From: Fidelibacterota bacterium
GTDB lineage: Bacteria > Fidelibacterota > Marinisomatia > SCGC-AAA003-L08 > D37C17
Direction of reading: 5' to 3'
Assembly: GCA_014381415.1 (NCBI GenBank)
Contig: JACNLQ010000058.1
Location: 1 to 64,000, forward strand
Length of the DNA stretch: 64,000 bases
The position numbers and the translations under genes are program-made. The notes beneath the pieces are model-generated. The model worked only from the letters and a program-made list of their open reading frames with translations, made no database searches and was not told where the DNA came from. Every line of letters begins with the position of its first letter. Positions within the stretch are counted from its first letter, which is position 1. Positions 1-64,000 of this stretch are shown here, piece by piece.

Positions 1-65
1 TATAAATTGAAACGGAAGTGCTACATAATCCCTTACTGGGCATAGCAAAACCGTTGTGTACCTCA

Positions 66-87
66 GCGAACTCCTTCAGATGTTCGC
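66..87. repeat. 22-bp hairpin repeat, copy 1
   Basis: GCGAAC, a 10-base loop and GTTCGC form a perfect 6-bp inverted repeat. The same stem with a slightly different loop recurs at 281-302, and the flanks (CTCA before, ATTTT after) are shared. It is a dispersed REP-like palindrome, not a coding feature. Confidence 0.6.
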
Positions 88-172
88 ATTTTTAATGGAA
101 ACCTGCAATAACCCCAATAGCGATGGAATAAATCCCAGCGCTGAATCAATTTATTATATCAGGATAAATCCC

Positions 173-304
173 TTATTCTTTAATGGAGATCAATTCATAT
201 TCATCAATCACAGTTTTATCTAAATGATGTTTTTCCTGATTTTTTATATATTTAATGACAATCTTAACTACTTCGTCTCAGCGAACTTCTTTAGGTGTTC
301 GCAT
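173..304 (-). pseudogene. Transposase C-terminal remnant (IS200/RAYT-like)
   Basis: Minus-strand reading after an in-frame TGA (278-280) gives DEVVKIVIKYIKNQEKHH followed by about 16 more residues and TAA. The 'YIKNQEKHH' segment resembles the conserved C-terminus of IS200-family or REP-associated tyrosine transposases (typically ...YIxNQExHH...), from memory of the family. No catalytic HUH or Tyr region is present, so this is only a fragment. It adjoins the hairpin repeats that such enzymes often mobilise. The rest of 1-323 shows nothing further that I recognise. Confidence 0.4.
281..302. repeat. 22-bp hairpin repeat, copy 2
   Basis: This is the second copy of the GCGAAC/GTTCGC hairpin, with loop TTCTTTAGGT against TCCTTCAGAT in copy 1. 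Read on the minus strand each copy starts an ATGCGAACA... micro-frame (MRTPKEVR or MRTSEGVR) that stops at TGA. In this copy the same frame continues past the TGA into the transposase-like remnant at 173-277. Confidence 0.6.
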
Positions 305-323
305 TTTCAATTCAATCTTAAAT

Positions 324-2552
324 CTAATTCACTCCCAACTGCTGTTTTACTACTTCAAAATCAGAGGTAGGTAGTTTACAGGAAAAATTTTGACAGACAT
401 ATACCCTGGGGCTGCCATCTTTATTAGGCTGATAAAATCCCACAAAGGGGATGGTATTTTTTAAGCTTTCTCCCCCGCTTTTACCATATACTATAACCCG
501 GTTAGGCATATAAATGGACTGAATATCCTCCAGCATTTTCTGAGTAGTAGATTTATTTTCATCCCCAAAAACCAATACCTCATGGGATGGACCAAAAGCA
601 AACTCAGCCGCCTGCATCATCATGGAATAGCCTGATGAACTCCTGTTTAAATAGCCAGAGAATGAGTTTAATATTTGAAATGTAATGTCTTCAAAATCAG
701 GTCGGGAGGTCATGCGGGCTAAACGGATAAAATTGAATGCGGAGACTGAATTTCCCGATGGTATAGCGCCATCATAGACCTCTTTACTCCTCACCAATAA
801 CTGTTCTCCTGATGAAGCAGTGAAGTAAAATCCATTATTATCAAAATCCCAGAATTGGTCAATCTGATACTCGGAAAGATCCATGGCAATTTCCAAATAT
901 TTCTCATTGTAGTTCATTTCATAGAGTTCAATAAGTGCCCAAATGGTGAAGGCATAATCATCTAATACGCCTGTAAGTCCGGAATTCCCATTGCGGTGGC
1001 GTTTCATCAGACTGCCATCTTTTTTCATCAAATTTTCCAGTATGAAATCCATAGCTTTTTGGGAAGCTTTGGCATATTTATCATTATTTAATACAGCTCC
1101 TGCCCGTGCCATTGCAGCAATCATGAGACCATTCCAATCGGTGAGAATTTTATCATCTTTTTGGGGATGTATCCGATCTTCTCTAACATTAAATAATTTA
1201 GTCCTAATTATTTCAATCCTCTCAGTAAGCCCTTTTTCAGTGATGTTAAACTCACTGGCAAGTTGGGAATTATTTTTGGTTAAATGAGGAATGTTAGTTT
1301 TATGGCGATAGCCTTCATTCCAATTGCCTCCCTTTCTTATATTGAAAACCTTCTGGTAAAATTCAGAATCTTCCGATCCCAGAATTTCATCCAATTCCTT
1401 TACATTCCATACATAGAATTTCCCTTCTTCACCTTCACTGTCTGCATCTTCAGCAGAGTAAAATCCCCCTTCTGGGGAGGTCATATCTCGGAGTACATAT
1501 TCCAATATCTCATCAACAACTGTAGAGTAATAAGAATCCTCTGTAGCCTGATAGGCGTCTAAATAGGCTTGTACCAATATGGCCTGATCATAGAGCATTT
1601 TTTCAAAGTGTGGTACCAACCAGCGTGCATCAGTGGAATAGCGATGAAAACCAAATCCTACTTGGTCGTACATACCCCCATTGCGCATAGATTTCAGGGA
1701 ATATTCTGCCATTGAAAGGGCTTGGGATGTTCCAGTTCGTTTAAAGTATTTTACAAGGAATGAATAATCATGTGCCTTAGGAAATTTTGGTGCTTGACCA
1801 AATCCGCCTTGGTGTTCGTCATAGCGATTTGAAAAAGCAGAAAAGGCTTTATCTGCCACATTAGGTGAAATTTCTCCAGCGCTGGTTCGATTGGTCTGAT
1901 TTCTCTGGAGCCGTTTGGTAAGATTAGCTGCATCTGTTATAAGTGAATCACGGTTATTTTGCCATACATCTTTTACTTTTGGTATAAGCTCCATCATGCC
2001 AATACGTCTTCCCCGTGATGTTTTGGGAAAGTAGGTTCCTGTAAAAAAGGGTTGTTTGTCCGGAGTCATAATTACTGTCATTGGCCATCCTCCACGATTG
2101 TTCATCATTTGGGTGACTTCCATATAGACATTATCGATATCCGGGCGTTCTTCCCTGTCCACCTTCACGCAAACAAAGGCATCGTTCATGAGCCCTGCTA
2201 CCTCATCATTTTCAAAGGACTCATGCTCCATCACATGGCACCAATGGCAAGTGGTATATCCAATAGATAGGAAAATGGGCTTATCCAACTCTTTTGCCCG
2301 CTGAAATGCTTCATCTCCCCAGGGATACCAGTCCACCGGGTTGGCTGCATGTTGCAGCAAATAGGGACTGCTTTCAAAAACAAGCCTATTCCAAAGTTCT
2401 CCCCCATCCTTAGAAATGTTAATTAATTCTTCCTGCACAGGAATTATAGGTCGTCCCTGGTTATCATATTGGTATTCAGCTTGAATTGTTGTGGTATTTT
2501 CAGAGCTCATTAAAAACCCTCCTGCCATAAGTAAATATTTAATTGAATTCAT
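324..2552 (-). CDS. DUF255 thioredoxin-fold protein (YyaL/SPATA20 family)
   Basis: A 742-residue protein of the YyaL/SPATA20 family. The N-terminal thioredoxin-like domain (about residues 55-220) carries [18 protein letters not shown] and the CHWC redox motif at residues 102-105, followed by HVMEHESF. The C-terminal two thirds match the (alpha/alpha)6-barrel part of the family, including the acidic [13 protein letters not shown] stretch. The exact reaction is not established for the family; a role in disulfide or sugar chemistry is only inferred. The length is normal for the family. The first 14 residues are somewhat hydrophobic and an alternative Met lies at position 15, so the true start and any export are uncertain. 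It is the last gene of the minus-strand run and is separated by 168 bp from the thymidine phosphorylase gene upstream. Confidence 0.88.
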
Positions 2553-2720
2553 GGGATTAAATTAGTGATGTTATCTTATGAAAAAAACGAAATATACAAA
2601 AGAATTTTGTCGAAGTGAAAAAGACCATATTTAAATTTCAACAATAAAAAGATTGTCTTCGATAAATAAAAAGGATTTCCCTAGAATTTAAACCCTTGAT
2701 ATAATCTAACATTAATGAAT

Positions 2721-4001
2721 TTAATAGATTAAGATGGGGATAGTAGGTTTGTTTGGCTGGACAGTAAAAATAGTTTTTAAGAGGAATTTCGCTTTTTCAA
2801 TTTTATTGGGATTAGAACAGAAATATTCCAGTATCACCTCACCAGTATTCACACTATCACCCACCTTCTTGTGAAAAATGATTCCTACCGTTGGATCTAA
2901 AATATCATCCTTATAAACTCTTCCACCACCCAACTGCACTATAACCTTTCCCAATTCAAGAGTATTAAACCCAGAAATATAGCCACTTTTTTCAGCAAAT
3001 ATCTTTTGTTTATATTTGGGAACATGAATACTGGGATCTGCTATACTTTCGAATGCTCCCCCATGAGCTACTACCATCTCTTCAAATTTTTCAAAAGCGG
3101 TACCATTTTCAATATTGGATGTTAAAACTCTCGAAGGATTTTCAATTCCTGCGATTTTTAATGCTTCTTCGCCAAGATGATAAACCACTTCCATTAAATC
3201 AGTTGGACCATTTCCCTTTAAACATTCAACAGCCTCAACAATTTCACAATGAAGTCCGGCTGATTTTCCCAAAGGTTGATTCATATCTGTAAAAACAGTA
3301 GATACTTTTAAGCCATATTGTTCTCCCACCGTTTTAAGGAGTTCACCCAATTCTCTTGCTGCGGATAAAGTTTTCATAAATGCGCCGTTGCCCACTTTTA
3401 TATCCAATACCAAACCTTGAATTCCTTCTGCAATTTTCTTACTCATGATACTTCCACAAATCAGAGGGTTGGATGCTACCGTATTGGTTACATCCCGCAG
3501 TGCATAAATTTTACCATCTGCAGGGCAGATTTCAGCAGTCTGCTCTATCATAGAAACACCCACTTTTTCCACCACTCGCTGAAAATTTGATAAAGATAGG
3601 GCTGTTTTATATCCAACTATGGATTCCAATTTATCAATGGTTCCACCTGTATGAGCAAGACCCCTGCCTGCCAGCATGGGAACGTAACATCCACAGCTAG
3701 CCAATAACGGACCCAGTATCAGAGATACCTTATCTCCAACTCCACCGGTGCTATGTTTGTCAATTACGAACCCATCCAAGTGTGAAAAATCAAGCGTTAC
3801 CCCGGAATTTAACATGACCTTAGTATATTCTAAAGTTTCTGCATGATTCATTCCCATTTCAAAAACAGCTTGTAACCAGTGGGTCATACTATCATCAGAA
3901 ATATCACCGGAAGTAAAACCATTCACTACCTCTTGAATTTGTGATTTTGAAAAACTATTTCCACTATTCTTTGTCTGAATGATTGAATCTATAGATGCCA
4001 T
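2721..4001 (-). CDS. deoA: Thymidine / pyrimidine-nucleoside phosphorylase
   Basis: A 426-residue enzyme of nucleoside phosphorylase class II. It would cleave thymidine (or uridine) with phosphate to free base and (deoxy)ribose-1-phosphate in the cytosol, for pyrimidine salvage. The phosphate-binding signature DKHSTGGVGDKVSL lies near residue 82, and AGRGLAHTGGTIDKLES, typical of the family, near residue 111. The length fits (E. coli DeoA is 440). I cannot tell thymidine-specific from broad-specificity (Pdp) forms by eye. The gene starts 13 bp downstream of the gamma carbonic anhydrase stop, so the two are probably co-transcribed. Confidence 0.92.
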   Translation of the reverse strand: MASIDSIIQTKNSGNSFSKSQIQEVVNGFTSGDISDDSMTHWLQAVFEMGMNHAETLEYTKVMLNSGVTLDFSHLDGFVIDKHSTGGVGDKVSLILGPLLASCGCYVPMLAGRGLAHTGGTIDKLESIVGYKTALSLSNFQRVVEKVGVSMIEQTAEICPADGKIYALRDVTNTVASNPLICGSIMSKKIAEGIQGLVLDIKVGNGAFMKTLSAARELGELLKTVGEQYGLKVSTVFTDMNQPLGKSAGLHCEIVEAVECLKGNGPTDLMEVVYHLGEEALKIAGIENPSRVLTSNIENGTAFEKFEEMVVAHGGAFESIADPSIHVPKYKQKIFAEKSGYISGFNTLELGKVIVQLGGGRVYKDDILDPTVGIIFHKKVGDSVNTGEVILEYFCSNPNKIEKAKFLLKTIFTVQPNKPTIPILIY

Positions 4002-4014
4002 GGTAAAAAATTAT

Positions 4015-4524
4015 TTAATCATTTAAATATTGTTGAGCCAAATTAATATATTCTTGAGGCCGTTCTAAAATCATTTCCCTCTCAGCGGGTTTCACCTGCC
4101 TTACTATTTTTCCCGGTGAGCCTACTACCAACGAATTTTCAGGGATAATCATATTGGGCGGAATCAATGCACCAGCGCCAATAAGAGATCCTGCTCCAAC
4201 TATGGCATCATCCATTAAAATGGCTCCCATTCCTATTAAACAATCATCTTCAATTGTGCATCCATGGATAATGGCACCATGCCCCACTGTTACGCCACTG
4301 CCTATATTGGTAGGTGATACACCAGTGGTAACATGTACCACCGAATTATCCTGAATATTAGTACGATTTCCTATCTTTATATAATGCATATCTCCTCGAA
4401 GTACAGCTCCAAACCAAATATTCACTTCATCACCTAAAGTCACGTCTCCAATAACCATTGCATTTTCCGAAACATATACATTATTACCCAACTGAGGTTG
4501 TTTATTTTGAAATTTTATAATCAT
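4015..4524 (-). CDS. Gamma-class carbonic anhydrase-like hexapeptide protein
   Basis: A 169-residue left-handed beta-helix protein (YrdA/PaaY/CaiE type). Hexapeptide periodicity is visible throughout, for example IGDVTLGDEVNIWFGAVLRGD near residues 25-45. The three metal-ligand histidines of the gamma-CA family are present at H64, H82 and H87 (SVVHVTTG and GHGAIIHGC). It could hydrate CO2 using a bound metal at the trimer interface, but many YrdA-type proteins have no proven activity. Its start codon follows the stop of the LptF/G-type permease directly, which suggests one transcript. Confidence 0.88.
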   Translation of the reverse strand: MIIKFQNKQPQLGNNVYVSENAMVIGDVTLGDEVNIWFGAVLRGDMHYIKIGNRTNIQDNSVVHVTTGVSPTNIGSGVTVGHGAIIHGCTIEDDCLIGMGAILMDDAIVGAGSLIGAGALIPPNMIIPENSLVVGSPGKIVRQVKPAEREMILERPQEYINLAQQYLND

Positions 4525-5922
4525 TTATTTTCCATTTTTATTTTTTAGTAAATTTAATAAATCAAAGTTTATATTTCGCTGTTCAATAGATTGCCAATAA
4601 CAAATAAATAACCCGAAAATCCCTAAAACCAGGTTTGGAAGCCACATTGATAATACCGGTGACAGTAATCCTCTATCTGCAAATTCTTCTCCACCAATGA
4701 GAAATGCCCAGTATATTATAAAAAATCCCAAGCTGAAAGCCATGCTTACTGCAAATCCACCCTTTCGTGCCATCATTCCAAGAGGAGCCCCTATGAGAAT
4801 AAATATGATACTGGCAAAAGGGATAGAAAATTTTTTATGGAGTTCAACCAAATATTTATTGATGGAATTTTTATAAGAATTTATCAATGAAAAATCACTT
4901 TCAATACCCCTGGAAAGATTCTTTAACCTGCGTTTAACTCGGGTAATGGTTCCCCCCTTTACATTCTTTACCGAATCTGCAATTACCACCTCATATTGAG
5001 ATAAAACTTGCTGCGCAAAATTTGGATTTATATTAGTCAAGCTATCAATGCCTGAGTCAATATCTAACTTTTCAGCTTCATTAATAAGCCGATTTCGAAT
5101 TCTCAATTTTGTATTGGTAATTTTAACTTCATAGGATTGAATTTTAGCTTTTATCATGGCATAGGTCATTTCCCGATCACCTCTGATTTTACTGTCTCTT
5201 CTACTCATGACCATATTATCTACAGGTATCATTACTTGATATTTATCGTAATATATCTGCCTGTATTCATTTTTTTCATTCCCAATATATTCATGTATTA
5301 CACCATCAACTAAATGCAATACAACACCGTCATCAACTGCTGAAATGGTACCGGAGGATGCAATAATAGTCTGTTGTTTTCGTCCTTCCTTGCTGCTGAA
5401 AATTGTAATGTCGCTAAAAACTTCACCATCACGACTGCCCAACAGAAAATTATATTGAGGGATGGCGTCAATAAAATATCCCACATCAAAGTCTAGATCC
5501 GGGCGTTTTCGGCTAATATCTGATGAGAGCATTCTTGCTTTGTGATTCATCTCGGGCAGAATTTGATTATTGAAATACATCATAAGTCCTGCAATCACAC
5601 AACTGAACAAGATAGCCGGCATCATTAGTTTAAAATAACTTACTGAAACTGAACGCATAGCTGATATTTCATTATCTGCTGAAAGTCTGCCGAACGCCAT
5701 AAGGGTAGCCACCAAAATAGCCATGGGAACCGCCAGGGCTAGTATCCAGGATAAATTGAGAAAGACATATTCCATTATAAGGGAAAACTCCAATCCTTTC
5801 CCTAAAAATCTATCCATACTTTTAAGCAGAAAATTTGCTAATAAAATAAAGAGTAGTACCAATAACGCCATAATAAATGGAGTTAAATGTTCTTTAATAA
5901 TATATTTATTGAGGGTATTCAT
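4525..5922 (-). CDS. LptF/LptG family LPS-export permease (YjgP/YjgQ)
   Basis: A 465-residue inner-membrane permease of the LptBFG complex, which extracts lipopolysaccharide and passes it to the periplasmic bridge. Three predicted N-terminal membrane segments (about 13-35, 52-75, 98-118) precede a periplasmic beta-rich domain of about 240 residues, and three more follow (about 360-380, 390-412, 425-445). The cytoplasmic RLSADNEISAMRS stretch is the coupling-helix region of the family. It is about 100 residues longer than E. coli LptF/G; the extra length sits in the periplasmic part. Which of F or G it is cannot be decided. Its presence supports a Gram-negative outer membrane. Confidence 0.88.
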   Translation of the reverse strand: MNTLNKYIIKEHLTPFIMALLVLLFILLANFLLKSMDRFLGKGLEFSLIMEYVFLNLSWILALAVPMAILVATLMAFGRLSADNEISAMRSVSVSYFKLMMPAILFSCVIAGLMMYFNNQILPEMNHKARMLSSDISRKRPDLDFDVGYFIDAIPQYNFLLGSRDGEVFSDITIFSSKEGRKQQTIIASSGTISAVDDGVVLHLVDGVIHEYIGNEKNEYRQIYYDKYQVMIPVDNMVMSRRDSKIRGDREMTYAMIKAKIQSYEVKITNTKLRIRNRLINEAEKLDIDSGIDSLTNINPNFAQQVLSQYEVVIADSVKNVKGGTITRVKRRLKNLSRGIESDFSLINSYKNSINKYLVELHKKFSIPFASIIFILIGAPLGMMARKGGFAVSMAFSLGFFIIYWAFLIGGEEFADRGLLSPVLSMWLPNLVLGIFGLFICYWQSIEQRNINFDLLNLLKNKNGK

Positions 5923-5988
5923 TAATTGAATTTAGGACCGGAGTGCCTAAATGTAAATTATATTTAGGGCTAGAGGAAATAATGAGAT

Positions 5989-6705
5989 TTAATCCATTAA
6001 TTTTTCTAGAGCTGAATGCTTTAAATCTGGTGTAATATTTTTTGCTTTTTCGTAATATTTTTTTGCTTCATCTATTTGATCAATATCTAATTTAAGAATT
6101 GCTAATTCAATTATACATTCAACAAACTTTCCGTTAATATCCAATGCTGAAAGAAAGTGCTGTTCCGCATCCTCATAATCTTTCATTTTAACCATAATCA
6201 TACCCAATTGATAGTGAGTAATGGAATCACCATAATTGAGATCCAATGATTTTTCTAAATGGAGGCGGGCATTATCAATTTGATTTTCCTGGGATAAGAG
6301 AATTCCATAATCCCGTTGTACTTCAGAAGATGTTGGATTCATTTTTATGCTAAGGCTTAATGATTCCAATGCTTCTGTTATTTTTTTTTGATTAAGAAAA
6401 TATTTGGATTGTTGAAAATAGACATTGGCACAATGATTCTTTTTTTCCTGAACCTTCATGAACTGATCTTTTGCATTTTGGAATTGAAATTTTTTTAACA
6501 ATTCCTCACCTCTTTCATCTAATTCCAGTGCTACTTCACTATCTGACTGAATAGCCGCATTAAAATGATTTTCTACATTTTGAAAGTCTTCTTCATCTTG
6601 GTACAGAAGTGCGAGTTGAAGATGTGCCTCAGAATATTTAGGATTTGCTTCTAATGCTTTTATGAAAAGACTTTTCAGATCAGTTTGCAAGTTTTCTGTA
6701 ATCAA
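5989..6705 (-). CDS. TPR-repeat protein (238 aa)
   Basis: A soluble helical-repeat protein. Tetratricopeptide units are visible, for example YSEAHLQLALLYQDEEDFQNVEN near residue 19 and later units such as ITHYQLGMIMVKMKDYEDAEQHF. There is no signal peptide, so a cytoplasmic scaffold role is likely. The gene overlaps the preceding TPR gene by 4 bp (ATGA type), which implies translational coupling. It is the last gene of a five-gene unit with a nucleotide cyclase and a giant coiled coil. The specific partner is unknown. Confidence 0.8.
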   Translation of the reverse strand: MITENLQTDLKSLFIKALEANPKYSEAHLQLALLYQDEEDFQNVENHFNAAIQSDSEVALELDERGEELLKKFQFQNAKDQFMKVQEKKNHCANVYFQQSKYFLNQKKITEALESLSLSIKMNPTSSEVQRDYGILLSQENQIDNARLHLEKSLDLNYGDSITHYQLGMIMVKMKDYEDAEQHFLSALDINGKFVECIIELAILKLDIDQIDEAKKYYEKAKNITPDLKHSALEKLMD

Positions 6706-7502
6706 CCAACATTGGCTTCTTCTTTATTTGAGTTTTTTTCGTCCGCTGTAATAGTACCTGTTTCTTTTAAAAGCATTGCCAAATGAAAATGGGCTTTTGA
6801 GTAGTCATTTACAATTTCAATTGCCTTTTCAAAATGTTTTTTGGCGTCATCATATTTTTTCTGGATTTTGTACATGAGGGCCAGGTTATAATGTGCTTTT
6901 GAATACTTTTTATCCAAACCAATGGTTTGCTTATAATGATAAATTGCATCTTCATATTCTGGTTTTCGCACTAGGGTTCCATCTTTATCATTTTTCAATC
7001 CACCAGCTAACAATTTACCCAAATAATAATGTGCATCAGCAAAACTTTCATCGATATCAATCGCAGTTAAATAATTCTTTTTTGCTTTTTCATAATCTTC
7101 AGGGTCAATGAGTAATTTTGCCAAATGATAATAGGCTAAAGTATGATTTTGGTCTATATCTGTTGCTTTCTCAAGATTATTTTTTGCTTCTTCAAAATCT
7201 TCCAATTCAGCTAATAGTAAACCAAAATAATAATGAGCATCGGCAAAATTCTGATCTAAATCAATGGCCTTAAGAAAGTGCTCCTGTGAAGTTTTATGGT
7301 CTTTCATTGCATGAAGAAGTAAAGCATAATTGAAATGAGCTACGGGAAATTCCGGACGAATTTCAATAGTCTTTAAGAAATGCTCCTGTGATTTCTCAAA
7401 CTTCTTTTTATCTTTTAAAATGAGTGCTAATTCATAATGTGCATCAGCAAATTCTGGATGAATCTGAATTGCTTTTTCTAAATGCTCCTGTGCGTTTGAC
7501 AT
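6702..7502 (-). CDS. TPR-repeat protein (266 aa)
   Basis: Built almost wholly of TPR units about 34 residues apart, each with the pattern A-H-Y-x-L-A-L-[IL]-L; for example FADAHYELALILKDKKKFEKS near residue 18 and FADAHYYFGLLLAELEDFEEA near residue 86. There is no export signal or membrane segment. It starts 22 bp after the stop of the cyclase gene, with a plausible ribosome site (AAAGGAAA) in between, and overlaps the next TPR gene by 4 bp. It is probably an adaptor for the cyclase or the coiled-coil protein; that link is inferred only from gene order. Confidence 0.82.
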   Translation of the reverse strand: MSNAQEHLEKAIQIHPEFADAHYELALILKDKKKFEKSQEHFLKTIEIRPEFPVAHFNYALLLHAMKDHKTSQEHFLKAIDLDQNFADAHYYFGLLLAELEDFEEAKNNLEKATDIDQNHTLAYYHLAKLLIDPEDYEKAKKNYLTAIDIDESFADAHYYLGKLLAGGLKNDKDGTLVRKPEYEDAIYHYKQTIGLDKKYSKAHYNLALMYKIQKKYDDAKKHFEKAIEIVNDYSKAHFHLAMLLKETGTITADEKNSNKEEANVG

Positions 7503-7524
7503 AATATTTCCTTTTTATTTAAAA

Positions 7525-9780
7525 TTATTTAGACGTGGCTACCCAAACACCATCCCAGTCTTTTGGATCTCTTTTTTTCAAAATGCCACACCGTTCAACA
7601 TACATATTTGAACATTTATCATCAGGATTCCCCTTTTGTGCTTTCTTAAATTGAGTTATAGCTTTATCCCAATTACCTTCATTATAATATTCAATACCAT
7701 TATTGAACATTTCAAGCACTTCAATCATATTTGGAAAAGTTTCCTTTGTATGATAATCAAGCACTTCATATACACCCACCGGAACCGTTTTTCCTTTTAC
7801 AACAACCCTATCAATTTGCCGTGTACGATAGGTTGCCTTCAGTGCATGAAAAGTATACTCACTCATGAGAATATGTGCCCCATATTTTTTACATGAACTT
7901 TCAACTCTCGCCGCTAAGTTTACACCATCACCGATTACAGTATAATCCATTCGTTTGGGAGAACCAATATTTCCAGAGACTATCTGATCTGTATTCAATC
8001 CCATTCCATGATCAACAGGTGGCAACCCTTGAGATTTTCTCAAGACATTAAATTCATTTAATCCAATCATCATTTGAATAGCTGCCCTCAGGCCTCGATC
8101 AGGATCATCATCATGCGCTACCGGCGTTCCAAAAATTGCCATAATTGCATCCCCAATAAATTTATCTAACATACCGCCTTCTTCTTGAATACAATCCACC
8201 ATTATGGTAAAGTAATCATTGAGAAAACCCACAGTTCCCTGGGCACCTAAACTTTCTGTTAATGTAGTAAAACTTCTTATATCTGAAAATAATACCGTAC
8301 CAATACTTTCCTTGCCGCCCATAACATCATCACCATCTCCACCTGCTAATAATTGGTCTGCTAAATCAGCATCCATATAACGAGACATGGTGGACTTCAT
8401 CCGTTTTTCACTGCTAATGTCTTCTATCATTAATAGGGTCCCCAGAGATTCATTCTCACCTCCTGTGAGAGGCATGATGGTGATATTACAGGAAATTTTT
8501 TCTCCACCAAATTCAAGTTCCGCATCTGCAAGAAATTCAATATCTTCAATTTTGTCTAATTTTTCAACAATCCATTTATTTTTACCTTTAAATATTTTTT
8601 TGAATTCTTGCTTCAAAATGGCATCTTCAGATTCCATGTTTAATATTTTAATCCCAGCTGGATTACATTTTTCCACTACACCCTCACCGTCTACAGTAAT
8701 GACACCATTTGACATACTATTGAGCATACTTTCATTATAGTTCATGAGGCTCTGTATATTATCAAAAAGTGAGGCATTCTCAATACCAATTGATATTTGA
8801 GATGTGAATGCTGTCAGACGAGAAACATCTTCATCACTAAACCCGCCCCCTTGCTTATTGAGTACTTGGCTCACACCAATAATTTTCCCATCTTTATTGG
8901 TAACTGGTGCACAGAGCATTGAACGGGTAAAAAATCCTGTTGATTTATCTACAGCAGGATTAAACCTAAGGTCAGCGTAGGCATGTGGAATATTAACTGT
9001 TTCACCAGAAGTAAAAACATGACCTGCAATTCCCATGTGATTGGGGAATCTTAATTCCTGCGACAAACCCTCACCCACCATTGTGAAGAGTTCATTCGTT
9101 TTTTCATCATTAATAAATAAAGAAGACCTTTCAGCATCTAACATTGTTGTTATGGTGGCGATAATTTTTGAAAGTAAGGAGGTTAATTCCAATTCTGAAG
9201 AAATTTCACTTACCAAATCCATAAACTCAAGTTCCTTTTTTCGAGCTTGTTCCATAGCCTCCAACGCTACATGGGATTGAATAGCTATAGCTGCTTGTGC
9301 AGTCATTGCCTCTAAAAGTTCTAAATCCTCCTCGGAAAACTGTCCGTCTAATTTATTCAATAGTTGGGAGACACCAATTCTTTTTCCAGAAACTGTTCGA
9401 AGGGGGGTGCATAAAATACTTTTCGTCCTAAATCCAGTTCTAATATCAACATTTTTATTAAATCGATTATCTTTATACGCATCATGAACAATGGCACCTT
9501 CCTCATTGGTGTATGCCCATCCTGCCACACCTTTGGTATTCATAAATCTTATTTCACGCATAAAGTTTCCCTGGGCAACACGTGAGTAAAGTTCTTCCGA
9601 TTTGGGGTCATTTAGAAAAATCGTCCCACGTTCACATTTAATGATAGATGTGGTAATTCCAACCAAGGCTTCCAAGGCTTCATCTAAAGAATTGGTTATT
9701 GCTAAATCATTATTAACCTGTAATAATAATTCTGAGAATTTTTCTTTTTTACTTATTGGTGTTTTAGTTTTCGTTGCCAT
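7525..9780 (-). CDS. GAF-GAF-PAS class III adenylate/guanylate cyclase
   Basis: A 751-residue soluble sensor cyclase. There are two GAF domains in tandem (about 18-180 and 190-345), both with the NKxGGxF/LDGQFSxED features seen in tandem-GAF cyclases, then a PAS-like segment (about 350-460), a class III catalytic domain (about 485-670) and a short TPR-like tail. Catalytic features are intact: FSDIR and GDAIMAIFG carry the metal aspartates, and VNLAARVE carries the transition-state Asn and Arg. A Lys in DKFIGDAIM together with Thr in DYTVIGD at the base-specifying positions favours ATP over GTP, so cAMP is the likelier product. The gene overlaps the coiled-coil gene by 17 bp. A cAMP-receptor-like site is noted at 61232. 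Confidence 0.88.
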   Translation of the reverse strand: MATKTKTPISKKEKFSELLLQVNNDLAITNSLDEALEALVGITTSIIKCERGTIFLNDPKSEELYSRVAQGNFMREIRFMNTKGVAGWAYTNEEGAIVHDAYKDNRFNKNVDIRTGFRTKSILCTPLRTVSGKRIGVSQLLNKLDGQFSEEDLELLEAMTAQAAIAIQSHVALEAMEQARKKELEFMDLVSEISSELELTSLLSKIIATITTMLDAERSSLFINDEKTNELFTMVGEGLSQELRFPNHMGIAGHVFTSGETVNIPHAYADLRFNPAVDKSTGFFTRSMLCAPVTNKDGKIIGVSQVLNKQGGGFSDEDVSRLTAFTSQISIGIENASLFDNIQSLMNYNESMLNSMSNGVITVDGEGVVEKCNPAGIKILNMESEDAILKQEFKKIFKGKNKWIVEKLDKIEDIEFLADAELEFGGEKISCNITIMPLTGGENESLGTLLMIEDISSEKRMKSTMSRYMDADLADQLLAGGDGDDVMGGKESIGTVLFSDIRSFTTLTESLGAQGTVGFLNDYFTIMVDCIQEEGGMLDKFIGDAIMAIFGTPVAHDDDPDRGLRAAIQMMIGLNEFNVLRKSQGLPPVDHGMGLNTDQIVSGNIGSPKRMDYTVIGDGVNLAARVESSCKKYGAHILMSEYTFHALKATYRTRQIDRVVVKGKTVPVGVYEVLDYHTKETFPNMIEVLEMFNNGIEYYNEGNWDKAITQFKKAQKGNPDDKCSNMYVERCGILKKRDPKDWDGVWVATSK

Positions 9781-12589
9781 TTTGTACCTCTAACTTTTCT
9801 CTTAATGTATTAATAATTTCTTCTAACTGACTATGCTCGTCACGTTTTATCTTTGCAGCATTTTGGAGTTCTTCAATCCTTTGTGCTTCTTTTCTTTCAA
9901 CTCTATCCCGTAAGGAATTAACTGTTTCCTTTAATTGTTTATTTATATCATTAACACTTGCTACAGATTTTTGTATTCTTTCATCAATATCTATTTGTGT
10001 CTTTTCCAAGGTATCTCGCAAATTATTCACTGTACTTTTTAATTGTTTATTTTCATCATTGGCTCTGGCTACCGCTTTTTGGACTTGCTCTTCTTGCCCA
10101 ATTTGAGTTTTTTCAAGCTCATCCCGAATGGTGTTAACAGTACCCTTTAACTGCTTATTTTCATCATTCACTATTGCAACATATTTTTGAATTCTCTCTT
10201 CGATGTCAATTTGACTTTTTTCTAAAGTATCACGTAAATTATTTACGGTTGATTTTAATTGAGTGGTTTCATCGTTAGCCCTTGCTACCGCTTTTTGAAT
10301 TTCTTCTTCTCTACCAATTTGTGTTTTTTCCAGCTCATCCCGTAGCGAATTTACTGTACCTTTTAATTGTTTATTAACATCATTTACACCTGCTACAGAT
10401 TTTTGGATTCTTTCATCAATATCTATTTGTGTTTTCTCCAGAGAATCCCTCAAGTTGTTCACAGTACCCTTTAATTGAATATTCTCATCGTTCACTCTGG
10501 CAACCGCTTTTTGCACCTCATCTTCCCTTCCAATTTGAGTCTTTTCAAGTTCATCGCGAAGGGAATTCACCGTGCCTTTCAACTGTTTATTTTCATCATT
10601 CACTATAGATACTGATTTTTGAATCCTCTCCTCAATATCAATTTGAGTTTTTTCGAGTGAATCTCTTAGATTATTAACGGTGTCTTTTAACTGAGTATTC
10701 TCATCATTCACTCTGGCAATAGCTTTTTGAACTTCTTCCTCCCTGCCTATTTGCGTCTTCTCTAATTCATCACGAAGAGAATTCACAGTTCCTTTTAACT
10801 GTTTATTAACATCATTTACACTGGCTACAGATTTTTGAATTCTTTCCTCAATATTAATTTGGGTCTTTTCAAGGGTATCTCTAAGATTATTTACTGTATC
10901 TTTTAATTGGGTATTTTCGTCATTTGCTTGAGCCACTGCTTTTTGAACCTGCTCTTCTTGTCCTATTTGAGTTTTTTCCAGTTCATCCCGAATAGAATTC
11001 ACTGTACCTTTCAGTTGTTTGTTTTCATCATTCACAATAGCTACTGCTTTCTGGATGCGCTCCTCAATATCAATTTGAGTTTTCTCTAAGGAATCACGAA
11101 GATTATTTACTGTATCTTTTAGCTGGGTATTTTCATCATTTACCCTGGAAACAGCTTTCTGGATTTCCTCCTCCCGCCCAATTTGAGTCTTTTCCAGTTC
11201 ATCCCGCAGGGAGTTCACGGTTCCTTTTAACTGTTTGTTCACATCGTTTACTACTGCCACCGCTTTCTGGATTCTTTCCTCAATATCAATTTGAGTTTTC
11301 TCCAATGAATCACGAAGATTATTTACCGTATCCTTTAATTGAGTATTTTCATCATTTACACGGGCAACCGCTTTCTGGATTTCCTCCTCCCGCCCAATTT
11401 GAGTCTTTTCCAGTTCATCCCGTAGGGAGTTAACCGTTCCTTTCAATTGCTTATTTTCATCATTTACCAGAGCAACTGATTTCTGAATTCGCTCTTCAAT
11501 GTCAATTTGAGTCTTCTCTAAAGTATCACGAAGATTGTTTACCGTATCTTTTAGCTGAATATTTTCATCATTTACTCGGGAAACAGCTTTTTGAATTTCC
11601 TCTTCTCGCCCAATTTGAGTCTTTTCCAGTTCATCCCGTAGCGAATTAACTGTTCCTTTGAGTTGTTTATTTGCATCATTAACAACCGCTACCGCTTTCT
11701 GGATTCGCTCTTCAATATCAATTTGAGTCTTCTCTAGTGTGTCACGAAGATTGTTTACAGTATCTTTTAACTGGGTATTCTCATCATTTACTCTGGCAAC
11801 GGCTTTTTGAATTTCTTCTTCCTTGCCAATTTGAGTTTTTTCCAACTCATCACGGAGGGAGTTTACTGTACTCTTCAATTGCTTATTTTCATCACTCACC
11901 AATGCTACAGATTTTTGGATTCGCTCTTCAATATCAATTTGGGTTTTCTCCAAAGTGTCCCGAAGATTATTAACGGTACCTTTTAATTGAGAGTTTTCAT
12001 CGTTCACCATTGCTACGGCTTTTTGAATTTCCTCTTCCCTACCAATTTGCGTTTTCTCTAGTTCTTTCCGAAGGGAATTAACCGTTTGTTTAAGCTGTAT
12101 ATTTACATCATTTACCACCGCAACAGACTTTTGAATTCTATCTTCAATATCAATCTGCGTTTTCTCTAAAGTGTCTCGAAGATTATTAACGGTTCCCTTT
12201 AATTGTTTATTTTCATCATTTACTTTTGCAACCGCTTTTTGAACACCTTCCTCATGGATAATTTTAGATTTTTCTAATTCCTGACGAAGTGAATTAACCG
12301 TCCCCTTTAATTGTTTATTTTGATCATTGGAGCGTGCTACCGCATGCTGAATTTCTTCCTCTTTATTAATTTGAGATTTCTCCATTTCAGATCGTAAGGT
12401 ACCTATTGTTGTCTGTAATTGAGATATTTCATCAGCAGATTCGAAACGCGTTTTCTGGATTTTTTCCTCTTGTTTTATTTGGATTTTTTCCATTTGGCTG
12501 CGTAATGCAGAAATGGTGATTTTGAGATATTTATTTTCTTTCTCGAAATCGATTGGCTGGTTTGTTGATCCTGAAGAATCAGAGGTCAC
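9764..12589 (-). CDS. Giant repetitive coiled-coil protein (36-residue repeats)
   Basis: A 941-residue protein, nearly all one helix: about 25 units of 36 residues, in two alternating forms. One form reads ...QLKGTVNSLRDELEKTQIG and the other ...QLKDTVNNLRDTLEKTQID, giving a 72-residue (216-bp) super-repeat. A period of 36 equals ten turns at 3.6 residues, neither heptad nor 11-mer, so an unusually straight bundle is possible. There is no signal peptide, membrane segment or globular domain. The start is GTG immediately after the TAA of the upstream gene; the end overlaps the cyclase gene. Function is unknown; a filament, spacer or scaffold is an inference. Near-identical DNA units make copy number likely to vary. 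Confidence 0.85.
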   Translation of the reverse strand: MTSDSSGSTNQPIDFEKENKYLKITISALRSQMEKIQIKQEEKIQKTRFESADEISQLQTTIGTLRSEMEKSQINKEEEIQHAVARSNDQNKQLKGTVNSLRQELEKSKIIHEEGVQKAVAKVNDENKQLKGTVNNLRDTLEKTQIDIEDRIQKSVAVVNDVNIQLKQTVNSLRKELEKTQIGREEEIQKAVAMVNDENSQLKGTVNNLRDTLEKTQIDIEERIQKSVALVSDENKQLKSTVNSLRDELEKTQIGKEEEIQKAVARVNDENTQLKDTVNNLRDTLEKTQIDIEERIQKAVAVVNDANKQLKGTVNSLRDELEKTQIGREEEIQKAVSRVNDENIQLKDTVNNLRDTLEKTQIDIEERIQKSVALVNDENKQLKGTVNSLRDELEKTQIGREEEIQKAVARVNDENTQLKDTVNNLRDSLEKTQIDIEERIQKAVAVVNDVNKQLKGTVNSLRDELEKTQIGREEEIQKAVSRVNDENTQLKDTVNNLRDSLEKTQIDIEERIQKAVAIVNDENKQLKGTVNSIRDELEKTQIGQEEQVQKAVAQANDENTQLKDTVNNLRDTLEKTQINIEERIQKSVASVNDVNKQLKGTVNSLRDELEKTQIGREEEVQKAIARVNDENTQLKDTVNNLRDSLEKTQIDIEERIQKSVSIVNDENKQLKGTVNSLRDELEKTQIGREDEVQKAVARVNDENIQLKGTVNNLRDSLEKTQIDIDERIQKSVAGVNDVNKQLKGTVNSLRDELEKTQIGREEEIQKAVARANDETTQLKSTVNNLRDTLEKSQIDIEERIQKYVAIVNDENKQLKGTVNTIRDELEKTQIGQEEQVQKAVARANDENKQLKSTVNNLRDTLEKTQIDIDERIQKSVASVNDINKQLKETVNSLRDRVERKEAQRIEELQNAAKIKRDEHSQLEEIINTLREKLEVQNGNEN

Positions 12590-13345
12590 TTATAAATTTT
12601 CCTTACGCCATTTATCATACCAGTTATCTCCATCTTCCAAATCTTTCACCTTGTCACTTTCAGTTTTATATTTAGTAGGAGATGAAGAATTTTCTTTTAT
12701 AATTTCAGAAGTTTTATTTTCTTCCTTAATAACAGTATCTTTTGATTCTAAAAGATTCAACCGTTCAAGCATTAATTTTCGTAAAATATATTCCTGAGAT
12801 TTTAGAGATGCAATTTTTTTAATCCCAATTATTAGGTTTGCTCTCCTTTTAATTTCATTCCAGGTAAGTCTTTTCGCCCTAATTGGTTTCAACCCGTCGA
12901 GCATATTATTAGAAATCATTGTATTAATTATTTCTAATACAATGGGGATTGACCCTACTTGCACTTCTCTTTGTTTTCCCTCCCAATAGAATCTGGCTTT
13001 TATATAAAATGCATCTCCCATCTTTTTGTATAATAAGGATATTTTTTCGCTGGAAGGATGAAATGATTTTTGAATAGATTCAAAGTTTCTTTTAATTTTG
13101 ACTTTAATTTCATTTCTATTGACTAAGGTGGATTGTATAATTTCTTCCTGCCGTATCTGTTTTCTTTTTAATCTGTCAGAATCTTTTTGTAAAGCTTGAT
13201 ATAATTTTTCCAAATCACCTCTATTTACATTAAGACGTCCCTTAATGAGTTGGTTATTTTCCAGAATTTCGTTAAACAATGGTGCAGGCATTTTATTAAT
13301 AAATAAGTTAAATACTAAGAAGACAGATGCGTACCTATCCCCCAT
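12590..13345 (-). CDS. Unknown protein, first gene of the cyclase/coiled-coil operon
   Basis: I do not recognise this 251-residue protein. From Met19 (MPAPLFNEILENNQLIKG, start at 13291) it reads as a helical, basic protein with a coiled-coil stretch (about 30-100), a middle region with a short beta-rich part (FYIKARFYWEGKQREVQVGS), and a charged low-complexity tail ending in DNWYDKWRKENL. The ORF-track start adds 18 hydrophobic residues, and neither start has a convincing ribosome site. Its stop abuts the GTG start of the giant coiled coil, so the two are probably co-translated and may interact. Confidence 0.6.
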   Translation of the reverse strand: MGDRYASVFLVFNLFINKMPAPLFNEILENNQLIKGRLNVNRGDLEKLYQALQKDSDRLKRKQIRQEEIIQSTLVNRNEIKVKIKRNFESIQKSFHPSSEKISLLYKKMGDAFYIKARFYWEGKQREVQVGSIPIVLEIINTMISNNMLDGLKPIRAKRLTWNEIKRRANLIIGIKKIASLKSQEYILRKLMLERLNLLESKDTVIKEENKTSEIIKENSSSPTKYKTESDKVKDLEDGDNWYDKWRKENL

Positions 13346-13573
13346 AATTCCGATAGCATCCGAACTGGATAATTTAGTTTCACCTCATTTTTTTAAACAA
13401 TACAAATAATACAATTCGAAATATATTTTGATGCGTATTTTTTTGATGTATCCCTTTTAATTACTCACAACTATTAGGGGATAATATAATTCAACAATCA
13501 ATAAACGTGGACATTATCACATTTAATAAGTTTAAATATTGCTATATTTGGTGAATTAACTGGAGGGTTTATT

Positions 13574-13687
13574 ATGATTGGAAATTACAAAACAATTAAA
13601 AGGGAGCTATTCTATTTATTTCTCTTTTCGTACTCCGCAATGTTTTGGGTAGGCGTTCTGCTAATATTATTCCAGTTAATGGGATAA
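13574..13687 (+). CDS. Small membrane protein, 37 aa (not in ORF track)
   Basis: ATG at 13574 is preceded at 6 bp by a strong Shine-Dalgarno sequence (GGAGGG, 13562-13567), one of the best in the window. The frame encodes MIGNYKTIKRELFYLFLFSY followed by 17 more residues, with one hydrophobic segment from about residue 11 to 36 and a basic N-terminus, as in single-pass small membrane proteins. It is on the opposite strand to its neighbours and occupies the 374-bp gap 13346-13719. A TATATT -10-like box lies just upstream (near 13541). I do not recognise the family; function unknown. Confidence 0.5.
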   Translation: MIGNYKTIKRELFYLFLFSYSAMFWVGVLLILFQLMG

Positions 13688-13719
13688 TTTAAAAGTCGTT
13701 TGCTACGCTGATGAACTGG

Positions 13720-14688
13720 CTATTTTTTCCCAAATGGCCAAAGCCATCTGTACCACCTTTTCTTTTTAACGGGAGCATTTTCTTTGTCAAATTCAGCAAA
13801 AACCTTCTCTCCCACCTTCGATTCTATATATTGTAGTTTTTTCTCTAAACTGTCTTTTTGAACAGAAAGGGAATCCATTTCCAATCGGGCTTGTTTTAAT
13901 TCTGATTTTAAAGCTTCTGCCATGCTTTTCGTATCTGCACTGGTAGTAAGGAAATTTTTAAGTTTATTATTTTCATCAACTAATCGGTTGATTTCTTTTT
14001 TTGCAATTCTAATAACATCCTCTAAATCTGATGTTAATATTACAGCTTCTAACTTTCGCTCTTCCAATCTCTCCAACTGCTCTTGTTCCTCGGCCAGACG
14101 TAATGCACGAATTCTCTCCATTCCCCATTTATCTGCCTCTTCTTCAGCAGTTAGAATGGCTTCACCCAAGGCAGAAATAATTCGCTCAGCTTCTTTTTTT
14201 TCTTTTTGCCATTTATCCATTGCTCTGTTTTCATGTGCAATCCGTTTTGATTTACTCTTTGCATGTATCAGTCTTTCAACTTCTATCTGTGCATTCTCAA
14301 TGGACTTCTCTAAGGAAGAAAGTGTTTCATCTCCCTTTCTAAGATAATCTACATCTACTACATCCTCAATAATTGTACGATTTTTTAATTCCCGCAGCCA
14401 ATATTGGTTATATTTTATAATATATTGTTGAAATCCCCAGAAACCCAAATCATCATACTCACCACGGAGAACAACATCTGTGAGATCATGTTCAATAGCA
14501 AAAGATTTCAATGCTTCAAATGTAGCCTCACCCATAACACCATCTACTTGATTTTCTGAAAATCCTAATAAGATTTGAATATCAATTTTCCAGGGATCCG
14601 GGGTAGAGGCATTCTCTGCAAAAAGCAGTATGCTAAAAGCAAATATAAATAGATATTTAATAATATTATTTTGCCTGTAATGATTCAT
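13720..14688 (-). CDS. Exported peptidoglycan-binding-like coiled-coil protein
   Basis: A 322-residue protein with an N-terminal hydrophobic segment (about 10-24, KYLFIFAFSILLFAEN) acting as signal peptide or anchor. It is followed by a short domain resembling PG_binding_1 (IQILLGFSENQVDGVMGEAT near residue 38), then a long charged coiled coil (about 125-295) and a basic, Trp-rich tail (KKKRWYRWLWPFGKK). The putative domain suggests contact with the cell wall in the periplasm; the tail could touch membrane lipid. Both are inferences. It does not overlap its neighbours and has its own 91-bp leader after the M6 peptidase gene. Confidence 0.6.
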   Translation of the reverse strand: MNHYRQNNIIKYLFIFAFSILLFAENASTPDPWKIDIQILLGFSENQVDGVMGEATFEALKSFAIEHDLTDVVLRGEYDDLGFWGFQQYIIKYNQYWLRELKNRTIIEDVVDVDYLRKGDETLSSLEKSIENAQIEVERLIHAKSKSKRIAHENRAMDKWQKEKKEAERIISALGEAILTAEEEADKWGMERIRALRLAEEQEQLERLEERKLEAVILTSDLEDVIRIAKKEINRLVDENNKLKNFLTTSADTKSMAEALKSELKQARLEMDSLSVQKDSLEKKLQYIESKVGEKVFAEFDKENAPVKKKRWYRWLWPFGKK

Positions 14689-14778
14689 TTTAATACATCA
14701 AAATTAGCAACTTTCGAGATTGATCATGTATGTAAATTACAAAGCCATTTTTAAATACAGAGTAATAATTTCTCATTC

Positions 14779-17700
14779 TTATTTTAGTAAAACAATCTTT
14801 TCAATGTCAACTCTCTGTGATGCTGGTAATTTGTCACCTTTGAATATATAATGTAAAAAGTAAATGCCGGAAGAATATCCATCTGCATTCCAATGAATGT
14901 CATAAACACCTGGACTATGGGGTTTATTTATAAGCTGATGAACAATCCTACCCCTGATATCAAGTATCTCCATGGTAATTTGTGAGTGAAAAGGAGACTC
15001 ATAGCGGATATTAATAATGGGGTTAAATGGGTTAGGATATGCAGAATTTATTTTAAATTTACCGGGTACAACTTCCACTTCGGGTAAGGATAAATATTCT
15101 TCATAAATATATAATCCATTTCTTTTATTATTACTTCGGTAGGTGCTCCAATAATTGTCTGAATTGCCCTGTTTCTTTATATCAATAATTTCAACACTTC
15201 CTCCTGAACCAGCGATTATTTCTAAATCACCGTCCAAATCAATATCAGTAATTGCAGGTGCAGTTGAAAAAGGATAGTCGATTCCGATGGGGAAGTAATT
15301 GTAAATAGAGCCATCTAAATTGAATGCTATTAATTCACCTGACTCAGTAGTTATAGCTATTTCTGGGTCTCCATCACCATTTATGTCAGAAATTGTTACC
15401 GACCCGTTTATATTTCTCTCAACCTGGATGGGCCACCCTGGATAGGAATTACCATTTAGATCAATAAAATAAATAAAATGATCATTAGCTGAAAAAAGGA
15501 GATAGGGATTATTTGCCACATTAATAAATACCGGGGAAGAAAGTATCTTTCCTGCAGTTGGGTAAAAAAATAAAATGCTCCCCGTACTATTAATCACATA
15601 AAGGGTATCATTATTATTGCCCGTTGCAATAATCTTTTCTCCGTTAAAATCTATAATAGATGGTGCGGATTGAAATTTATCCGTGGCATTAAAAGGAAAT
15701 CCTGTTGCGGTGGACCCATCATCTAAAATTAAATATAGATGGTTATCATCAGTCCCTAATACAATATCATCTTTTCCGTTATGATTAAAATCAGCCAGAG
15801 CTACTCCATTTTTCACCTTTTCTCCCAATTCAATGGGAAAACCATCAACCAATGATCCATCATGATTAATTACAAATAATTTATTGTTATTGGAATAGCC
15901 TGTAAAAACAACTTCCAATTCTGCATCATCATCTAAATTCCCAATGGCTGGTGTACCAATAAGATAAATCCCTACTGAGTTCGTATCATGTACTTCAGTA
16001 TTAAAATCTACATTCAACTCTCCTTTCTCAAAAATATAAAGATGTTTACTTTTCGAGGTGATTACTATTTCCATAGCTCCATTGCCATCTAAATCTGCAG
16101 CTGCAGGAGAACTCCAAATGGACTCACCGCTATTAAATGGAAATGCGTTAGAAATTACTTCCGTACCGTCATAATTGATTATATGTACAATCCCAAAATC
16201 ATCACCAAATATAATTTCCTTATCCCCATCATTGTCAAAATCTATTATTAAGGGGGTTGATCTAACTTTTGTGGTGGGGATGGGAAATCCCGCTTGATTC
16301 AGGGAAACATCCAATGAAAATTGCTGCTTATCTGAATACGTGATTATGTTTTCGTTTTCCAGAAACTCTGCAATGAGGGTTACCTCAAATTCAGCTGGCA
16401 CCATTTCAATAACATCCTCTATAGATAAAATGGTTTCAAAATCAAATGTTTCTGTTGCACCAGTTAAATATTCCAAAGAAAGGACATTGGGAGAAAAACT
16501 AACCAATTCATCATCTGAAGATAGCTCAGCCTGTATATTATTTAACTGACTTGCATTGCCAAATAGTTGAGTAGAAAATTGTATTTTTGCAGATTCACCC
16601 GGGTTCAACACACCATCATTATCATCATCTTCGCTTATTTCTGTTAAGTCGATATTTAGAAAAAAGTTTACAAATTCAAACTGAATACTATCTCCAGCCT
16701 CTCCAATATTCTTAAGATGAAGCCCCCCTGGAACATCCCCATAATCTCCGTCATTATTTAAATCTGTAAAATCTTCTCCAATATCGTAAATTCCATTATC
16801 ATTTTCATCAATAAAGGGCTCAACCAAAAAACAGGAAGGATCAGTACCATCATTCAATTGAGTTCGTCCCGACTCAGAACTAAATATTGCCTCTAATAAA
16901 TTTCCATTTAACAGAGAGGTTCCCCCAGGGCGATAAAGATAAACTTCATCTGGTGGACCATCGGCATTCCCTCCAATAATTTTATTCCAGGATTCATCCA
17001 CATCTAATGTGTCAATTTCCCCATTATTATTAATATCTAAATTTATACGATATACCAATAATCCACTTTCGTTTCCTGGAAGAGTAGTTTCATATATCCC
17101 CTCTTGTTTTCGATATTCTGCCACAAATAATTGACTTTCTAAATAGGGAGATTTAATTATATAACAACTATTTTCCTGTTCCTGTAAGGGACTGAGAGAA
17201 TAGGTTCCTCCATTTTCGATAAGTGTACAGTCAAGCCAATTGGCATATCTATATTTCATCCACGCGGCCATATATTGGGGCGGATCAGTTGTTTTTTCCA
17301 TAATATCCCAACTACCGACGGGGGTAGGTGTGGCAGATTCAACATAATGATATAAATCAGGCGCTCCCAAGCTATGAAAAAATTCATGGCATAATGTCCC
17401 TACAGTAAAATAAGATGGATTCCCCGAAAGTAAATTCAAGTTATATGCGTCAACTATTGATCCATTAATTTCCACAGGAAATGTAGTTAATGACCACCTG
17501 TGTGGCCAGAGCAGATCACTCCACCCTGTTGGCGCTCCCGAAACCAAAAAGGTTACATTATCCACCAAACCATCATCATTGCCATCTACATTAAGGTCGG
17601 GTGGAATTTGACTCTTTATGGACTCAATGGCATTTTTCAAGAGAATATGCTCGCGAATGTATCCCCATTGGGTAGAATCTTCACAGCTGAATCCCGCATC

Positions 17701-18375
17701 GGTACTGTCATTGGCATTCCAACAATCTAAATAGCCATTTGTATTGTTAGCTGCATTGTAAGGCTGGTAGTATGAGCGTGGATAAGAATCCTTATACGAT
17801 AAATCTTCAGAACCACATTCAGGGAAATGATGGGTTATTACCTCTAATAAACCATAGGATACTTCATCATAATAGTGGCTTAGCGATGGTCCATCAATTT
17901 TATTGAAGGGATCATCAAAATCTGTACATTCACTTCTAAAATCATTTTCATCATTAAATCGAATAAATATATTGATATTATTTATAGTGCCAATAGAAGG
18001 GGCATCATACAATTCAAATCCTGTCCAATACCTTTGCCTTCGTTTCAGATAATTATCCCGGGTTATCCCATTCCAATATTTAATATTCTGGGTTCGTGAT
18101 AATTTTTCATCTGCTCTTTTTAGTGAAGGAATGAGTATATCTCCCATCCGTTCTCCATAATAATAATAACCATCTACTTGACTTTGAACGATGGGATATC
18201 CATTTACATCATGCAGCCAGGAATAATATTCGTCTCCAGAGGTATAACATTGCAATTCGGAATTGTCAGGTTGGACTAGTACAACAGAAATATTTGTGAG
18301 ATATGCACTAAATAAAAAGGTGCTTACCATAATAGCCAGTAATAAATATATTTTCATTTTTGGAATAACAGTCAT
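14779..18375 (-). CDS. Secreted M6-family metallopeptidase with C-terminal sorting domain
   Basis: A 1198-residue secreted protease. A signal peptide (about 8-26) is followed by an M6 (immune inhibitor A-like) catalytic domain with the zinc motif HEFFH at residues 330-334 and the downstream GAPDLYH typical of M6. A linker rich in DxNxDGD calcium-type loops comes next. Residues of about 690-1080 form FG-GAP/VCBS-like repeats (DFDNDGDKEIIFGDD and similar), probably a beta-propeller. The last 80 residues (SAYPNPFNPIINIRYESPF... to IEKIVLLK) are a type IX-like sorting signal, so export across the outer membrane is expected. A close paralogue begins at 61325. It probably degrades extracellular protein. 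Confidence 0.9.
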   Translation of the reverse strand: MTVIPKMKIYLLLAIMVSTFLFSAYLTNISVVLVQPDNSELQCYTSGDEYYSWLHDVNGYPIVQSQVDGYYYYGERMGDILIPSLKRADEKLSRTQNIKYWNGITRDNYLKRRQRYWTGFELYDAPSIGTINNINIFIRFNDENDFRSECTDFDDPFNKIDGPSLSHYYDEVSYGLLEVITHHFPECGSEDLSYKDSYPRSYYQPYNAANNTNGYLDCWNANDSTDAGFSCEDSTQWGYIREHILLKNAIESIKSQIPPDLNVDGNDDGLVDNVTFLVSGAPTGWSDLLWPHRWSLTTFPVEINGSIVDAYNLNLLSGNPSYFTVGTLCHEFFHSLGAPDLYHYVESATPTPVGSWDIMEKTTDPPQYMAAWMKYRYANWLDCTLIENGGTYSLSPLQEQENSCYIIKSPYLESQLFVAEYRKQEGIYETTLPGNESGLLVYRINLDINNNGEIDTLDVDESWNKIIGGNADGPPDEVYLYRPGGTSLLNGNLLEAIFSSESGRTQLNDGTDPSCFLVEPFIDENDNGIYDIGEDFTDLNNDGDYGDVPGGLHLKNIGEAGDSIQFEFVNFFLNIDLTEISEDDDNDGVLNPGESAKIQFSTQLFGNASQLNNIQAELSSDDELVSFSPNVLSLEYLTGATETFDFETILSIEDVIEMVPAEFEVTLIAEFLENENIITYSDKQQFSLDVSLNQAGFPIPTTKVRSTPLIIDFDNDGDKEIIFGDDFGIVHIINYDGTEVISNAFPFNSGESIWSSPAAADLDGNGAMEIVITSKSKHLYIFEKGELNVDFNTEVHDTNSVGIYLIGTPAIGNLDDDAELEVVFTGYSNNNKLFVINHDGSLVDGFPIELGEKVKNGVALADFNHNGKDDIVLGTDDNHLYLILDDGSTATGFPFNATDKFQSAPSIIDFNGEKIIATGNNNDTLYVINSTGSILFFYPTAGKILSSPVFINVANNPYLLFSANDHFIYFIDLNGNSYPGWPIQVERNINGSVTISDINGDGDPEIAITTESGELIAFNLDGSIYNYFPIGIDYPFSTAPAITDIDLDGDLEIIAGSGGSVEIIDIKKQGNSDNYWSTYRSNNKRNGLYIYEEYLSLPEVEVVPGKFKINSAYPNPFNPIINIRYESPFHSQITMEILDIRGRIVHQLINKPHSPGVYDIHWNADGYSSGIYFLHYIFKGDKLPASQRVDIEKIVLLK

Positions 18376-18555
18376 AATAGAATTTTTTCCGAAGTATAAA
18401 ATTTACACATTGTAAGAGATTCAATAATATTAATACGGTAATTTGTAAAGAAATAGTAAAGAAATTTCCTTCCTTTACTATTCAGGATTATGGTAATATT
18501 TCCAGTCTATAACCATATTGATTTTGAGATGTTACAGATTTATAAAGGAATTTAA

Positions 18556-18891
18556 ATGAACAAAAAGAAAAAAACTACTCGGTTAAAACACCGGAAAAAT
18601 CAGGAACGGATGAAAAATATCATTAGGGCTTCCCGATTAAAAGCAAAACCCAAAAAGGTAGATCCACCAAAAGAAGTAGAAGCAGTGGTTCAAACTGCTG
18701 AAGAAATTGAAAAGCCAACTGCAGTTAAAAAGGCTCCAGTAAAAAAAGCAGCTCCAAAGAAAAAAGCGGCAGCTAAGAAAACAACCACCAAAAAGGCTCC
18801 AGCCAAAAAGCCTGCGGCAAAAAAGAAAGCACCAGCAAAGAAGAAAGCCCCTGCTAAAAAAGCTGCGGCTAAGAAAAAGGCTGAAAAATAA
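18556..18891 (+). CDS. Histone H1-like Lys/Ala-rich protein
   Basis: A 111-residue, extremely basic protein. The first 35 residues (MNKKKKTTRLKHRKNQERMK...) are a conserved-looking basic head. An acidic linker (VDPPKEVEAVVQTAEEIEK) follows, and then a low-complexity tail of (A/P)KK repeats as in histone H1-like nucleoid proteins. It probably binds DNA or RNA non-specifically. AAAGGA, 7 bp upstream, is a good ribosome site. It is divergent from the M6 peptidase gene and lies just ahead of tRNA-Pro. Low-complexity tails evolve quickly, so homology calls rest on the head. Confidence 0.75.
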   Translation: MNKKKKTTRLKHRKNQERMKNIIRASRLKAKPKKVDPPKEVEAVVQTAEEIEKPTAVKKAPVKKAAPKKKAAAKKTTTKKAPAKKPAAKKKAPAKKKAPAKKAAAKKKAEK

Positions 18892-18904
18892 GTTTATTGA
18901 AATT

Positions 18905-18979
18905 CGAGGTGTAGCGTAGTCCGGTCAGCGCACCTGCTTTGGGAGCAGGGGGTCGCAGGTTCGAATCCTGCCACCTCGA
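18905..18979 (+). tRNA. tRNA-Pro (UGG)
   Basis: A full cloverleaf can be drawn. The acceptor CGAGGTG pairs with CACCTCG, the anticodon stem CCTGC/GCAGG encloses TTTGGGA with anticodon TGG, and the T arm GCAGG-TTCGAAT-CCTGC is perfect. The discriminator base is A; the 3' CCA is not encoded. It is followed by a terminator hairpin. Confidence 0.95.
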
Positions 18980-18997
18980 CTCGATAGAAACAAAGAG

Positions 18998-19025
18998 AAC
19001 CCCGTCTTAATTGATGGGGTTTTTA
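18998..19025 (+). terminator. Rho-independent terminator after tRNA-Pro
   Basis: AACCCC, a loop and GGGGTT followed by TTTTA form a compact hairpin with a U-run, 19 bp after the tRNA. It would end the histone-like/tRNA transcript. Confidence 0.75.
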
Positions 19026-19056
19026 GTTATGTCAAATAAAGTCAAATTTCCCCATT

Positions 19057-19109
19057 TTCCACCAAATTTCCACCAAGAATACTTCCACCAACTTTAATAC
19101 TTCCACCAA
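19057..19109. repeat. Iterated TTCCACCAA motif
   Basis: Four copies of TTCCACCAA lie at 19057, 19068, 19083 and 19101; the last two are part of a 14-bp direct repeat, AATACTTCCACCAA, spaced 18 bp. They sit in the 397-bp gap 18980-19376 after tRNA-Pro. No integrase gene is nearby. The rest of that gap shows no gene or RNA that I recognise. Confidence 0.5.
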
Positions 19110-19376
19110 GTCTAACTAAAATCCATACTTAAGTGTGTGGTTTATTCTTAGTGTGTATATATTGTTAACCTATCAAATAGTATCAGATATTATACAACCA
19201 ATCGGGATACCCGGTGGATACCGGTTTTATACCGTTCAAACTAATAATTCTCCTAATTGCTTTTTATACCAACCTTACTGTTTTGAATTTCCAATAAATA
19301 ATCCCTAATTTACAGGGAATTAAAGAAGTTTAATTTTAAACAATGATTCGTCGTTAACCATAAATCAAGGACTAAA

Positions 19377-19871
19377 ATGAAGAAATTACTATTTATACTT
19401 ATGGTTGGTAGTTTGTTTGCTCAAGATATAGATACAAGTGGAATGAGTGAAGTGGAAAAGCAGATGTTGTTTAAACAGAATGATAAAAGTATATTATTGA
19501 CATATCTTTTATCAATTAATATTCCTACAGCAGGGCATGCATGGAATGGTGATTGGGTTAGGGGATTTAAACCAAATGTTTTACCTGTGGGATTTCTTGT
19601 ATCATTGGGTGTAGCTGGGTATATTGAAGAAACTTATAGCTTTTATAATACTAAAGCAAATATAGTACAAGTAATTGCAGTACTTACAGGTATATCATCT
19701 ATTGCCTCATGGTATCTGATGCAAATCCAAGATGCAGTGTATTTGGCAAAAACACACAATGCTTCTCTATATAAACAAATATATGGTAGAGATTATCCTA
19801 TCCAACCCAAGAAGTCAGTTGTTCAAAAAATGATTGATAAGAAAGAAGCCAAGAAATCTAAACCTGAATGA
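19377..19871 (+). CDS. Exported membrane protein of unknown function (164 aa)
   Basis: A signal peptide (MKKLLFILMVGSLFAQ, cleavage near residue 15) is followed by a short acidic region (SGMSEVEKQMLFKQN). Two hydrophobic segments (about 70-85 and 100-120) flank a YIEETYSFYN turn. The C-terminus is charged. I do not recognise the family; small envelope proteins of this layout are common in FCB bacteria. The start is supported by AAGGA 7 bp upstream. A short reading frame overlaps its stop (ATGA). Confidence 0.6.
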   Translation: MKKLLFILMVGSLFAQDIDTSGMSEVEKQMLFKQNDKSILLTYLLSINIPTAGHAWNGDWVRGFKPNVLPVGFLVSLGVAGYIEETYSFYNTKANIVQVIAVLTGISSIASWYLMQIQDAVYLAKTHNASLYKQIYGRDYPIQPKKSVVQKMIDKKEAKKSKPE

Positions 19872-19975
19872 TTCGCAAGCTAATTATATTATTAGTTTTT
19901 GTTGGAAGTAGTACAGTAGGAATTTTACACCGTCTCACAAAGTTATCCTCGTTAAGCATAATGATAAAGGAGTAA
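19868..19975 (+). pseudogene. Short ORF, possible broken exported gene
   Basis: ATGA overlap with the previous gene, then MIRKLIILLVFVGSSTVGIL, a typical signal-peptide start, ending after 35 codons. The next reading frame continues with protein-like sequence (SHKVILVKHNDKGVKLNFGW) up to about 20030. This suggests a frameshifted or decayed secreted protein, not a true 35-residue product. Whether the break is real or a sequencing error cannot be told from here. Confidence 0.35.
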
Positions 19976-20003
19976 AATTAAATTTTGGTTGGACTAATAA
20001 ATA

Positions 20004-21137
20004 TTATTTGAGAATTTTCTCTACTAATTTTACTACATCTAAAATATTTTGTGCTCCATCATTATTTAAGTCAGTTAATTTAGAGGTTGATTTATTATTG
20101 TCTCTATAAATTCCCTCACAGATATCTAACACTCCATTATTGTTACAGTCACTTCCGTCCCCTTCACCTCCACAAACCCCACAGGCATCAATAATTGCAT
20201 TCCCATTTGGCAACCCCCTACAGTCACAACTTCCTGTATTAGGTTTATCTTTACCCCCGCAGACACCACAAATATCCTTTGTAATAGTCATATCTCCACC
20301 ACAGATACCAAAACAATCTCTTTCCCAAACAGGTACCCCTTTCCATTCCTGTAATTTGAATTCCATATCAATCTCTGCACCGCAAAGAAGTGTTCCATCA
20401 AAGTCCGCACCGGTAAAATCAGCATGTTTTAGATTGGTTCCCTGTAGGTTGGCATTTTTCAAATTAGCATTCATCAATTTAGCATCGAATAAAGAGGCGT
20501 CTGAAAAATCAACCTCTTCCAAATTGGTATTCACAAGATTTGCATACCGTAAATCCGCCACTATTAAAGACGCATTTTTCAGGTTGGCTTCATTAAGGTT
20601 TGCATACCATAACCATGCATCTGTTAAATTGGCATTTTCAAGATTTGCATCCAATAGGTCAGCGTCAAACAAAGAAGCATCCTTTAGATTTGCATTTTTT
20701 AGATTTATATGAACCAATGATGCATTCACCAAATTAGCACCTTCTAAATTTGCATTCTGGAGATTAGCATTTTCCAAATTGGCATAGCGGAAATCGGAAC
20801 CTTTTAGATTTGCATTTTCTAAATTGGTCCAGCTGAGATTTGCATTTACCAGATTTGCATTAATCAGGTTTGCATCAGTTAGATTTGCCGTAACAAGTTG
20901 AGAATAACGAAGGTCAGCCCCCACCAAATAGGCACCCTCCAGATTCGCCCATTTTAAATCAACGTTTCGTAGATTGGCATTAGGAAGCCAGCATTTCAAC
21001 ATATAGGAATAATATTTTTGCCAAGTTTCCTCATTGCAGTCACAATTATAATTGGTACTATTATTCTCATTATATTCAGTACAGTCATCTGCAAATAAGG
21101 GAATGATGATAATCGTTAGTAAAAAGAAATATCGCAT
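20004..21137 (-). CDS. Secreted pentapeptide-repeat protein with CGVCGG modules and dockerin-like tail
   Basis: A 377-residue protein with a signal peptide (MRYFFLLTIIIIPLFA). A short Cys-containing linker is followed by about 35 pentapeptide repeats of A(N/D)Lxx type (about 50-255), which fold into a right-handed quadrilateral beta-helix. Two CGVCGG Cys-rich modules follow (about 285-330). The C-terminus, TDLNNDGAQNILDVVKLVEK, resembles half of a dockerin repeat and may serve sorting or attachment. It is probably surface-located. Similar CGVCGG modules occur in the 41790 and 55816 genes. Role unknown; pentapeptide helices often mediate binding. Confidence 0.82.
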   Translation of the reverse strand: MRYFFLLTIIIIPLFADDCTEYNENNSTNYNCDCNEETWQKYYSYMLKCWLPNANLRNVDLKWANLEGAYLVGADLRYSQLVTANLTDANLINANLVNANLSWTNLENANLKGSDFRYANLENANLQNANLEGANLVNASLVHINLKNANLKDASLFDADLLDANLENANLTDAWLWYANLNEANLKNASLIVADLRYANLVNTNLEEVDFSDASLFDAKLMNANLKNANLQGTNLKHADFTGADFDGTLLCGAEIDMEFKLQEWKGVPVWERDCFGICGGDMTITKDICGVCGGKDKPNTGSCDCRGLPNGNAIIDACGVCGGEGDGSDCNNNGVLDICEGIYRDNNKSTSKLTDLNNDGAQNILDVVKLVEKILK

Positions 21138-21229
21138 GAACTGTTCTAAATAATTAGTATCTGAAATTTATAGCAATTGTAAGAATTCTTTTAAAGGGCA
21201 TGATAGCCTCAAGAATAAATGGGTAAGCG

Positions 21230-22735
21230 TTATTTAATAGTGACGATAAAGGGAGAAATTAATTCTATCTTTTCTTCCAGACTTTTACCTAAGAGGAGGT
21301 TTTTCCTGGTAGATAATTCCCTATACTCAGGTAGTATGGATATGAGGTTTGTTACATAATTTCCTTTAATTGCAAAATTTACATTTTGCGGAATAATTGA
21401 TTCATTTTCATAAAAATATTGCGCGTTTAAAGTAGATACAACTACACCCACTATTTCACCATTCTCATTTAAAAGAGGACCTCCGCTATTTCCCGGCTGA
21501 ATCGGATTACTTATTTGTATAAGCCTCGGATCATCCTTTATTCCGTAAAGTGAACTGATATCACCAGTAGATAATTTAACTGATTTCCCCAAGATCTCTC
21601 CCAGGGGATAGCCTAAAGTAAAAATCTCCTGGCCCAATCTCATATCGCTGGTATTTGATATAATGAAGGGTATATCTTCTGTAAAATATTCAGAAATATG
21701 AAAATCTTCCAACGCCAATAATGCTATATCATTGTTTTTATCCTGTAGAGCTATTTTTGCGGTAAACGATTTATCAATTGATGGAAAATGCACCTCTATT
21801 TCCTGCTTACCGTGAATCACATGATAATTGGTTATGATTAACCCGTTTCCTGAAATAACAAATCCGCTACCCATTGATTGAAGCTGAGTATTAACTGCTA
21901 ACCCTGGTGCTGACATATAAAATGGGGGATACACTTTTAAAGAGATATTTTCTCTTTCATAATTTATGGGATATTTTGAAAAAGCAGATGAAGTTCTAAA
22001 AATACCACTTTCTTCGAAAGTTATACTGCGTATTTTTTCAGTATGATCAGCCATAAACCAATGTTCTTCATAGGTATTTCGATAACCACTTTTACTATAA
22101 TAGGCTTTCATTAGCCCTCTGGGCCATTCAGACTCTTTACTGTGCAGAATATAGGAATTATAACGGTTAAATTCTTCCTTATCGCGAATAATTGCCACTT
22201 CAAACTTTCCTGCAATTTCGTTATTCCCTTTTACACCAGTGAGCATGTTCTCCCAGTCAGTATTTTCAGAAACAGTCCAAATACCTTCAATAGGATCTAA
22301 AACATTTTCATGATAATATTCCTTGAAATCATTTTTATTAAGATCAATGGATTGCCAGAACATAGTTTCAATTGTATCAAAGGAAATAATATTGGCAAAA
22401 ATGCCATAACAGCTGTTTGTGTCATCAGGCAATTTAATATTGGTGATATGTAATGCATCTCCTCCAACTTTGCGAACTTTCCATTTTGCCAAGCGAATGA
22501 CGTCATTATAATCACAATTGATCATAGACGGAACCGCATTATTAATAGTTAGTTTGCCCATTTTTATCGATTGAGGAGGTAGTGGGTCTAATTCGTGATA
22601 TACGGATATATTGTATTCTACAGATTTAGCTACTTTGGAAGATGTTAGTGGTTGGTAATTTACATAAGGAGCACAAGAAATGCCCAAAAATAAACTTATT
22701 GCCATTATGATTCTAAATTTCACTCTGTTCTCCAT
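21230..22735 (-). CDS. Trypsin-like serine protease (DegP-type domain), exported
   Basis: A 501-residue protein with an N-terminal hydrophobic signal (about 9-20) ending in GISC, possibly a lipoprotein Cys though the lipobox is weak. The N-terminal 270 residues are unrecognised. The protease domain (about 280-470) has all three catalytic parts: TNYHVIHG (His), NNDIALLAL (Asp) and GNSGGPLL (Ser). No PDZ domain is visible, unlike DegP/HtrA. It is probably a periplasmic or surface protease for quality control or signalling. The gene stands alone, with gaps of about 100 bp on each side. Confidence 0.82.
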   Translation of the reverse strand: MENRVKFRIIMAISLFLGISCAPYVNYQPLTSSKVAKSVEYNISVYHELDPLPPQSIKMGKLTINNAVPSMINCDYNDVIRLAKWKVRKVGGDALHITNIKLPDDTNSCYGIFANIISFDTIETMFWQSIDLNKNDFKEYYHENVLDPIEGIWTVSENTDWENMLTGVKGNNEIAGKFEVAIIRDKEEFNRYNSYILHSKESEWPRGLMKAYYSKSGYRNTYEEHWFMADHTEKIRSITFEESGIFRTSSAFSKYPINYERENISLKVYPPFYMSAPGLAVNTQLQSMGSGFVISGNGLIITNYHVIHGKQEIEVHFPSIDKSFTAKIALQDKNNDIALLALEDFHISEYFTEDIPFIISNTSDMRLGQEIFTLGYPLGEILGKSVKLSTGDISSLYGIKDDPRLIQISNPIQPGNSGGPLLNENGEIVGVVVSTLNAQYFYENESIIPQNVNFAIKGNYVTNLISILPEYRELSTRKNLLLGKSLEEKIELISPFIVTIK

Positions 22736-22846
22736 AAATGAAATTTAAGAAATATATAACCCCGATGTTACATTTATTTCTACTTTTCTAGAAGCTGATT
22801 ATTTGGAAAATAATAATCTTGGATATTTTCTTAATATAATTTGAGT

Positions 22847-23455
22847 CTAGAACTTCAATGATAAATTGATACGCATTGAATTAGTAGCTGGAGATAATTG
22901 AGGTTCAACTGACATATTGAAATTTGTCCGTTCAAGATAAATTACATCGAAGAATGAAACCATTCTGTGGAGAATGAGTCCTCCAACAGCAAATTTTGCA
23001 TATTTATTAAATGAGGCAGACTTTATTCGCATTTCATCAAATATTATACGATTATCCGAATTATCCCATTGCCATTCAAATCCTTCACCCTCTTTATATT
23101 TATCGTTTACTAATCTTTTACGTTCTTTAGTATCATTGTAAATATCCAAACTATTATAATGCCCAAGATTTACTACAAATAAATAGTCTTTACCCGTCAT
23201 ATCCACATCTGCATGAAGTTCGGCAAAAGCAGTATAATCACTTTCATACCAAACTGATGTTTTCTTTCCCCCTATATAAATCAACCAAAGTGCAGCTTCC
23301 CTTATGAAGAAATTATTTGCCCGTTCTGATGCTCCCAGAGTCTTTTCACCCCATCCCGGCAATATCATCGACTGGAGCTTTGTTTTTGCATTTCCATTTA
23401 CTTGTGCAGTAATGCAAGTAAAGCTTATAAATATAAATAAAAAATATTTTTTCAT
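22847..23455 (-). CDS. Exported envelope protein, DUF5683-like
   Basis: A 202-residue protein with a clean signal peptide (MKKYFLFIFISFTCITAQ). The LPGWGEKTLG segment near residue 32 resembles the LPGWGQ motif of DUF5683-type proteins, and a hydrophobic stretch follows (about 165-180). It ends in alternating hydrophobic residues with a terminal Phe (INLSLKF), as outer-membrane proteins do. Its start overlaps the lnt stop by 4 bp (ATGA), so it is expressed with lnt. Function unknown. Confidence 0.6.
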   Translation of the reverse strand: MKKYFLFIFISFTCITAQVNGNAKTKLQSMILPGWGEKTLGASERANNFFIREAALWLIYIGGKKTSVWYESDYTAFAELHADVDMTGKDYLFVVNLGHYNSLDIYNDTKERKRLVNDKYKEGEGFEWQWDNSDNRIIFDEMRIKSASFNKYAKFAVGGLILHRMVSFFDVIYLERTNFNMSVEPQLSPATNSMRINLSLKF

Positions 23456-24939
23456 TTTTTTCTTAATAATACTCCTATTATAAAAAACATGGAAATTACT
23501 GTACTTAATTGGGAAAATATATCCCCATATTTTGTATAAAAAGTAACTCTTTTGGAGGGCATAATTGCAGCACTAATCACTCCAGTTTGATTCAACGATA
23601 ATTGTCTAACGATGTTCCCCGATGGGTCTATAACCATTGATATGCCTGTATTCGTACACCGTAAAACTGGTCTGCGATTCTCAACAGCCCTGAAAATTGC
23701 CTGCTTTGCATGCTGCTGAGGTTCAGGTGGAGTTTCGTACCAACCATCATTCACAACATAAACCAATACCTGAGCTCCCCGCCTTACAAACTCAGCACTT
23801 AATGCAGGAATAGTAGATTCGAAACAAATCATGGCTGCAAATTTTGTATTCTGGATATTAAACATCCTGTATTCATCACCGTGAGTGAAATTTGCCTGAC
23901 CTAAATTTAATTCTTTTAATGAGGGGAAAACCCCAGATAATGGAATATGTTCTGCCATAGGTACCAACTTTAATTTATTATAAATTTTTGAAACTGAATC
24001 TGGGGAAATTAAAACTACTGAGTTAAAGAACTTTCTATTCTCCTTTTCCCCCGTAAAATACGGTATCCCTGATAACAATTTTGATTCACCCAATTCAGAT
24101 TGAATCCATTTTAAAGAATATTGGTTACCCTGCAGTATATAAGATGACGTAGCAGATTCTGGCCATATAACTAAATCAACTCCATTCTCTATTGCAGGTT
24201 TGGAAAGTGTTAATAGCGATTCAATATTTTCACGGACTGCTCCGGGTTTCCATTTTTGGGAAAGATGAATATTGGGCTGAATAAGGGTGACATCTATTTT
24301 TTTTACAATGCCTTCCTGTGGAGTTGGTGTAAGGATAATCCCTGTTATCCAGGGAAGGAGAAATATGGAAACTACAGCAAAGGAATGACTTGAGTATGGT
24401 CTATCTATCCAATTATAAATAGAAACATTCAGTAAAATAATCCAAAATGTAATACCGTAAATTCCGGTGATTTCTGCATTTTGAACTAAGGTAAGAAAAT
24501 CCAATTGGGTATTTGCTAAAGCAGTCCATGGTCCACCGGTTAACACATCCATATTACGAATATATTCAATAGAAGTCCAGATAAATGGTAAGAGCCAGAA
24601 CCATCGTTGGGAATAATGTGATTTCAGGAAACCAATAATTAAACTGATACCTGCTACATTTAATGAACAATAAAGTACAGCCGCCAACATGGAAATCACA
24701 CCAATGATTGGTGTGGTACCAATATTCATTGCCAACCAAAATATTGTTGTTAAATAATAGGCTAAACCCCATAAAAAGCCTGCTTTGAAAAAATCTTTTG
24801 TGGATTTAATTCGATTCAGTACAAAAATGAATGGCACCAGGCTAAACCATGCCAACCAACCTAAATGAAGGGGATGTTGGGCAAGCCCCGTTAATACTGC
24901 TGAAATTATAAGTGTAATAGGGCTGTAGGTAACTCTCAT
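23452..24939 (-). CDS. lnt: Apolipoprotein N-acyltransferase
   Basis: Lnt adds the third acyl chain to the N-terminal Cys of lipoproteins at the periplasmic face of the inner membrane. The 495-residue protein has about six membrane segments in its first 205 residues and one at the end (about 475-492), with the nitrilase domain between. The catalytic triad is visible: E261 in VIWPESA, Lys near 322 in YNKLKLVPMAEH, and C372 in AMICFEST. The length is normal. It follows ruvX directly and overlaps the next gene by 4 bp. It supports lipoprotein maturation, needed for several lipoproteins in this window. Confidence 0.93.
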   Translation of the reverse strand: MRVTYSPITLIISAVLTGLAQHPLHLGWLAWFSLVPFIFVLNRIKSTKDFFKAGFLWGLAYYLTTIFWLAMNIGTTPIIGVISMLAAVLYCSLNVAGISLIIGFLKSHYSQRWFWLLPFIWTSIEYIRNMDVLTGGPWTALANTQLDFLTLVQNAEITGIYGITFWIILLNVSIYNWIDRPYSSHSFAVVSIFLLPWITGIILTPTPQEGIVKKIDVTLIQPNIHLSQKWKPGAVRENIESLLTLSKPAIENGVDLVIWPESATSSYILQGNQYSLKWIQSELGESKLLSGIPYFTGEKENRKFFNSVVLISPDSVSKIYNKLKLVPMAEHIPLSGVFPSLKELNLGQANFTHGDEYRMFNIQNTKFAAMICFESTIPALSAEFVRRGAQVLVYVVNDGWYETPPEPQQHAKQAIFRAVENRRPVLRCTNTGISMVIDPSGNIVRQLSLNQTGVISAAIMPSKRVTFYTKYGDIFSQLSTVISMFFIIGVLLRKK

Positions 24940-25353
24940 TCAGGACTGAGAATCCAAATATTCTTGCAGAATAATGGCAGCGGCAGTTTCATCTACCCTA
25001 CCTTTTTCATGTCCGGTTTTTACTCCCTGTAGCTGTAAACTTTTTTCTGCGGCTACACTGCTGAGTCGTTCATCAATGGGGATTACCTGAATTTTCCCAA
25101 TGGAAAATAATTTAGCAATAAATATCTTTACGACATCTGTCTGCTTAGAATTTTCTCCCTTTAAAGTATAAGGAACCCCTACCACAATTTTATTCACATC
25201 CCTTTCTTTAGCAGTTTCCAAAATTGCTGAGATATAATCAGGTGTTATTTTTCTATCAATAATTGTCAAGGGCTTGGCAATAATGCCCAATGGGTCTGAC
25301 AGCGCTATTCCTATCCGGCGCTCCCCATAATCAACTCCAAGGATTCTACTCAA
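24940..25353 (-). CDS. ruvX: Holliday junction resolvase-like RuvX (YqgF)
   Basis: A 137-residue RNase H-fold nuclease. The N-terminal GVDYGERRIGIALSD carries the first catalytic Asp, and KIVVGVPYTLKGENS and VDETAA (last Asp/Glu region) complete the family pattern. It acts in RNA processing (16S rRNA 5' maturation in E. coli) and perhaps in recombination. It overlaps the HU/IHF gene by 4 bp and abuts lnt. Confidence 0.93.
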   Translation of the reverse strand: MSRILGVDYGERRIGIALSDPLGIIAKPLTIIDRKITPDYISAILETAKERDVNKIVVGVPYTLKGENSKQTDVVKIFIAKLFSIGKIQVIPIDERLSSVAAEKSLQLQGVKTGHEKGRVDETAAAIILQEYLDSQS

Positions 25354-25670
25354 TCGGTTTTAGTCCATTCTTGATGTAACTCTTGTCGGATTATTTTACC
25401 AGGTTTAAAATGTATTTTCCTTCGCGGTGGTACATATACTTCTTCATTGGTACGGGGATTTCTTGCCCGAGGTTTGGCTTTGGTAGGTTTCACTTCAAAA
25501 ATACCAAAATTTCTTAATTCAATCCGGATTCGACTTTTATCCTCGGTTAACATTTCTGCAACGGTGTCTAAAGTTGTATCCAGAATTAATTTCATTTCAT
25601 CATGAGTGAGATTTAATTTATCTCCAGCTCTCCGGATTATATCTTCACGAGTGTAGTTAATTATTTTCAT
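25350..25670 (-). CDS. HU/IHF-family DNA-binding protein
   Basis: The ORF-track version (142 aa) starts inside rsh; the better start is the internal ATG at 25670 (MKIINYTREDIIRRAG), preceded by AGAAAGGATG, giving 106 residues. The HU/IHF fold is clear: a helical N-terminus, ELRNFGIFEVKPTKAKPRAR, the signature arm GxFxVxxxxAxxxRNPxT, and the RKIHFKPGK C-terminal part. It is an architectural protein that bends DNA. It is slightly longer than HU (90 aa), with IHF-like features; which subunit type is unclear. Confidence 0.9.
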   Translation of the reverse strand: MKIINYTREDIIRRAGDKLNLTHDEMKLILDTTLDTVAEMLTEDKSRIRIELRNFGIFEVKPTKAKPRARNPRTNEEVYVPPRRKIHFKPGKIIRQELHQEWTKTD

Positions 25671-25671
25671 A

Positions 25672-27873
25672 TTACATCCTTTCTGTTGATATGAAGTTTG
25701 GTATTTTTTGTATTCTTTTTGAAAGCCTGTCCAATTGGCGTGTATCTCTAACTTCCAGAACAATAATACAAGTAGCAATACCTTCTGCAGCTTTCATATC
25801 GATGCTGGAAATATTGATATTTAATGCGGATATACATTCAGTAATATCTTTTAAAAGCTGCTTTCGATCTTCTAATAATATTTTAAGTCTAACGATAAAC
25901 GAGCTTTGTGGTTTAACATTCCATTCTACAAAAATAAATCTGTCTTCACCCTCCATACATGGCAAGTTTTTACATGTACTACGATGAATAGTTACCCCTC
26001 TTCCCCGAGTTATATATCCTGCAATTTCGTCCCCGGGAATGGGGCTGCAACATTTTGCAAAAGCCAATAATGCATTTGCAACCCCATCAACAGTGACACC
26101 CTTTGCTTGCCTCCGTGCCTTATTAATAAATCGCTCAGTTAAAGATTGGCTTTCTGGATCATTATCTTGTTCATTATAATCAACTGGTTGATATTTATCT
26201 ATGATATCTCTAACTGTTAACTGGCCATTTGCCAAAGCTGCATAAACCAATTCAATTTGATTAAAACCCATTATCTGTGGTTTTGCTTGCAACTCATCTA
26301 AGAGTGAAACTCGTTTCATTCTCCGTAGAGTCTTTTCAATTATTTCTTTCCCAAGCTGGATGCTCTGTTCCGTTTGTTCTTTTTTAACCCAGCGTTTTAT
26401 GTGAGATTTAGCTTTTCCAGTCTGTACAAACTTTAGCCAGGCATAACTTGGTTTTTGAGTATTGGAAGTCAATATTTCAATGGAATCACCATTTTTTAAA
26501 ACCAAATTTAAGGGAACTATTTTTCCATTCACCTTGGCACCAATGCAATGAATACCTACTTGAGTATGAACCTGAAATGCAAAATCAATTGGGGTGGAAT
26601 TTGCAGGTAAGGGGGTTACATCACCCGCAGGGGTGAAAACAAATATTTCATCCTTGAATAAGTCAACTTTTAATAGCTTGAGGAATTCATCAGGATTTGA
26701 ATCTTCTGCCTGAAGTACTTCAACAAGTTCACGAAGCCAGCGCATGTGTTTATCAATATTTGAATCATCAGCTTTAATTGCCCCCTTCTCTTTATATACC
26801 CAATGGGCAGCAACACCAATTTCCGCTGTTTGATCCATTTCTTTGGTTCTTATTTGAACTTCTACCATTTTTCCTTGATGTCCAAATACTGTGGTATGAA
26901 TTGACTGATATCCATTACTTTTTGGTGTTGCGATATAATCTTTAAATCTCTCTTGTAGAGGAGTAAATAATTGATGAATAATACCCAAAATAGCATAACA
27001 TTCTTCTACTTTACAAGCAATAATTCTAATGGCAAATAAATCAAATAACTCCTCAAATTTTTTATTTTGTTTCTGCATTTTACCTGAAATTGAAAAGTAA
27101 TGTTTAGCCCTACCAAATATTTGAGCATGGATATTAAATTTACCTAATTCATCTTTAATTGGAATTGAAAATTCCTCAATGTACTTTTCTCTTTGTTTTC
27201 TGGAGGCTTTGGTTTTCTTTTGCAGGAGTTTGTATTCTTCTGGTTCCAAGGTTTTAAGAATGAGATCTTCTAATTCAATTTTTAATTTATTCATTCCCAA
27301 CCTATGTGCCAATGGAGCATATACATCTCGAGTTTCAATCGCAATTCGTCTTTGTTTTATAAGGGGAAGATGCTTAATTGTACTCATATTATGCAGCCGG
27401 TCGGCAAATTTTATAATAATTACTCTTAAATCTTTAGCAACTGATAAAAACATTTTCATGAAATTTTCAGCTTGCTTTTCACGTCTACTGGAAAACTTTA
27501 TACCAGATAATTTGGATACTCCATCAACCAATTCCGCAATTTCTTCTCCAAATTTATTAACCATATCACTTCGGGACATTTTTGTATCTTCAATAACATC
27601 ATGCATAAGCCCAGCTGCAATGGTTCTGGTATCCATTTTCCATTCTGAGAGGATGATACCTACAGATGCACAATGGGTGAAATAGGGTTCACCGGAGCGA
27701 CGCTTTTGCCCTTCATGAGCGGTTTTACTAAAACTGAATGCTTCCCAAATAAAATTAACTGCATCTTTATCTGGCTCAGTGTCGGGATAAAGATTTTTTA
27801 TTATTTGCTGAAAATCTTTTGGATATTCATTTCCATTATGGGGAAGTATTTTTTTCAGTTTGTCCAGCAGCAT
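25672..27873 (-). CDS. (p)ppGpp synthetase/hydrolase, RelA/SpoT homologue
   Basis: A 733-residue bifunctional Rsh enzyme of the stringent response. Domains in order: HD hydrolase (about 50-190) with HDVIEDT and FADRLHNM intact, so hydrolysis is expected; the synthetase domain (about 230-380) with the SIHTTVFG region; TGS (about 395-465); a helical/zinc-finger region with CCSPIPGDEI; and a C-terminal ACT domain (about 655-730). A single Rsh enzyme is usual in FCB bacteria. Its stop lies 2 bp before the HU/IHF start and it follows dnaB by 2 bp, so all are probably co-transcribed. Confidence 0.93.
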   Translation of the reverse strand: MLLDKLKKILPHNGNEYPKDFQQIIKNLYPDTEPDKDAVNFIWEAFSFSKTAHEGQKRRSGEPYFTHCASVGIILSEWKMDTRTIAAGLMHDVIEDTKMSRSDMVNKFGEEIAELVDGVSKLSGIKFSSRREKQAENFMKMFLSVAKDLRVIIIKFADRLHNMSTIKHLPLIKQRRIAIETRDVYAPLAHRLGMNKLKIELEDLILKTLEPEEYKLLQKKTKASRKQREKYIEEFSIPIKDELGKFNIHAQIFGRAKHYFSISGKMQKQNKKFEELFDLFAIRIIACKVEECYAILGIIHQLFTPLQERFKDYIATPKSNGYQSIHTTVFGHQGKMVEVQIRTKEMDQTAEIGVAAHWVYKEKGAIKADDSNIDKHMRWLRELVEVLQAEDSNPDEFLKLLKVDLFKDEIFVFTPAGDVTPLPANSTPIDFAFQVHTQVGIHCIGAKVNGKIVPLNLVLKNGDSIEILTSNTQKPSYAWLKFVQTGKAKSHIKRWVKKEQTEQSIQLGKEIIEKTLRRMKRVSLLDELQAKPQIMGFNQIELVYAALANGQLTVRDIIDKYQPVDYNEQDNDPESQSLTERFINKARRQAKGVTVDGVANALLAFAKCCSPIPGDEIAGYITRGRGVTIHRSTCKNLPCMEGEDRFIFVEWNVKPQSSFIVRLKILLEDRKQLLKDITECISALNINISSIDMKAAEGIATCIIVLEVRDTRQLDRLSKRIQKIPNFISTERM

Positions 27874-27875
27874 AA

Positions 27876-29237
27876 TTAAACTGGGATGTCATCGGGAATA
27901 TAATCTGTTTGCAACCTGCTTAAATTTTCAAATTTTGCATATCGACTAATAAAAGAAATATCAACAGATCCTGTTGGACCATTCCGGTGTTTGGCTACAA
28001 TAATTTCACCTAATCCCTTATCTTCCTCATCTCTGCTATACACAAATTTTCTATAGATGAACAAAATGACGTCTGCATCCTGCTCAATAGCACCACTTTC
28101 CCTGAGGTCGGACATTATGGGGCGATGATCTGTCCTATTTTCCACAGCCCGAGACAACTGGGAGAGTGCCAAAACAGGTACATTTAAATCTTTGGCTAAT
28201 GCTTTTAGCGATCTGGAAATAAATGATATTTCTTGCTGCCGGCTTTCAACCTTTCCCCCTGAATTTAAGAGCTGAATATAATCAACTATTATTAGTTCTA
28301 TATTTTGTTCTGCCTTTAACTGTCGGGCTTTTGCACGGAGATCCATAATATTTAAACCTGCAGTATCATCTATAAAAATATTGGCATCAGATAAAGGACC
28401 TGCAGCCTGTGAAAGTTTTTTCCATTCATTTTTAGGCAATCGTCCTGTTCTTACCAAATGGCTGTCAACTCGAGCTTCTGCTGTAATTAACCTCTCAACC
28501 AACTGAGTATTTGACATTTCTAAACTAAATACACCAACTTTATGTCCAAATTCCAAGGCAGCATTCCTAGCGATAGAAAGAGCAAGAGCCGTTTTCCCCA
28601 TAGATGGGCGACCAGCACAAATAATCAGATCAGATTTCTGCAATCCAGATAGGAGATCATCCAAATCAAAAAAACCGGTGGGGACACCCGTTAATGTACC
28701 TTTTTTTCGGCTCCCCCAATTATCCAGAACCTCATGAAGTACAGGTTCAATAGGTATGAATCCCCCACGTTCGGCATCTTGGGACAAATCAAAAAGAATT
28801 TGCTCCGCATTATCAAGGATAATAGTTGCATCCTCTGTACTATCATATGCTTGAGTACTCATTTGTCCTGCAGAACTTATAATAGAGCGAAGGATTTCTT
28901 TCTCCTTCACAATTTTCGCATAATATTCCACATTTGAAGCCGTGGGAGTATCAGTTGATAATCCAGTTATAAAATAAGCCCCTCCAACATCTTCCAATTT
29001 TCCCGATTTTTTTAATTGATCGGTTACACTTATGGAATCAATTGCCTCATTTTTCTCAAACAATGCTGCCATAGCATTGTAAATGTGACCATGAGCTGAT
29101 TTAAAAAAACTTTTATTAGTGAGGGTATGAAATACTCTTGGAACTGCCTCAGGATCTATAAGCATACACCCCAATACAGCTTGTTCAGCTTCTACGGATT
29201 GAGGGGGTAATCTCCCAGCCTGACTTTTAGCAGCCAT
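27876..29237 (-). CDS. dnaB: Replicative DNA helicase DnaB
   Basis: A 453-residue hexameric 5'-3' helicase of the replication fork. The N-terminal primase-interacting domain (PPQSVEAEQAVLGCMLIDPE) is followed by a linker and a RecA-like motor. Walker A is GRPSMGKTALAL near residue 208 and Walker B includes IIVDYIQLL. The length is standard and no intein is present. It follows the uracil-DNA glycosylase gene after 3 bp. Confidence 0.95.
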   Translation of the reverse strand: MAAKSQAGRLPPQSVEAEQAVLGCMLIDPEAVPRVFHTLTNKSFFKSAHGHIYNAMAALFEKNEAIDSISVTDQLKKSGKLEDVGGAYFITGLSTDTPTASNVEYYAKIVKEKEILRSIISSAGQMSTQAYDSTEDATIILDNAEQILFDLSQDAERGGFIPIEPVLHEVLDNWGSRKKGTLTGVPTGFFDLDDLLSGLQKSDLIICAGRPSMGKTALALSIARNAALEFGHKVGVFSLEMSNTQLVERLITAEARVDSHLVRTGRLPKNEWKKLSQAAGPLSDANIFIDDTAGLNIMDLRAKARQLKAEQNIELIIVDYIQLLNSGGKVESRQQEISFISRSLKALAKDLNVPVLALSQLSRAVENRTDHRPIMSDLRESGAIEQDADVILFIYRKFVYSRDEEDKGLGEIIVAKHRNGPTGSVDISFISRYAKFENLSRLQTDYIPDDIPV

Positions 29238-29240
29238 CTA

Positions 29241-29903
29241 TTATTCTTGTACTAAGTATTTGTCCCGGATCATCTGAAAATCTTCCCAGGCAGGTATTTT
29301 GAAATTAGGATTCCGCAGTAAAGCTGCAGGATGATAGGTAACCACAAGATCAATTCCTTCATATTTGAAGGTTTGATTTCTAAGGTTTTTTAGAGGTTCT
29401 TTTGTGCGCAGAATCGTACAGGCTGAGATCCTCCCTAAAGCCACAATTAACTTGGGATTAATAAGAGATAATTGGGTTTTTAAATAAGGTTCACATAGCT
29501 CGACTTCTTTGGGAAGTGGATCACGATTTTTTGGGGGGCGGCACTTAATTACATTACAAATATAAATATCATCACGGGAAAGATTGATAGCTGCAAGGAT
29601 TTTATCCAATAATTTTCCAGCACGCCCAACAAAAGGTTCCCCTATTAAATCTTCTTTTTCCCCGGGAGCTTCACCTACAAAGACTATATCTGCATTTGGA
29701 TTCCCTACTCCAAATACAAAATTTGTTCGAGTATGCCCCAATTCGCATTTAAGGCAATTGCAAATGGAACCCCTAAAAGATTCCAAGCTATCCAAATTTT
29801 GATTTGGAATACTTGCAATTTGTGAGTCCAAAAATAATCGGTTTCCGTAAAGGTTCCTGGATTGGTCTAAATATCTGGAAATTAATTCAGAGTTATGACT
29901 CAT
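29241..29903 (-). CDS. Uracil-DNA glycosylase, family 4 (4Fe-4S)
   Basis: It removes uracil from DNA to start base-excision repair. The iron-sulfur Cys pattern (CNCLKCELG) is near residue 45, the active-site loop GEAPGEKEDLIGEPFVGRAG near 70, and YHPAALLR near 190 is the family's C-terminal motif. I take ATG 29903 (MSHNSEL, 220 aa) as the start because the ORF-track start seven codons earlier runs deeper into rpoZ. With this start the overlap with rpoZ is 11 bp. Confidence 0.88.
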   Translation of the reverse strand: MSHNSELISRYLDQSRNLYGNRLFLDSQIASIPNQNLDSLESFRGSICNCLKCELGHTRTNFVFGVGNPNADIVFVGEAPGEKEDLIGEPFVGRAGKLLDKILAAINLSRDDIYICNVIKCRPPKNRDPLPKEVELCEPYLKTQLSLINPKLIVALGRISACTILRTKEPLKNLRNQTFKYEGIDLVVTYHPAALLRNPNFKIPAWEDFQMIRDKYLVQE

Positions 29904-30174
29904 CTGATTCGGGGTCATCCTCATCAGGTTTGCGCCATTCTAATTCCCCATTTAAATGTTCTTCCAATGCCATTACCATTGGTTTTTCTACATCATCAAC
30001 AACAATTTCCTTTTCGGCGAATTGAATTGAATCTTCTACATCTTCATTTTCATCAATCTGGATTACACTTTTATCTATTATCTGTTTTGCGCGTTGGGAT
30101 AATATCATCACACTGGTGTAAATATCATCGCACTTATTAAACAGATCACTCATATGAATTGCTTTTACATTCAT
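29893..30174 (-). CDS. rpoZ: RNA polymerase omega subunit (Bacteroidetes type)
   Basis: A 93-residue omega-like protein. The YTSVMILSQRAKQI segment and the acidic tail match the RpoZ proteins that follow gmk in FCB bacteria. It aids assembly of RNA polymerase and is a possible ppGpp contact. Its start overlaps the gmk stop by 1 bp and gene order yicC-gmk-rpoZ is conserved, which supports the call despite weak sequence likeness to E. coli omega. Confidence 0.82.
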   Translation of the reverse strand: MNVKAIHMSDLFNKCDDIYTSVMILSQRAKQIIDKSVIQIDENEDVEDSIQFAEKEIVVDDVEKPMVMALEEHLNGELEWRKPDEDDPESDES

Positions 30175-30752
30175 TATATATTCTCCTTGATTATTTTTTC
30201 TATTTCTTTCACTGTTTCATCTAAATCTTCATTAATAAATTGAAATTTAAAATCATCTTTAAATTCAATTTCTATTGCAAACCGCTTTAATCGATTTTTG
30301 ATTAATTTTGCTGATTCATCCCCTCTCTGACTCAATCTTTCTTCCAAAATCTCTAATTGTTCAGGAATATCATCACCAGGTGGTTCAATAAAAATGCCTA
30401 TCGTTTCATCTGGAAATTCATCCATCAAACTCAGACCCCCTTTTACATCAATATCTAAAAGCATAATTCCACCTTCATCTAATACATCTTCAAGGGGTCC
30501 CATAAGCGTACCATATTTATTTCCGTGCACCCATTCCCATTCTAAAAAATCACCAAATTTTACAAAATGTTCAAATTTATCATTTGTCATTTGAATATAA
30601 TCTTTTCCATCAACCTCATTTTCCCTTAATGGACGGGTAGTAGCTGAAACAGAAAATTTCCAATTTGGGTTTCTTTTTAATAATTTTTTACATACAGATG
30701 TTTTACCAGTTCCTGATGGAGCTGATAAAACTATTAACTTACCTTTACTCAT
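30174..30752 (-). CDS. gmk: Guanylate kinase
   Basis: Converts GMP and ATP to GDP and ADP in the cytosol. The P-loop is LSAPSGTGKTSV at residues 8-19. The GMP-binding region SVSATTRPLRENEVDGKDY near 35 and DIDVKGGLSLM near 100 are typical. At 192 aa the length is normal. It overlaps yicC by 4 bp and rpoZ by 1 bp. Confidence 0.95.
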   Translation of the reverse strand: MSKGKLIVLSAPSGTGKTSVCKKLLKRNPNWKFSVSATTRPLRENEVDGKDYIQMTNDKFEHFVKFGDFLEWEWVHGNKYGTLMGPLEDVLDEGGIMLLDIDVKGGLSLMDEFPDETIGIFIEPPGDDIPEQLEILEERLSQRGDESAKLIKNRLKRFAIEIEFKDDFKFQFINEDLDETVKEIEKIIKENI

Positions 30753-31612
30753 ACGATATTTTGCACCTGTTCTCTTATTTTTTCTAATTCATCTTTCATA
30801 TCTACAGCAAGATGACTAATTTTTATTTCATCTGTTTTAGACCCAATCGTATTAATTTCTCTTCCCATTTCCTGGAGAAGAAAATTTAATTTTTTTCCTT
30901 TATTATCTTTTGAATTCATATATTTTGAAAATAAATCGATATGACTGTCCAAACGAACCAACTCTTCTGTGATATCTTTTTTTTCCGCTAAAATTGCAAT
31001 TTCCTGGTATAATCGAGATTCGTCTAAATTTATGTCATCCACTAATAGCTGAATTTTCTGTTTATAACGTTCCATATTAACTTCCCGGTCTGACAATGAT
31101 TTATTGCGAATTTTACCAACTAATTTGATTAATAATTCCAACCTCATGGATAAATCTGTTTTGATATTATCCCCTTCGTTAAGACGGTTTACTTCCACTT
31201 CATTTAATGTTTTATTTAATACCGAAAGGAAAACTTCTTTTAATTCATCTTCATCTTTTTGTTCCCCATTTACTAAAATCTCAGGAAGTTTTAGAATATC
31301 TCCCATAGATGGAAAATCATTCCGATCAGACGATTCCTGGATTTCTTTTACAATGGTCATATATTCTTCCAATTTATCTTTATCCAAAGTCAGCCCATTT
31401 TTTGTACCCGGGAGATATTCAATCTTCGCTGTTAAACTTACCCGTCCTCTCTCGCATCTCTTTTTAACCAATCTATAAGCCTCATCTTCAAATGGGAGAA
31501 GTGCTTTCGGCAGCCTTGGTGAAAAATCTAAAAATCGACTGTTAATGGTACGAATCTCCATCGTTAAAACCAGCTGGTCATTATGTTCGTCAGACCTTCC
31601 ATAACCGGTCAT
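30749..31612 (-). CDS. yicC: YicC family endoribonuclease-like protein
   Basis: A 287-residue stress-related protein. The N-terminal MTGYGRSD and IRTINSRFLDFSPRLP, and the C-terminal DUF1732 stretch (GKKLNFLLQEMGREINTIGSK), are diagnostic. YicC has been shown to affect RNA decay in E. coli; the precise role here is unknown. It is first in the yicC-gmk-rpoZ group, with a 96-bp leader that may hold the promoter. Confidence 0.93.
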   Translation of the reverse strand: MTGYGRSDEHNDQLVLTMEIRTINSRFLDFSPRLPKALLPFEDEAYRLVKKRCERGRVSLTAKIEYLPGTKNGLTLDKDKLEEYMTIVKEIQESSDRNDFPSMGDILKLPEILVNGEQKDEDELKEVFLSVLNKTLNEVEVNRLNEGDNIKTDLSMRLELLIKLVGKIRNKSLSDREVNMERYKQKIQLLVDDINLDESRLYQEIAILAEKKDITEELVRLDSHIDLFSKYMNSKDNKGKKLNFLLQEMGREINTIGSKTDEIKISHLAVDMKDELEKIREQVQNIV

Positions 31613-31708
31613 ACTTAAAATATATTTATTCCTCTTTTATATTTGGGGTTATTCATTAAAATTCCAAGATTTATATACTAATACTTTTTATAGTTAAACG
31701 CAAAGAAT

Positions 31709-32668
31709 TTAAGGGGTTATTTTACCCTTTATCCAGTCAAACTTTTCAAGGATTATTCCCACGGATATAATTTGAGTGGGTTCAAATGGATTGCGGTCAT
31801 ATGGATGTAAATAGGCATAATCAAATTGAACCATATTAAAATTCAAACCAATCCCTGCACTAAAGAGTTGGTTATGTGAAATTCCCCCTCGGAATATTAC
31901 AATTTCATCTTCTTGGTGAAATTCGAAACCAGCATTGTAATTTAACAAAGTATTCCCCATAATCTCGGAGCCTATTTCAAAACCCAGCAACAGCGAATGA
32001 AACTGGAATTGTCCCCCTCCAATTATCAGCGGAACAATGGTTTCATTTTTCCCTGTACTCCATTTATTTACACCAATAATATCCTCGATCCGGAGAGTGA
32101 TATCCATTTTCTTTTCGAACAGTTGGACTAACGCAGCGATATCTCCGGAAATTCCCCATGCACTATAATCCGCCAAACTGGTATAAGTTGGTTTTAGACA
32201 CGTTCCAAGTACAAAAGAATTATATCTACGGAAAAATGCAATTTTTACTCCAAATTCATTCTGTGTAATTTCCTTTATATTAAAATAATTAATCTCTCCA
32301 AGCTCAGGAGTTGAGTTGCCATCATCGAACCACGCTGTCCGTGTATCAGAAATATTTTCAACACTTCTATTTATGATGCTAACATGAATTGGAGATTGGA
32401 TTTTATCATTTTTTCCATAATGCACATAGGAAACTGAAGTTACACGTGCTAATCCTCCAAATTTTTCTTTATTGGAAAAATGGACAGAGGATTCTTTAGT
32501 ATGAATTAGCATTGCTGGATTTCGTCCACCAGCTATTGAGATACTATATCCTCCCATACCTGCATTCCGGGCATCTTGGCCATCTTTAAATATTTCCCCA
32601 CCATATTGAACCATTTCTGCTACCATAACATTGGTTAATATGGAGAATAGAATTATCTTAACAACCAT
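31709..32668 (-). CDS. PorV/PorQ-like outer-membrane protein
   Basis: A 319-residue protein with a short signal (IILFSILTNVMVAE). The mature start, GGEIFKDGQDARNAGMGGYS, is like PorV/PorQ and UPF0164 beta-barrels (AxxxGMGGA...NPA pattern). The body is rich in alternating beta strands. PorV-type proteins help release cargo from type IX secretion, which fits the sorting domains in this window; a general OM porin is also possible. It overlaps the mutS end by 11 bp. Confidence 0.68.
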   Translation of the reverse strand: MVVKIILFSILTNVMVAEMVQYGGEIFKDGQDARNAGMGGYSISIAGGRNPAMLIHTKESSVHFSNKEKFGGLARVTSVSYVHYGKNDKIQSPIHVSIINRSVENISDTRTAWFDDGNSTPELGEINYFNIKEITQNEFGVKIAFFRRYNSFVLGTCLKPTYTSLADYSAWGISGDIAALVQLFEKKMDITLRIEDIIGVNKWSTGKNETIVPLIIGGGQFQFHSLLLGFEIGSEIMGNTLLNYNAGFEFHQEDEIVIFRGGISHNQLFSAGIGLNFNMVQFDYAYLHPYDRNPFEPTQIISVGIILEKFDWIKGKITP

Positions 32669-35243
32669 GTTTCTTTTTCAACTCATCCAATTTAGACAAT
32701 GCATCCAGTGGTGTCATTTCATTTACATTTAACGCACCCAGTTCTTTCTTTAATGCCTGTTCTTTTTCTGAGAACAAATCCATCTGAGGTCTCAAATCTA
32801 AATTCACTTTAGGGGTATAGCCATTATCTGTATTGCAGTGTTTGTGGAGCAATTCCTTTGCTCGCTGAATTACAACTCGTGGAAGTCCTGCCATTTCAGC
32901 AACATGAACTCCATAGCTTTTATCAGCACCACCAGAAATAATTTTCTTTAAAAATATAATTTTGTCCCCAAACTCTTTTACAGCAACATTCAAATTTACG
33001 GCTCGGGGTAACTGATCTGCCAGTGTAACCAATTCATGATAATGAGTGGCAAACAGGGTTTTAGCTTGTACATCTTTATGGCTGTGTAAATATTCAGTTA
33101 CTGCCCATGCCAGCGAAAGTCCATCATAGGTAGATGTTCCTCGACCAATTTCATCTAATAAAATCAGACTTTTATCTGTGGCATTATTCAATATATTAGC
33201 TGTCTCATTCATTTCTACCAGAAAGGTTGATTCTCCCCCGGCCAGATTATCACTTGCCCCTACCCGGGTAAATAGTTTATCAATAACGCCAATTCGAGCA
33301 GAAGCAGCTGGGATATAACTCCCCAATTGAGCTAATATTGTAATCAACCCAACCTGCCTGAGATAAGTACTTTTTCCAGCCATATTCGGTCCGGTAATTA
33401 TGGCTATTTGAGTTTTGTTATTATCAAGATCAAGATCATTAGGTATAAAATCTTCACCCATTGGCAGTAAATCTTCTACCACAGGATGCCTACCACTATG
33501 AATATTGAGGCAAGATGATTCATCAATTTGCGGTCGACAATATTTTCTACTAATTGCTAATTGACTTAACCCGGAAGCAACATCTAATCGAGCCAACACT
33601 TTTGCATTATTCTGAATGGATTTTGCATACTTCAATATCTCTTGCTGTAGTAATTCAAAAATACCCAGTTCTAAAGAAACAATTTTCTCCTCTGCAGAAA
33701 GAATTTTTACTTCATATTCTTTTAATTCTTCTGTAAAATACCGCTCTGAATTGGTAAGGGTTTGTTTGCGGATATAATGTTCAGGTACTTTTTCAACATG
33801 AGTTTTGGTAACCTCAATATAGTAACCAAATACTCTATTATACCCTACTTTCAAACTGGGAATATTATTTTTTTCCTTTTCCTCTTTTTGCATATCCGCC
33901 ATCCATTGGCTGGCATTTGCGGACAGATGGCGCAACTCATCTAATTCAGGAGAAATTCCTGTTTGTATATATCCACCTTTTTTAGTGACGGCAGGAGGAT
34001 CTGCTTTTATTTGATCTAAAATTTGTTCCGAAATATTATCAGTTTTTTCCCATTGCTTCACCAGTTTCTTCAAAACCGGATTCCCCTTATTCACCAGTTT
34101 TGTAATGGTGGGAATTTTAGCCAGTGTATTTCCAGCGTTTAATAAATCTCTGGGATTCGCTTTCCCACTGGCAATCTTGGCAATGATACGCTCTAAATCA
34201 GATGTTTCCCTTAAAATATTTTGCATGGATTCAAGCAGGTCCGGAGAATTAATAAACTCAGATATTCTGTCTAAGCGTTCATTAATTTTATTTGGATCAG
34301 TGAGCGGTTGCCGCAACCAGTTTTTTAATAACCTACTTCCTGAACCAGTGATGGTTTGATCTATTGTGCCTACTAAAGTTCCGTGAATGCCCTGCGTGGA
34401 TAATGATTTAAATATCTCAAGATTGCGAATAGTAAATGCATCCAAACTCATTTTTCCTGCTTGCTGCAGAATGGAAAGTGACTGAATATGTTTAATCCTA
34501 CCTTGAAAATTCTTGTCAACATAATACAGAGCGCAGCCGGCAGAGGTGATGGATAAAGGGTCATCTTCAATTCCAAACCCCTTTAAGGATGATACATTAA
34601 AATACTCTGTAAGACATTCATAAGCAGTATCAAAATTTATGCACCAGTTTGGAATTGTGGTAGTGAATATCTCTTCCCCTCGAGTCAAAGTTCGAAAGTC
34701 ATCCTCCTGATCCTCTGAAATAATAACTTCAGAAACATGGTATTTCTTTAACAGAGAAAGCAGATCTCTATGTTTTCGGGTACAGGTATAAAATTCCCCG
34801 GTAGAATGGTCTAAAATGGAAATGCCACATCCTCTTTTATCCAATACTACTGCACATAAGTAGTTATTTTCATTTTGATCCAAAAATTTATCAGATAGTG
34901 CTGTTCCCGGCGATAGAACTTCTACCACATCTCGCTTTACAATCCCCTTTGCCAATTTAGGGTCTTCAACCTGTTCACATATTGCTACCCGATGCCCAGC
35001 TTTCAAAAGTTTATGTAAATGTTGATCCAAAGAATGGTACGGAAATCCAGCTAAGGGTACAGTTGAGGCAGCTCCATTGGCACGTTTTGTGAGAGCAATT
35101 CCCAAAATTTCAGATGTCAAAACAGCATCCTCATCAAAGGTTTCATAGAAATCTCCCATCCTAAACAGCATAATTGAATCAGGGTGAGCTTTCTTCGCTG
35201 CCCAAAATTGCTTCATTACCGGAGTGGTATTTTTATTTTTCAT
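32658..35243 (-). CDS. mutS: DNA mismatch repair protein MutS
   Basis: An 861-residue protein, standard for MutS1. The mismatch-recognition domain (about 1-120) has MGDFYETF with the Phe-x-Glu contact; the connector, core and clamp domains follow. The ATPase has Walker A GPNMAGKSTYLRQ and DEIGRGTSTYDG. It detects mispairs and recruits MutL. It overlaps selB by 4 bp, so repair and Sec decoding genes share a transcript. Confidence 0.97.
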   Translation of the reverse strand: MKNKNTTPVMKQFWAAKKAHPDSIMLFRMGDFYETFDEDAVLTSEILGIALTKRANGAASTVPLAGFPYHSLDQHLHKLLKAGHRVAICEQVEDPKLAKGIVKRDVVEVLSPGTALSDKFLDQNENNYLCAVVLDKRGCGISILDHSTGEFYTCTRKHRDLLSLLKKYHVSEVIISEDQEDDFRTLTRGEEIFTTTIPNWCINFDTAYECLTEYFNVSSLKGFGIEDDPLSITSAGCALYYVDKNFQGRIKHIQSLSILQQAGKMSLDAFTIRNLEIFKSLSTQGIHGTLVGTIDQTITGSGSRLLKNWLRQPLTDPNKINERLDRISEFINSPDLLESMQNILRETSDLERIIAKIASGKANPRDLLNAGNTLAKIPTITKLVNKGNPVLKKLVKQWEKTDNISEQILDQIKADPPAVTKKGGYIQTGISPELDELRHLSANASQWMADMQKEEKEKNNIPSLKVGYNRVFGYYIEVTKTHVEKVPEHYIRKQTLTNSERYFTEELKEYEVKILSAEEKIVSLELGIFELLQQEILKYAKSIQNNAKVLARLDVASGLSQLAISRKYCRPQIDESSCLNIHSGRHPVVEDLLPMGEDFIPNDLDLDNNKTQIAIITGPNMAGKSTYLRQVGLITILAQLGSYIPAASARIGVIDKLFTRVGASDNLAGGESTFLVEMNETANILNNATDKSLILLDEIGRGTSTYDGLSLAWAVTEYLHSHKDVQAKTLFATHYHELVTLADQLPRAVNLNVAVKEFGDKIIFLKKIISGGADKSYGVHVAEMAGLPRVVIQRAKELLHKHCNTDNGYTPKVNLDLRPQMDLFSEKEQALKKELGALNVNEMTPLDALSKLDELKKKHGC

Positions 35244-37114
35244 CTCACCAATTTGCGGGTATTTCCTTCCCTATAAGTGATCTTTTTTTTATCAAAATAC
35301 TCTAACAGGGGTACCGCATATTTTCGAGAAGTTTTTGCAAGTTCCTTAAATTCGGACACTGTCATTTCCGGATTATTTGAAAAAAAATTGTTAACCTTCT
35401 CTTTCAGCATAGTAAAATTTTTCTGGGTAAACATGAGGTTTCCATCAATCCGTAATAATTTCCCCTGCTGTTCAGCCACACTTAGTACCTGCATGAGCTT
35501 TTCTTTGGTATTTCCCGTTTTCACCGATAATTGTGCAATTGTTGAAGACGTAAAACCTTCCTGATCTAATTGATTTAAAATGTTATTTTGCAGGGAGTCA
35601 TCATCGCTATTTAGAGTAATGGAAAATTCAGAGTCCAAATATAATTCACCCTTTTGAGAAATAGACTTTTCATCCAACATTGATTGCAGTAGCGCTTCTA
35701 AAATTAAATTCTCACAACCAAGGTTTTGGCGGACTTCCTCCTTTTGAGCCCCTGCATTCATTGGATGTATTTTATGATATTGTCTTAGAAATTCTTGAAT
35801 ACTATTTTTTAAGTTCTTCCATTGATTCTGTGTGAGCAGCCATTTCCCCTGTTTATGGGTGAGCCAGAATAATTCTTTCGTCTCCTCAACTAATTCACGG
35901 ATTTGCTCTTTGGATATCCCTAATCGATATTGTAGTTTCTCTGGCGTAATGGGTTTTGAGCCTTCCCCTTGCACAAGGTGAATGAGATGATCCGATTTTG
36001 GACTGTCATATAAATTCTGCAATTTTTCCTTAACTATCTTCCATTTCTCTTCAATCAATACTTCCATCACTATCCCACCCCCAATGGTGATAACAGGAGA
36101 AAAACTTCTAATTATAAATTTATCACCCCTGGCTGCCACCATGGGTTGTTCAAGGCGCAGCAGGGCAGGACATTCATCTCCCGGCTGAAGAGTTTTCCCA
36201 CCAGTTAGTGCTACTCGTGCCATAACCTCTTGTGTTCCTAAATGAATGCGGATTCTCTGGTTTTGTGTAATTGGTTTTTGTGCCGAATCTAAAAGCTGTA
36301 AAGTGACACCCATCTGGTTAATAGATTGGAGATAACCAATTTCAGCAATTTGACTGCCTCTTTCTACCTGTATAATTTCTAATCCCTGAAGATTTATGGC
36401 TGCCCGGTCACCAGTTTCTACCTGCTGTACCTCCTTTCCATGAGATTGCAACCCTCTTACTCTGGATTTCACCGATCCTGGTAGCAATTCTACTGTATCT
36501 CCAATTTTCAAACTTCCAGAATTTACAGTTCCAGTTACCACGGTTCCATATCCTTTCATACTGAATACTCGATCAACATGGAGCCTGAATATACCTCTAT
36601 CATATTTTTCAGGAACTTTATTACATAAATCCAACAAAGTGGTTTTTAATTGATCTACTCCTTCACCAGTTTCTGCAGATACTTTTAATATGGGAGCATC
36701 CTCCATAAATGACCCTTGAAGCAGTTCACCTATATCCAACTCTACCAATTCCAGCCAGTCATTATCAGCCAAATCAATTTTGTTAATGACAACTACTCCC
36801 AATGGAATGTCAAGCAAATTAAGAATTTCAAAATGTTCCCGTGTCTGGGGCATTACACCATCATCAGCCGCAACTACAAGTAGAGCAACATCCACAGCCG
36901 ATACTCCTGCCATCATATTTTTTACAAATTTTTCATGGCCAGGGACATCAATGAGAGTAATATTATTATCTAAGAATGCAAAGCCAATATCAATTGTCAT
37001 TCCCCGTTTTTGTTCTTCGGTGAGGTTATCTGTATTGACACCCGTAAGTGCTTTCACCAATGCAGTTTTACCATGGTCTATATGACCGGAAAGTCCGATG
37101 ACAGTTTGCTTCAT
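35240..37114 (-). CDS. selB: Selenocysteine-specific elongation factor SelB
   Basis: A 624-residue GTPase that carries Sec-tRNA to in-frame UGA codons with a SECIS element. G1 is GHIDHGKT at residues 10-17, G3 is DVPGHEKF, NKID is also present, followed by EF-Tu-like domains 2 and 3. About 250 C-terminal residues of winged helices bind the mRNA hairpin. All parts are intact. It overlaps selA by 4 bp and mutS by 4 bp. A likely client, arsC with an in-frame TGA, lies at 44514-44870. Confidence 0.96.
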   Translation of the reverse strand: MKQTVIGLSGHIDHGKTALVKALTGVNTDNLTEEQKRGMTIDIGFAFLDNNITLIDVPGHEKFVKNMMAGVSAVDVALLVVAADDGVMPQTREHFEILNLLDIPLGVVVINKIDLADNDWLELVELDIGELLQGSFMEDAPILKVSAETGEGVDQLKTTLLDLCNKVPEKYDRGIFRLHVDRVFSMKGYGTVVTGTVNSGSLKIGDTVELLPGSVKSRVRGLQSHGKEVQQVETGDRAAINLQGLEIIQVERGSQIAEIGYLQSINQMGVTLQLLDSAQKPITQNQRIRIHLGTQEVMARVALTGGKTLQPGDECPALLRLEQPMVAARGDKFIIRSFSPVITIGGGIVMEVLIEEKWKIVKEKLQNLYDSPKSDHLIHLVQGEGSKPITPEKLQYRLGISKEQIRELVEETKELFWLTHKQGKWLLTQNQWKNLKNSIQEFLRQYHKIHPMNAGAQKEEVRQNLGCENLILEALLQSMLDEKSISQKGELYLDSEFSITLNSDDDSLQNNILNQLDQEGFTSSTIAQLSVKTGNTKEKLMQVLSVAEQQGKLLRIDGNLMFTQKNFTMLKEKVNNFFSNNPEMTVSEFKELAKTSRKYAVPLLEYFDKKKITYREGNTRKLVR

Positions 37115-38505
37115 TGGAGGACGCTATTAAGGGAAGAAAACAACTGTTTTTCTTGTGAGACGGGAATGGCCTTTAAATCAATATGAAAACGGTTGCCTGT
37201 AATATATCCCAACACAGCATTCGGAGCAGATCGAAAATTTCTGCTGAGCTCAGAAGCCTTTATTTTTCCTTTGAAAACTATGGCCACACTGGGAAACTTT
37301 TCCAAAGGGAGGGAACCACTACCGGCTTCCACTTCGGTTTTTTTAATCTCCACCCCGAATTTTTTAACAGTCTTAACTGGTATCTTTTTTACTATTTTTT
37401 TACCAATTTTAAAAAGTTCAGCTTGGCTCCGGTTAAAAAGTGTCATTGTTAAATTCTCTTTTTGTACATCAGTTGGAGTTAGGTAAGTGCGAAGCGTTGC
37501 TTCCAAAATGGCAAAGGTAAACTTGTCACATCGCAATGCCCGGTATATGGGATTCTTATGAATTTTTCGAATGAGGGTTTTCTTACCACAGATGATTCCT
37601 GCCTGAGGACCCCCTAATAATTTATCCCCACTGAAAGATACAACACTGGCACCAGATTTTAAATAGCTCTGTACCATGGATTCATAAGGTAATCCTAATT
37701 TATGAAAATCTGCAATTGCTCCACTTCCTAAATCTAAAATGAGTGGAATTTTCTTCCTTTTGGCTAATGCACTAAGCTCTACCATTTCAACTGTTTTAGT
37801 AAATCCCATCACTTTAAAATTACTGGTATGAGCCACCAGAATTGCACCCGTATTGGATGTGATTGCATTTTCATAATCCTGCAAATGGGTTTTATTGGTG
37901 GTTCCCACCTCAACCATATTGCAACCGGATTTTTTTATTACATCAGGGATTCGAAAGGAGCCCCCGATTTCCACTTGCTCCCCCCGGCTGATGATTACTT
38001 CCTTGCCCTCAGCCAAAGAATTCAGCATGATCAGTACTGCTGCCGCATTATTATTCACAACCAATGCTGCTTCAGAGCCGGTGAGGGAGTTGATATAACT
38101 TTCCACATGCTGCGTTCTCTCTCCCCGTTTCCCTTTAGTTAAATCCAATTCTAAATTTGAATAGGGAACCACATTTTTTAAGGCATCTCCTACCAGTTTT
38201 GTGGATAGTGGAGCCCTACCTAATCCGGTATGCAGAATAATTCCTGTACCATTTATTACCTGTTGTAAATTCAAAGTTGACACCGTGTTCAATGCCTGCT
38301 CAACTTTACCTAAAGTATAGGTGGAAATATCCTTTATGGGGCTTGAATTCTGTATATCCTTGCGTACATCATTTAATACAGATCTAATTGTTTTTAGATA
38401 TAGTGGGTATGGCGCTGTACTTAATACATGGCTGAATTGGGAGAGAATTTCATCTACTGAGGGGATTTCCCGAAAAGCCGCCCGGACCTGATTTGCACGA
38501 CTCAA
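37111..38505 (-). CDS. selA: L-seryl-tRNA(Sec) selenium transferase SelA
   Basis: A PLP enzyme that turns Ser-tRNA(Sec) into Sec-tRNA(Sec) using selenophosphate. The 464-residue length is standard. The catalytic Lys is K295 in FSGDKLLGGPQAG, the same number as in E. coli. The N-terminal RAAFREIPSVDEIL is typical. The selA-selB pair shows that the organism can insert selenocysteine; selD and the tRNA-Sec gene (selC) are not in this window. Confidence 0.96.
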   Translation of the reverse strand: MSRANQVRAAFREIPSVDEILSQFSHVLSTAPYPLYLKTIRSVLNDVRKDIQNSSPIKDISTYTLGKVEQALNTVSTLNLQQVINGTGIILHTGLGRAPLSTKLVGDALKNVVPYSNLELDLTKGKRGERTQHVESYINSLTGSEAALVVNNNAAAVLIMLNSLAEGKEVIISRGEQVEIGGSFRIPDVIKKSGCNMVEVGTTNKTHLQDYENAITSNTGAILVAHTSNFKVMGFTKTVEMVELSALAKRKKIPLILDLGSGAIADFHKLGLPYESMVQSYLKSGASVVSFSGDKLLGGPQAGIICGKKTLIRKIHKNPIYRALRCDKFTFAILEATLRTYLTPTDVQKENLTMTLFNRSQAELFKIGKKIVKKIPVKTVKKFGVEIKKTEVEAGSGSLPLEKFPSVAIVFKGKIKASELSRNFRSAPNAVLGYITGNRFHIDLKAIPVSQEKQLFSSLNSVLQ

Positions 38506-38535
38506 CCAATTACCCCTTTCCTAATAACTATTGCA

Positions 38536-38802
38536 CTACTTTTCATTTTTACATTTGTCAATGACATCCAGTAATTTGTCGATGAGGAGTTCAGATTGAA
38601 ATCCATTTAAGATAGTGATGACAAAAATAGGAAATTCGTCATCCGGGAGTACCTCTTCGAACTCATCAAAAATATCGGTTTCATCCAGGATAGTATCTAC
38701 GTCTTTCCCAGCTTTTTGCTCATTTTCGATGAACTCCTGTAGTTGGAAAATATGCTCTTTCATTTCAACCCGACTCATTGTTATAAGTGGCTTATTATTC
38801 AT
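38536..38802 (-). CDS. Small acidic protein of unknown function (88 aa)
   Basis: I do not recognise this protein. It is acidic (DETDIFDEFEEVLPDDEFP), soluble and probably helical, with two amphipathic ends. It overlaps the HD-GYP gene by 4 bp (ATGA) and so is translationally coupled to it; a partner or inhibitor of that phosphodiesterase is one guess. It lies 30 bp before selA. Confidence 0.6.
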   Translation of the reverse strand: MNNKPLITMSRVEMKEHIFQLQEFIENEQKAGKDVDTILDETDIFDEFEEVLPDDEFPIFVITILNGFQSELLIDKLLDVIDKCKNEK

Positions 38803-40427
38803 GCAAGAACAGCTTCTTCATCAATCTCATCTAACTGATCTTCTCCTAGGTATTTTTCAGCATATTGCTTATAAACACCTTGCTTTACGAAGATCGCAAA
38901 AAGTTCTTCATCTATCTCATGATCTTTTTTCATAAAACCCATTATTCTCATAGCTTGAGATAGTTTTTTACCATCTTTATAGGGCCTATCAGCAGCAGTC
39001 AATGCTTCATAAATATCAGCAATGGCCATCATTTTTGCCTGGACACTCATTTCCTCATCTTTCAACCCCTTTGGATACCCCGTACCATCCAGCTTTTCAT
39101 GGTGACCCCCAGCAAATTCAGGAATTTTACGCAGATTTTTTGGATAGGGGAGTTTATTCAACATATCAATCGTTATAACAATATGGTCATTTATAATTTC
39201 CCGTTCTTCCGGTAATAATGTTCCCTTGGGTATCTGCAGATTGCGTACGTCTTTTTCATCAAAAAAGTTAGTTTCCTCTCCCTCAAGGATCCATTTATAA
39301 TTTCCTATATCCGCCACTCTTTTTTGATCTTCTTCTTCCATAAATTCACCACCACGATTGGTTTTTTGGATGAATGTTTGATCTAATCCTAACTCTCCAA
39401 TTCGTGCTGTCAAATCCTCCTCTAAAGCTTTTATTTCACCATTTGCAGAACCCTTTTTCATTAAGGTAATTTGCTTTTTCAGCATTGAAATTTCGGCATC
39501 TCGCTTTAAGACTTCAAAACGAGTATCCATCACTTCAATTCTATCTGTAATTGTTTCCAGTTTCATTCCTTTATCCACCACATGAGGAGGTGTAGCTACT
39601 TTGCCGCAGTCATGCAACCAACCGGCAAGATAAAGTTCATACCGTTCATCTTCTGTCATTTTAAAATCTGCATACTTACCTTCTGTAGTCTTCTCTACTG
39701 CATCAGCAAGTAGCATGGTAATTTCAGGTACTCTTTCGCAATGCCCTCCTGTATATGGAGATTTTTTATCAATGGCAGTTGCAATTAATTGAATAAATGA
39801 CTCAAACAGTTTTTTTAGTTCAGCAACCAGCCTTTTATTTGTGAGAGCCACAGCACCCTGAGATGCTAAAGATTCAATCTGTTGTTGCATATCATCTGAA
39901 AAAGAAATAGTCTTACCACTCTTGGGATCTTTAGCATTAATAAGCTGCATGACTCCTACAATATCATTTTCATGATTCTTAAGCGGTACAGAAAGCACTG
40001 ATGTAGTTCGATATCCTGTATTTTTATCAAAAGTTTTTGCACCGGTAAAATCAAAACCCTTTTCTTTATAGGCATCTTTAATATTGACGGTTTTGCCTGT
40101 ATTTGCAGAATATGCTACGATACTTGAATGATTTGGATTCCCTTCCTCATCAAAAAGCTGCATGGGAGGAATTGTAATTTCAACTCCCGTAGTTCCACCC
40201 TGGGCAAAATTCATAGATTCTGTAGCCATGATCTCAAATTTCATAGTTTTACCATCATCACTAATCATATATAAAGTTCGACCATCAGCGTTGGTTATAT
40301 TTTTTGCTTCCCCCATAATAAGCTCAAAGATGACATTTATATTATCTTCGGTAGATAAAGCAAGACCTATTTCTTGTAAACGTTTAACTCTATCTTCTAA
40401 AACAGCACATTTTTCTTTCAGGGTCAT
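38799..40427 (-). CDS. GAF-HD-GYP phosphodiesterase with long insert
   Basis: A 542-residue signalling enzyme likely to hydrolyse cyclic-di-GMP or a related dinucleotide. A GAF domain (about 15-195) is followed by HD-GYP (about 215-520). HDCGK and GGHHEKLDGTGYPKGL are intact, so activity is expected. The distance from HD to HHEK is about 170 residues against about 65 usually: an extra coiled-coil-like segment of about 105 residues is inserted. It is cytosolic and coupled to the 88-aa gene after it. Confidence 0.9.
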   Translation of the reverse strand: MTLKEKCAVLEDRVKRLQEIGLALSTEDNINVIFELIMGEAKNITNADGRTLYMISDDGKTMKFEIMATESMNFAQGGTTGVEITIPPMQLFDEEGNPNHSSIVAYSANTGKTVNIKDAYKEKGFDFTGAKTFDKNTGYRTTSVLSVPLKNHENDIVGVMQLINAKDPKSGKTISFSDDMQQQIESLASQGAVALTNKRLVAELKKLFESFIQLIATAIDKKSPYTGGHCERVPEITMLLADAVEKTTEGKYADFKMTEDERYELYLAGWLHDCGKVATPPHVVDKGMKLETITDRIEVMDTRFEVLKRDAEISMLKKQITLMKKGSANGEIKALEEDLTARIGELGLDQTFIQKTNRGGEFMEEEDQKRVADIGNYKWILEGEETNFFDEKDVRNLQIPKGTLLPEEREIINDHIVITIDMLNKLPYPKNLRKIPEFAGGHHEKLDGTGYPKGLKDEEMSVQAKMMAIADIYEALTAADRPYKDGKKLSQAMRIMGFMKKDHEIDEELFAIFVKQGVYKQYAEKYLGEDQLDEIDEEAVLA

Positions 40428-40495
40428 GACATTTCTCCAATTAAGTGTTTATATAGTAAATTTTCGTCGGAATAAGAGTGTTAAATGTAACGTAA

Positions 40496-41629
40496 TTACA
40501 CAAGTTTTTTCAATAAAATTGCAAATAATACTGCTGGTAATATAAATAAAGCCATACTTGGGAAAATATAATTAATGGAAACCATTTCACCTAGGTATCC
40601 GCCAATGATGCCAGCAAGGGAGCCAACACCAAAACTGATGCCTGCTGAAAATCCATAAATAACACCCCTTTGATTATGAGGAGTAACATCTGCTAAAAGA
40701 CTATTGTTCACCGGTTGAAACATAAAATTTACAGCACCTAAGATACCGGTAATACCCACAAGATACCACCCCTGATAAAATGCCATCATAACTAAAAAAG
40801 GAATGTTGAGGGCAACCACCCAAATGTATAGATTTTTTCGGTGAAAGCGTTCACCAAGACGTCCACCAAGCAATTGGCCAAATATTCCCAATAAAAGAAC
40901 AAATCCTGTTAACAATCCGCTGCCTACCACAGCACCAAAACCTGTTTGCACAGATTCAGTAAAATAATAGGGAAGGAAATTAAACAATCCATGGTGTGCT
41001 AGACCCCAAAAAGATGCCACTGTGAATATGGTGAGATGTACCTTGGTAACTTTGAAGTTAAGTTTAATTTCTTTTGGTCTCGGGGCAGACTCATGATGAT
41101 ATACTAAAAGAAATATTAATCCCAAAAAGGCTAAACTGCCGGGAATAAGATAGGCAGTTCGCCACCCCATCCAACTTGCCATCCAACCACCGTAAATAGG
41201 TCCAGCAGCCAAACCCAGACTACCAGAAACGCCATGGTAGGACATATAGCGGGAAACATTTGGTGAATGGCTTACCATTTTTAATCCTGCAGGATGGTAT
41301 AAACCGGTTACCAGCCCCAAAAATCCCAAGCCAATGGCAGCCATGGTAAATGTTGTAGAAAAATAGAGCCAGACTGAAGAAATCATCAGCCCAATAAAAT
41401 ATGTTATGAGCACGGCTCGTGACCCAAATCTATCCGCTAAAATACCAGCAGGAAATCCACCGAGCCCTAAAAATAAAATTTGAATAGTTACCAGTTTCCC
41501 TAAAGAAATGAGTGAAACGGAAAATTCGCTTTCTAAAATTACCAGGATTGCCGGCAGAATCATGGTCATGGCATGAACCAAAAAATGCCCAATACTGGTT
41601 ATTATTATATTTTTCTGAAATTTGCTCAT
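40496..41629 (-). CDS. MFS transporter
   Basis: A 377-residue permease with about 12 membrane helices. The GILADRFGSRAVLITY loop after helix 2 is the MFS signature, and a second similar loop (GGRLGERFHRKNLY) lies between helices 8 and 9. By eye it is closest to the fosmidomycin-resistance-like/sugar-efflux type. Substrate unknown. It stands alone after the HD-GYP gene. Confidence 0.88.
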   Translation of the reverse strand: MSKFQKNIIITSIGHFLVHAMTMILPAILVILESEFSVSLISLGKLVTIQILFLGLGGFPAGILADRFGSRAVLITYFIGLMISSVWLYFSTTFTMAAIGLGFLGLVTGLYHPAGLKMVSHSPNVSRYMSYHGVSGSLGLAAGPIYGGWMASWMGWRTAYLIPGSLAFLGLIFLLVYHHESAPRPKEIKLNFKVTKVHLTIFTVASFWGLAHHGLFNFLPYYFTESVQTGFGAVVGSGLLTGFVLLLGIFGQLLGGRLGERFHRKNLYIWVVALNIPFLVMMAFYQGWYLVGITGILGAVNFMFQPVNNSLLADVTPHNQRGVIYGFSAGISFGVGSLAGIIGGYLGEMVSINYIFPSMALFILPAVLFAILLKKLV

Positions 41630-41739
41630 GTGAAAAGGGAGTTAATTTACCTCTTCGTATAGTGTTATTTCAACGGAAGTGATTCTTTTAGTTTATTACC
41701 TGAATTTTCACAGTTTACCTGTGTATCAATTATTTTAAT

Positions 41740-41785
41740 CAGGTATTAAACCTTCTGTGTTTATTCGTGAAATTCGTGGTGGATT
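41740..41785. repeat. Common dispersed intergenic repeat fragment
   Basis: TCTGTGTTTATTCGTGAAAT and the following GTGGTGGATTAAGG match a short sequence that I recall as widely scattered between genes of FCB bacteria. No gene is involved. Confidence 0.3.
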
Positions 41786-41789
41786 AAGG

Positions 41790-43802
41790 TTATTCTAAAA
41801 TGGCATTTGCCAGTAAAATTATATCCAGAATATCAATCACCCCATCTAGATTCATATCAGCAATGGAATACTGCATATCAGTGAAATCGTAAGTACCCAG
41901 AATATAATTTACCACGTTTACAATATCCAGTATATTCAGATCACCATCATAATTCACATCACCCTGATTGATGCTGCAGTCGCTCCATTCCATTGTTGAA
42001 TTTGTGAGAGGGGATTCAAAAATAAATAAGCCATTGTTTCTGTCGCTGGAAATTATATACCCACTAGGTAGATATGCATATGTCCCCCAATTTCCATCGT
42101 ATAATCCGGTTAAATCTGAGGTATCAAAATAGCCCACTTCCACAGGGTTTGCAGGGTCAGAAATATCCAACACTCGGGTACCATCAACATAATAAGACAT
42201 AATCACCAAATTCGTACCAGGGCGTACATATACATTGTGTACCGAATGCTCCGGATGGGTCATATATTCAGATAGCAGATTGATATTATCATAGTCAGAT
42301 ATATCCCATATTTTGATATGTCCTCCGGAGGTTTCATCAGCTGTAATAAGAATCTGTTCATCTTCTGTTACGGCACAATCATGGGTACTGATGCCATCAA
42401 GTCCAGTATAATGACTGAGAATAGTTGTGGGATTTGTTTTATCACTCACATCAATAATGTAAAAGAAACCCGTGTAAATGCCGGCACCATATAATTTATT
42501 GTTGTACACCTCAATATCATGTAGATATTCCCCAACCCAGGTTCCTACCAGTTCAGGAGTTGCAGGTATATTTAAATCATAAATCCACACATCATGATCA
42601 GCCGCTCCTATTACATAAAGGTATCCATCTGCATCAATATGAATATTATGGCTACTGGTAAAATCAGTGATGATATTGACAAGAGTGGGGTTATCTGGGT
42701 CATCTACACTCACCACCTTTACACCATCCTCTGCTTCTGTTCCAATATAGACATGACGGTTCCAGTATTTGAGATCCCGCCATATGCTTGGAGTCCCCCC
42801 AATACGCCCCACCTCAAAGGGGTTAAAAGGATCGGTGATATCCACAAATGCTGCGGCATCATCTTGAATCAAACCCACAACAGCAAACTCTCTGCCATCC
42901 TGATAAAAACCAGTAATGTCTGATGTTCCCTGCCCAAAAGTAAGGTAGGATGCCATCTCCAAATTGCAGTAATACTGGGCACATTCTTCTTCAATGTTCG
43001 TATTTCCACCGCATATACCACAGATATCTTCAACAGCATCTCCACCACAAATACCGGCACAGTCTAATTCATAGGCACAACTGCCATCATCTACCAACGC
43101 ATCGGGATTAAAATTACATGCGTTGGAGTCCATACAGCCTGCCAGGAAACAAGTGCCACCGTTACAGTCCCCATCACAGACCCAGCCGCCGGAAGCTTCA
43201 TCACAATCACAATGAGAAGATACACAATTATTCTCCCAGTCATCTATACACACATAGTCTTCCGGGCATCCTGTCTGAAAACATCCGGCAGGATTATCAT
43301 CTAAACAATTGGTTAAACGATAGGCTAAATTTCCCCCTTCAAGTTCTTCCCAGCCATTTCCCCAATCTACCATAGAGCAACCCTCATTTTCCGTATCAAT
43401 TCCAATAGCCTGGGTTGCCGTATATTCCCTTATGCCCACCCAGAGATTTTCTGTGGCAGAAAAGTCTGATGTAGATAAAATAGTGTTATTCCAACCAGCG
43501 CTGTTGTCGGTAAGTTGAAATTCTGAAAATATAACCTCACCCGGCATATCACCATCGTCTTTCCAGGCAAATAATTTAAATAATCCACCGCTTGTACATT
43601 GATACCAATCGAAGCGGATATTGGTTTGGTTTGCGAGATCAATATTGCTCCGGGTTGCAGAGTAATTACTGGGACCAGCGTTAAAACAGGAGTCAATATT
43701 GTTGAAATCTGACTCACTACATTCCCTATTTGAAAAGAAGTCAGAGGTTTGGGACAAGGGGTCAGCTTGCCAATTGCTGGTGATTGGTTTGGTAACAGGC
43801 AT
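41790..43802 (-). CDS. Secreted LVIVD-repeat protein with dockerin-type C-terminus
   Basis: A protein of at least 670 residues. Region 1-190 resembles a choice-of-anchor beta-sandwich. Cys-rich modules (about 190-290, with ICGGDAVEDICGICGG) follow, then LVIVD propeller repeats (about 290-600, e.g. FVDITDPFNPFEVG, RVLDISDPANPVEVG). The C-terminal pair GDVNYDGDLNILDIVNVVNY and ADMNLDGVIDILDIILLANA is a two-repeat type I dockerin-like domain. The frame stays open upstream of this ATG: an ATT codon at 43862, 6 bp after AGAAGG, begins a good signal peptide (TKYITIIVFYTLTFGKA). So the true start is probably 43862, with an unusual initiation codon. Confidence 0.82.
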   Translation of the reverse strand: MPVTKPITSNWQADPLSQTSDFFSNRECSESDFNNIDSCFNAGPSNYSATRSNIDLANQTNIRFDWYQCTSGGLFKLFAWKDDGDMPGEVIFSEFQLTDNSAGWNNTILSTSDFSATENLWVGIREYTATQAIGIDTENEGCSMVDWGNGWEELEGGNLAYRLTNCLDDNPAGCFQTGCPEDYVCIDDWENNCVSSHCDCDEASGGWVCDGDCNGGTCFLAGCMDSNACNFNPDALVDDGSCAYELDCAGICGGDAVEDICGICGGNTNIEEECAQYYCNLEMASYLTFGQGTSDITGFYQDGREFAVVGLIQDDAAAFVDITDPFNPFEVGRIGGTPSIWRDLKYWNRHVYIGTEAEDGVKVVSVDDPDNPTLVNIITDFTSSHNIHIDADGYLYVIGAADHDVWIYDLNIPATPELVGTWVGEYLHDIEVYNNKLYGAGIYTGFFYIIDVSDKTNPTTILSHYTGLDGISTHDCAVTEDEQILITADETSGGHIKIWDISDYDNINLLSEYMTHPEHSVHNVYVRPGTNLVIMSYYVDGTRVLDISDPANPVEVGYFDTSDLTGLYDGNWGTYAYLPSGYIISSDRNNGLFIFESPLTNSTMEWSDCSINQGDVNYDGDLNILDIVNVVNYILGTYDFTDMQYSIADMNLDGVIDILDIILLANAILE

Positions 43803-43980
43803 TCCATCCGCCTTACCAAATGTAAGTGTATAAAATACTATAATTGTAATATATTTCGTAATATAAATCCTTCTTCCCTCTTTTAACAGCAGGGAATTTA
43901 CAACAGATTCAGGGTAGGATTAAAGCACGAGGATTTGCTGTACGATTTTTTGTGATGAAGGGCACAGAAATTTTAGAAAA

Positions 43981-44026
43981 AGGAGAAGGGAGAAGGGAGA
44001 AGGGAGAAAGGAGAAAGGAGAAGGGA
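43981..44026. repeat. Purine-rich GGAGAAG tandem repeat
   Basis: About six imperfect tandem copies of the 7-mer GGAGAAG/GGAGAAA over 46 bp, all purines on the plus strand. It could slip or form a triplex. It lies at the left of the 650-bp gene-poor stretch 43863-44513. Confidence 0.75.
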
Positions 44027-44084
44027 AACAGGAATTTTGAATTTTGAATTGTAGAATCAATACATAGGTGACGGATTAATGTTA

Positions 44085-44116
44085 GTACACTATTTGTCTG
44101 GTACAATATTTGTCTT
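44085..44116. promoter_or_regulatory. Tandem 16-bp operator-like repeats, pair A
   Basis: GTACACTATTTGTCTG and GTACAATATTTGTCTT abut each other; the second holds the palindromic core ACAA-TAT-TTGT. An equivalent pair is at 44284-44315. The pairs flank the ATPase-like remnant at 44127-44258. This is probably a leftover regulatory region. Confidence 0.45.
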
Positions 44117-44126
44117 ATTATAAATA

Positions 44127-44258
44127 TTAGATATTTTCTTTAATCCAATATGCAAATAAGGGATCTATAAATTGGAATTGACTACCATATTTCTGGATCA
44201 CCCCTTGTTCTTTTAAATCCCGAAGCACTCGTGCTATGTTTATTTTTGCGCCAATCAT
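44127..44258 (-). pseudogene. ATPase C-terminal fragment (archaeal-ATPase-like)
   Basis: A 43-codon minus-strand frame: MIGAKINIARVLRDLKEQGV, then a stretch ending in QFIDPLFAYWIKENI. The combination of a winged-helix-like piece and [FI]xDPLFxxW resembles the C-terminus of AAA ATPases of the archaeal-ATPase/DUF234 kind, from memory. An in-frame stop lies just upstream and no ATPase core is present, so it is a remnant. Confidence 0.4.
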
Positions 44259-44283
44259 TTTTCTTCGAAAGAATTATTATATA

Positions 44284-44315
44284 GTACAATATATGTCTGG
44301 TACAAATGTTGTCTT
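44284..44315. promoter_or_regulatory. Tandem 16-bp operator-like repeats, pair B
   Basis: GTACAATATATGTCTG and GTACAAATGTTGTCTT abut, matching pair A at 44085-44116 in order and orientation. It sits just upstream (minus-strand sense) of the ATPase-like remnant, where an operator would be expected. Confidence 0.45.
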
Positions 44316-44400
44316 ATTGTTTAAAAAATGGGGAAATGAGGATTAGGTGTGGAGTTGTTTCATGAAATGATTATCAAAGGAATATTTACGATTGTACACT

Positions 44401-44422
44401 CGTGTCGTATTAATACGACACG
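44401..44422. promoter_or_regulatory. Perfect 22-bp palindrome (operator-like)
   Basis: CGTGTCGTATT followed directly by its exact reverse complement. A further half-site (TTTACGACA) follows at about 44427-44435. A loopless palindrome of this kind suits a dimeric repressor. No gene remains beside it; the rest of 44316-44513 shows only a weak hairpin near 44475-44503 that could end arsC transcription. Confidence 0.5.
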
Positions 44423-44513
44423 TATATTTACGACATCTATGAATTGGACTTGCAACAAAAAATAAGGGAATTATTAAGGAGCATATTGAATATTGCTCTT
44501 AATTAGGGAAATT

Positions 44514-44870
44514 CTAACCCTCCAAAAACGCCCTCACTTTCTCCGGAGGTCTGCCCAACACTGCCCTATCCCCTTTTACAACTATGGGGCGTTCAATCAG
44601 TTTGGGGTTTTCAGACATTTTCTGAAACATAATTTTGTCCTCATCCAAGTGGGTTTGTAATTTGAGTTCTTTAAATACTGCCTCTTTTGTTCGGGTAAAG
44701 TCTCGAGCTTTAACTCCCATTTTAGCTGCCAAGGACTGTAATTCACCGGCTGATGGTGGATTATTTAAGTATTCCACAATGTCATAGTCCACAGCTAAAT
44801 CATTTAGAATCTGCACGGATTCTCTGCTCTTTCCTCAGCGGGGATTATGGTAAATCAGTATTTTGCTCAT
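44514..44870 (-). CDS. arsC: ArsC-family reductase with selenocysteine at the catalytic position
   Basis: The ORF track lists only 44514-44816, beginning at GTG. The real gene starts at ATG 44870 and reads MSKILIYHNPR-TGA-GKSRESVQ..., 118 residues. The TGA (44837-44835) is codon 12, exactly where ArsC has its catalytic Cys12 in HNPxCGxSR. The remainder is a full ArsC/Spx-fold protein, with the Arg-containing RTKEA, ERPIVV and GRPPEK segments. ArsC enzymes reduce arsenate with glutathione or glutaredoxin; some members have other or unknown substrates. With selA/selB at 35240-38505 and a bSECIS-like hairpin at 44806-44823, read-through as Sec is likely. It is divergent from bolA. Confidence 0.88.
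44806..44823 (-). promoter_or_regulatory. bSECIS-like stem-loop in arsC mRNA
   Basis: On the minus strand AGAATC-CGTGCA-GATTCT forms a perfect 6-bp stem with a 6-nt loop. It begins 11 nt after the TGA, which puts the loop 17 nt downstream, and G is the second loop base. This fits the general bacterial SECIS model (apical loop about 16-37 nt from UGA, G among the first two loop bases). Confidence 0.75.
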
Positions 44871-44963
44871 TTTTCATTCTCCTGAATTGATTATATTTGG
44901 AAAAGATAGTTCCTTTAAAGGGTAAATAATTAAATTTCACCCCTAAATAATAGGAATAAAATT

Positions 44964-45212
44964 ATGAATACTTTTGATACCATTTTACAAAAATTGAAGG
45001 ATAATTTTCCCGGGGGAGAGGTGACTTTAGAGAATACTTCATCTCAACATATTGGTCATAATGCACGAGGAATGCATTTAAAAACCACCATTATTTTTTC
45101 TGGGTTTGAAGGTAAATCAACTGTGGAGCAGCACCGTATGATACATGCTGTTTTAAAAAACGAAATCGGCAATGAGATTCATGCCATAACCATACAAACC
45201 AGTTGTAACTGA
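44964..45212 (+). CDS. bolA: BolA family protein
   Basis: An 82-residue class II KH-like fold protein. HIGHNARGMHLKTTIIFSGF, STVEQHRMIHAVLKNEIG and the terminal HAITIQTSC match BolA/IbaG, including the invariant His (RMIHAVL). BolA proteins bind monothiol glutaredoxins with an Fe-S cluster and affect iron handling or transcription. It is first of a plus-strand trio with PCD and a Rieske protein, and divergent from arsC. Confidence 0.9.
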   Translation: MNTFDTILQKLKDNFPGGEVTLENTSSQHIGHNARGMHLKTTIIFSGFEGKSTVEQHRMIHAVLKNEIGNEIHAITIQTSCN

Positions 45213-45234
45213 ATAATTTCCAAAATGGTATTTC

Positions 45235-45525
45235 ATGTTATTATCACCTGATGAAATAAATAAATCTCTTTATCCAAAAGGCTGGAAGTATGCAGAAAAG
45301 AAAATCTCAAAGTCATATTCTTTTGATACTTATATGGCCGGAATGGAATTTGTTCAAAAAATCGCTGTTTTAGCAGAAGCCCAAAATCATCACCCGGATA
45401 TTATAATTGGCTGGTGCAAAGTTGATATTTCAATCAGCTCCCATGATTTGGGCGGGGTTACCACCAAATGCGTGAATTTGGCACTAGGAATTGACCGAAT
45501 TTTTGACGAGACACATAATGAGTAA
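45235..45525 (+). CDS. Pterin-4a-carbinolamine dehydratase
   Basis: A 96-residue PCD/DCoH family enzyme that recycles the pterin cofactor of aromatic amino-acid hydroxylases; many bacterial copies occur without such a hydroxylase and aid molybdopterin or folate chemistry. The motif NHHPDIIIGWCKVDI holds the active-site histidines, followed by SSHDLGGVTTKCVNLA. It overlaps the Rieske gene by 8 bp. Confidence 0.92.
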   Translation: MLLSPDEINKSLYPKGWKYAEKKISKSYSFDTYMAGMEFVQKIAVLAEAQNHHPDIIIGWCKVDISISSHDLGGVTTKCVNLALGIDRIFDETHNE

Positions 45526-45826
45526 TTGGCAAATGATTGGACCTGTTGCTGACTATACAGAAGGCAATAAATGGCAGATTCATATTGGAGACCGCCCAGT
45601 GGCACTTTTTAAATATGACGACACATTTTACGCCCTGAAAAATGGCTGTCTGCATCAGGGATTTCCCTTAGCTGACGGTAATGTTAAATCGTACATGGTG
45701 GAATGCCCCCTCCATGGCTGGGTCTATGATATGCGCAATGGGAAATGCCTGTCATTAGGTGATCGCTTTACCAAAACATACGAACTGAGGATTAAGGGTA
45801 ATATCTTAGAAATAGATATGGGGTAA
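45518..45826 (+). CDS. Rieske [2Fe-2S] ferredoxin-like protein
   Basis: About 102 residues from ATG 45518 (MSNWQMIGPVADYTEG), chosen because it overlaps the PCD stop tightly (ATGAGTAA); the ORF track adds nine upstream codons. The Rieske ligands are CLHQGFPL (C-x-H) and CPLHGW (C-x2-H). It resembles small NirD-like or dioxygenase ferredoxin components, moving electrons in the cytosol. Its stop region overlaps the truncated VOC gene on the other strand. Confidence 0.9.
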   Translation: MSNWQMIGPVADYTEGNKWQIHIGDRPVALFKYDDTFYALKNGCLHQGFPLADGNVKSYMVECPLHGWVYDMRNGKCLSLGDRFTKTYELRIKGNILEIDMG

Positions 45827-46004
45827 TCTGTCTAACCATAAATCTAAATTCGGTAAACAAGTTTCCTGAGGTAAGGGTGGCAGCTTTGAAAGGCAGAATA
45901 TTGGAGATTATTCGTTTCCAGCCCAATATTTCTTCGTAAAAAGATACTGAGGTTTCTAAATCCCTGATATAGAAAACAATATGACCTAGGTAGTGGGCTT
46001 TCAT
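45792..46004 (-). pseudogene. VOC/glyoxalase-family gene, 3' truncated
   Basis: The first half of a VOC (glyoxalase/bleomycin-resistance) domain is clear: MKAHYLGHIVFYIRDLETSV, SFYEEILGWKRI and AATLTSGN. It then becomes unrelated sequence (LFTEFRFMVRQITP...) and stops at 70 residues, about half of the usual length, where it runs into the 3' end of the Rieske gene. A deletion joining the two genes is the simple explanation. The metal site would be incomplete. Confidence 0.65.
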
Positions 46005-46289
46005 TTATAAAATGGAATTAATAATTTCATCAGCTTCAGCTTCAGTTGATCCCTGAAATTTCGGCTTGCCTGCTCTCTTGTACCAATAGCCGGCATTGCT
46101 TAAATCACCTTCAACTCGGTGCAGATAGGCATGAATCCATGACCCAAATTCTGTTTTGATATTCTGGGCAATATTGTGGGCTGTTTCCCAATCCCCTTTC
46201 TGGGCATGCCACATGGCCTGCAGGGATTCAGATAAACTTTGAGGCGGAGCATCCTCTTTTGTAGAATTAATAAACTCATCAAATTGCAT
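46005..46289 (-). CDS. Conserved hypothetical protein (94 aa)
   Basis: A soluble helical protein with SLSESLQAMWHAQKGDWETA and the conserved-looking HAYLHRVEGDLSNAGYWYKR. I recall this motif in a small uncharacterised family of FCB bacteria and cyanobacteria with TPR-like helix pairs. Function unknown. It lies directly before the truncated VOC gene. Confidence 0.75.
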   Translation of the reverse strand: MQFDEFINSTKEDAPPQSLSESLQAMWHAQKGDWETAHNIAQNIKTEFGSWIHAYLHRVEGDLSNAGYWYKRAGKPKFQGSTEAEADEIINSIL

Positions 46290-46341
46290 TATTAACTCAT
46301 TTTAGATAATTTCAAAACCAAAATATTGTTCGGTTTTTTTC

Positions 46342-46360
46342 AACTATGGGTCCCATAGTT
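46342..46360. repeat. 19-bp inverted repeat
   Basis: AACTATGGG-T-CCCATAGTT is a perfect palindrome with one central base, touching the stop codon of the DUF2237 gene and about 53 bp upstream of the 94-aa gene. There is no T-run on the minus-strand side, so an operator or mRNA-end hairpin is as likely as a terminator. Confidence 0.5.
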
Positions 46361-46731
46361 TAGTTCACCGCATATTGCTGCAGAATATTAAAATCAATCA
46401 GCTTCAATGTGGTTTCATGGGTGGACTCCAGAAAAACAGGCGGGGCTTTTCCCTGCTCATAGGCTTCCTTCCAGCGCATAGCGCAGAGGCACCAACGGTT
46501 GCCGGGTTTCACACCGGGGAAATCATATTCTGGGATGGGAGTGGAAAGGTCATTTCCTACCGATTTACTGAAAACTAAAAAATCTTCTGTGGCTAAAATG
46601 CAGACTGTATGCACCCCTAAATCCTCCTTGCAGGTATCACACATCCCATTGCGGAAAAACCCGGTTTTAGGGTTATCACAACAGGTTTCCAGTTCCTTTC
46701 CATAAACATTAATTGATAGATAAATATCCAT
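46360..46731 (-). CDS. DUF2237 family protein
   Basis: A 123-residue protein with the features of DUF2237: NVYGKELETCCDNPKTGFFR, RNGMCDTCKEDLGVHTVC, PGVKPGNRWCLCAMRWKEA. The five conserved Cys suggest metal binding or redox chemistry, but no function is established. It abuts the CDGSH iron-sulfur gene (2 bp gap), so they are probably co-expressed. Confidence 0.9.
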   Translation of the reverse strand: MDIYLSINVYGKELETCCDNPKTGFFRNGMCDTCKEDLGVHTVCILATEDFLVFSKSVGNDLSTPIPEYDFPGVKPGNRWCLCAMRWKEAYEQGKAPPVFLESTHETTLKLIDFNILQQYAVN

Positions 46732-46733
46732 AT

Positions 46734-46934
46734 TTATTTTCCCTCAAATGATTTCCAGCGGTTGGAGGTTACTTCAATTATGGTATCAGAATCGGGAGTA
46801 ATCTTTAAAGACTTATATTCAGTGTTATTTGCGGAATTAAACTCACGATGAGCATTATCGCAAAAGGGCAATGTTTGGCTGAGTCCACAGCTACAGATGC
46901 TGTATTTTTTTCCCGCTTTTAATTTAATTTTCAT
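46734..46934 (-). CDS. CDGSH-type iron-sulfur protein
   Basis: A 66-residue mitoNEET-like protein. The ligand set is CSCGLSQTLPFCDNAH (C-x-C...C-x3-H), which binds a [2Fe-2S] cluster through three Cys and one His. Its role is probably in Fe-S or redox sensing. It is translated just ahead of the DUF2237 gene. Confidence 0.92.
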   Translation of the reverse strand: MKIKLKAGKKYSICSCGLSQTLPFCDNAHREFNSANNTEYKSLKITPDSDTIIEVTSNRWKSFEGK

Positions 46935-47013
46935 AATAATCTTTTCTCTTTTTACCCGTCATCCAATTTCTCACTTAGGGAGAAGAGATTTCTTGAATCT
47001 CACATCAACTGGC

Positions 47014-47056
47014 AGTTCTCCTCTCCTTGGGGAGAGGATTAAGGTGAGGGGATAAT
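47014..47056. repeat. Dispersed repeat (CTCTCCTT..GGAGAGGATTAAGG type)
   Basis: CTCTCCTTGGGGAGAG forms a short hairpin followed by GATTAAGGTGAGG. This composite is scattered widely between genes of many bacteria, from memory. It is intergenic (46935-47133). Confidence 0.45.
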
Positions 47057-47094
47057 AAATACATACTTTCTTTTCAATGTTTATCCCTCATTCT

Positions 47095-47125
47095 AGTACA
47101 CTTCGACAAGCTCAGTGTTCAGAAT
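47095..47125. repeat. Dispersed repeat (CACTTCGACAAGCTCAGTG type)
   Basis: ACACTTCGACAAGCTCAGTG, with ACACT/AGTGT able to pair, is another widespread intergenic sequence. Here it is followed by eight T on the plus strand and lies just after the stop of the DUF971 gene. Confidence 0.45.
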
Positions 47126-47133
47126 TTTTTTTG

Positions 47134-47439
47134 TTAACCTAGTTTCCTCAGCATTTCATAAGTATAGAGTCCATCAGAATGGCGGTCACCCCAAAAAATG
47201 CGTACTGCATAATGTCCGATTTTTTCAAAGTTTACAGCCTCATACGCAATTCCACCCAGTTCTTTTTTAGGACCTTTATACACATTTCCCAGCACATCCT
47301 TTTCCCCTGAACAAAAGGCACATGGGCAGTTGTTTCGTAATAATTTTAAATCAATAAATGATTCTTGCTCATCCGACCACTTTACCGCTAATTCGTTGCC
47401 TGCCAAAAGTATATTTTCAATGGATATGGTTTTTTTCAT
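47134..47439 (-). CDS. DUF971 family protein
   Basis: A 101-residue protein. LAVKWSDEQESFIDLKLLRN, CPCAFCSGE and a C-terminal WGDRHSDGLYTYEML match DUF971 (seen alone or fused to Mrp/ApbC-type Fe-S carriers). The CPCAxC motif could bind iron. An Fe-S cluster role is inferred by analogy. It lies 3 bp after the peptidase E gene. Confidence 0.9.
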   Translation of the reverse strand: MKKTISIENILLAGNELAVKWSDEQESFIDLKLLRNNCPCAFCSGEKDVLGNVYKGPKKELGGIAYEAVNFEKIGHYAVRIFWGDRHSDGLYTYEMLRKLG

Positions 47440-47442
47440 GAG

Positions 47443-48144
47443 TTATCCAATATAAATACTGTTTATATTTTCATGATGGACTTCTCCATTTTTCATTGAA
47501 ACCTTATAGGCTCCTGCACCCTCATAAAAGGTTACTGCCGTATGCATTTTTCCATTTTTATAATGTAGAGCAGCGCCATCATCTGCTGCCAAACAGGAGT
47601 CAATTTTTTTGTCTGTGATAAATTTTGCCACTGATGGACGACGATCTTTTTCACCATCGTAATGTGGACAGCAACAGCCCTCCACAAAGCCCATGCAGTC
47701 CATTACATTAAGGTTACTTGCCCAAGAATCTGTCACCCCTTTTTCAAACCAGCAAATGGCACCGGCACTAACGCCACATAAAATGGCACCCCGATTATAA
47801 GCCTTTAATAATAATTTGTCAAGTTTCCATTCTCGCCAGACTGCCAGCATTGATTTGGTATTTCCCCCACCCACATAAATGATATCTTGTTTATTAATGA
47901 GGGAATCTAAACGAGGGGTTCGTGCGAAAAAATCTAAGTGCACGGGGGTACAATTTAATTGTGTAAACGCCGTATAATAACTCACCGTGTAAAAGCGATT
48001 TTCCGCAGAAGCTGTAGGAATAAAAAGGACGTTGGGTTTTTCTTTTTCAGATTGATCCACAATATATCTTTCAATAATTGGATTATTGGGATTTCGCCCA
48101 AATCCACCGCCCCCAATAGCAATTATTTCGCCAACTTTATTCAT
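47443..48144 (-). CDS. Peptidase E / cyanophycinase-like (S51) hydrolase
   Basis: A 233-residue S51 family protein. AIGGGGFGRNPNNP opens the fold, YVGGGNTKSMLAVW follows and LCGVSAGAICWF holds the nucleophile Ser. Known members cleave N-terminal Asp dipeptides (PepE) or cyanophycin; at 233 aa with this motif a peptidase E-like role is likelier. It lies between the cNMP-binding-like gene and DUF971. Confidence 0.88.
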   Translation of the reverse strand: MNKVGEIIAIGGGGFGRNPNNPIIERYIVDQSEKEKPNVLFIPTASAENRFYTVSYYTAFTQLNCTPVHLDFFARTPRLDSLINKQDIIYVGGGNTKSMLAVWREWKLDKLLLKAYNRGAILCGVSAGAICWFEKGVTDSWASNLNVMDCMGFVEGCCCPHYDGEKDRRPSVAKFITDKKIDSCLAADDGAALHYKNGKMHTAVTFYEGAGAYKVSMKNGEVHHENINSIYIG

Positions 48145-48157
48145 ATATTTCCTTTTT

Positions 48158-48784
48158 TTATTTTGTTAATTTATCTGCCATATCAAGGGTAAGAATTCTG
48201 TCCAGTTTTTCCATAATGGCTGGTTTGGTTTTACGTAAATTATCTAAAATTTGTCTATTCCAAACCATATAGGATAATTTTTTATCAACCACCACATCTG
48301 CAGAGGCGCTTTTGCCAGTGATATAGCTAATTTCTGCAATGAACTGACCCCGCTCCAATTTGGCAATAATTGTTGAACCTCGTTTAACTTCTGCCGTTCC
48401 ATTTAATACCAACATTAGATCTTTTTGAATATCTCCAGCATTAATTATTTTTTTCTTTTTAACAAAACCAATTTTGCCCTGATCCCAAAAATACAGGAAT
48501 TGACGATGGGTATTGGAATGAAAAATAGACTCATAAATATCCTGCACTTCTTCAGGTATTTCTAACTGCTGCCTTTCCCTGTAGATAATGATTATTTGAA
48601 TAATATTAACAATGACAAACACAGAGTTCCAGAAGGCAATATTATAATTCCCATTCAGCATGGAATAGGTGAACAATGTAGACTGACCAAAAGTAATAGT
48701 AATTCGTAGCCACAGTATTTCCCTGATTGCCAATGCTAAAAAGACGAGGAAATACCCAGAATTTAAAAGAATGAGATTTGTCAT
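48158..48784 (-). CDS. Membrane protein with Popeye/cNMP-binding-like domain
   Basis: A 208-residue protein with three hydrophobic segments (about 5-25, 33-45, 50-70), then a cytosolic beta-roll domain (about 100-205). GDIQKDLMLVLNGTAEVKRG and ERGQFIAEISYITGKSASAD match the cyclic-nucleotide-binding fold, in the form seen in Popeye-domain proteins. Whether it binds cAMP is open; a class III cyclase is encoded at 7525. It abuts the small Cys-rich gene. Confidence 0.75.
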   Translation of the reverse strand: MTNLILLNSGYFLVFLALAIREILWLRITITFGQSTLFTYSMLNGNYNIAFWNSVFVIVNIIQIIIIYRERQQLEIPEEVQDIYESIFHSNTHRQFLYFWDQGKIGFVKKKKIINAGDIQKDLMLVLNGTAEVKRGSTIIAKLERGQFIAEISYITGKSASADVVVDKKLSYMVWNRQILDNLRKTKPAIMEKLDRILTLDMADKLTK

Positions 48785-48788
48785 TAAT

Positions 48789-49115
48789 CTATTTAGTCTT
48801 TTTAACGATTCCCCTCATGCCAATCTCTTCTTTCTTCTTCAATATAGCATTTGCTTCATCTTCAGGAAGTTCTACCCCATTGACAACCACCTTTAAGAGG
48901 GTATCATTACCTTCAACTTCCATTTGGATTTGTATATCTTGTATTTCACTTTGGGGATCAAAATTGTGTTGAGTTCGCCAACATGCTTTAGTTCCCTTCC
49001 CTCCACATCTATATTTTCCACATCCTCTATGGCAAAGATGGGAACACATTCCCACAACCAATACCAATAACAGTAAATATTTCCATATTAGATCCAGTTT
49101 ATCTTTTAATTCCAT
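48789..49115 (-). CDS. Cys-rich membrane-anchored small protein (108 aa)
   Basis: I do not recognise the family. A hydrophobic segment (about 10-24, WKYLLLLVLVVGMC) is followed by a dense Cys/Gly/His patch (CSHLCHRGCGKYRCGGKG) and a soluble acidic domain of about 65 residues. The cluster might bind metal or form disulfides. It lies 4 bp before the Popeye-like gene, so the two are likely co-expressed. Confidence 0.6.
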   Translation of the reverse strand: MELKDKLDLIWKYLLLLVLVVGMCSHLCHRGCGKYRCGGKGTKACWRTQHNFDPQSEIQDIQIQMEVEGNDTLLKVVVNGVELPEDEANAILKKKEEIGMRGIVKKTK

Positions 49116-49289
49116 AGGTTTTCCTTTTTATTAATTTTTGGATGAGTAAAATTACAAATAACTCATTTAATCACTTAGATGATATTTGGTGAATTTTATT
49201 GGTTATATTCTTTTTTTCGGTATAAATAATTCTCATTAAATTTAGAGGGTAATTAATCCAATATTCCAAAATAATGAGACAATAAACTA

Positions 49290-49895
49290 ATGATAAAAAT
49301 ATTAGACGACATTTATACTTGGTCCGTTTATTCAGAGGAAAAGAATATAAATTTTAACGGTTGGTTCATTCATAACAATGTGAATTCCGAAGGAAATATA
49401 TTAATTGACCCTCCTGAACCCAGCAATAAAAATATAGAAACAATGCAGAAATTTGGGGGAGTGCAACATATACTCATTACCAATCAGCATCATATTCGAC
49501 AGGCATCTAAATTGCAGGAAATATTTAATTCTAAATTATATATAAATCATTTAGATGCTTCAAAAATTGAAATACCAATTAGTTCAGAATTCAGTGATGG
49601 TGATTTATTGGTAGAATTTTTAAAAGCAGTCCTAGTACCTCAACAAAAGACCCCAGGAGAAACCGCACTTTTTTGGAAAGATCGTAAAATTTTATTTGTA
49701 GGCGATGCCATAATTGGTGATCCCCCTGGGAGATTACGTCTTCTGCCAAAGACTATGTACGCGGATGTGAAATTAGCTAAAGAAGGCCTAAAAGTTTTAT
49801 TGGATTTAGATTTTGATGCTTTATTGGTTGGCGATGGGGACAGCATTATTTCTGGTGGAAAAACAGGCCTCACTGAATATCTAAATAAAAAATGA
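49290..49895 (+). CDS. Metallo-beta-lactamase-fold protein with altered metal site
   Basis: A 201-residue MBL-fold protein. GWFIHNNVNSEGNILIDPPE and the later RKILFVGDAIIG and FDALLVGDGDSI follow the fold. The usual THxHxDH is replaced by NQHHIRQA, and the late His by Asp, so normal two-zinc hydrolysis is unlikely. It may bind a single metal or have another role. It overlaps the FAD oxidase gene by 4 bp. Confidence 0.75.
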   Translation: MIKILDDIYTWSVYSEEKNINFNGWFIHNNVNSEGNILIDPPEPSNKNIETMQKFGGVQHILITNQHHIRQASKLQEIFNSKLYINHLDASKIEIPISSEFSDGDLLVEFLKAVLVPQQKTPGETALFWKDRKILFVGDAIIGDPPGRLRLLPKTMYADVKLAKEGLKVLLDLDFDALLVGDGDSIISGGKTGLTEYLNKK

Positions 49896-50986
49896 GTGAC
49901 AGCTATAATTTTGATGCCATTATCATTGGGGCTGGGATTGTAGGTCTTGCAGTGGCAGACAAATTACGTGAGAAATTCGATTCAATATTATTGGTTGAGA
50001 AGGAAAATTCCTATGGCAAACATGTCTCCAGCCGTAATAGTGAGGTGATCCATTCGGGAATATATTATGATCGAGATTCTCTAAAAGCCAAGCTATGTGT
50101 CGAGGGAAATAAAAAGTTAGTTCAATTTGCAAAGTCAAATAATATTAATCATAAAATTTGTGGAAAACTGGTAGTAATATCAGATACGAAAGAACTTCAA
50201 CGATTAGAAATACTCATGCATAATGGCAAGCAAAACGGCGTTGTTGGATTGGAAATATTATCAGCCAATGAAGTGAACAAGCGTGAACCGCATATTCAAT
50301 CTGAAGGCGCTCTTTGGGTACCATCTGCGGGAATCATTGACTCTCATGGTGTGATGCAAAAACTGGAATATAAACTCAAATCACAAGATGGAGTTGTAGT
50401 ATATAATTCTGAAGTAACCGGAATTCAATGCAAAAACGATAACTATTCGGTTTCATTTAATGATTTAGACTACTCAGCCACATCCCCAATTGTAATAAAT
50501 TCTGCAGGGTTATGGTGCGATAAGATTTCATCAATGCTGGGTATCACCGATTATAAGTTGCATATTTGTAAAGGAGAATATTATCGAACCAGTTTATATC
50601 GAAATCAGATCAACTCCCTGATTTACCCTTTACCCACGGACATTTCATTGGGCATTCATATTGTTCTGCATTTAGATGGAAGTATTAGTTTTGGTCCCAA
50701 TGCTTATTATGTGGATAAAATCGATTACCATATGGATGATTCCAATAAAGCATTTTATTTAGAGCATATTAATCATTATCTCAAATTAGATGAGGCTAAT
50801 TTATCTGAAGATTTCACGGGTATCCGGCCGAAAATTCAAGCACCAGGTGAACCAGCGCAAGACTTTATTATTTGTAATGAATCGGATAAGGGATATAATA
50901 ATTTTATAAATCTCATCGGCATTGAATCTCCCGGACTCACCTCATCCCTAGCTATCGCAGACTATGTTCAGAGTATCATAAATTAA
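49892..50986 (+). CDS. lhgO: L-2-hydroxyglutarate dehydrogenase/oxidase-like FAD enzyme
   Basis: A 364-residue DAO-family flavoenzyme. The Rossmann motif is IIGAGIVGLAVADKL at residues 11-25, SRNSEVIHSGIYYDRDSLKA near 48 is the LhgO/L2HGDH signature, and TGIRPKIQ and IESPGLTSSLAIA close the fold. It would oxidise L-2-hydroxyglutarate to 2-oxoglutarate, passing electrons to quinone or oxygen. It is translationally coupled to the MBL-fold gene. Confidence 0.9.
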   Translation: MSDSYNFDAIIIGAGIVGLAVADKLREKFDSILLVEKENSYGKHVSSRNSEVIHSGIYYDRDSLKAKLCVEGNKKLVQFAKSNNINHKICGKLVVISDTKELQRLEILMHNGKQNGVVGLEILSANEVNKREPHIQSEGALWVPSAGIIDSHGVMQKLEYKLKSQDGVVVYNSEVTGIQCKNDNYSVSFNDLDYSATSPIVINSAGLWCDKISSMLGITDYKLHICKGEYYRTSLYRNQINSLIYPLPTDISLGIHIVLHLDGSISFGPNAYYVDKIDYHMDDSNKAFYLEHINHYLKLDEANLSEDFTGIRPKIQAPGEPAQDFIICNESDKGYNNFINLIGIESPGLTSSLAIADYVQSIIN

Positions 50987-50995
50987 GTTATTGTT

Positions 50996-52624
50996 ATGAA
51001 AAAATTAAACCTCATATTCATTTTACTATTGGCAGGCTGCACCACTGAACCTGTAGAAATTCATGACGATAACGCAGTATTGCATACTTTAGTCAAAATG
51101 GGGACAGGTATTATTGAGGTTAAGAACTGTGAAGATTTGCCTGATTCCATCTGCGTTTGGGATGATGGTCGCATTACCCTATTAAACCTTTATAACATGG
51201 AATTAAGTGGTGCCATTCCAGAAGAAATTGGCAATCTCACTGAATTAACTCAATTGGGATTAAAATCTAATAACCTAAGTGGAGAAATACCAGAAAGTAT
51301 TGGAAAACTTACCAATCTCACTCAATTAGTGTTGAGTGATAATTTGCTTAATGGCAGCATACCTGAAAGCTTGGGTAATTTATCAAAATTGATTTTATTG
51401 GATGTATCAAGCAATAACCTGGATGGATCAATTCCAATTAATCTTGGGGAACTTTCAGTATTAAATACATTTTTAGTTGATTCAAATAATTTTTCGGGCT
51501 CAATTCCCCAAACCCTTTGTGAAATTGTTAATTTAGATATCTCAAATAATCTATTTTGTGCATCACAGCCATACTGCATTGATTCACCTGAATTACTTGG
51601 GTATCAAACTTGTGAGTGTTCAACTGGTGCAGAAATGATAAATGGATATTGCTATTCCAAAGTCGATTTAACATTTCTCAGCGAACTAATTAGTAATGCT
51701 GATTCCATTAATATAAATTTAGATTTGGATACCAATGGATTTGTTGACCCTTTAGAGTTGGGCATTCAAACTTGGCAGTCAGGCCGATTAAAAAAGCTGG
51801 TTTGTAACTGGGAAGCAGATAATTGCAGCATATCTGGAAGCCTACCTGAAAATATTGATGATCTGGATTCGTTGGCATATTTAGATGTACAACAAAATTA
51901 TATTACGGGAGTAATTCCAGAGACACTTGGAGATTTGACAAATTTGGAATATTTAAATATTTCCGGCAATCAATTAATTGGAGATGTTCCAAATAACTTT
52001 TGCAGGGAGAATTCCAACTTAAACGAAATTATTCTCACTAATAATAATTTATGCCCCTGCTACCCAAACTGCATTGAAGATGCCGGTGTGCAGGATATTT
52101 CAGAATGTACCAATTGTGAAGATGGATTCACCCTTATCTGTGATGAACTCCCAGAAACTGTTTCCATTATTGAGGGGGACTCCCTCTGCTATAACACAAG
52201 TAATCTCACTGTGCTACAAGCCTTTATTGATAGCAGTATGGCTACCCTTCCGGACAGTTTAGATATGAGCATGGATTCCGATAGCAGCGGCACCATTGAC
52301 CCCCTGGAATTAGGAACTCAATATTGGCAAAATGAGAATCTGGTTTATCTGGATGCAAAGGGTAAGGGCTTATCGGGACAAATTCCAAGTGAATTGGATT
52401 CACTTGAGAGTTTGTATGCAATCTGGCTACACAATAATGATTTGGGTGGACAAATACCTGAAAGTATATGCAGCCTTTCAAATTTAGATTGGGATTCAAC
52501 AGGTAGTTCATCCTTAAAATCGTATATTTACAGCAACAAGCTTTGTCCACCCTACCCTGATTGCATTGAAACTTATGTAGGTGAGCAGAATACTATAAAT
52601 TGTTCTGAAGGTGAATCTCCATAA
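50996..52624 (+). CDS. LRR lipoprotein with EF-hand-like loops
   Basis: A 542-residue lipoprotein: the lipobox LLAGC ends the signal peptide at residue 15. Plant-type leucine-rich repeats (LTELTQLGLKSNNLSGEIPE and similar) form blocks of about 60-180, 265-335 and 430-475. Between them are two perfect EF-hand loops, DLDTNGFVDPLE and DSDSSGTIDPLE, and Cys-rich caps. It is probably a calcium-stabilised surface protein for binding or adhesion. It starts 9 bp after the FAD oxidase stop. Confidence 0.85.
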   Translation: MKKLNLIFILLLAGCTTEPVEIHDDNAVLHTLVKMGTGIIEVKNCEDLPDSICVWDDGRITLLNLYNMELSGAIPEEIGNLTELTQLGLKSNNLSGEIPESIGKLTNLTQLVLSDNLLNGSIPESLGNLSKLILLDVSSNNLDGSIPINLGELSVLNTFLVDSNNFSGSIPQTLCEIVNLDISNNLFCASQPYCIDSPELLGYQTCECSTGAEMINGYCYSKVDLTFLSELISNADSININLDLDTNGFVDPLELGIQTWQSGRLKKLVCNWEADNCSISGSLPENIDDLDSLAYLDVQQNYITGVIPETLGDLTNLEYLNISGNQLIGDVPNNFCRENSNLNEIILTNNNLCPCYPNCIEDAGVQDISECTNCEDGFTLICDELPETVSIIEGDSLCYNTSNLTVLQAFIDSSMATLPDSLDMSMDSDSSGTIDPLELGTQYWQNENLVYLDAKGKGLSGQIPSELDSLESLYAIWLHNNDLGGQIPESICSLSNLDWDSTGSSSLKSYIYSNKLCPPYPDCIETYVGEQNTINCSEGESP

Positions 52625-52801
52625 AAATCAACAAAATGACCTTAGTTTAAAAAAGTTTACAATGAGTGTAAGCCTTTTATATGCAACATATACCCCAACT
52701 TTTCCCCCTATAGGTTGCAATTTAGTTAGAATCCATAAGACTATATACTGACTATTGTATGCTTAAAACAGGCTATTTTAGCACTTTTTAGGATTTCAGG
52801 T

Positions 52802-52834
52802 AAAACAAAAATCCCTCCGTTTCAGAAGGGATTT
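52802..52834 (-). terminator. Terminator of tRNA-Val
   Basis: On the minus strand AAATCCCT and AGGGATTT form an 8-bp stem with a 10-nt loop, followed by TTGTTTTA. It lies 33 bp beyond the tRNA 3' end. Confidence 0.75.
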
Positions 52835-52841
52835 GAGCCTG

Positions 52842-52866
52842 CACCTCTTAACGAAGTGTATAGGTG
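52842..52866. repeat. GTAA..GTGTA hairpin, member 1
   Basis: CACCT / AGGTG enclose CTTAACGAAGTGTAT. It shares its loop core with the members at 53026-53143 but has a different stem. It touches the 3' end of tRNA-Val. Confidence 0.55.
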
Positions 52867-52941
52867 TGGGCGGTGAGGGACTCGAACCCCCGACCGCCTG
52901 GGTGTAAACCAGGAACTCTGAACCAACTGAGTTAACCGCCC
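52867..52941 (-). tRNA. tRNA-Val (UAC)
   Basis: On the minus strand GGGCGGT pairs with ACCGCCC, the anticodon stem CTGG/CCAG encloses a loop with anticodon TAC, and the T arm TCGGGGGTTCGAGTCCC is normal. The discriminator base is A; CCA is not encoded. A broken partial copy lies just upstream. Confidence 0.93.
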
Positions 52942-52974
52942 ATTTTATTGCCTGGGTGTAAACCAGAAACTCTG

Positions 52975-53008
52975 CCCATCTACACTGCAATCCGGCATTT
53001 ACGATGGG
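52975..53008. repeat. GTAA..GTGTA hairpin, member 2 (inverted, long loop)
   Basis: CCCATC / GATGGG enclose TACACT-(11 nt)-TTTAC, which read on the other strand is GTAA...AGTGTA. It has the same loop ends as the other members but a longer loop, and a unique stem. It interrupts the tRNA-Val copy. Confidence 0.5.
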
Positions 53009-53025
53009 TAAAAACCAACTGCTTG

Positions 53026-53050
53026 CCCGCCGTAATGAAATGTAGGCGGG
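53026..53050. repeat. GTAA..GTGTA hairpin, member 3
   Basis: CCCGCC / GGCGGG enclose GTAATGAAATGTA: a perfect 6-bp stem and the 13-nt family loop. Confidence 0.6.
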
Positions 53051-53060
53051 AGATAATTTA

Positions 53061-53143
53061 TCCCTCGTAACAAAGTGTAGAGAGATTTATCCCTCGTAAC
53101 AAAGTGTAGAGGGATTTATCCCTCGTAGTGTAACGTAGAGGGA
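53061..53143. repeat. GTAA..GTGTA hairpins, members 4-6, tandem
   Basis: Three 25-bp hairpins at 53061-53085, 53090-53114 and 53119-53143, separated by TTTA. The stems are TCCCTC/GAGAGA (one mismatch), TCCCTC/GAGGGA and TCCCTC/GAGGGA. The loops are GTAACAAAGTGTA twice and GTAGTGTAACGTA once. Confidence 0.65.
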
Positions 53144-53187
53144 CCGCCCATTATTTTTCCCCTGAGAAATTCAGGAATTCTTTCATA

Positions 53188-55611
53188 CTAGGCCTCTGCC
53201 GTAACCACAGATTGTGTTTTCTGAGGTTTAGGAGGTTTTTTACCTTCCATCCCAAGAGCTAATTTCAACACATCTGATACATCTTTCACAAATGAAATCT
53301 TTAAGTCTTTCAATACTTTTTTGGGTATATCCACCAAATCCTTTTCATTCTGTGCCGGAGCCAAAATATGGGTTAAGCCAGAACGGTGTGCTGCTGTAGA
53401 TTTTTCCTTCAATCCACCAATGGGAAGCACATTCCCCCTTAGAGAAATTTCACCTGTCATGCCCAATCTTTCCTTCACTGGTTTATTGGTTAAAAGTGAC
53501 ACCAATGCCGTAATCATTGCCACTCCTGCTGAAGGTCCATCTTTAGGGATTGCACCTGCTGGTACATGCACATGGATATCCATTTTTTTATAAAAGGTAG
53601 GATCTAGTCCCAGCTTATGGGTATTTGCCCGGACATAAGAATAAGCTGCCTGTACAGATTCCTTCATCACATCGCCCAGCTTGCCTGTAAGTTTCAGGGC
53701 ACCTTTTCCCGGCATTTTAGTGGCTTCAATAAATAGAATATCTCCACCGAAAGCAGTCCACGCCAAACCTACCACGATCCCTGGCTGATGGGTTCGTTCT
53801 GCGATTTCTGAAATGAATTTTTTTGGTCCCAGGTAATCATACACTTTTTCAGGGGTAACATTGATAGATTTCCGTTTTCCATCAGTAATTTCACGAGCTG
53901 CCTTTCTGCACACATTTGCTAATTGCCGCTCTAAATTACGTACACCAGCTTCACGGGTATAGGACTCAACTAACAGACAAATAGATTCATCACTGAATTT
54001 TATTTCCTTTTTGCGAAGTCCATGTTCTTTAATTTGTTTGGGAAGAAGGTGGTCTTTTGCAATCTGGAGCTTTTCTTCCATAATATATCCAGAAAATTCC
54101 AATACCTCCATCCTGTCTCTTAATGGTCCAGGGATTTTATCAACTCGGTTTGCGGTAGTAATAAACATAATGTTTGACAGATCAAAATCTACCTCAAGGT
54201 AATGATCATTAAAGGAAAAATTCTGTTCTGGGTCCAGCACCTCTAATAAAGCGCTAGATGGATCGCCACGAAAATCCATCCCCAGTTTATCAATTTCATC
54301 CAACATGAAAATAGGATTATTTGTACCAGCTTTTTTCAGACTGGCAATTATCCTGCCGGGTAACGCACCAATATAGGTTCTGCGGTGGCCTCTAATTTCA
54401 GCTTCATCTCGGACTCCACCCAATGAAATTCGCACAAATTCCCGTCCCATCGATTTTGCAATAGACTTTCCAATGGAAGTTTTTCCAGTACCGGGAGGAC
54501 CCCCAAAACAGAGAATAGGACTTTTCAATCTTTCCCCTTTTTTCACTCGGGATTTCTTTAAATTGCGTACGGCTAAATGCTCCACAATTCTTTCTTTTAC
54601 TTTGTCTAAACCATAGTGGTCTGAATCTAAAACTTCCTGGGCAAAATTAATATCTTCATTATCCTTTGATTCCTTAGCCCAAGGCAATTCAACCAACCAA
54701 TCAAGATAGGTACGTGCCACTGTATATTCAGGAGATTGGGCAGGAATTTTCTTCATACGGATTAATTCTTTTCGGGCAACCTTTTCCACTTTTTCCGGCA
54801 TTTTAGCTTCTTTGATTTTTTCATCCAGTTCATCTAATTCCACTCCGCCTGTATCTTCACCTAGTTCTTTCTGGATGGCTTTCATTTGCTCCCGAAGAAA
54901 ATATTCCCGCTGTGATTTTGAAATTTCATCTTGCACATCGGACTGAATCTTATCACCCAACTCAATACGATGAATTTCCCGGTTAATGAGAACGGTACAT
55001 TTTTCCAATCGCTTTTTGATATCCAATTCTTCCAATATATCCTGCTTCTCATTAGTAGAGATATTCATAAGTGAAATCGCCTTATCTACTAATTTACCCG
55101 GATTTTGAATATTGCTTAAAACGTGGAACTGTTCTTCACTGAGATAAGGTGCAATTTCAATGAGCTTTTTAAATATTTCTTGAAGGTTTACTGTGATTCC
55201 TTCTATTTCTGCTGAGGGAGTTACAACACCCCGAACTTTTTCTACCAATCCTTTATAATATGGGTCAGGGTCTAAAAATTGTTTCACCTTTACTCGGTCT
55301 AATCCCTGCACAATGGCTGACCTGGATTTATCTGGCATATCAAATACTTTCATAACCATAGCCAAGGTGCCGTATTCATATAAATCAGATGCCTTTGGAT
55401 TTTCCACAGACCCATCTTTCTGAGCTACAACCACAATATATTTCTTTCCACCCTTAGGTAGATCAGCAATCAACTTTAACGATTGTTCCCTACCTACATA
55501 AATGGGGATTATCTGTTGAGGGAATAAAACGGTATTTCGTAGAGGTAATACTGGATATATTTCAAGCACATCCTCTTTGTTTTCCGTTATTTTGGGGGTT
55601 TCATCCGCCAT
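53188..55611 (-). CDS. lon: ATP-dependent protease Lon
   Basis: An 807-residue LonA. The N-terminal substrate domain (PVLPLRNTVLFPQQIIP) is followed by AAA+ with Walker A GGPPGTGKTSIGKS and Walker B FMLDEIDK, and a protease domain with the catalytic Ser in DGPSAGVAM and Lys in the following LPIGGLKEK region. It degrades misfolded and regulatory proteins in the cytosol. The length is normal and it is a single-gene unit. Confidence 0.96.
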   Translation of the reverse strand: MADETPKITENKEDVLEIYPVLPLRNTVLFPQQIIPIYVGREQSLKLIADLPKGGKKYIVVVAQKDGSVENPKASDLYEYGTLAMVMKVFDMPDKSRSAIVQGLDRVKVKQFLDPDPYYKGLVEKVRGVVTPSAEIEGITVNLQEIFKKLIEIAPYLSEEQFHVLSNIQNPGKLVDKAISLMNISTNEKQDILEELDIKKRLEKCTVLINREIHRIELGDKIQSDVQDEISKSQREYFLREQMKAIQKELGEDTGGVELDELDEKIKEAKMPEKVEKVARKELIRMKKIPAQSPEYTVARTYLDWLVELPWAKESKDNEDINFAQEVLDSDHYGLDKVKERIVEHLAVRNLKKSRVKKGERLKSPILCFGGPPGTGKTSIGKSIAKSMGREFVRISLGGVRDEAEIRGHRRTYIGALPGRIIASLKKAGTNNPIFMLDEIDKLGMDFRGDPSSALLEVLDPEQNFSFNDHYLEVDFDLSNIMFITTANRVDKIPGPLRDRMEVLEFSGYIMEEKLQIAKDHLLPKQIKEHGLRKKEIKFSDESICLLVESYTREAGVRNLERQLANVCRKAAREITDGKRKSINVTPEKVYDYLGPKKFISEIAERTHQPGIVVGLAWTAFGGDILFIEATKMPGKGALKLTGKLGDVMKESVQAAYSYVRANTHKLGLDPTFYKKMDIHVHVPAGAIPKDGPSAGVAMITALVSLLTNKPVKERLGMTGEISLRGNVLPIGGLKEKSTAAHRSGLTHILAPAQNEKDLVDIPKKVLKDLKISFVKDVSDVLKLALGMEGKKPPKPQKTQSVVTAEA

Positions 55612-55715
55612 TGTTTCTCCATTAATTTTATTTCATATTACCGTTATTTACGGCAAATATCAAGCCATAAATTTATACACTTTTCGTTTTCATTAAAAAC
55701 GGAATTATTAGCAGA

Positions 55716-55764
55716 TAAAATAAAAATCCTCCAAAACCAGAGTACATCTAGGATTGGAGGATTT
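55716..55764 (-). terminator. Terminator hairpin of the 1752-aa gene
   Basis: On the minus strand AAATCCTCC and GGAGGATTT pair over a 23-nt loop, then TTTATTTTATC follows. It lies about 50 bp after the stop, beyond the palindrome at 55777. Confidence 0.7.
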
Positions 55765-55776
55765 AAAATTTAATTA

Positions 55777-55804
55777 CTCTCCTTCTAATTAATTAGAAGG
55801 AGAG
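55777..55804. repeat. Perfect 28-bp palindrome
   Basis: CTCTCCTTCTAATT is followed directly by its exact reverse complement, 11 bp after the stop of the 1752-aa gene. As RNA it makes a long hairpin, which may protect the mRNA 3' end. Confidence 0.75.
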
Positions 55805-55815
55805 GGTTAAACTTA

Positions 55816-58800
55816 TTATTTTATCAGCATCACTTTCTGTCTATTGGTATATTCACCTGCAACCATTTTTAACAAATACACTCCACTAGACAATTCATTT
55901 GCATCCCAGACCACAGGGTAGTTGCCAGCTGAATGCCAACCATTTATAAGGTCTGCCACCATCCGACCACTCACATCATACACAGCCACTTGTACCATCC
56001 CATCTTCTGGAATAATATAACTAAAGCTGGTCACCGGGTTAAATGGATTGGGATAGGCTTCACTGATGCCATATGCCAAGGGCTGCAATTGGTCATCGAC
56101 CTCACTTTTGAGACTGAAAGTATTAAATCCATCGCCTACAACCATATTGCTGTTAAAGGAAATTGATTCTCTATATTCTATCACTTCATCTCTGGCAGAA
56201 TCATAGTATTTGAAGGTCATTTTTTCACCTTCAGACAGATTGCTGTAAGCCTGGATGATATACATATAGCGATCATCAAAGGGGAAGTACATTCTTTCAG
56301 CCAATCCTCTACACTCATCATCTACAAATACCCCAACCACATCTCCATCAAAATCTACCCGGCTGTCAATACTGGCAGTGATGGTTCCAATATACTGGTA
56401 ATCGGCATAGTTGAAATCCCAGTGAGATATTTTATCCGCAAGAATAACTTCCTGCTTATTTGCATCCAACCGTGCAAGGCTATTGAAGTCCGGATAAATA
56501 AGTTCACCGGGAGCACTCATATCTAATAGGTAACCATTACCCGGTTCTAATGTTGCCAGTCCGCCATACCAGCCATAGTCCCCATAATTTTGCGCAGTTC
56601 CGGATGACTGACTGGAAATAAAGGTAGCCAGTTCGCCCACACTTGCCAATGCTTCGCCGAGATCACCTGCATTTTGAGGCAGATATCCAATCCAGTTCCA
56701 ACCAGCTATGAGACTGATAGACGTAGATGTAACATCAACAGGCATGCCCGTAATTACCAAGTCAGCTGCTGCGGTCATTTGCAATTTATACATTTGGGTT
56801 GGATCCAATTCAGTGAGACCGCCGTACCAGCCATAATCACCGTAATTTTGCGCAGTTCCGAATGACTGACTGGAAATAAAGGTGGCACTTTCTCCCACAT
56901 ACTCTAAAATGCTGCCTAAGGAGGCATCTTCTGGATTCAGATTAAAGGAAATCCAGTTCCAGCCAGAAATTAAAGGTATTGACAAGTCAATGGTTGTAAT
57001 ACAGTCTCCCCCATCATAATCATACGCTTCACAATTAAAATTCAATTGCCATGAGCCGTCATCACATAGTCCGTCACCTAACCAATTTAAATTATCCGAT
57101 GGGAAACAAAGTCCATCACAATCAGATTCCAATCCTAAGACTCCACATCCTTCATCACCAAAATCATTCCAATCTCCCCAGCAGACTGTCTCGTCTGAGC
57201 CATCCAGGCAGTCTGCCACCCCGTTACAGGCAGCGCTGCTGAAAATGAACATTCCATCACGGCACTCAAACATGAATATTCCACTACCATCATCCGTTGT
57301 GGCATCGGGATCATAACACCAGGATTCCGAATCAGTAGGGCTACATGGTCCTGAAAATACGCAACAGGAATTATCCTCATTGCAGGGTAAAATTGCAAAA
57401 GGGTCATAATTATCAGCAGCCTCAATGGTACAGCCACAGGCCACCCCTTCAACATCACAGTTTATAGCTGGCAGGCAATCATCTAGGATTGCTTCATATT
57501 CAATGCCGGTATAGGTGGTAATGCTGGAGTTGGAAAAACATATATCTTCTTCAGTAAACCCATCAAAAGTCACCACCATTAACAGTCCACTGTGAGCCGG
57601 TACATTCTCACTGGTTGAATTCCCTGAGATGGTTGTACCATCAATTCCTATTTCAATTCCTGCGGTCTCGCTGGAACCGCCATATGCGCCAGTGATGTTT
57701 AATCCGCTGAGATCAAAAGTGAAGTTTGACACTGCATATTCACAGTCCAGATTGATTTCCAATGTTCCCGCACTAAAATCAATAGCGCCAAAGGTTAATT
57801 CTCCCAAGGGTGGATAGGTACAGCTGCCATCATCATCGGTGGCAAAAGGATCGAAATTATCTGCAATGGGGTCTGTACAGCCGTAAATAATATAAGGAGT
57901 GCCATCATCAAATCCAAAACCAAGATCCACACTTCCGGGACCTGCAACAACAATACCATTGAGAGAAACTGTACTGGTAATATTTGCTGATAATACGGTT
58001 AATACCCCTGAACCTGCCGGGATTGTTGACTCGGTAAGTGAAAATCCAAGAACATTAATGGCATTAAATGATACCGTAAAACCATTTTCCTCGGCAGCAC
58101 CTCCGCTGGCTCCTGTTAATTCAGCTCCCATTACACTAAATTGAAATCCCGCAATAGCTTCTAAGCTGTTATAATATACTTCAATTATGCCATCACCAAC
58201 TATAACTCCCAAAGTATTCAGAGGTGGAATATATTCTTCTTCTTCACTGGGCAGAGCTCCTTCATCAATCCAGGCAGCAATCAAGGCTATGGTGGAGGGA
58301 TCAAGATAGGGTGGATAGCCGTCGGGCATCTGGTTCCCAAAGGGTGGATTATCACTGAGTTTCTGTATCAGAATACTATTTTCACTATCACCAGGAATTA
58401 CCACGGGACCATTATCACTATCACCTGCCATGAGATTTTCGTAAGATGTTAAATCCAGACCGCCGGTATATCCTCCCCCGCCAGAATGACAATAAGCAGT
58501 GCAGTTGGCATTGAAAATAGGCTGAATATCGGTGAGGTAATCCACATCGGTAAAGACTGGTTCTTCACTGCAGGTTTCAGCATCACAGACCATTTCGCCA
58601 TCCCAACATTCAATTTCAGCTCCGGGTCCATTACAGATACCACACTCATCTTCTACCGCTAAACCACCGCAGGTTCCGGCACAATCCACTTCATATTGAC
58701 AGCCCCCTGGAATAGTTGCATCAGCATCGTAATTACAAGCGCTTTCATCCATACAGCCTACGGATCCGTTGGCTCCCATAGTGTCTCCGGAAAATGAAAA

Positions 58801-61074
58801 TCCCAATACTGTGTTTGATGAGGTAGATATCATCATACCAGAGCTTTCCGCCATACCACCGCTTCCACCTGTAATTGTCATTCCAGTTATATTAAACTGG
58901 AACCCAGCAATATCCACAGCAGAGTTGAGATATACCTCCAATACCCCTGGTGACTCATTGAGAGTAGTGCAGGCACCTAATAGAACTTGCACAGCACTTC
59001 CATCAGGGTCAGATAAAACGGGATTCGCGATGCATATTTCACTCACAGGGTCGATATAACTCACCTGAAGCAAAACATCACCGCCCAAATCTCCAAAACT
59101 GAGTGTGGCTTGGGGATTGTCACAGAGACTCCCATCACCACCGCAAAAACCACATTCATCCAATACTAAATTACCACCGCACTCGCCGGCACAGTCTATT
59201 TCTGCTACACAGTTACCATCGCAATCAAAATTTTCGGCAGGTCCGCTACCGCCGCAATCACCACATTCGTCAAATTCTGAACTACCACCGCAGACATTGG
59301 CACAGTCGTATTCCAGTATGCAATTGCCATCACAATCAAAATTTTCCTCGGGATAAGTACAGGAGCCATCATCAAAATCTAAATCAGATTCATAATTACA
59401 AGCTTCTGCATCACTGCAACCGCCATTGAAATAATCAGATGGGTTAAGGCAAGCGCTTAATTCATAATTTAATCCAGAACCTGTGGTTGATGAAATGACA
59501 GCATTTGATAAACAAATATCAGCACCGCTTACACTGTCAAAAGAGAGATTAGTGAGCACAGCATTTCCAATTGGAATAACCGCTCCGGTAAGTGAAAATC
59601 CCAGAACCGTATTTGAACTGGTTGAAACCATAAATGCATTTTCTTCAGCACTTCCACCGGATGCACCGGTTATATTTATTCCGCTGACATTAAATTGAAA
59701 CCCAGCCACTTCCAGGGGATTATCCAGCCAAATTTCAACGGACGATTCAGTAACCGCACCCATTGATAAAGTAACAAACAGACAGGAAGTGCCATCACCA
59801 TTACAGACACCGCAGTCATCTTCAACAGCATCTCCGCCACATGCGCCGGCACAGTCATCTACATTGCCATTGCAGTCACATTCTCCTGTGGGAATCCCTG
59901 ATCCACCACATACACCGCATTCGCCAACTTCTGCACTTCCGCCGCATTCACCTGTGCAGTCTATTTCGGCAATGCAGTTTCCATCACAGTCATAATATTC
60001 TTCGGGGTATTCACAGGAGCCGTCATCAACCCCGGCATTTTCATCATAATTACAGGCATTTGCATTGGTACAACCAGGAATAGGGGCTGTATATGAAATA
60101 GACAAGCAATCCACATCTGCATCCAGGTTGCCTCCGTCCTGTCCAGCTAAAATGAGTTCACTGATACAAGCGCCCTGACCCTGTACTTCAAGGGTAGTGA
60201 GCACACCACTCCCGGCTGGGATAACCGAACCGGTGAGACTAAATCCAAGCACAGTATTATTTCCGCTTGAGACCATAAAATCATTGGCTTCTGCCTCTCC
60301 GCCTGAAGCCCCAATCAAGACCACATTATCTACATGAAATTGAAAACCGGCAATATCGGTATCGCTATTGAATAATACGTCTACATTGTATATGGCGCAG
60401 GAAAAACCATCCCCATTACAGACACCACATTCATCTTCCGTAGCATCTCCTCCACATACGCCGGAACAATCATTCGTATTGCCATTGCAGTCACAGTCTC
60501 CTTCGGGTATCCCGGGTCCGTCACAAATATTACATTCATCAATTACTGTAGTACCTCCACAGTTACCCAGACAATCAAAAAACAAGCAGTTGCCGTCGCA
60601 GTCATAATTTTCTTCAGGGAATTCACAAGTGCCATCATCAACTTCGGCATTTTCATCATAATTACAAGCCGTCTCATCTGTGCAGCCGGGTATTGGGGCG
60701 GTATAATTAATATTTAAGCAATCTACAATTTCTCCACCAAGATTGCCTCCATCTTGTCCTGCTAAAATTAAATTACTGATACAAGCGCCGTCACTATCAA
60801 CTTCAAGGATGGTGAGAATTCCGCTACCAGCAGGAATGACTGACCCTGTGAGACTGAATCCAAGCACCGTATTATTTCCAGCAGAAACCATAAATCCATT
60901 GGCTTCAGCATCACCGCCAGAAGCTGATATCAATTCAGCATTTTCTACATTAAATTGAAAACCTGCTATATCTGCATCACTGGAATATAAAACATCAACT
61001 TGGGTTGAAGCTGATAAATACTGGGTGGGGAGCATTAAAATTATAAAATAAAAAACCGATTTGAAAAAAGTCAT
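55816..61074 (-). CDS. Giant secreted cohesin-like/CGVCGG protein with haem-c-like, LDLa and sorting domains
   Basis: A 1752-residue protein with a signal peptide (about 6-22). Six cohesin-like beta units share AGFQFNV...SGG...NTVLGFSLTGS; Cys-rich CGVCxGDG modules and CNYDE(N/D)A calcium-type loops lie between them. Near 845-950 a cytochrome-like domain (ADIQPIF-type start, VDYLTDIQPIFNANC) carries CTAYCH at 858-863, a CX3CH haem-type motif. An LDL-receptor class A-like domain (CNGVADCLDGSDETVC) is at about 1270. Two near-identical TAQNYGDYGWYGG units follow, and the C-terminus is the AYPNPFNPVTSFSY sorting domain. It is probably displayed on the cell surface; binding or electron transfer is possible. 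Single-gene transcript. Confidence 0.85.
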   Translation of the reverse strand: MTFFKSVFYFIILMLPTQYLSASTQVDVLYSSDADIAGFQFNVENAELISASGGDAEANGFMVSAGNNTVLGFSLTGSVIPAGSGILTILEVDSDGACISNLILAGQDGGNLGGEIVDCLNINYTAPIPGCTDETACNYDENAEVDDGTCEFPEENYDCDGNCLFFDCLGNCGGTTVIDECNICDGPGIPEGDCDCNGNTNDCSGVCGGDATEDECGVCNGDGFSCAIYNVDVLFNSDTDIAGFQFHVDNVVLIGASGGEAEANDFMVSSGNNTVLGFSLTGSVIPAGSGVLTTLEVQGQGACISELILAGQDGGNLDADVDCLSISYTAPIPGCTNANACNYDENAGVDDGSCEYPEEYYDCDGNCIAEIDCTGECGGSAEVGECGVCGGSGIPTGECDCNGNVDDCAGACGGDAVEDDCGVCNGDGTSCLFVTLSMGAVTESSVEIWLDNPLEVAGFQFNVSGINITGASGGSAEENAFMVSTSSNTVLGFSLTGAVIPIGNAVLTNLSFDSVSGADICLSNAVISSTTGSGLNYELSACLNPSDYFNGGCSDAEACNYESDLDFDDGSCTYPEENFDCDGNCILEYDCANVCGGSSEFDECGDCGGSGPAENFDCDGNCVAEIDCAGECGGNLVLDECGFCGGDGSLCDNPQATLSFGDLGGDVLLQVSYIDPVSEICIANPVLSDPDGSAVQVLLGACTTLNESPGVLEVYLNSAVDIAGFQFNITGMTITGGSGGMAESSGMMISTSSNTVLGFSFSGDTMGANGSVGCMDESACNYDADATIPGGCQYEVDCAGTCGGLAVEDECGICNGPGAEIECWDGEMVCDAETCSEEPVFTDVDYLTDIQPIFNANCTAYCHSGGGGYTGGLDLTSYENLMAGDSDNGPVVIPGDSENSILIQKLSDNPPFGNQMPDGYPPYLDPSTIALIAAWIDEGALPSEEEEYIPPLNTLGVIVGDGIIEVYYNSLEAIAGFQFSVMGAELTGASGGAAEENGFTVSFNAINVLGFSLTESTIPAGSGVLTVLSANITSTVSLNGIVVAGPGSVDLGFGFDDGTPYIIYGCTDPIADNFDPFATDDDGSCTYPPLGELTFGAIDFSAGTLEINLDCEYAVSNFTFDLSGLNITGAYGGSSETAGIEIGIDGTTISGNSTSENVPAHSGLLMVVTFDGFTEEDICFSNSSITTYTGIEYEAILDDCLPAINCDVEGVACGCTIEAADNYDPFAILPCNEDNSCCVFSGPCSPTDSESWCYDPDATTDDGSGIFMFECRDGMFIFSSAACNGVADCLDGSDETVCWGDWNDFGDEGCGVLGLESDCDGLCFPSDNLNWLGDGLCDDGSWQLNFNCEAYDYDGGDCITTIDLSIPLISGWNWISFNLNPEDASLGSILEYVGESATFISSQSFGTAQNYGDYGWYGGLTELDPTQMYKLQMTAAADLVITGMPVDVTSTSISLIAGWNWIGYLPQNAGDLGEALASVGELATFISSQSSGTAQNYGDYGWYGGLATLEPGNGYLLDMSAPGELIYPDFNSLARLDANKQEVILADKISHWDFNYADYQYIGTITASIDSRVDFDGDVVGVFVDDECRGLAERMYFPFDDRYMYIIQAYSNLSEGEKMTFKYYDSARDEVIEYRESISFNSNMVVGDGFNTFSLKSEVDDQLQPLAYGISEAYPNPFNPVTSFSYIIPEDGMVQVAVYDVSGRMVADLINGWHSAGNYPVVWDANELSSGVYLLKMVAGEYTNRQKVMLIK

Positions 61075-61231
61075 GAATTAATCCTCCGGTAATGTATGTG
61101 GAATATGCATCTAAATTCAACTCTAATTTACCTAATTTTATATATGAATAAACTAATTGTTTCAAAATGTTACAATTCAACTAAAATCATTGAATAAATA
61201 ACCGCTTACATTTTTCTACCCAAATTTATTA

Positions 61232-61253
61232 AAAATGTGATAAAGGTCACGTC
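61232..61253 (+). promoter_or_regulatory. CRP-like binding site
   Basis: AAATGTGA-TAAAGG-TCACG matches the CRP consensus (AAATGTGANNNNNNTCACATTT) perfectly in the left half and in TCAC of the right half. It is centred about 63 bp before the start point implied by the putative -10 box at 61294, the spacing of class I CRP promoters. A class III cyclase is encoded at 7525. Confidence 0.4.
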
Positions 61254-61271
61254 TTGAAACCTCCTCTCAGT

Positions 61272-61299
61272 TATTGCTTCATAAATTGGAAATTATAGT
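61272..61299 (+). promoter_or_regulatory. Putative promoter of M6 peptidase 2
   Basis: TTATTG and TATAGT (61294-61299) are 17 bp apart, about 25 bp before the ATG at 61325. The -35 match is weak. The divergent gap 61075-61324 has no other gene. Confidence 0.3.
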
Positions 61300-61324
61300 G
61301 TTAAATTGAAAGGCTTTTACAGTT

Positions 61325-64000
61325 ATGAATATGTACGAAAAAATTTATATTTTATTGATTGGAACTATATCTTTAGGCTTCGGTGCTTATTTAGAGAATA
61401 TTCCTGTCACCCTCCACCAGCCGGATGGCACCAGCCTTGATGGTCTATCTTCCGGGGACGAATTCTACGTCCGCCTGCACGATGAAAATAACTATACCGT
61501 TATTCAAAGTCCTGACGATGGGTACTACTATTATGCTCAATTTGTTTCAGGTGAGGTAATAGCCTCCCAATTCCGTGCAGATTTACCCCTACCAGAGAAT
61601 TCAGGAATATTGAGGGAAGTTCGTATCAGCCGGGAAGAATATCTTCGGAAGCGCAGCCGATTTGATTCAAGGGATGGAGAAAGGGACGCACCCACATTTG
61701 GTACTGTTAATAATATCAATATTTTTATTCGATTTGCTGATGAAAATGAGTTTGCAACCCCCAGATCCATAATGGACGAACCCTTTAATAAACCCGATGG
61801 ACCCTCATTGAAACATTATTATGACGAGGTATCCTATTCTCAGGTGGAAGTAAATACCCACCACTTTCCAATCTGTGATATGTCCACCAATTTATCCTAT
61901 CAGGATCAATATCCACGCTCATATTATCAGCCCTATAATGCTCAGACCAATCCTAATGGCTACAATGAGAGCAATCAGACCAATCGTGAACATACCATGC
62001 TGAAAAATGCCATAGAATTTATTTATACTGAAGTGCCTCTGGAACTGGACGTTGATGGCGATGGAGACGGCTATGTGGATAATGTTAATTTCCAAATTTC
62101 CGGTTCACCTGATGGGTGGAGTGATCTGCTCTGGCCCCACCGTTGGTCTTTATTCAGTTATACGGTATATATTAATGGGAGCGTTGTAGAATCTTACAAT
62201 TTAAACCTTTCTTCTGGGGGATATTTTAATGTAGGTACACTCTGCCATGAATTTTTTCATTCAATGGGAGCTCCTGACCTGTACCATTACACGGCTACAG
62301 GTGCACCTACAGCCGCAGGAGGATGGGATGTAATGGATGGTGGTGGTGGTGGAGACTACCCCGTATATATGAGTGCTTGGATGAAGCATAAATATGGTGG
62401 TTGGATAGATTGCCCTGAGATTAACCAGATGGGGATTTATCCCCTACTTCCCCTACAATATCAGGAAAGCAGCTGTTATCGAATAGAATCCCCCAATTCG
62501 TACAATGAATTTTTCATATTGGAATACCGTAAGAAGGAAGGTATTTATGAAACCAGCACACCTAATAGCTATTCAGGAATGCTGATTTACCGAATTAACG
62601 ATAATCTAAACGGTAATGGTGGTGGTCCCCCGGATGAACTTTATCTTTACCGCCCCAATGGAACCACTACTGCTAATGGAAATTTGAATAATGCCATTTT
62701 CAGCGCAGAAACCGGACGATCTGAATTTAACGATGCCACCAATCCCTCCTGTTTCCTTAGCAATGATCAACCTGGTGGCCTAAATATTCAGAATATTGGC
62801 GAACCCGGTGATATAATTGAATTTGAATATTGGAATATTTATATCCAGACAATTGTTTCTGGAATTAGCAATGATAATGATAATGACGCAGTGCTTAACC
62901 CAGGCGAATCCGCAACTATTCATTTGTCTATCAATGTGGAAAGCGGATCCAGCGATGCAGAAAATGTTGTGGCAGAGATATCATCTGAATTGGATTGGGT
63001 TCATTTTTCTCCATCCACAATTGATATTGGCAGCCTCCCAGAAAATGGTAATACAGTGGAAATTGAAACCACCATTTCCTTGGATGATATTGGTGAATTG
63101 TTACCTGCCACTTTCATACTGGATTTATATGCAGAATTTGACGATGAAGGCACATCTGTTGGCTATTATGATGAATATTATTTTGAACTTGAGGTTTCAT
63201 TAAATCAAGCTGGTTTCCCCATTGAATCAAATGAAATCCGTTCCAGTCCCTTGGTAATTGACTTGGATAATGACGGGTTGAATGAAATCATTTTTGGGGA
63301 TTATGATGGAGTTATTCATATTTACAACGCGGATGGCAGTGAGCAGATTAACAGTGATTTCCCATTCGATACTGGAAGCCAGATTTGGGGATCACCAGCT
63401 GGGGCTGACCTGGATGGAGACAGCATGGTTGATGTAGTAGTTGTCTCCAAAAATAAACATCTTTATATTTTTGACACCAATGGATTCAAACTGGATTATG
63501 AAACCGAAGTTTATCTCATTGGCACACCTGCCATAGGAAACCTGGATGAGGATGATGACTTGGAAATTGTCTTTTCGGGTTACTCATCCAACAATAAACT
63601 TTTTGCCATAAATATTGATGGCAGTGATGTTTTAGGATTTCCAATTGAAATAAATGAAAAAGCCAAAGCCGGTCCTGCCCTGGCAGACTTCAACGATAAC
63701 GGCAGGGATGATATTGTACTTGGGACTGACAATGATAATTTATACCTGATTTTGGATGATGGTACTACTGCCACGGGATTCCCTTTCCTTACTGGTGATA
63801 AAATTCAGACTGCCCCATCCATTATAGAAATTAATGGTGAGAAAACAATTTTCGCTGGCAGTAATGACAATTATCTCTATGCTGTGAATAGTGATGGCAG
63901 CCTCCAATTTTCGTTTATGTCGGAGGATAAAATACAATCCTCTCCTTCATTTCTGGAAATTAACGGCGAAGCAGCTGTTTTCTTTGGAAATAATTTTGGA
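61325..64000 (+). CDS. Secreted M6-family metallopeptidase 2, partial (runs off window)
   Basis: Missing from the ORF track because no stop is reached: the frame from ATG 61325 is open for 892 codons to the window end. A signal peptide (IYILLIGTISLGFGA) is followed by an M6 domain with HEFFHSMGAPDLYH (His at residue 308), then DNDNDAVLNPGESA calcium-rich loops and FG-GAP/VCBS repeats (DLDNDGLNEIIFGDYDG). It parallels the 14779 gene throughout (e.g. VNNINIFIRF, NQAGFPI, SSPLVIDLDNDG), so about 300 residues including a sorting domain should lie beyond 64000. No frameshift is seen. Confidence 0.9.
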   Translation, partial: MNMYEKIYILLIGTISLGFGAYLENIPVTLHQPDGTSLDGLSSGDEFYVRLHDENNYTVIQSPDDGYYYYAQFVSGEVIASQFRADLPLPENSGILREVRISREEYLRKRSRFDSRDGERDAPTFGTVNNINIFIRFADENEFATPRSIMDEPFNKPDGPSLKHYYDEVSYSQVEVNTHHFPICDMSTNLSYQDQYPRSYYQPYNAQTNPNGYNESNQTNREHTMLKNAIEFIYTEVPLELDVDGDGDGYVDNVNFQISGSPDGWSDLLWPHRWSLFSYTVYINGSVVESYNLNLSSGGYFNVGTLCHEFFHSMGAPDLYHYTATGAPTAAGGWDVMDGGGGGDYPVYMSAWMKHKYGGWIDCPEINQMGIYPLLPLQYQESSCYRIESPNSYNEFFILEYRKKEGIYETSTPNSYSGMLIYRINDNLNGNGGGPPDELYLYRPNGTTTANGNLNNAIFSAETGRSEFNDATNPSCFLSNDQPGGLNIQNIGEPGDIIEFEYWNIYIQTIVSGISNDNDNDAVLNPGESATIHLSINVESGSSDAENVVAEISSELDWVHFSPSTIDIGSLPENGNTVEIETTISLDDIGELLPATFILDLYAEFDDEGTSVGYYDEYYFELEVSLNQAGFPIESNEIRSSPLVIDLDNDGLNEIIFGDYDGVIHIYNADGSEQINSDFPFDTGSQIWGSPAGADLDGDSMVDVVVVSKNKHLYIFDTNGFKLDYETEVYLIGTPAIGNLDEDDDLEIVFSGYSSNNKLFAINIDGSDVLGFPIEINEKAKAGPALADFNDNGRDDIVLGTDNDNLYLILDDGTTATGFPFLTGDKIQTAPSIIEINGEKTIFAGSNDNYLYAVNSDGSLQFSFMSEDKIQSSPSFLEINGEAAVFFGNNFG

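Follow-up and report, generated by a model that had tools for sequence, protein, structure and literature searches.

A mobile hairpin repeat of REP-like architecture in a split tRNA-Val copy, and its possible link with small GIY-YIG genes at tRNA loci

REP elements with RAYT/TnpA-REP transposases are GTAG- or CGTC-tagged palindromes (PMC3733652, PMC6006769, PMC3686654), and long-hairpin REPs consist of a tetranucleotide at the foot, a basal stem, a bulge of 1-3 nt and a second stem (PMC6006769, PMC3733652). The Rickettsia palindromic elements (RPEs) of R. conorii end in the tetranucleotide tag CGTC (PMC3733652). A different kind of mobile DNA has been described in fungal mitochondria, where mobile ORFs coding for endonucleases are accompanied by duplicated gene tails, as in atp6 of Allomyces and in atp6, atp9, cox2 and nad3 of Glomus; the mobile ORF of Glomus atp6 is of the LAGLIDADG and not of the GIY-YIG type (PMC3630166).

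The window analysed here, i.e. the whole stretch of 64,000 nucleotides from the Fidelibacterota contig JACNLQ010000058.1, contains six hairpins at 52842-53143, exactly where an earlier note on this DNA had placed them (Table 1). Five of them are copies of one 29-nt unit composed of a tetranucleotide (CTTG, CCTG or TTTA in the window) and a 25-nt hairpin, in which a 6-bp stem closes a 13-nt loop of the form GTA-NN-NNN-NN-GTA, the inner two positions of which are mostly paired. From the outside inwards, the hairpin is made up of an outer stem of 6 bp, an internal GTA/GTA loop, an inner stem of at least 2 bp and a small loop. The hairpin that the note had described as inverted and with a longer loop is hpB, which indeed has the opposite orientation and a 22-nt loop and follows the same plan as the other five. 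The inner loop pairs vary among the copies of the family (AC/GT, AT/AT, GC/GC or GT/AC), and the odd loop of hpE is therefore regarded as a normal variant. HpD1 is the first of three tandem 29-nt units, which appear as a tandem repeat with a period of 29. An intrinsic terminator function was considered and rejected, as none of the six hairpins was reported as a terminator and a separate one is present behind the tRNA-Val gene. A search of Rfam at the gathering score yielded only tRNA matches and left the hairpins without a family, and no integron attC R/L boxes (GTTRRRY...RYYYAAC) were seen in them by eye. Elsewhere in the window, a large array of 108/216-bp repeats covers about 2.4 kb (9905-12328).

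Two features of the region were absent from the earlier note. An intact tRNA-Val gene stands between hpA and the other five hairpins, and a second, broken copy of this tRNA (52950-53149) is split by hairpins at the acceptor/D junction and within the D-loop. The hpA unit starts directly after the discriminator base of the intact tRNA, which is on the minus strand, and hpB sits in the D-loop of the broken copy (GGTT^CAGAG). Starting at the lon gene and following the minus strand, the order is GGGCGGT (acceptor), hpE, hpD2, hpD1, hpC, CAGTTGGTT (D-loop) and hpB, followed by CAGAGTTTCTGGTTTACACCCAGGC (anticodon arm), 8 nt, the intact tRNA-Val, hpA and the terminator. At the same place, eight relatives have lon, approximately 15-20 nt, one tRNA-Val and then a terminator, with no hairpin. 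The broken copy therefore occupies the place of their only tRNA. What the hairpins have split is a redundant tRNA-Val piece; the intact gene has presumably been kept by selection. The window contains this copy of a tRNA piece but no GIY-YIG ORF.

Table 1. Positions of the hairpin units, tRNA-Val sequences and neighbouring features in the window
Feature	Position	Hairpin	Strand	Remarks
hpA: CCTG + 25-nt hairpin	52838..52866	52842-52866	+	stem CACCT/AGGTG; R1 match 26.3 bits
hpB: TTTA + long-loop hairpin	52975..53012	52975-53008	-	stem CCCATC/GATGGG; R1 match 25.8 bits
hpC: CTTG + 25-nt hairpin	53022..53050	53026-53050	+	stem CCCGCC/GGCGGG; 44.0 bits
hpD1: TTTA + 25-nt hairpin	53057..53085	53061-53085	+	stem TCCCTC/GAGAGA, 5/6 pairs
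hpD2: TTTA + 25-nt hairpin	53086..53114	53090-53114	+	stem TCCCTC/GAGGGA; 45.4 bits
hpE: TTTA + 25-nt hairpin	53115..53143	53119-53143	+	loop GTAGTGTAACGTA, inner pairs GT/AC
Intrinsic terminator behind tRNA-Val	52806..52834		-	10-pair stem + T run; separate from the hairpin family
Intact tRNA-Val (anticodon TAC)	52867..52941		-	ARAGORN; Rfam tRNA 65.9 bits
tRNA-Val copy: D-stem 3' strand + anticodon arm CAGAGTTTCTGGTTTACACCCAGGC	52950..52974		-	direct repeat, 24/25 identical
tRNA-Val copy: D-loop piece CAGTTGGTT	53013..53021		-	
tRNA-Val copy: acceptor 5' strand GGGCGGT	53143..53149		-	position of the tRNA behind lon in relatives
lon protease gene	53188..55611		-	Pfam; conserved upstream neighbour, anchors the empty-site comparison

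An earlier alignment of chosen hairpins was biased, and the evidence for stem pairing rests on a set of sequences found by their loop only and on the alignment with slid or shuffled partners. The loop-found set comprises every sequence in 60 related genomes that fits the loop pattern with no more than one mismatch, irrespective of its flanks, with identical copies counted once. In the 22 sequences thus obtained, 93 of the 132 stem pairs were Watson-Crick pairs, compared to 63.6 +/- 4.3 when the right arms were shuffled, and none of 20000 such shuffles matched the observed pairing. The outer four pairs alone gave a similar picture, with 60 of 88 formed versus 34.2 +/- 4.0 after shuffling. In the alignment, 78% of the cells were paired, versus 60.5 +/- 2.7% with shuffled and 39-62% with slid partners, the pairing signal being lost upon sliding, and changes on both sides of a pair were seen in 29 cells versus 9.8 expected. 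The proposal that the stems differ and yet remain complementary around a constant loop was therefore upheld, with pairing far above that of the shuffles.

The covariance model search of this genome and its relatives that the note had recommended gave 50 matches at E <= 0.5 in the genome from which the window derives (1.90 Mb, 88% complete), 3 to 12 matches in each of five genomes of the same genus, and none in 16 of 17 other genomes of the family. Three more distant genomes had 26, 18 and 15 matches, those with 26 and 18 representing two other families, so that the copies are patchily distributed among related Candidatus Neomarinimicrobiota genomes. At the orthologous tRNA-Arg(acg) gene, the stem is TCTTC/GAAGA in the species of the window and TCCTC/GAGGA in two others. 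A motif confined to this site, or copies with unpaired stems, had been named as the outcomes that would speak against a selected or mobile structure; what was found are dispersed copies with paired stems. These hairpins represent genuine copies of a small mobile repeat made of four letters and a 25-letter hairpin. All the readings proposed here are drawn from the sequences of metagenome-assembled genomes, in which tandem hairpin arrays may be misassembled, but the pattern recurs across many assemblies made independently, some of them consisting of a single contig.

About half of the hairpin loci sampled from the same genome adjoin tRNA genes. Ten of 21 sampled loci are within 100 bp of a tRNA, with a chance probability of approximately 1e-17, calculated for the fetched loci only and on the assumption of 45 tRNAs per genome. 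The placements are clean and are found in the D-loops and T-loops of tRNA-like sequences, after discriminator bases and in the loops of other copies, with tandem pile-ups. Duplicated 5' pieces of tRNAs are interrupted in the D-loop (AGCT^CAGTTGG, GTAGCT^CAATAGG) at L077 (Asn), L091 (Thr), L093 (Arg) and L094 (Arg), and duplicated 3' pieces of a tRNA-Met and three tRNA-Arg in the T-loop (TTCGAA^TCGTG, TTCAAG^TCCCTG) at L087, L081, L093 and L078. Other hairpins directly follow the discriminator base of tRNA-Val, tRNA-Met and tRNA-Arg genes, and nesting of one copy inside the hairpin loop of a second, at CCAATCG^TAA, was seen in two genomes (loci L080 and L097). Each insertion was compared to an uninterrupted reference, namely the intact gene beside it. 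No target duplication was found at the insertion points compared in this way, and neither stem arm was present beforehand in the references of the D-loop, T-loop and hairpin-loop sites. Both arms thus come with the insert. The earlier note had considered, besides a selected RNA or DNA structure, a mobile palindrome by which the flank is copied in inverted orientation; the mobile palindrome is borne out by the dispersed copies, their patchiness among relatives, the precise, nested and tandem insertions and the hairpin-free site, whereas an origin by copying of the flank is not supported. In other hairpin-rich genomes, 7 of 40 hairpin loci had a tRNA within the ~1.3 kb examined, and in G049, G058 and G034 most copies are located away from tRNAs. 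At a further locus of the same genome as the window (L092, G000:C40:5900-11000, 2478-2590), the 3' end of a protein gene is tandemly duplicated and each duplicate contains a hairpin of the family, the plan being that seen at tRNAs.

GIY-YIG matches in the genome of the window number five: that of UvrC and those of four small ORFs, three of which are flanked by the hairpin family. Two of the small ORFs are located between hairpins behind tRNA-Arg genes, and one is near two hairpins. At L119 (G000:C51:2629-5817), a tmRNA gene is followed by a broken GIY-YIG ORF with two TAA codons and then by a hairpin-split copy of the tmRNA 3' end. To extend these observations, 65 small GIY-YIG ORFs were collected from 60 genomes, UvrC and most of a third GIY-YIG group, in which the match begins at profile position 10-14, having been left out before the tRNAs were inspected. 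A tRNA or tmRNA gene was found within 400 bp of 43 of the 65 ORFs. All 43 are on the same strand as that gene, 40 of them behind its 3' end, and a partial tRNA copy is nearby in 37 cases. Two of 40 GIY-YIG ORFs without a tRNA were next to a tmRNA, and the rest were at no Rfam family. In 80 named genomes from other phyla, most of them Patescibacteria, Omnitrophota or Bacteroidota, a scan with a 5-row GIY-YIG alignment placed 38 of 80 ORFs at a tRNA or tmRNA gene, all 38 on the same strand. Six positions, Y5, Y15, G17, H29, E61 and K65, are invariant in 21 ORFs and correspond to active-site residues of the GIY-YIG core. A profile of the tRNA-linked ORFs matched UPF0213 (8e-17) and SLX1 (3e-8) chains. 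SLX1 is a eukaryotic protein that works with SLX4, and we know of no mobile-element role for UPF0213.

Redundant tRNA pieces thus arise widely beside small GIY-YIG genes, and the order of the parts is recurrent: intact tRNA, GIY-YIG gene, T-arm with hairpin and tRNA tail, or the 5' mirror image thereof. At these loci outside the window, the endonuclease ORF is directly behind the complete gene and is followed by the second copy of the gene tail. The lengths of 23 tail copies range from 12 to 31 nt, most being 15-18 nt; the copies begin mostly in the T-loop, and a perfect stem of at least 6 bp abuts 12 of them, versus 179 of 1380 random places (13%). In two same-genus comparisons of sites with and without the GIY-YIG unit, the native flank was found behind the tail copy, so that the unit has the complete tRNA on one side and the native tail on the other. 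The T-loop hairpins of the tail copies share one position and are of several sequence types, and those of other genomes differ in sequence (TCCCGA...TCGGGA), so that the hairpin does not have to belong to the same element as the GIY-YIG gene. Most copies of the hairpin lack an adjoining GIY-YIG gene. The papers searched contained no account of tRNA-linked GIY-YIG genes with broken tail copies in bacteria. At L133 and L139, a single tRNA or tmRNA is followed by two tandem GIY-YIG units, which looks like a renewed invasion of the restored tail. A second GIY-YIG group, mostly of the H-K..FTSKY type (L134, L140, L144, L181, L193, L194, L195, L196 and L205), is not at tRNAs and is flanked by direct palindromic repeats of the GTCATTGCGAG or GTCATTCTGAG type of up to 246 bp; this group possibly mobilises the widespread GTCATTGCGAG/GTCATTCTGAG-type repeat.

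The reading that we favour, and to which we attach about an even chance, is that of a mobile REP-like palindrome which a GIY-YIG element, similar to the fungal mobile ORFs with gene tails, would carry or provoke. The GIY-YIG protein would cut tRNA genes in the T-arm, and its gene, in the way that the fungal ORFs carry a gene tail, would spread with a spare tRNA tail or head, so that the tRNA survives. The hairpin may be the end of the element, or a break that makes the leftover tRNA copy uncuttable, and the hairpin copies without GIY-YIG gene, including those of the window, may be non-autonomous leftovers. Structure rather than stem sequence would be recognised, and the stem sequences could therefore drift. 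Recognition of structure by the GIY-YIG protein is plausible in view of the profile match to SLX1, a structure-specific endonuclease, and this protein may be the mobilising enzyme of the palindrome. Against this model, clean insertion without target duplication is atypical of double-strand-break repair. A bolder version, which we put forward tentatively and consider doubtful, is that of a class of bacterial mobile elements, in which a tiny SLX1-related GIY-YIG nuclease would recognise hairpins instead of a sequence and insert hairpin-ended cassettes into the loops of tRNA or tmRNA genes together with a spare gene tail through which the host gene would survive, the dispersed palindromes in many uncultured phyla being its non-autonomous copies.

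Alternatively, the hairpins could belong to the REP-type repeats and be mobilised in single-stranded form by a tyrosine HUH transposase (RAYT/TnpA-REP), with the tRNA fragments as dispensable, loop-rich targets. The short palindrome with a foot tetranucleotide and an internal bulge is present (4+25 nt, GTA/GTA bulge) and fits published long-hairpin REPs (PMC6006769, PMC3733652), and insertion into loops without target duplication fits single-strand targeting. The hairpin counts correlate with those of Y1 transposases (Spearman 0.53), but since they track the GIY-YIG counts as well (Spearman 0.50), they do not identify the mobilising enzyme. The tag, however, is neither GTAG/GTGG nor CGTC: among 16 well-paired loop-found copies, CTTG was found six times, CCTG three times and TTTA twice, and GTAG not at all. 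No Y1 gene (PF01797) flanked by the repeats was found in the genome of the window, where the only Y1 gene detected has a sub-threshold Pfam score and is accompanied by unrelated palindromes of its own. As a control, 13 Y1-transposase loci were examined; they were devoid of tRNAs and, apart from a single 11-bit match put down to chance, of hairpins of the family. Three genomes with 8-12 hairpins each (G001, G030 and G032) gave no Y1 match, although these genomes are incomplete. With both the tag and the transposase lacking, the family is not classed as REP; the gene search and the local search at Y1 loci gave no support to RAYT as the mobiliser, and we regard this explanation as rather unlikely. 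The only Y1 gene of the genome adjoins what looks like a diversity-generating retroelement (L016, G000:C74:7686-10937; ORFs 2333-3142, 2011-2340 and 1207-1800, all on the minus strand), in which a reverse transcriptase adjoins an Asn-rich, variable-region-like ORF; the palindromes of this transposase are AACCGTGTT...AACACGGTT.

It is also conceivable, if on balance doubtful, that two independent processes meet at these loci, GIY-YIG elements making spare tRNA pieces and unrelated palindromes landing in neutral, loop-rich DNA. The several hairpin sequence types at one T-loop position would agree with this, as would the location of most hairpins of G049, G058 and G034 away from tRNAs; the association of the family with three of the four small GIY-YIG ORFs of its own genome and the roughly fourfold excess of abutting stems at tail copies over random sites argue against it. 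Covarying stems around a constant loop and tandem 29-nt arrays could result from enzyme-free template switching and slippage, one arm being copied from the other; tRNA genes rich in hairpins readily undergo such events, and these could account for a homogenisation of the arms after insertion. As an origin of the family, this process is improbable, because the same loop and tetranucleotide recur in other families and in dozens of unrelated places, the inserts arrive with both of their arms, neither of which is in the flank, and the insertion points are exact and recur at equivalent tRNA positions. Finally, the location of several hairpins exactly behind the discriminator base and their conserved pairs might indicate a functional RNA, i.e. 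a tRNA trailer or leader processing signal or a terminator under structural selection. A 312-nt strand folds better than its shuffles (z -4.0), a value that includes the tRNA and pre-chosen palindromes. Such a role is very improbable, as a normal terminator follows separately, no Rfam family was matched, copies are also found in intergenic sequence without tRNA and inside broken tRNA pieces, and relatives lack any hairpin at the same tRNA.

The hairpin-split tRNA pieces and the GIY-YIG genes across the phylum point to a type of mobile DNA of which little has been described. In the genomes of uncultured bacteria, small GIY-YIG ORFs are frequent, and those sampled have no settled role; their link with tRNA and tmRNA genes suggests a testable one, that of selfish elements of tRNA genes. 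If the GIY-YIG reading is true, the origin of one family of dispersed palindromes would be explained without the usual REP transposase, and the natural insertions into DNA loops could show how palindromes choose their targets.

Among described systems, the REPs are close in architecture, and the statement of the earlier note that no named element has this form was thus nearly right: the long-hairpin plan is a known one, and the tetranucleotide is another and no REP-type transposase was found alongside. The hairpins share with REPs the palindrome of 20-40 nt, the foot tetranucleotide, the basal stem, the short bulge and the second stem, as well as subfamilies with different stems, tandem groups and a patchy distribution. 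Unlike REPs, they insert into the loops of tRNA-like sequence and of one another. The RPEs are likewise palindromes dispersed in a bacterial genome, but they have another tag and apparently another stem and loop. Elements inserted by tyrosine recombinases at tRNA 3' ends also duplicate the tRNA 3' end at the far side of the insert; at the loci described here, no integrase was seen, the units are of 29-130 bp or a single GIY-YIG gene, the break is in the T-loop and the leftover copy is split by a hairpin. The fungal mobile ORFs and the tRNA GIY-YIG loci are alike in having a gene restored by a new tail, an endonuclease ORF and a leftover native tail, and the mobility of the former is driven by the endonuclease, as we propose for the latter. 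The bacterial units differ from them in their location in chromosomes and in tRNA or tmRNA genes, in their GIY-YIG proteins of ~80 aa, in their tails of 12-31 nt, and in the hairpin that they carry in the leftover copy.
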